Shown here: positions 1 to 27,554 of the stretch, piece by piece
How the letters are laid out: the number at the start of each line of letters is the position of its first letter
How positions within the stretch are numbered: the first letter of the stretch is position 1
Assembly (NCBI GenBank): GCA_009602725.1
Contig: WELB01000211.1
Location: forward strand, 158,965 to 186,518
Direction: 5' to 3'
Length of the DNA stretch: 27,554 nucleotides
Source: Spirogloea muscicola
Lineage: Eukaryota > Streptophyta > Zygnematophyceae > Spirogloeales > Spirogloeaceae
Notes under the pieces: model-generated
Database searches by the model: none
What the model saw: the letters and a program-made list of their open reading frames with translations, nothing else
Told to the model about the DNA's origin: nothing
Program-made: the position numbers and the translations under genes

Positions 1-436
<436 letters not shown>

Positions 437-473
437 GTGCCGGGCGGCCGCCGCTGCCGCCGCCGCCGCCGAG

Positions 474-3400
474 CCGCTGCGGCCGGCCATCCTCTACTCT
501 GACGCGCGCGCCGTGGCCGAGGGCGCCGAAGTCCGCTCGCCGAACCCTAACCCTAAACCTCCAAAATCTTAAACCCCTAAACCCAGACCATAACTCCACA
601 ACCCTAAACCCAAAACCACAAGTATTGAACCCTAAGTCTTAAACCCTAAGTCTTAAACCCCCCATGAGAGCGCTCTCGGTGCCGCTGCCTCGGCCTCCAC
701 CTCTCACTCAGCGGCGGGCGAGCAGATTGCCGAGGAGGCTTCCGCCGAGGACGTCCAAGCTCTCACGGGGATGCGGCCCGTGGCTGCCAGGTTGCTTGCC
801 CCGCCCCTTGACTTTCAGCCATCAATGTTGACTGAAATTGTAGAATTTGTGGTTTTAAGCCCCATCTGGGCCGACGCCTGCTGAGCCGGCGGGGTGCCAT
901 CGATCAGCGTACTCGCCAAGCTGCGGTGGCTGGACCGGCACGAGCCGCAGCTGGCCTCCTCCAGCTGCACCGTCCTGTTGGGAGCGTGAGCATACTTTGA
1001 CCCAATCTGGAAAGACTGGCACTGCAGCTACTTTCTGTATCTACTAATGTTTAGGTGTTGGAAGTTTAGGATTTGTTTTAACCTAGCGTGCTCTTCGCAT
1101 ACAATCCTCATTGCAAACAAGCTGCTGCCTTGCTGTTTATCTTTTACTATGTCAGCAGAAGCCTCAGCAGGTTGCTCATCTCAAATGCCGACGTGCATGT
1201 CGATAACCGCTTTCTGGATATAAGCACTTTACATAACCATTGCTGATTCTTGGCAGCCACGACTATGTTGTCGGGAAGCTGTGTGGCAAGTGGGTCACAG
1301 ACTGCACAACTGCATCAACAACTGGCCTTGCTCTTCTGCATAGCCCAGGTGAGGGGACCATCTGCGCCGTCATAAGCTGACAGGCTCCTCCCTCATTGTC
1401 GACCTAGTAGTGTTGGAACGTATACACGTTACAGCTCAACCATAACCGCTTATCTGTCGTGTGGCCCTGTGAACACTTCTGTGCTCAAGCCTCACACCCG
1501 TGCTCAAGCTTCCCACCGGTACTTGCAGGCCACTACGCTACTGAGCTACTCGACAAGCTTGATTTGCACCACTGGTCACCCCGGTTGGCTCCTATGGTCG
1601 CTGTCAATGAACCTTGCGGTTAGTGTGTCATGCTCGGTGGACTTTTGGTTCTACAATTCTTAAACAATGCAGAAGCTTTCGTGCCCCTTTCACTTTGTTT
1701 CTCACACTTGCATCTGCAATTTTGCACCTTAGCAAGCCGGTGTAAGTGCGTACTTTTTGCTAGGCGAGCTTCTGGGCGAGGCCGCAAAATCTCTTGGCGC
1801 AGCTGAGCTCGCTGGTCTGCCCGTCTTCCACTCCTGCGGCGATGCTGGCACTTGCTCTCTCGGGTAGGCAGGACGAGCAGCTTGAAGAATGTGTGTCACT
1901 CAGACAAGCTGGCATCATTATCTGGCTGTTTTCCAATACTCATGAAGGACACATAGGAGTCTTGGGCGCAGGTGTGGAGCAAGCGTACCAGGAAGGAGCT
2001 ATGCTTACCTTGGCACATCTGGGTCGGCCTCTCTTGTCTTCTGAGAAGTGCTTACACTGCTGATAGCAAAGCAAATGTCTGCAGTACCAAACTAGCACGT
2101 TTTAGTACAGAGCAGGCCAATCTACTGTAGAACGTCATTGTCACTGAACGTACAACCATAAAGTTATTAAGTGGCTGTACTGCAGGTAGCTGGGTTGCCG
2201 GGACGTTCTTGCGTGATTGCTACCATGGAAATAAGGATGTCTTGAAGAAGGCCAGACCTGTAATTGTCTGCTCTGATGACGACCTCACAAAGCGGCCTTC
2301 TCTGCCTCAAGTCTCCAGCATGTACTGTTACTCAGAAATATCAATAGTCGACCAGGTGCTAGTGTTGACTTGCTGGGGAGCCAGCTTGGCACTCCTGACA
2401 TGTTGAGTGAGTGTCGTGTGAGCGCAGCTAGGCATGCCTCCTTCGGCTGGAGTTCTGACATTAGCCCACGTGCATGAGAACTATGTCTTCCGAACAGGTT
2501 AAGCCAGCTTCACAGTTCACTTGCCAGCTGTGTCTTAAACGAGTGGCCGCCCTCTGAGCACGAAGTGAAGCAGAGAATGTCAATGCTGTGGCTCTTTTCA
2601 GGCAGCATCATGACGGCAGGCGGGAATTTGCAATGGGCCTCCTCTCTGCTTGGCTCTGCCTCAGGTACTGCACATGTTTGACTCATAGAGCAGGTCTGAG
2701 CACTGACCTAAATGCATGGAGTATGTGCTGGCAGCTAAATCTTAGAGGTTAGCCTCACGGTGCCCAAGTTTCTGCTCTGCTAGGACCATTGAGCATGGGG
2801 GAGATGGACGAATTGGCCAAAAGTGCACCCCTAGCTGGTCGAGGCCTCCTCTACCTTCCCTTTCTTGCAGGTGAGTCCCCATTTGATGTCTAGATACTTG
2901 TGAACCCTTGCCTCAGTCCACATTTACTCCAAGTCTGTTCTAAGGGACTCTGCAAGGGATTTATATCCACTCTGTCTCCTTCTGTCTCCTTGAAAAGCTG
3001 AGCTTTGAGCTCTGTCATTCATTCTCATGCCTTCTGGGCATGTGGGCTGCAATTCTTGTACGTTAGATACTGGCTTCTATGGGGATTCGTTGGACAATAC
3101 AGCAGGTCAAGAGCAGTCATACTTAGCACCACTCCATCACCTGGAGCAGAGATTGCATTGTCTCCGTGCTTTAGCTCCAGTGCTGCAATGCGGCTAAGAG
3201 GGTTGTAATGGCAAACAAAAGTTGTGCCTTGCCCTTTTGGATAGCAGCATCATAATATCTGTGAGGCTGTGCATCGAGTTAGTCAAGTCATGCTTGAGTC
3301 TTCAAGACGCCTCACAAATTTAGATATTTGGTCACACCCTTGGCAGCTTCTACGCAAGAAGAGTCCCTGAGATGCCAGGATCAGTGTAACTCTTGACACT

Positions 3401-4926
3401 TTAGTAGCCGTAACGATTACACGTGCTCAACCCAGCACCTTGTTACCTCACTAGGTTAGCACGATTCAGCTAGCTACCTCGTATTGCTATCACACGCAGC
3501 ACTCATTCAGTTCATTGCTAGTCCATCTTTTAGTTGACTGACTCAACTCCACTTCAGCTGGGAGACTATGACTGCCAAGGTGTGCTTCATTGCCATCCAA
3601 ACATCTGTGCTGTTTTGCAGGAGAGAGGTGTCCCATTGAGGATGCAAATCTCAGAGTTGCTTTGATTGGGTGCGGAAGCAGCACAACCAGGTCCGAGGTA
3701 GCCCGCGCTGTGATGGAGGGAGTGGCCATGGGGCTCCGCTCCGCCCGCGATGCAATGCTCGTGGAAGGAGCATGTACCTTGGCTGGTATACCAGAAGCAC
3801 ACCAGACAGCTTCTACTAGTACATAACACATCCACAGCATCTGTCAAGCCTGGCGCGATAGCTTTTACTTAAATGCCTCTGCCTTAGCAAGATTACCCAT
3901 GTTTATGCTTCTGCAGATCCTCCACTACTACTGCCTTTCTGGTCGTGAGCAAATAGCGCGCGCGACACTATCTGCTCACACTTGCTTTTCTTGCTTGCAT
4001 GATATGCAGAGGCAGCTTCTTCTCCTCTACGTGTTGTGGGGGGTGGCGCAAGGTACATGAGCCGTCCCTTCACAGTCCCATGCTTTGTGCTGCCGACCTC
4101 TGTCCCCATATCTTGTGAGTGCTTGTCACTTGCAGCTTCCTTCAGAAAGGAGTGCTCGCTTCTTGCAGGTCACTTGTATGGCCCAAATACCTGGCGGCAA
4201 TTATGGGCCAGCCTGTGGACGTACTTGCAGACGCTCAGGTTGCCAAATATGTGCTATTTGCTGCGGCAATGATCTTACGCAGCTTGGCAAGGATGCGCAT
4301 AGTTGCAGTGCCAAACATGCTGAATTCAAGTAGAAGGAGACGCTCAGGTTGCCAATTGTGTACTAATTGCTACGGGTATCATATCATGCAGCTTGCCAAG
4401 GATGCGCGTAGTTGGATTGCCAAACATGCTGAACTTAAGTAGAAGGAGTTGGGGGTTGTCATCACAGCTGCTGAAGTAAGAGTCTCTACTGAGTTGATTC
4501 AGCTGCGGCGTAGTGGTGCAGGATGTGGGCGTCAAGGGTGCTGCAATGCTGGCGGGCTGCTGGCTAGGCTGGCACCAGACACTAGCTCCTGAAGGTGGTC
4601 TCCAGCTCACTTTGCTGGTAGTGGTTGCCTGTTTGATTGTGAATGATGGTCGCTCGCTTTCAGCAAGCAGCTGGCATGTTGGCGGCTTGATGTCGTGCAG
4701 GTTTTTATTTTCATTCAATTTGCAACACAGATCTGCTGCCGGTGCTCAATTTTGCTAATACACGATAAATGCAGGAGACTGGGTGAGTGTGAAGTGGAGA
4801 GTGGAGCCTGCGGATGCAGACGTTGCTGCTTACAGCGAGCTCCATGAGCTCTACTTGCAGGCCTGTGCCGCTCTAGTGCCGACATTTGCTGGCCTTGCCA
4901 ACTTCCGGGCATCACATTGCCCGTAG
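474..4926 (+). CDS. Bacterial-type xylulokinase (FGGY carbohydrate kinase), lacking its N-terminus
   Basis: Predicted ATP-dependent kinase of D-xylulose or a related sugar, feeding the pentose phosphate pathway. Sixteen phase-consistent exons: 474-530, 669-790, 908-985, 1257-1348, 1529-1618, 1764-1863, 1972-2022, 2190-2259, 2428-2497, 2602-2664, 2784-2870, 3621-3785, 4010-4052, 4169-4238, 4522-4594, 4775-4926 (TAG); about 460 residues. Landmarks in order: RPAILYSDARAVAE, SVLAKLRWLDRHEP, HDYVVGKL, FHSCGDAG (the GD(A/Q) catalytic-Asp loop), LGTSGWVAG, GSIMTAGGNLQW, LPFLAGERCP, EGVAMGLRSA, VVGGGAR, GVKGAAMLAG. The order and spacing are those of bacterial XylB, not the other eukaryotic kinase types. 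Missing is the first ~100 residues with the DxGTxxxR phosphate-binding loop; EXO70 exons lie there instead. The end of exon 2190-2259 is the least certain boundary. The FGGY family is sure, the exact sugar less so. Confidence 0.82.
541..660 (+). repeat. Degenerate telomere-like CCCTAA/CCCTAAA repeats filling the kinase intron 531-668
   Basis: Starting ten bases after the splice donor at 531 (gtccgc), the intron is built of variants of ACCCTAA, CCCTAAA and CTTAAACCC, including a perfect AACCCTAACCCTAAACC, and ends just before the acceptor at 668. The motif reads CCCTAAA on the gene's sense strand. Plant and many green algal telomeres are TTTAGGG, so this is an intron-confined, telomere-like array, much more diverged than a true telomere and flanked by coding exons. 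Confidence 0.85.
4230..4447 (+). repeat. 109-bp direct tandem duplication spanning an exon 3' end and splice donor
   Basis: Copy 1 is 4230-4338 and copy 2 is 4339-4447, both beginning GACGCTCAGGTTGCCAA and ending AAGTAGAAGGA. Copy 1 includes the last nine coding bases of kinase exon 4169-4238 (GAC GCT CAG) and its donor; copy 2 repeats them inside the intron, giving a second potential donor and an AG at 4346-4347. The copies differ by roughly a fifth of positions by eye, so the duplication is not recent. Confidence 0.85.
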
Positions 4927-5842
4927 GTCACGGCGTGAAGCACTGCCACTACTCGTGTGATGGCCATGAGGCCAATCTGACATGCAAGATGCCGTAGTCG
5001 AAGAGGGAATGCCCTGCATGCTCTTCTCAACAATATATTGTTCAGGAGTTGGAGTTAGTAGCAGTCTTCTGCAGAGGCAAGAGCAACTTCTGCAGAGCAA
5101 CAACAGAACGTTACACCGCGACAATAAAAGGAGTCACTGTGGCGCTGAGCTGGTGCTTTGCTACTCAGCTTGTCCAGCACAACCACTTGACTACTGGGGG
5201 GTATCTCCCACAAATACATCTTATTGGGGGCTTCTTGTGAAAGTAGTATGCTGGCCGATCCTTGTTAGAGCAGCAAATATTCGTAAGGAACCTTAGCGCG
5301 CAACCAGCAGCTCGCTGCCTGACACCATGCGCGAGGAGCATCATAGCTACCATAAGGTGTCGCGACACTCTGGCAAAGCCTGCAACCCCCAGCGCCAGGA
5401 CTCGAGCCCAAACACAGAATTACGCTAGGCTGTGCTGCAGCACGTCGGCGAGCGAGGGTGTGAGCAAGGCCAGCCCATCTGCATGCATCAGATGCAAGCG
5501 GTCAGGTGGTGACTAAGTCCAAGCTGTGGTAGGTGCCGATCATGATTTAGTGATGTACATAATTTTTACTCCTGGCAATCAAGACTACACCTTGGCCCTT
5601 TGATGCAGCACTTACTACTGCCAGGCAAATTTGCTGCTCATTCAAAACACTGCCATATCACCTGCATACTCCGTGCCCCACCTTGCTAAGTGGTGGCCCA
5701 ATACCTGCCAGCCGAACGAGTCGTACTTCTGAAGCTGGTGCACACGTTCTTCGCCGCCAATGATCGGCCATCTCCCCGAGTGCATGAGCAATGAACCGAC
5801 AGCACTAGCTAGAATGTCCAATGTCTTGGTCCACGTCAGTCG
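4927..5842. other. Intergenic/3' region between convergent kinase and phosphatase genes
   Basis: Holds the 3' ends of two convergent genes. No ORF here resembles a protein family I know, and there is no sign of a further exon. A short internal repetition (CTTCTGCAGAG, near 5067-5099) is the only structure I noticed. The untranslated regions could not be delimited. Confidence 0.5.
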
Positions 5843-8194
5843 TCAGCCGCTCGCATCCTGGTCACTGCCACTGTTGGAGCTCCCGTGGACATTGAGTTCC
5901 TCATCCGAGTCCAAGCTGTACGCGAAGTCGTAGTACGCATTCACCTGCCCTCTAAGTAGCCGTCAGTACAGTGAGTCGACAATAGTACAATCTCATATGG
6001 TAAGGGGGCTAGGTGGGGCTGAAGCTTGACACCATCTCCAAACCGTACAATGCAAGCCCTTAACCCCAAACCTTAATGGTTCTTGCTTAGCATGGTGCTA
6101 AGCAAGAATGTGTCATCCAGATCTGGTGCTTGGCATCACCGTGGGGCGAGGGTGAACGGCGTCAAACGAGACGATGCGAGGCTCGGTGAAATCTGGAGGC
6201 TCCAGAACAAGGTATGCGCCCTTGTTGCCGTGCCGATGCTCGCCCGCCTGGAAGGCCATGCGTGGCGCACCGTCAGCACTGGCAAAGTTAGTCCAAGAGA
6301 TCCTCGGCATGTTCAGATGCCAATACTGGAAGTACCGACATGGCCTCACAGGTAAAGGTCATAACCGCGACTAACGGAATGCCTTCACCATAAGGTTCGT
6401 TCATGGTGCTCAGAGCCAGTTCCTCCCCCTAATTGTCTACTTGAGAAAACAGAGGACGCTCTGTCAAGGCTGACCTGGAACTGTGGATAGTCAGGCGCAG
6501 AGAAGAGCGTGTAGAGCCTCCCGGCCGGCACGTCGTGGTCCAGGCTCCACCCTTGCTGCATGCTGGCCATGTGGGGCCGCTTCTCACGTTCGTCGGGGCC
6601 CTCGTGAGACCGCACAATCAGCTGTGCAAAGGTGGGGGATTGAGTTAGCTGAAAATCATTACCAGTCAATAGCCTGTTATACTAAGAGATAGCCATTTGA
6701 CTGAAAGTAGAGATAACATTATGGTTTTGCAGTAGGCTCACCCTGAGCCTGTGCCGTGCGAGGAACTCCTGCGTGCAGTCGGGCCCAAAGACAAGGCCGA
6801 TGCCGCGGCCCTTGTTGTGGTGCAGCCCCGACTCCGTGCCGGGGTCGGACCACAGCACGTCGGCGGCGAGCGCCTGCGGGCCGCGTCCGTTGGGGTCCAG
6901 GAACGCGCGCCGCGACTTGGCAAAGTCCGCCAGCCCCCCCAGCCGGAGCTCTTCGGGCAGGCCCTTGGGCGTGACGCGCCGCCGGCCGCTGCCGCCGCCC
7001 TTGGCATGCCGCCCCTTGGCGTGCCGGCCCTTCCCGCTCCCGGCGGCGAGGCCGGGATTTGGGGGCTCCCGGAAGAGACCCCCGTGGCAGAGGAAGACCC
7101 GCCCGGCGACCACAGCGGCCAGCGGGTGCGACTCGAAGGTGGCGAGGGCGCGGCGGAAGAGGTGGCCGCCGTCGGCGGCGCCGTACTTAGCCGCCACCTC
7201 GCGCTCGAAGCCGTACGCGCCGGCGCAAAAGCGCGTCTCATGGTTGCCGCGCAGCAGGATCACGCGCTGCGGCGACGCCACCTGCGACGCGAGAGATGGA
7301 GTCTGGGTTTTGGGTCAGAAGTGGAGACGATCGTGGAGCTCATCTCAGAGCTGTGGATGTGGGCCATCGACAGTCGCCACCATGGAAGGCTGCCTGCTGC
7401 GACCACCGCCGACACCAGCCGCCTGCAGCCGTTGTGCTTTGTGGGCGCAGAACGACTGACATACTAGAATGGACTTTCTTTCATCTCTTTAATCGGCAGA
7501 AGTTGTACTCCCGCATAAGCAGATCTGACCAGACCCTTTTCGCGACATCATCTTACTGCAACAGATGACAGAGAAGACTGCGGCTGCTAATGTCATGAGA
7601 GCGGCTGTGAAAAGCCAGCCAGGTGCATATCGAGACTGTTCATGACTATGTTAGCGGAGCCACAGGCTAAACTGACAAGGCGCTCTTAGTACCCCCGAGT
7701 CAGCAATTAGTGGTCAGATAGGCGGAGTGCCGAGCGCAAGCCCGGCGGGGCGCATCAAGAGTCTACGGAGTTAGGGTTTAATGTTAGGGATTAAGCGGGT
7801 ATAGAACCTGACGGTAAGGGTTTGCGGTTTAATATTTAGGGCTTCAGGTTGACGGATTAGGGTTCAGGGGTTCAGGGGGTTAGGGTTAGGGTAGGGTGCG
7901 TCAGACCTTCCAGGCGAGGAGGAGGAGGTATGTCTCGAGGCCCCAGGCGCCGCGGTCGACGTAGTCGCCGTTGAAGACGTGCAGCGCGCCCGGGGCGCCG
8001 GGCGCGCCGGCGGCGGCCACCAGCGCCAGCGCGTCGTGCAGCTGGCCGTGGAGGTCGCCGACGACGGTGACGGAGGCGATNCCGGTAATGGACGCCGCCG
8101 GCGGCTGCGACATCCAGTCCTCCTCCGCTGCCGCCGCCGCCGCCGCCGCCGCCTGCTCCGCGGCCTCGCTGAGGCCCGCCGCGGCGGCGGCCAT
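5843..8194 (-). CDS. PP7: PP7-like serine/threonine protein phosphatase (PPP family)
   Basis: Metal-dependent phosphoserine/threonine phosphatase most like plant PP7, a nuclear, calmodulin-binding phosphatase implicated in light and heat signalling. Exons on the minus strand: 8194-7907, 7281-6742, 6621-6475, 6325-6140, 5944-5843 (TGA); all junctions phase 0, about 420 residues (Arabidopsis PP7 is 413). All PPP metal and catalytic motifs are present: GDLHGQ, GDYVDRG, RGNHE, HGGLF, and the late VRSHEGPD and FSAPDYPQFQ. The PP7-type blocks GIGLVFGPDCT and NKGAYLVLEPPDF set it apart from PP1, PP2A and PP5. The C-terminus is acidic (LDSDEE) after NAYYDF. A basic glycine-rich insert (GRHAKGRHAKGGGSGRRR) follows HGGLFREPP. 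The chosen start is the first in-frame ATG (8194-8192); frame stays open upstream to an acceptor near 8255, so an extra upstream exon is possible. Alanine runs near the N-terminus come from a (GCC)n tract. Confidence 0.9.
7768..7897 (-). repeat. Degenerate telomere-like repeats at the 5' end of the PP7 intron 7282-7906
   Basis: On the plus strand this reads as TTTAGGG/TTAGGG-like units, the best being GGGTTAGGGTTAGGGTAGGG at 7877-7896, decaying with distance toward 7768. On the sense (minus) strand the units are CCCTAA and begin about ten bases after the splice donor at 7906. The rest of the intron (7282-7767) is unremarkable. Confidence 0.85.
8081..8081. other. Ambiguous base in PP7 coding sequence
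   Basis: A single N inside the first PP7 coding exon, a few codons before the VTVVGDLHGQ block. The reading frame is continuous across it, so it behaves as one undetermined base; unlike the N at 24748, no conserved block is obviously missing. Confidence 0.8.
8128..8153 (-). repeat. (GCC)n tract encoding polyalanine in PP7
   Basis: Run of CCG/GCC units inside the first PP7 coding exon; in the reading frame it encodes about nine consecutive alanines between AAEQ and EEDWMS. This part is poorly conserved in PP7 proteins, so the run may be a tolerated expansion. Confidence 0.75.
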
Positions 8195-8501
8195 GGCTGT
8201 CGCGTCAAACGATCCCGGGGCACATGGCGTTTGCACTGGGTGATGGAAGTGGGCCTGAGAAATCCAGAAGTACAACGGCAAGCACAGTGACAGGTGTACA
8301 TCACTGCGTCACCATGTGTTGTAGAAGTCCTAACTGAGTTAGTTGTTTGAGTCCAGAGCCATCCTGCCCCTTACCACAAAGTGACGGCGATGACGCCACT
8401 TCTTGCTAAACAAACGTCGCAGCCGTTGTATCTGGAAAGCAGTGGTTGCTTGTTAAGGTGAAGCAACAGTTTGCGAGTTGGGGTTCAGGGAAATTCTTCG
8501 T

Positions 8502-8512
8502 GTATTTATAAC
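8502..8512 (-). promoter_or_regulatory. Possible TATA box of the PP7 gene
   Basis: The minus strand reads GTTATAAATAC about 310 bases upstream of the PP7 start codon. With a 5' UTR intron ending at the acceptor near 8255, a transcript starting around 8475 would be plausible. This rests on motif and position alone. Confidence 0.3.
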
Positions 8513-8561
8513 AACTCAAATTTGCCGAGTACAAATGCAAGCACATCTGATGGCGTACATC

Positions 8562-8767
8562 ACCTACAGCAAATTGACCCGCTCAGTAAGCATGGGTCAG
8601 TACATCAAGGTCGCTAATCGATGCCTGAAGACCAGATGGCAGATTCGAAGCCCTTCTGCTCCAACTAGAGCTCGCCCAGCTTCTGGTGCAAAGCATGAGC
8701 CTGAGCGCGCTGCAAACAGTCCAAAACTCGGCGTCGCAAGAACGACAGATATGCAGCTGGCAAGCCC
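8562..8767 (+). repeat. Dispersed repeat, copy A (about 208 bp)
   Basis: The segment from ACCTACAGCAAATTGACCCG to GCAGCTGGCAAGCCC recurs in reverse orientation at 18411-18619 with roughly 80% identity by eye. Conserved stretches include TTGACCCGCTCAGTAA, CGAAGCCCTTCTGC and AGAGCTCGCCCAGC. I see no terminal inverted repeats, poly-A tail or long conserved protein, so the class (MITE, SINE-like or other) is undecided. The two copies lie outside the two ends of the TFIIIC gene. Confidence 0.8.
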
Positions 8768-9355
8768 AAACATTCAGGGCATATGAAGCTTGAATTTTGG
8801 TATTAGGGTTAGCAACGAGTTGACCTCAATGAAGTGATTGTGAATTTCAAGGCCTATGCTTCAGGTCGGCTTCATGCGCAACTTGGACACCTCACCACAC
8901 TCTGCCAATCTCGCTCATGTCCAATTCACTACCTTGCCGATATGGTTGAAGGCTATCAAGCCCATGATGAGCTGTCTAGATGGCCCATCTAAACAGCCAT
9001 GGCATGTCTCCCAGCCACATTGTGAACCCACAATCATACCCACACCCTTATGGCAGGATGTTAGCAGGGCAGTGTCCCCAAGGCTCTGATGCAATGAAGA
9101 GGCTGCAGGTCAAGCCATCTAGGTCCGCTCATGCGTTGATGGCCCTAGAGCGGCTGATGTCAGCAAGATCTGATCAGCACATACTGTAATTCACAAGACT
9201 GTGCCCGCTAATTTATATAGTATGTTGATACTTCCCACACCTTCAGCCACCATAGTGGAAGAACCGGTTGAAAAAAGAAGTGTTTGGACGATCAAAGGTG
9301 ACAAAGAATGAAAGAATGCATTGTACAATATAAAGAATAGGAGGACAGAGTGGCT
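8768..9355. other. Intergenic region downstream of the TFIIIC gene
   Basis: Lies between dispersed repeat copy A and the stop codon of the minus-strand TFIIIC gene, so it contains that gene's 3' UTR and possibly the distal PP7 promoter. A lone TATTAGGGTTAGC occurs at about 8801. No ORF here matches anything I recognise. Confidence 0.5.
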
Positions 9356-12300
9356 TCACAAGTGCCCTGATATGCTCCCGGCCACAAAGTAATGTCGACC
9401 AGGGGGCATCTGTGACACGCTGGTCAAGGGAATTCTGTTGTCCATGACCCCCACAGACTGCTGCAGCAGCCCATGCGCACCTCCTTCAATCTCTGAACGT
9501 GGTGCCGTTCGCACGCACAATATTCCATCCAGCTCCATGACTTGTAGAAGATCTCGACAATTCTGCAAAGACGAACTTGTTCATAAGTCACTTCTCAGTG
9601 AAGGGGCTGCGCCAATAGTGAGAGTGCTGCTCAAGAACTGCACAAGAGTCCAAGTGAAAAGTATCCACCCTGAACACTGGTACCTGGGGATTAATGGCAT
9701 CCATCTCCTTGATCAGCTCAACCTGCAAAGGTAGCCATACAAACCGAGACCTAAGTACAATGCTTGCAGAGAAGGAATCTGCGAAATTGAAGCAGTCCAT
9801 AAGCAGAGGGGTTTGACTTAGTGGACGCTGTCACCTCTGGTATTCCAGGTCGTGTGACCACCAGGCTTAGAATGCGGCGCCTGAGTCGTGCTAAGAGGCC
9901 TTCATCGACAACTTCTTCAATCTGTGACCAGGGTCGGATGGCTATTGCTTGCAAGTTGACATCCGCAACCTTACTACTTTTCTTTTCGCTGTTCTCAGCA
10001 GAAACCGAATCTGCCTGTAGATCTGACGATTTCAGACTGCTTGTGCAAAGAGCTGCGTCTGCCTGTTGATCCAGGCTGTGCACAGGACCTGTTCCTTCAC
10101 CATTGTTGTTTGTCTTCTGAATGACAATAGTACCCTTTCCTGCAGATAGAATGGTAATGAGTGCTAGTCACATCAGTTGAGTAATTGGCTATGCCTGTCC
10201 TTTACGGAGTAGGGCAGCATTATAGATCAAAAGATGTCATGGAAACGACAATAGCGAACCTGGGAGATGCTCCGGCACACTCATCATGTGCTTTGCAGCT
10301 TCCTCTGGTGAGAGGAGCACGACGTGATCATAAGCATTCACCTACAAGAAGCAGACAGAAGTGCTCAAGAATGATGCTATTGTATCTGATCACCAAACTT
10401 GCTGATTGTACATCACACACGTGCCTCCTCAAGAAGAATACTGGTTTTGTTCCACCACCAAAGTGCAGAACAGAGGAGAATCTCACCTTCTTGATCAGAC
10501 CAAATGCTTCCAGCTCAATTGCACACCTCTCAGCACACTCCAGGTTGCTGCAGTTATTGCCTGATTGGAGTGATAAAAACCAAGTAAGTGTGACGCAAAG
10601 CTGTTGTTCACCAGAATGCTCTACTTGCAAGCACAGTTCAGCCATAAAGAGGTTCTTAGAGTACCTGCTTCAGCTCGGAGCTCTGCAGCCAAGCTATCAA
10701 GAGTAAGGCCCCTCGCCCCTGATGTTTTGATGCTGAGCAGAGCGTGCTTCAAACAGGCCGTCTTCACACAGTTTGCCTCCCCTGACTCAGCTTCCTGGCT
10801 GCACCAGTGTTGAAGGCATGCTTCTGACGCTTCTTCAAGCATTACAGGAGCTGGTGAAGGAGCTGGCGAAAGAAGAGCTTCACTGACATCCTTCAGAGTG
10901 GGCAACAGTAACTGTGCAAGAGTTGAGCAATTCATAGGAGGCATTGTAGGCTCCCCATGTTGAACCTCGAGTGACTGCAGCGCCCCCTGATCACTCTCCA
11001 CCAAGCGTAGCTCTGTCTTCCCATTGGCAGATACTTGCTCATTGGCGAATTGGACTTGGCTAGATGGCCCAATATCCTCTGAGGAGACGAGAAAAAGCTT
11101 ATGGATTAGCAAGTATTATGGATTTAACAAGATGCACAAACAAGGCTTCATCAACCATCGGATAGGCTCGAATAAAGACTGGACATGATTTCGGTGCCTC
11201 TACATCACTGCTCACTTGATTCCACAGAGGTCAAGCACGTCGCTGCAGAATAGCTGGCCTGTTGTACCCTCACTTCCATCTTTGGGAAACCTTTTTCTCT
11301 GCGGCCTCTGTCCTCTCCTCCCTACAAAAACATAGTAAGCCCTGAGCTAAGCCATGATACCATACACATGATCAACATGAATCATGTAGGGTCAATGAAA
11401 AGGGAATTCACACCTGCCAATTAGCTTCTCCAAGACCAGTCAAAGGTAGCACAGGCTCCAACCATACTTCCTCACTCTGCCGCATCTCAAGTACCCGCAA
11501 GACGTTGCCAAGAGTAAGGTCTGTGCTCTCAGTGACTGTCAGCTGGCCTTCGGCTTCGAGGGCGGCACTGAGGCGGGTGGCAAAGGCTCCTTGATTGTCT
11601 GTCATACCCGGTGAAAAGGGGAACACATCTCCAAGTCTACTATAGAAGCCTCCAGAGAGCATAAAGGGCGACGAGCCTTGACCTGCAACCTGCAAAAATG
11701 TCATGCTCTTCAGACAGCGTGTTTGCAGAAGCTTTACATGACCTTCTGCACAAATCGCAATGCTTGAGTGATAGTAAGGAGAAGGGATTACCACGTGGCC
11801 ACGGTCTCGGAGAAGGTCAAATGCTGCGAGCAGATCCAGCTCACTCTGTTGCTGCACAGCAGCATAAAGTGCACCAGCACTCCTACTGCTATTTTCCTCC
11901 TTTTCTCTTAAGAGCATGGCCTTCAGCAATTCCAGAGATGTAGCCACGCTTAAGCGCTCACGGACAAGCTGCTCCCGTCTCTGCCTCTTTGGATTTGGTA
12001 AGACAAGAGGTGGTTGCAGGGGGGGTTGGGCGCCTGGCGCAGGCAAGTGGAGATGGATTGGAAAAGGACTGGTAGAATGCAGATGATCCAACTGCTCGAC
12101 TTTCTGACTGGAAAGTGGGGCTGACTGCAGCATCCTTTGAGACGCACGGACCACAGCATCCAATTTTGCTGCCACTTCTGGAACGCTGGGGTCATCCCAT
12201 GCAATGCTGGCCGGTTCTGAGCTCCTTGCAGAGGCCCGATGACGAACAGCAAGGTGTGTGCTAAGGTCCAGAATGAGATCCCGTACACGTTTCTTGTTCT

Positions 12301-15300
12301 TCAGAAGCACGACGCGGCGACGGCACACCAACTGCTTGGCTGGGAGGCCTTGGCAGCGGCTCCAATTCACCTTGCCTCTAGGGTGGCGAGCCTTTTGAGT
12401 GGCGTAGCTCCACAGCAATGCTCTGCGAACCAGGTAAGAAGTGCATCAAGTTTGAACATAGCACCTATGACCAGCAAGAACACAGGTCAGGAACACAATC
12501 ATGGAGGTGCACCGACCTGTCGGCTTGCTCAGTCCACTTGAAGCGCTTTGACCTTCGTGCTTTTCTATGCTTCTTATTGCTCTGGACGTGCTCTGCCACC
12601 ACTTCTTCGGCCCTGGAATGTACTGCCTGGTGCTCTACATCCTTGCCAAGATGCCCCTCTTGGCCTTCCTTCAATCGCCGTCTCTTATATGCACGGACAT
12701 GCCCTGCCTCATGAGGAGCACGTCTGCCCACTGCCCCGGAAGCAGGACCTCTGGAGAGGTGGGCAAGCCGCATAAGGTGATTCCTCCTATAGGAGACCCT
12801 CAGAACCTGCTCAAGCGATACATCAGCCTGCATGGCAACCAACACGCACTGCTCGTGTGTCGCCTTGTGACCCAGGCCCCCCGCTGCTCGCCTTAGCCTG
12901 CTTTGTATATCTGCTCGTGCCTCTGCCGTCAGAGTGTCGCGATTGGACCACGATCGTGATCGGCACACCTATTGGTCACACCAGCTAGCATGGCTGTGTT
13001 AGAGCGGATAAAGCACAGATTGATGTTTAATTTGCAGGTTAGCGAATGCTGTCCTCAAAGCGGACTTACCTCAGGAGCGACGGTGGCTGGAAAAGCTTGA
13101 AGGGCGAAGTATTGCTCAGCGCTTGAGAACAAGGCTTCAAGGTCTTCCCAATAGAGGGCAATTGCACCCCTGGTGCTGAAGGTGTAAGTGCGACACGCTT
13201 TGACTTCATCAGCACTGGGCTCTTCCAGAGTAGCCCGCTCCTCCAAGCCATATGCTTGTGATGCTTCCGGCATGCCTGGCAAAGTCACCAGATCCTCCGC
13301 TATTCCTTGACTGGGCAGACTCTGGCTGTAGTCCATCCGTATCAGCTGCCACATCAGAAGCCACGCTGGTCAGAATGTTGCCAGATCAAATTACTCAATG
13401 AAAGAAGCTCTTCTCTTTAAGAATGAAAGTGCAGAGAGCTCCTGACCTTCAGGCGTTTGAGGAGGTCAAGAAGGACAGACATGCGGCTGCGCCATCCCTC
13501 AACACCAACAAGACGATGTAATGTTTCTGGTGGCATCCTGGCTACTGCCTCAGCAGCAGTGAATATCTGTAGTGAAGTACCCGAATAGAACGTCCTCCAC
13601 AGGAAAGTGTGCAGCGAACATGCTCGACTGAGCTTTGCAGTAATGTAGCCCCTGGCAATGACGACTGACTTTTGGGCTGAGGTTGGACCATCTAGTCGTT
13701 CCTCAGAGGCTAAGTAAGCCTCCTTATGGACTTTAGCGTCGAGTCGGCGACCAGTGGGAAGGCGCTCAACTCCAGTGAGTACCTGCACTGCTGCCCCGTC
13801 CCCAGGCCTGACCTGCCTCCAGCAAGCAATTGTCAGTGTGTGTACCTCGACTGTGCTTAGGAGGTGATGCAACAACAAAACAAGGTACACCAACAACGTT
13901 GGCACTTGTATATCTTAGAACCCAACGGCAAGCGAGAAGGTCTGATGCTGGCCATTGCAGGCACTGACCTTAGACTGACCAGCACTGCGACCCTGGGACT
14001 CCAGCAATCGGAAGCGAGTGTGTATGCTTTCAAAAAGAGTGTTGCTGAGCTCCACACCATTTACTAGGATAACCTCCACGTTTCTTTTAAGCCCTCCGTT
14101 TGAGATCCCCAGTACTTCCACGTATGTGCTCCTGCAAAAGTTCTGTTGCTGCAGTCGCTCGATCACTCTGGTCACTGTTTTCCTATCTAACTTCACCGGA
14201 AATTCTGCATCCTCCAATACACGCTGCAGCTCCATACGCAGACACCATCCCCCGCAGTTCTGCAAGATGAGATCAAGCATTCAAGCTTCAAGGAGAGTGT
14301 GATATAGGATTCCAGTGCATTTAGGCTTAGTACATGATACATGCATTGACTTCCAAGCGCGTAGAGGACACTGAAAGTCGCACAATGAGCGGCACGTACC
14401 TGGAGGAAGTGGCGGACTTTTTGCTCCCGGTTGAGACCCTTAAAAGTGCTGGGGAAGTTGGGCCGCTTGACATACTTGGCAGGAGCAACAGCAATTGCCC
14501 CTTCCTCCTGTGGCTCTTGCTTGACATTTTTGGCGAGGCTGACTGTTGTAGCAGAGGCAGCCTTGTCCCTCTCCTTCACATGAAGCTCTGGCTTGAGCAG
14601 CAGCTGCTCCATTGGAGCAGCATCAAGATTGGCTGCCCTCAGGCGGTATGTCGTGGACTTACTTTTCAGCTCGCCAAACCTTGTCACCAACTTCCTCTCA
14701 AGCAGCCTGTCGAGGCGGAATTGGTTACGTTTGCTACTGACGCCAAGTTGCTTCCACAGCTGCGCATGCCATTATCCCTCTCTATCAGCACCAAGTGAGC
14801 TACAAAGGGTTGTTCGCAGCTCCGTAATGTCCATCTCAATGGACTTTATGCAACCAAGATAGCACCAACATAGCAACATGTGAAGCTCACACAAAAGCAT
14901 CTCAGAGTGTTGATCTACCCAACATGCAAACTCCTCTAAGATACTGTACTCACATCTGAGGAGTACAAGCCAGCTGGGCCTGCAGCATGGATCATGTCGT
15001 ACATCTGCTCGAGCAAGGGCAGCTCCACTAGGACGCCACCCGAGTTGCCAACTCCCTGCTCATCATTCTCCAGATCTTGCTCGTCCTCCCCCTGTGTCTG
15101 CTTCTGGCCCTGGCTGAGTGTCTTGCTAACTCGGAGGAGATTAAGGAGCCTCATGCAACTTACTACCTGCAGTTACAATACGTCCAGTCAAAGCAGGCTT
15201 TCAAGAACAGCATCAATGAGAGTACTGCATGAGCAGTCTCTTCATGCAATACATTACCTGCAGTAGTAAGTGTCCAGTCTCAGCAGCCTGTCAGAACAGA

Positions 15301-16748
15301 ATTGGGACGAGCCTCCTGGTCTAAGTTTCACTGTTACTATCCTGGACCAGTACCAGTGTCTACCGCAATGAGGTTAGCGTCACCATACCTTGGCGTCTAC
15401 GCTGCCTGCAAAAACCTCAACTGCGCCTGAGTCCACAAGCTTTCTCTCCAACTGCAGCAAGCACACAGGTGTACCTTGGAAACAAGCTCTCTGTCTCCAT
15501 ATAGTACAACGTTTGCGCTCAACAGAACGTGCGGAACTTCTCAAGGACAATCGATGGGCTGCTGAGACGTGGCTATCAGGTAATATCACTGTACTCTGCG
15601 CCACTGGCGGTGGCCTTTCGCATGCCGATATCCAAGGTCCACTTTCAGCTCGTGCACCACAAGTACCTGCACAGAGGCTTCAACGTGCTGATCAATCTCT
15701 GGTACTCCAGTCAATTACAGCTGGCAAGCCACCTCAACATAAATTAGGCAATCAGAAGTTCAGCTGTAGTATCACCCCACAATCCCATTGCCAGGAGAGT
15801 TCTGTAATATCTTCACGTTCATCATGAAGGAGGAGGCCTGCGGCACCTTGCCATCTGCTGCTTCGAGCCTCTGGCAAATGGCCTGCAGAGCGGCGGTGTC
15901 GTCGGTGACCAGCCACGCTGGAGGATCATCTGCCCCCTCCTCAGAAAGCTCCTTCTTGCAGCTACTTGAGGCAAGAGGAGTTTCCAATCGCTTCACGCCA
16001 CTGTTCATGAAAGAGCGGCCGAATCGTGCAAGATGACAGATGTTGGTGCTGACGACCTGTCCGGTCGGCTTCCGATCCTGCTTGGATAGAATGTTGTGGC
16101 GGGTTACGAGACCGCGAGCCTCGAGGTGCCGCACATGATAGAAGAAGTTGTTGTTGCTGATGTTGAGGAGCTTCGCCAGTGCTGCCTGCGTCATCCCCTT
16201 CTCCCTGTGAGTATGTCAAAGCAGGTATATGAGTCAGGTCGTGGCAGAGCAGTCCTGGCATCTGCGATCAAGTGCATGGCCGATGCATTGCCGGAGGCAG
16301 CTAAGGACATGGTCGACGTCAAGCCAGTGACAGCTGGCAAGGCCGCAGTTGCTGATAAGGCTTGCTACCTGGCCATCGCCAGGGCTCGCAGCACAGCCCG
16401 CTGCTCCTCCACCTCGGGGGACGGCATGTCGTACAGCCCCAGCGCGGCGGTGCGCAGAGCTTCGGGAGCGACCACTGCGACGCCGAGGCGCTCTGCCTCT
16501 GCCGCATTCTGGACGCTGGGATCCTCAGGCGAGACGCTGCGGTAACTCCCATCGGAGGCGGCGAGCCGGAGCTCCACGTCGTCCGTCAGCAGGAGAGCGC
16601 GCCAGGCAGCGGCTTGGGCGGCCGGATCCAGGGCCAGGCCGAGGCGGGCCGCGGCGGGCTCGAGAGCGCGCCACAGCTGTCGCAGCGGCGCGCCGTCAGC
16701 GCCGGCTGCCGCCGCGTGGTCCAGCAACGCTGCCAGCAGCTCGTCCAT
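9356..16748 (-). CDS. TFC3: TFIIIC largest subunit, B-box-binding (GTF3C1/TFC3 homologue)
   Basis: TFIIIC recognises the internal promoter of tRNA genes for RNA polymerase III; this subunit binds the B-box. Eighteen phase-consistent exons: 16748-16369, 16204-15847, 15666-15595, 15451-15389, 15166-14954, 14759-14400, 14259-13969, 13845-13447, 13345-13070, 12968-12517, 12422-11414, 11321-11268, 11076-10665, 10560-10487, 10341-10260, 10088-9835, 9722-9684, 9562-9356 (TGA); about 1,664 residues. Order of blocks: N-terminal winged helix (MTQAALAKLL, FFYHVRHLEARGLV) typical of B-block-binding proteins; VLVVHELKVDLGY plus GHRQWRRLERKLVDSGAVE; LWKQLGVSSKRNQ; RTYTFSTRGAIALYWEDLE; a Myb/SANT-like block RSKRFKWTEQADRALLWSYA with VNWSRCQGLPAKQ; GSSPFMLSGGFY; RREKGFPKMEV; a C-terminal winged-helix part with RPGIPEVELIKEMDAINPQ and VMELDGILCV. 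The late blocks match plant TFIIIC rather than only fungal or animal forms. The ATG begins MDELLAALLDHA. No frame break was found. Confidence 0.92.
15161..15306. repeat. Diverged direct repeat duplicating a splice acceptor in the TFIIIC gene
   Basis: Two diverged copies about 93 bp apart: 15162-15210 (actacctgcag ... gtccagtcaaagcagg) and 15255-15303 (attacctgcag ... gtccagtctcagcagc). The first carries the true acceptor and first bases of exon 15166-14954 (sense strand CTGCAG|GTAGTAAG); the second carries an extra CTGCAG in the preceding intron. Resemblance is about three quarters by eye. Confidence 0.55.
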
Positions 16749-16810
16749 CCCATCGCCAGGGTCGTGGCGGCGAGGGCGGAAAATCCGAGCAAGCGGCGTC
16801 GCGCCGCACG

Positions 16811-16837
16811 GGCGGCGGCGGCGGCGGCGGCGGCGGC
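16811..16837 (-). repeat. (GCC)n tract upstream of the TFIIIC start codon
   Basis: A perfect run of nine GGC units on the plus strand, GCC on the sense strand, 63-89 bases upstream of the TFIIIC ATG and probably in its 5' UTR. Similar tracts lie just upstream of the PRT1, ATG3 and RPS2 start codons. Confidence 0.75.
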
Positions 16838-16928
16838 TGTCTGGCGGCCTTGCCGCCGTCGCCCCGCACCAGCGGCGGGGCACGCCGGCGCGGCTTGGCC
16901 TCGCGATGTAGGGTCCGGCGCTTGAGTA

Positions 16929-16966
16929 TGTGGGACGAGGGTTCGAACCCCGATGAGGTTCCCACA
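16929..16966 (-). ncRNA. tRNA-minihelix-like hairpin with a Pol III B-box, upstream of the TFIIIC gene
   Basis: On the minus strand, TGTGGGA (16966-16960) can pair over seven bases with TCCCACA (16935-16929). Between them lies a seven-base linker and a T-arm: CGGGG, loop TTCGAAC, CCTCG (one G-U pair). This is the acceptor stem plus T-arm of a tRNA, with D and anticodon arms missing. The core GGTTCGAACCC fits the TFIIIC B-box consensus GWTCRANNC. I found no convincing A-box and no full cloverleaf, so it is not called as a tRNA gene; it may be a tRNA remnant, a tRNA-derived repeat or a TFIIIC-only site. It lies about 181 bases upstream of the TFIIIC subunit's start codon. Confidence 0.5.
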
Positions 16967-18410
16967 ACCCACGCTTTGACCTCGAGCTCGACGAGCGCCA
17001 TCCGGCCCCTCCGACCTTGTCCATTCTTTTGGGCTGGCCTCAAACAGCCACCAGTCAATCTGGAAGCGCTTTTCTCGACGGATCCCCAAAGTGGGGGGAA
17101 GGCGCGCGGTGCGCATGATTGCAAGGGAGGCTAGATCAAGCCAGTGCACACTGTTCAGAGAAAAGCTGGTGCGAAGTGTTGGGCAATTACACAAAGCGAA
17201 GCTACTACACAATGGGAGATCGTTTCCAATCCGCCGACCATCCTGTATAAGTTGAGTATGTCCCATTGCAGTTGACTCCCACGGGGCGTCTGGTGCTCAG
17301 TACCTCCAGCGGTTTGCGCAAGGACAAGTAATATGGTGGGCAGAGGCAGCCTGGGCAGCTAGCTGCCAGTGGCTCTCTGGCCCTTGGTGCATGCGTCTGT
17401 CCTTTTGGATGCAGCAATAGTGGCATTTATTTTCCATCTGCATGCTGGCCGTGCATAGTGGCACTTCATGAGATCGGCGGCGCGACTCGTTTCTCTGCAG
17501 CCATAGTACAATCTGCGGCTGTTGACCAGGGTTACTTATGTATTATCATTATACTTATGTTGATTCTGCCCCTTGCAGCCACTTTATGTGCTGATATATT
17601 TGCAAGATGTTGAATGTCTGGGGCTCCCCCCCCCGACTTTGTCCACTCTTAAATTAGGCTGGCCTCTCACAGCCAATGCCCTCTATTGAGAGAGCTTCTT
17701 TCTATCCAGCTGCTACTGCTTCCTACTAGATATAGTGACTAGGGTCTACTGGTTGGTCATATACTCTAGTAGCCAGCTTCTTGCTGAGTGGGTTGTGCAT
17801 TAGTGTTGGGGCTTCACTCATAATTTTGTCCACTCTTCTTGGGCTGGCCTTTCATCGCCTCAGTGTCGGGAGAGCTTCTTCTCCTTTTTTGCCTAGCTAC
17901 CGCCTCCTTCAGCGAGACCCTTTCCACGTCTGGAGGAGCTTCCTCCTCTTACCTTCTCAGGCATTTTTCGTGCAATTAGCAAGCAGACTACGCCTTGGCT
18001 GCCATTGATTGGGCTCGGCGTGGCTCCAACTTGCGGCTATTGAGAAGGGATTATTGGACACTCTATAGTAGCCACTTGCTTAACTGCGTACTTGTGCTTT
18101 GCGGCCCCTTTGGATCTTGTCACAACATTTTCAGCTGGCCTTTCAGAGTCACACCCGCCTGAGAAAGCACTTCCCTACCCGCTTGTTTATTTACTCTGAC
18201 TTGCGACATCTGTAGAGGGGTTACCGAAACCCATTCGTGCGGTGCAGAACAAAGAAAACTGCAGCACTACTCCGACTACCCCCATTGCGATCAGCTCCTG
18301 CCAGCGGCAATCGACATCTTCGGCTGTCTGGGTCTCGTTTCCACACTCTCCTTCAAAACATTGCCAATCTAGGCTTTACTCGACGTGCAGATGTGTTTCC
18401 GGCTGAGATG

Positions 18411-18619
18411 GGCTTGCCAGCTGCATGTCTGTTGCTCTTGCGAGGACGAGTTTCGGCCTGTTTGCAGCGTGCTCAGGCTAGTGCCTTGCACCAGAAAGCT
18501 GGGCGAGCTCTGGTTGGTGGCAGAAGGGCTTCGTTTCTGGCATCTAGTATTCATGCATCGATAAGTGGCCTTCATGTTTTGACCCGTAATTACTGAGCGG
18601 GTCAACCTGCTGTAGTTTA
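18411..18619 (-). repeat. Dispersed repeat, copy B (inverted relative to copy A)
   Basis: The reverse complement of this segment aligns over its whole length with 8562-8767. It lies inside the GGGCTGGCCT region between two widely spaced cores (18132 and 18829), which suggests it was inserted there. Immediately beyond its far end is a GTAT-rich microsatellite. Confidence 0.8.
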
Positions 18620-18626
18620 TGAAGAC

Positions 18627-18670
18627 GTGTGTATGTATGTAGATGTATGTATGTGTGCATGTATGTATGC
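18627..18670 (+). repeat. GTAT/GTGT microsatellite
   Basis: Imperfect run of TGTATGTA units (gtgtgtatgtatgtagatg and onwards) directly beside dispersed repeat copy B. Confidence 0.8.
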
Positions 18671-19386
18671 TCATGCAGATCTTTAGATGTGCTTGCCTAT
18701 GTACTTTGCCATTTGGCCTACGTTTGATTCAATTACACGAAATTCCCTCATTCGTAGCCACTTTGCTTAGCTGCTTGATTTACACTTTCTGATACCTTCG
18801 GACCTTGTCCTTCTGTCCATTCTTTGTGGGCTGGCTTTCACAGCACTTGCCTCCTTTGAAACGAACAAGAAAGTTGTACGTTTGGGCTGGCCTCCCACAG
18901 CCACTGCATTACATTGGAAGAGCTGTTTCTGTGCTGGCCTTTCAAAGTCCTCTTTCTCCATCTTGATAAGTCACTCCGACTTTGGGGTCAATTATGAACA
19001 TTCATCCATAGTAGCTACTTGTGTAGCTGCATACTTTGCTCTTTCCGGTTCCTGCAGAGCTTATCCACTCATTTGTGGCTGGCCTTTCCCCTTTTTATCT
19101 TCCACAGCCATCGCCCTCGTCGGAGGAGCCTCTTCCTTGTTTGGGCTGGCCTTTTAAAGCCCCCATTCTTGCCTTCGTACTTGGCTACTTTGGCCTTCGA
19201 TTGTTTCAAATACACGGAAGTTCTCCTTCTGAGAGAGCTCCTATTATCTGCCTCCTTTGGAGCAGGTTCTTGAATGGGAGCAGCGCGTCATCCCCCGTCA
19301 GGCCGTGACGAGGCCGCCCCAGCCAGGACTCCGGCGCTGACGGGCGCAGGAAGACGAGCAGACGGCAAGCGGAAGGCGGCGAGAAC

Positions 19387-19392
<6 letters not shown>

Positions 19393-19425
<33 letters not shown>
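19393..19425 (+). repeat. (CCG)n tract immediately before the PRT1 start codon
   Basis: Ten to eleven CCG units in the predicted 5' UTR, followed by CCACCATGG, a good Kozak-like context for the ATG at 19428. Confidence 0.8.
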
Positions 19426-19427
<2 letters not shown>

Positions 19428-19428
<1 letters not shown>

Positions 19429-21987
19429 TGGCCGCCGCCGCCGTCGCAGCCCCCGGTGCCGCCGCGGCGATTGACCCCGCGGACTTCCAGTGCGCCATCT
19501 GCCTGTGAGCGCCGGCTTTAGCCTTGCCTTTGGCCGCCATCGTCCGCGGCTCTAGTTGTCCTCTGCCGCATCTCCAGCATGAGTCTCAGTGATTGGCATT
19601 GCCATTCATGGCCGCCGCGCCGCAAGCACTCTACATCCGCCGCTCTGACGATGCCGCGCTCTTTTCTCCGTCGCTCTATTGCGCAGCTCTCTGGTGTACA
19701 AGCCGGTCATCAACGGTGAGCGCCGGCTCCTCGTCCCGCCACCCTGACCTGTCACGGCGGTGCCACGCCCGTGCTCCGTCTATCTGAAGGCTACAGCCGT
19801 CAGCAAGGGCACGGCAGCGGCTGTTGCGCCGGCTCCGCGCCTCCTTCTGGCTTGCTGTATGGCCACTTCGGGGTCACACGTAGAAGAGATAGACTTCCAA
19901 TTGGCGTGCCTACCAGCTGGCCTCGTACATGAGGTCCTGGGCTTCGTCGTCAGTCCGGCTCGTCGTATAAGCTTGTCCTTGACGCTACCGCGTGGTTGTC
20001 GTGCAGGGTGTGGCCATGCCTTCTGCTTCTGGTGCATCCACCGGTCGATGAATCCCATTAGGGAGTCGCACTGCCCGCTCTGCCGCCGCGTCTTCGGCCA
20101 CTTCCCGGCAATCTGCGAGCTCCTGCACTGCGCGATCTCGCAAGCTTTCCCGCAGCAGTACGAAGCCCGCGCCAAGGAGTCTCGAGGTAGGATCCCTCAG
20201 CAATGAGCCACTTCAGGTGCTTTGCAACCTGAGTTGGCAATTGTCTTGAGCATCTGAGGCGTATGGCACAACAACCACGGCTTGATGGGCATCGGAGCCC
20301 CTTGAATTTGATCATTCGAGTACTGAAAAGGTGGTGCCATGATGCCATTGCTGCAGACGACGAAATCAAAGACAACGTCTTCTCTCCGGATCTGGATGCT
20401 GCAGCACCTGATGCTGGTGGCTGCAACACTTCCCAGTGCATTGCAAGGACGCCAGCTGCAGAGGGCAACAGAGATGATGCCACCTGCCAATGTGGCGGCA
20501 GTGGACCCTTTACACATTCGGGCTGCTCTCTCAACATCGCAGCTTTCGAGTGCGGCGCATGCAGCGAGCTACTTCATGAGCCTGTGGTCTTGAATTGCGG
20601 CCATGGTAAGATGTCGCTCCTCCTCTGGCCAGCCACTGCTTGCAACCTGCTGCTGGCTGCCCTGACATTCCACTGGCATGCTCAAGGTCCTGTGCACACT
20701 GACCTGCATCGTGTTGACGGCGTGCTCTGGTGCTGAAGCTTGCTGTTCTGGCAGTAGACCACTCTCATGTTCTCAATCATTTCCTTGCAGCCATCTGCTT
20801 ACGTTGTGCCGACACGCGACAAAGCCAGCCAAACTGGCTGTGCCCTTTGCATAGTTGCATGGCTCGGCAGCCGGAGGGGACGCTAGGGAAGTGCGTAATA
20901 CTGGAGAAAGTTCTGATGACATCACACCCGGATGCATACTCGTCGCGAACTGGTCGGAGCACAACCATGGCCACCTCTGCAGCTGCATCAGGTGGGCATG
21001 CTCTCTCTCCATTTGTCCTGTGATATAAATACCACGACATGTGACCCATGGACACAATATTGATGACGTGATGTGGTGGGACGACCTGCAGAAGACACAA
21101 GTATGCCTCAAAGCTCTACATGCGAGCCGGCGGAGGCCAAACTGCATTTTGAAGGCAGCAGCTCAGACCAAGGCTCAGGGACGTCAGGGTCTTCCAATCA
21201 GGACCAGGAAAGGCGGCATTGTCCAGAGGCAGAGAGCTCTGCTGTGCCGCAGGTTGGTGGTAACCAGGGAATGGTCACCTTGGTGCAGAGGGCCTGGGAG
21301 AACATTGCAGCTGTTGCTGTAAGGAGGCAGGCCGCGAGGTCCCATCAGGAGCAGGAAAACCTTGACGACTTGCTCAAGGAGACCAGAGCCCAGAACTACA
21401 TCCACACTGGTGTTGGATGCGATGCCTGTGGGGTAAGTTCCATGAGGATTGGTGGCCGTCTGCAGATTTTTGGATATAATGCCGACCCTGTCCATGTCCC
21501 CGCTGAAGGTCCTGTTGCCAGCGGCTAAATCTCACAGATTGGAACCATAACGTTGACGTTGGAGCAGGTGTAGGCTCCTTTTGTCCTGCTTGTCTGCTTG
21601 TCTTGCTTCTTCTACAATTAATACTGAACAGGTAGTTGGCCTGGCCCACTTTGACGAAAGGAAATAAGGAACTTTGAAACCAATGGATGATGCAATTGTC
21701 TTGGCTTCTGCTGCCAGGCATTCCCCATTGTGGGCAGGCGGTTTCACTGCAAGGACTGCCCCGAGGTTGTCGGGTATGATGTATGTTCGGATTGCCATCA
21801 GGGTCCCTTGCCGGCTGCTGGCCGATTTAACCAGCGACATCAACCCGAGCATCGGATGGTGGAGTCACCCCAGTATAGCGGAGCCCTGCATTTCCTTCTA
21901 ATTGCTCATTCAGCGGACCTCACAATCCAGCAGCTGATCCGTCTGTATGGCGATGAACTGATTCCAACACTAATGGACGGCGATTAG
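19428..21987 (+). CDS. PRT1: PRT1-like N-degron E3 ubiquitin ligase (RING-RING-ZZ)
   Basis: Plant PRT1 ubiquitinates proteins with an aromatic N-terminal residue for proteasomal degradation. Seven phase-consistent exons: 19428-19504, 19687-19715, 20007-20186, 20357-20605, 20791-20991, 21092-21432, 21718-21987 (TAG); about 448 residues (Arabidopsis PRT1 is 410). Domains in order: first C3HC4-type RING (FQCAICLSLVYKP, GCGHAFCFWCIHRSMN, ESHCPLC, residues ~19-65); a variable linker; second, divergent RING (FECGACSELLHEPVVLNCGH, then ICLRCADT and WLCPLH, where His stands at the last metal position); an acidic/serine linker; and a C-terminal ZZ zinc finger (GVGCDACG, FHCKDCPEVVGYDVCSDC) with RFNQRHQPEHRM after it. 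The phrases SMNxxRESHCP and VVLNCGH and the two-RING-plus-ZZ order are specific to PRT1 and argue against a generic RING protein. The ATG has a good CCACCATGG context. Confidence 0.92.
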
Positions 21988-22323
21988 GACATTGGAGGGG
22001 AGGACTCGTTTGAAGACCAGCAGGCAACAGCTACACGTTACTGAAATCTCGGCTTTACGATGGCTTCCAACGAGTTGCCAGAAAAGGGCAATGATTGTCC
22101 ATCTGGGTATGTGAGCAGACAAGCTCGGCAAGAGCTGCCAAAAGGGACAATTTGTACAGGTGTGGAGCAACCACGGTTCTGGTTGGTCCTCTGACACTTC
22201 AATGTGAAGTGGCATCCCTACATTGTGGCTGAAGCTGCACTGATTGGGCACTCCAAAAAGATGAAGTCATCTTGCTATGGCCCATTTGACTTCTTTATGA
22301 CGATGACACCTTCTTGCCCTTCT
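21988..22323. other. Intergenic/3' region between convergent PRT1 and ATG3
   Basis: Short spacer that must contain both 3' UTRs and both polyadenylation sites. No exon-like block was found. Confidence 0.6.
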
Positions 22324-24333
22324 TCAGCAGACCTGCTTCGAAAGGTCAAAATCCACGGTGTAGTCGTACTCAATGGTAGGTATCAGGGAGGCAATGAATT
22401 TCAAAAATATGAACAAATATCTGCAGCAAGCCACAAAACAGCTGAAGGTAAACACTCCACTCTTGACAAGGTCTGAGACTGCCAGGACTGACCAGCATGT
22501 GAAGCACAGATACTTGCACCTTCATCTAGTAAGCATCATAACGCTTCAGATTGTCCAGAAGCAGCCCAGTTGAAGACGCACTGATCAATGCGAGGCTCCA
22601 CGCCACTGGAGGTGAGAACATCCAAGATCTTCTTCATCACAGCCCCATGCCGGCAGGGGTGGACGGAGGCAAATTTGCCGGGCATGTTTGGATGGTCATC
22701 TATCGTCACCTGCAAATGCGAAAGTCATTCTAAAATTTTACGTGCCACTATGGCTGGCTTGGAGCAGTCCCTGCCTTCTCCAAGTCCAAATTCATCTGCT
22801 GCAAAGTGGCTGAAGTGGCATTCTACAGAAGACTACAGAAGACAGGCAGCTTAGGGAGGGGTCTACCGTCTTGCGCGCATGGTCTTGGCTGACATCCTCA
22901 AGCACCTGCTCAGGCTTCAGCGGCTGCCGGCTCTGAGACAGCAAGCCACCAGAAACAGTGAGTGATTCCTTTAAAACAGGACCAGATAATGCTGTAGACT
23001 TGTGCCCCGCGCTGGTGATGAGAGTCGGCACAGTGTGGGCTGCAAACCCATTACAGGCGGCGTGCTCACCTCGTCATAACCAAAGAGCCACACCCGAGGC
23101 GTCTGATAGTACTTGTCGTATCTGTGGACAAGCCCACACGCCTCTTGAGACTTGATCCAGGTCTGTCAGCTAGAGGCAATACTACTGGACTTATACATCG
23201 CAGAAGCGCTTTGAATGTATGTTGAGCATGCAGAACTCTAGGAACATACGTTATGCTTATGTCATACGTCCTCGTCCGCAGAATGTGGTCCTCAGTGGGC
23301 TCACGAGCCACGAGATACGACGGCGACAAGGTGGCCTGCACGGCAGCAATGGGTCTCGCATCAGTTCTGCACATAGGGGGTCGACCGAGGCAGGGCAATC
23401 ATGGCTTCTCCTTAATGGGCGTCCGCTCACAGGATCGGACTCCATTGCGTTGTCCTCCTCCTCGAACTCCGTCATGTCAGGGACGTCATCGTCATTCTCC
23501 GCGGCGTCGTCTGCCGCCAGGTTCCCGCTCGGGCCGCCCCGACCCATGACGAGCTCGCTTGCCGCACGGCCTTCCTGGGCATCGATGGACGGGATAGCCT
23601 CCTCCATCCTGACGTCTAAGGAAAACCCAATAAAAGCAGACTGAGCACGACGACGCGACTGCCTCGTGCCGCAGTCCCACAGCCGCGGTCATGGGTCTGG
23701 CGAAGCCTGCCCGGCGTTGTGACGAGCGGGACGGACCTGCGGCCGGGTTGCCGTGGGTGGCGAGCCAGCCGCCGTCGCCGCCGTCGGCCTCGAGGAGCAG
23801 GTCGCCGCCGGCGTGCGCGTAGGCCTCCTCCAGGTACCCCGCCCGCCGCAGGCACGGCACTGGCTCGACCGGTGCAGCCGAGCCAAGACCAGACAGGTCA
23901 GCGCCGCGAGCGCCATCCGACGGGCCTCGGCAGCTTGGGCAGCGGCGACGGCGTGGCCATGGCCGCCATTGCCGCGCTAGCTCACCGTTGCGGGTGATGA
24001 GAAACTGCCTGTGCGGCGGGAGGAAGGGCCTGCGGCGGGACGCGTCTCCGCCCTCCCTGCCGGCAGAGCAGCGAGAGCCGCAGCGCGCGCCTATCAGCCG
24101 CCTTCGACGGCGGCGGCGGCGGTGGCGGGGGCGGCGGCAGCGGCGGCGGTGGGGAGGGCGGACCAGGCCCAGGTGGGGCACTTGGTGACGAGGTTGTCGC
24201 CGGCTGCGACGAACTCGTCGGGCGTGAGGACGCCGCGCGAGCGGAAAGCGCTGGCGCTGCGCGGCGGCGTCAGCGCCTCCACCGTGCTCTTGAACGCCGA
24301 GTGCAGCCGGTGCCGCAGCGGGCCCACGTCCAT
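22324..24333 (-). CDS. ATG3: ATG3, E2-like enzyme for ATG8 lipidation
   Basis: ATG3 takes ATG8 from the E1 ATG7 and transfers it to phosphatidylethanolamine on the growing autophagosome membrane. Nine phase-consistent exons: 24333-24164, 24029-23986, 23859-23737, 23615-23431, 23335-23250, 23121-23070, 22932-22867, 22709-22582, 22420-22324 (TGA); about 316 residues (Arabidopsis 313). Blocks in order: N-terminal amphipathic helix ([14 protein letters not shown]); [37 protein letters not shown]; acidic flexible region [67 protein letters not shown]; the catalytic-cysteine block [14 protein letters not shown]; and [20 protein letters not shown]. All catalytic features are present. The ATG is preceded directly by (GGC)10, and the frame remains open upstream to an ATG at 24525. 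Confidence 0.96.

Positions 24334-24363
<30 letters not shown>
24334..24363 (-). repeat. (GGC)10 abutting the ATG3 start codon
   Basis: Ten perfect units, GGC on the sense strand, ending exactly at the ATG. In frame they would encode ten glycines if translation began upstream. Confidence 0.9.
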
Positions 24364-24364
<1 letters not shown>

Positions 24365-24651
24365 ATGGCGGAAGGGCAGGGCCTCGCGGCGCGGGGTGGG
24401 TGCCAGGAGCCCAAGCCCCTTACCACACCTGACGGTCGATAAAAGTAGTGGGAAAATGCCACCTTCCGGCCGTCTCGCCCCCTTCGGGTCGGTCTACCGT
24501 CGCGCTGCCGCCCGATCGCTGACATCGGACGGCAGGACCGCGGCGATAAGTGGCAGTCCCCCCCCGTCTGACGTCCAGACTCATCCTAAAACCCCACCCG
24601 GCCGTGCCGTGCCTTAAACCCTTGCCAGCAGCCCCCTCGCCTGCCCTCGCA

Positions 24652-24682
<31 letters not shown>

Positions 24683-24695
24683 AGAAGGCGCAAGC
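24364..24695. promoter_or_regulatory. Divergent promoter region ATG3 / RPS2
   Basis: Only about 330 bases separate the two 5' regions, so core promoters for both must lie here. The plus strand has CCTTAAACCCTTGCC at 24612-24626, resembling the telo-box (AAACCCTAA) found in plant ribosomal-protein gene promoters. A (GGC)n tract (24653-24681) lies in the probable RPS2 5' UTR. No TATA box is apparent. Confidence 0.45.
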
Positions 24696-25980
<1,285 letters not shown>

Positions 25981-26669
25981 ACACCATCACTCCTCACGCT
26001 TTGTTGCTTTGCTTGGGACAGACGTCTCGGCTCGTCTACTATCTTGAGTGTCTACTGTTTGTACTGTGATAAGAAAAAGATGCCCAGATGGCTTGGCCCC
26101 ACAATCTGGGGAGCTGACAGTCAAAGACAGACTTTGAGGGACTCGCTGCCTGGGTGCAAGAATGGTGGCAGCGGACAGTGAATGCAACTTGACAGGCTGC
26201 AGACTGCAAGATTTCTGGACAGGCACAGCACATGCACTGCACAAGAAGGGCAAGATCTGGCCTCCACGCTGTGAAGGCAATTATGCCAAGGCAACATTGC
26301 CATTGAATGTTGCATAGCATCTTACGTTTGACTGCGGAGCTGTCCTAGAATATATCCTACCTAAATAGCAGGCTTTTGAAGTTGAGAGCCGCTTTGGAGG
26401 CCAATGGGCCACCGCTATGATGACAGTCGGATAAGCAACAAAATTGATAGCGCTGACAAACGTCACACTGGCCAGTTGACTCCGCGGCTCGTGGTTGCTC
26501 GTGGTTGAAGCCGGGATTGTGGAGGTGGTCAGTGCTACTTCATCCATCAGAAGTTGTGAGCAGAGGCACCATGGCGGCGAAGTGTGATGATGGCCTCTGC
26601 GTGGCCATCTGGGCGGCTACTAGAGCCGCCGGACAGGGTGGAGATGCAGGCATCCGCCCTTTGCAGCCA
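25981..26669. other. Intergenic/3' region between convergent RPS2 and IMP2-like genes
   Basis: Contains the two 3' UTRs. ORFs on both strands here show no family signature, and I found no repeats or RNA-gene signals. Confidence 0.55.
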
Positions 26670-27554
26670 TCAGTGGTGCTGCAGCAGCACTCGGCCCTCA
26701 GGCAAGTGGCTCTCAACGCGGCCGATGCGCTGGGGCGGCCACACGATGTGCGTCACACGGCCTTCTATCAGTGCCAGCGGCACCTGCACGCACGACACAG
26801 CGGTTCCACGGAAGACGGTGACGGCAGTCAGCTACCACATGCTGCCTCGGCTCCGCCGCAGGCGCACGCCGAGACCCATAAGGCGGAACCTGACCCATAG
26901 AAGGTAAGCCACACACGATCTTTCATGGCCGCCGCAGCGTGGCGACGAGCGGTACTCTTGGCTTTGGAGTTTAGGGTTAGGATTAGGGCTAGGGTTGCGA
27001 TGGGAGGCTTGCCGGGCCAAAGTGCTTGGAGTCGCAGCTCATGGCGGCGTTGTCGCCCTCCACCCAGCAGTGGCCCTGTGGCACCTGCGCCACGTCGAAG
27101 CTCCCAGGGACGGTCACCCAGTCCCCCGGCAGCGCGACTAGCCGCTTGACCAGCAGCGCGCGGCGCTCCTCGGGCGACCTGGGGGCGCGGCCGCCACCGG
27201 AGGGTCAGCGCCGTGCCCGGCGGCGGCGGCGGCGGCGTGGGCAAGGCCGTCGTGGGTCAGCGCAATGCTCGGCGACGGCGGCGGTGGTGGCGGTGTGGCA
27301 AGGCCGTCGTGGGGTCAGCGCCATACGCGGCGGCGAGGGGGGCAAGGCCGTCGTGGGTCAGCGCCATGCGCGGCGGCGGCGGCAGCGGCGGTGGCGCAGC
27401 CGGCGGCGACGGCAGGGGCAAGACCATCAAGGGCGGTCGAGGGCGGACCTGAGGACGACGACGTCGCCGCGGCGGAAGGTGCAGCGCCGGACGCTGAGCT
27501 TCTCCAGCACAACGCGGTCGGCCAGAAGCGCGCCGGCGAGGCCCCAGCCGCCGC
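26670..27554 (-). CDS. Mitochondrial inner membrane protease subunit 2-like (S26 signal peptidase), 5' end outside the window
   Basis: Serine protease of the signal peptidase family that removes bipartite presequences at the outer face of the mitochondrial inner membrane. Visible exons: 27554-27449 (open at the edge), 27178-27013, 26783-26670 (TGA). The peptide runs ADRVVLEKLSVRR, FRRGDVVVLRSP, LVKRLVALPGDWV (the catalytic Lys is the K before RLVALPGD), VPQGHCWVEGDN, DSKHFGP, then VPLALIEGRVTHIVWPPQRI, the last phrase being diagnostic for the IMP2 branch in plants. The catalytic Ser (in a GxSMxPT block) should lie in an exon beyond the window. The 27013/26783 intron has a GC donor (CCG|GCAAGC). 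The 27448 donor is gtccgc. Intron 27179-27448 contains a GC-rich minisatellite. Confidence 0.88.
26966..26999 (-). repeat. Telomere-like repeats behind the GC splice donor of the IMP2-like gene
   Basis: Plus strand GGAGTTTAGGGTTAGGATTAGGGCTAGGGTT; sense strand CCCTAA-type units starting about 14 bases after the donor at 27012. This is the third array in the window with the same strand and position relative to a donor. Confidence 0.8.
27203..27430. repeat. GC-rich minisatellite in the IMP2-like intron
   Basis: Four imperfect units starting with GGTCAGCGC at about 27203, 27255, 27313 and 27356, each with a variable (GGC)n part and, in three of them, ending GGCAAGGCCGTCGTG. Unit length varies from about 43 to 75 bases because the inner GGC run varies. 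Open frames across it on both strands are low-complexity by-products. Confidence 0.8.

Follow-up and report, generated by a model that had tools for sequence, protein, structure and literature searches.

Does a B-box match in front of the gene for the largest subunit of TFIIIC mark a site through which this factor controls its own level, or is it a fortuitous match beside a suggestive gene? The question was raised by an inverted repeat in a 27,554-nucleotide stretch of Spirogloea muscicola DNA (the window, a part of contig C211), for which the original prediction had proposed a TFIIIC B-box within a hairpin resembling a tRNA minihelix. Two other contigs with TFC3 copies are referred to as C81 and C295, and loci around motif sites carry L-numbers. 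The B-box palindrome near TFC3 most likely matches by chance and serves no dedicated TFIIIC function, a reading in which our confidence is only slightly better than even.

Position and anatomy of the hairpin

The minihelix-like inverted repeat occupies positions 16929 to 16966 on the minus strand, which is also the strand of TFC3. Read from 16966 to 16929, it begins with the outer strand TGTGGGA and a 7-nt spacer (ACCTCAT), continues with CGGGG and CCTCG, which form a 5-bp T-arm-like stem with one G-T pair around the loop TTCGAAC, and ends with TCCCACA, the second strand of the 7-bp outer stem. On this strand, the T-arm-like stem directly abuts the outer 3' strand, gapless as in tRNA, and in the plus-strand reading the T-arm would pair at 3 of 5 positions. 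The palindrome GGGTTCGAACCC, located at 16939 to 16950, matches on both strands the core of GGTTCGANNCC, which we take to be the Pol III B-box consensus. It is the only place in the window where GGTTCGAACCC was matched at no more than one mismatch, the match being exact on both strands, and it lies outside any tRNA gene, as ARAGORN found none in the window.

The gene downstream was identified from its first exon. The stretch from the ATG (16368 to 16748, minus strand) encodes an N-terminal winged-helix domain, and residues 1–106 of this exon align to positions 1–101 of the WH_GTF3C1_N profile (PF23704, E 5.5e-21). A B-block_TFIIIC domain match was located at 16021 to 16209 of the same strand (PF04182, E 2.2e-10; contig positions 174985–175173). 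Taken alone, this match is not specific, because the PF04182 model also responded in 8 of 14 prokaryote control genomes, in 4 of them over the cut-off. Across the 153-Mb genome, it gave three hits, on C211, C81, and C295, all of which are TFC3 copies. A match to Pfam DUF7645 was also noted in the TFC3 gene region (12465 to 12968, minus strand), with 27.4 bits at a cut-off of 27. Orthologues of exon 1 were absent from the collections of viral, bacterial, and archaeal contigs, which are not algal and hence provide no evidence of absence. The anatomy of the hairpin, its strand, its distance from the start codon (180 bp from the hairpin 3' end to the ATG at 16748), and the identity of the gene were all confirmed by reading of the sequence and by Pfam, as originally predicted.

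The site lies just upstream of a TFIIIC subunit gene and, as judged from the sequence, sits in the TFC3 promoter or 5' leader. An open frame beginning at an ATG at 17024 continues through the hairpin into TFC3, and a protein-coding role of the hairpin was considered. It was rejected, and the region was read as a non-coding leader, because the hairpin region of C295 differs internally in length by 5 nt and the protein start supported by Pfam is at 16748.

A strict B-box at this distance from the ATG of the gene that yields the only B-block_TFIIIC hits of the genome argues for autoregulation of the ETC type. In the simplest mechanism for a functional site, TFIIIC would bind the B-box as double-stranded DNA without Pol III and limit TFC3, with the hairpin uninvolved. 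Bound there, it would dampen Pol II transcription of TFC3 or set its start site, and the factor would limit its own largest, B-box-reading subunit. Retention of the B-box in C295 also speaks for such a function, as do precedents in yeast and mammals that are described below. Against it, no A-box was recognised by eye, conservation in C295 is at background level, and none of the strict B-boxes listed genome-wide lies near the Tau95 or BRF1 hits. An ETC-like function of the site is given a minority share of our confidence, by judgement and not by computation.

Resemblance to tRNA and folding

The element had been interpreted as a decayed tRNA reduced to its B-box. The contiguity of T-arm and stem, exactly as in tRNA and on the TFC3 strand, would suit a relic of a tRNA gene or of a tRNA-derived SINE of which T-arm and acceptor stem are left. 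This interpretation was not supported by any of the comparisons made. No Rfam match at the gathering threshold was obtained in the window, and in the 701-bp region from 16600 to 17300 six Rfam matches were found at E values up to 10, none of them to tRNA. When the 3' half of the hairpin was compared with genomic tRNAs (45 ARAGORN calls at 30 loci, 34 distinct sequences, with at least 60 tRNA matches listed genome-wide), the best agreement was 16 of 24 bases. Neither a cloverleaf nor recognisable tRNA similarity was detected at the hairpin by ARAGORN, Rfam, or the genomic comparison.

Copies of the hairpin region, the adjoining repeat aside, were found at C211, C81, and C295 (these counts are lower bounds), that is, at the three TFC3 copies. 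The exact stem pattern occurs genome-wide only at the window locus and at its C81 twin and is broken in C295. The dispersed copies expected of a tRNA-derived SINE were not found, and the hairpin was rejected as a dispersed repeat; the concern that it might belong to an abundant repeat family of tRNA origin was likewise removed. With the tRNA matches missing and the stem lost in C295, a tRNA or SINE relic is very improbable, and the decayed-tRNA interpretation was abandoned.

The best of the six Rfam matches was to mascRNA-menRNA (model positions 1–56, minus strand), with 18 bits against a gathering threshold of 42.5 and an E value of 0.76. This match, on the same strand as TFC3, would fit a transcribed leader with a tRNA-like RNA hairpin, either processed in a mascRNA-like way or bound within the 5' UTR. 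The minus strand of a 56-nt stretch is consistent with this explanation, since only 1 of 200 shuffles folded as well (z −2.72), compared to 13 of 200 for the plus strand. Other folds were ordinary: the 38-mer folds at −15.1 kcal/mol, a value equalled by 20 of 200 shuffles, and for a 91-nt stretch 14 of 200 shuffles were as good on the minus strand and 80 of 200 on the plus strand. The Rfam score falls short of significance, and C295 lacks the fold. An RNA function of the hairpin, which this copy does not support, is to us the least probable of the explanations weighed here.

The minihelix itself was compared with shuffled flanks around a fixed B-box. The full combination of a 5-bp T-arm and a 7-bp outer stem within 40 nt arose in 24 of 4000 shuffles (0.6%), and six or more outer pairs arose in 304 of 4000, in a post hoc test that allowed G-U pairs and either strand.

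Copies of the TFC3 flank and motif sites across the genome

The TFC3 copies on C211, C81, and C295 are 90.7–91.8% identical over about 7.6 kb. Three hits were obtained genome-wide for each of the models PF04182, PF09734 (Tau95), and PF07741 (BRF1), which suggests that the gene set is present in three diverged copies. The three hits per model, together with a TFC3 divergence of about 9%, suggest that the genome is triploid or hybrid, roughly 3 × 51 Mb.

All three TFC3 copies carry the B-box match, and a 151-bp flank matched C81 at 100% and C295 at 90%. The C81 copy is perhaps not independent. Identity between the window, from 17055 to 16699, and C81 is unbroken over 357 bp and starts right after an N at C81:554016, while the next longest exact run in the TFC3 gene is 96. 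Past this N, homology to the window returns only about 4.4 kb away; C295 diverges normally here. The C81 flank may be an assembly patch or the product of a recent gene conversion, and it was not counted as independent because the 357-bp perfect identity adjoins the N. To the left of the N, C81 contains a near-perfect inverted repeat of about 88 bp (L010:888–975) with many sub-threshold matches to miRNA precursors on both strands.

In C295, the 24-nt 3' half of the hairpin, CGGGGTTCGAACCCTCGTCCCACA, is unchanged (as read in L011). The 5' strand TGTGGGA is replaced, the length differs by 5 nt, and the fold is altered, so that the outer stem is lost. Between window positions 16821 and 16993, 162 of 173 ungapped columns are identical to C295, with 5 additional gap columns, and an unchanged 11-mer would for this reason be expected about half the time. 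Retention of the B-box in C295 thus appears to be no better than its surroundings allow, at background level. That C295, although diverged, retains the B-box gives weak support to the original prediction; the outer stem is not retained. On this comparison, the minihelix is a property of one sequence version and the B-box is common to the copies. From an upstream TGTGGGA in C295, a tRNA-sized reading of 80 nt was also folded and rejected: no cloverleaf formed, and 15 of 200 shuffles folded equally well (z −1.52).

A copy of an abundant interspersed repeat of about 80 bp adjoins the hairpin at 16995 to 17075 on the minus strand and is absent at this place in C295. The repeat, with an inner hairpin GGCTG...CCAGCC, was represented by 40 scored members of 929 first-look candidates in the genome, and diverged relatives occur at about 17028–19170 of the window. 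The window copy is situated between two CGTCGAG motifs, where C295 has a single CCGTCGAGCTCGAGG, by eye an empty site. Conversely, a separate repeat copy in C295 is bordered by two CCCTTG motifs, and the window has one CCCTTG there. By eye, these look like copy-specific insertions, with target duplications of 6–7 bp, of a mobile element of very small size.

The motif GGTTCGAACCC is rare and is not enriched over its reversed control. In 153 Mb, 101 exact matches (53 + 48 on the two strands) were counted, compared to 120 (55 + 65) for the control, and the relaxed motif GGTTCGANTCC yielded 174 + 164 matches, compared to 213 + 239. Within the window, two GGTTCGAACCC matches at one mismatch or less were reached in 9 of 100 shuffles. 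The 100 matches listed of the 101 correspond to 65 sites, 35 palindromic and 30 one-strand, and the density of the exact 11-mer is about one per 2.4 Mb among the matches listed. By arithmetic, a strict motif would fall within 200 bp of any one named gene with a chance of about 1 in 10,000, before other noticeable coincidences are counted. A coincidence of this size favours function. On the other side, it was singled out where numerous others could have caught the eye, the motif is no better conserved than its surroundings, and a comparable site precedes an unrelated gene. The latter site (L005) lies 265 bp upstream of the CTP synthase gene start, and because of it strict sites before genes can be said to occur without any connection to Pol III.

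Among the 65 listed GGTTCGAACCC sites, 26 were examined, of which 22 were not tRNA genes and 4 lay in tRNA genes according to ARAGORN (L063, L067, L072, and L074). No Rfam tRNA match was found at E up to 5 in 17 examined loci without an ARAGORN tRNA, or at E up to 10 in L008, L068, and L079. The full minihelix occurred in none of the 26 sites, tRNA genes among these included, in a control that reaches 40 nt upstream, misses its four tRNA genes, and is uninformative on tRNA likeness.

The L079 site is located past the end of a gene for a class-II tRNA synthetase, and L008 reads likewise by eye. The locus shared by L008, L068, and L079, which also carries CGGGTTCGAACCCTCG, was found at three places only in the genome. 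Inspection by eye and a small BLAST comparison both hinted at homology of this locus to the TFC3 flank, and the shuffle ranks were unconvincing. The 3' side of L068 reached best ranks of 1 and 2 of 300, among 162 comparisons, and the homology was not accepted because L081, L064, and L065 ranked as well or better in the same 162 comparisons.

Apart from TFC3, the Pol III factors compared with the listed strict sites were Tau95 (C162, C40, and C239) and BRF1 (C1, C10, and C52), with three hits each. No listed GGTTCGAACCC site was found near any of them, the nearest being 253 kb away; this distance concerns the strict motif, and relaxed B-boxes may still lie nearer, the first 100 of 338 GGTTCGANTCC matches having been listed.

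The 35 full 12-bp palindromes among the 65 listed sites exceed the share of about one third that we infer from base composition. This proportion, together with the 11-mer site upstream of CTP synthase, suggests that a dimeric Pol II transcription factor of ordinary kind might read GGGTTCGAACCC. However, some palindromes are found elsewhere: one lies within a tRNA-Leu gene (L063), three are flanked by telomere-like stretches, and homeologues such as L006 and L064 inflate the count, which makes a dimeric factor doubtful. The three telomere-flanked loci (L064, L076, and L082) contain GGGTTCGAACCC between head-to-head stretches resembling TAGGG...CCCTA, internal to their contigs, as seen by eye.

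A fortuitous palindrome would be a chance match in a GC-rich flank, inherited by the TFC3 gene copies. Its tRNA-minihelix look would be incidental, since the inner pairs of the T-arm come from the palindrome alone and one sequence version only has the outer stem. This reading is favoured by the loss of the stem in C295, the only clearly independent copy, in which B-box conservation is at background, and by motif counts that do not exceed the reversed controls for either GGTTCGAACCC or GGTTCGANTCC. The missing tRNA signal in ARAGORN and Rfam, the 22 of 26 examined sites outside tRNA genes, the site before CTP synthase, and the distance of listed strict sites from Tau95 and BRF1 point in the same direction. 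Against chance stand the proximity of about 1 in 10,000, the presence of the B-box in all three TFC3 copies (C81 maybe not being independent), the minihelix frequency of 24 in 4000 shuffles, and a 56-nt minus-strand fold better than 199 of 200 shuffles. From this balance, we infer the absence of TFIIIC function at the palindrome. An autoregulatory ETC-like site at TFC3 is possible, chance being the likelier explanation on the sequence evidence.

Comparison with known systems

In the primary study on yeast TFC6 and ETC6, by Kleinschmidt in 2011, TFIIIC at ETC6 reportedly restrains or positions Pol II at TFC6. The precedent invoked in the original prediction is borne out by PMC4228148, in which ETC6 of Saccharomyces cerevisiae lies in the promoter of TFC6, the gene of a tau-B subunit of TFIIIC. 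Tfc3, Tfc6, and Tfc8 make up the tau-B module, and yeast ETC sites are defined by measured TFIIIC occupancy, according to PMC5356446. The site at TFC3 resembles ETC6 in being of B-box type, outside a tRNA gene, and near the promoter of a tau-B subunit gene. In contrast to yeast ETC sites with their measured occupancy, the algal site is known from a sequence match. It also differs from ETC6 in that the gene is TFC3 and not TFC6, the lineage is unrelated, and the match lies inside an inverted repeat in one sequence version. No B-box before a TFC3 gene of the plant lineage was found among the titles listed for TFIIIC in combination with ETC loci, the B-box, algae, Arabidopsis, or tRNA-like minihelices. 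That TFIIIC of this alga binds a free B-box in its own TFC3 promoter and controls its own level, by the logic of TFC6 and ETC6 on another subunit gene in a distant lineage, would be an unlikely outcome.

The acceptor-like stem stacked on a T-arm is shared with mascRNA/menRNA (Rfam RF01684), whereas the 18 bits of the TFC3 hairpin, far from the gathering score of that family, are not significant. A second precedent for Pol III feedback is mammalian Polr3e, whose intron 1 contains an antisense MIR. Pol III occupies this MIR, which works through transcriptional interference and whose deletion raises Polr3e expression (PMC5358760). At both loci, a gene belonging to the Pol III machinery carries an element of Pol III type. 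The Polr3e element is intronic, antisense, and Pol III-occupied, unlike the TFC3 site, at which neither a repeat of tRNA origin nor an A-box was recognised. In yeast, ZOD1 and other TFIIIC sites of tRNA ancestry are isolated Pol III promoter remnants held by TFIIIC, as described in PMC5356446. The B-box match at TFC3 is isolated like ZOD1, and, unlike there, tRNA ancestry cannot be shown.

If TFIIIC does not bind at TFC3, the locus illustrates how readily regulation is read into a single rare motif that happens to adjoin a fitting gene. If it does bind, autoregulation through an isolated B-box would have arisen on one TFIIIC subunit gene in yeast and on another in this alga, which would suggest that Pol III capacity is repeatedly balanced in this way.
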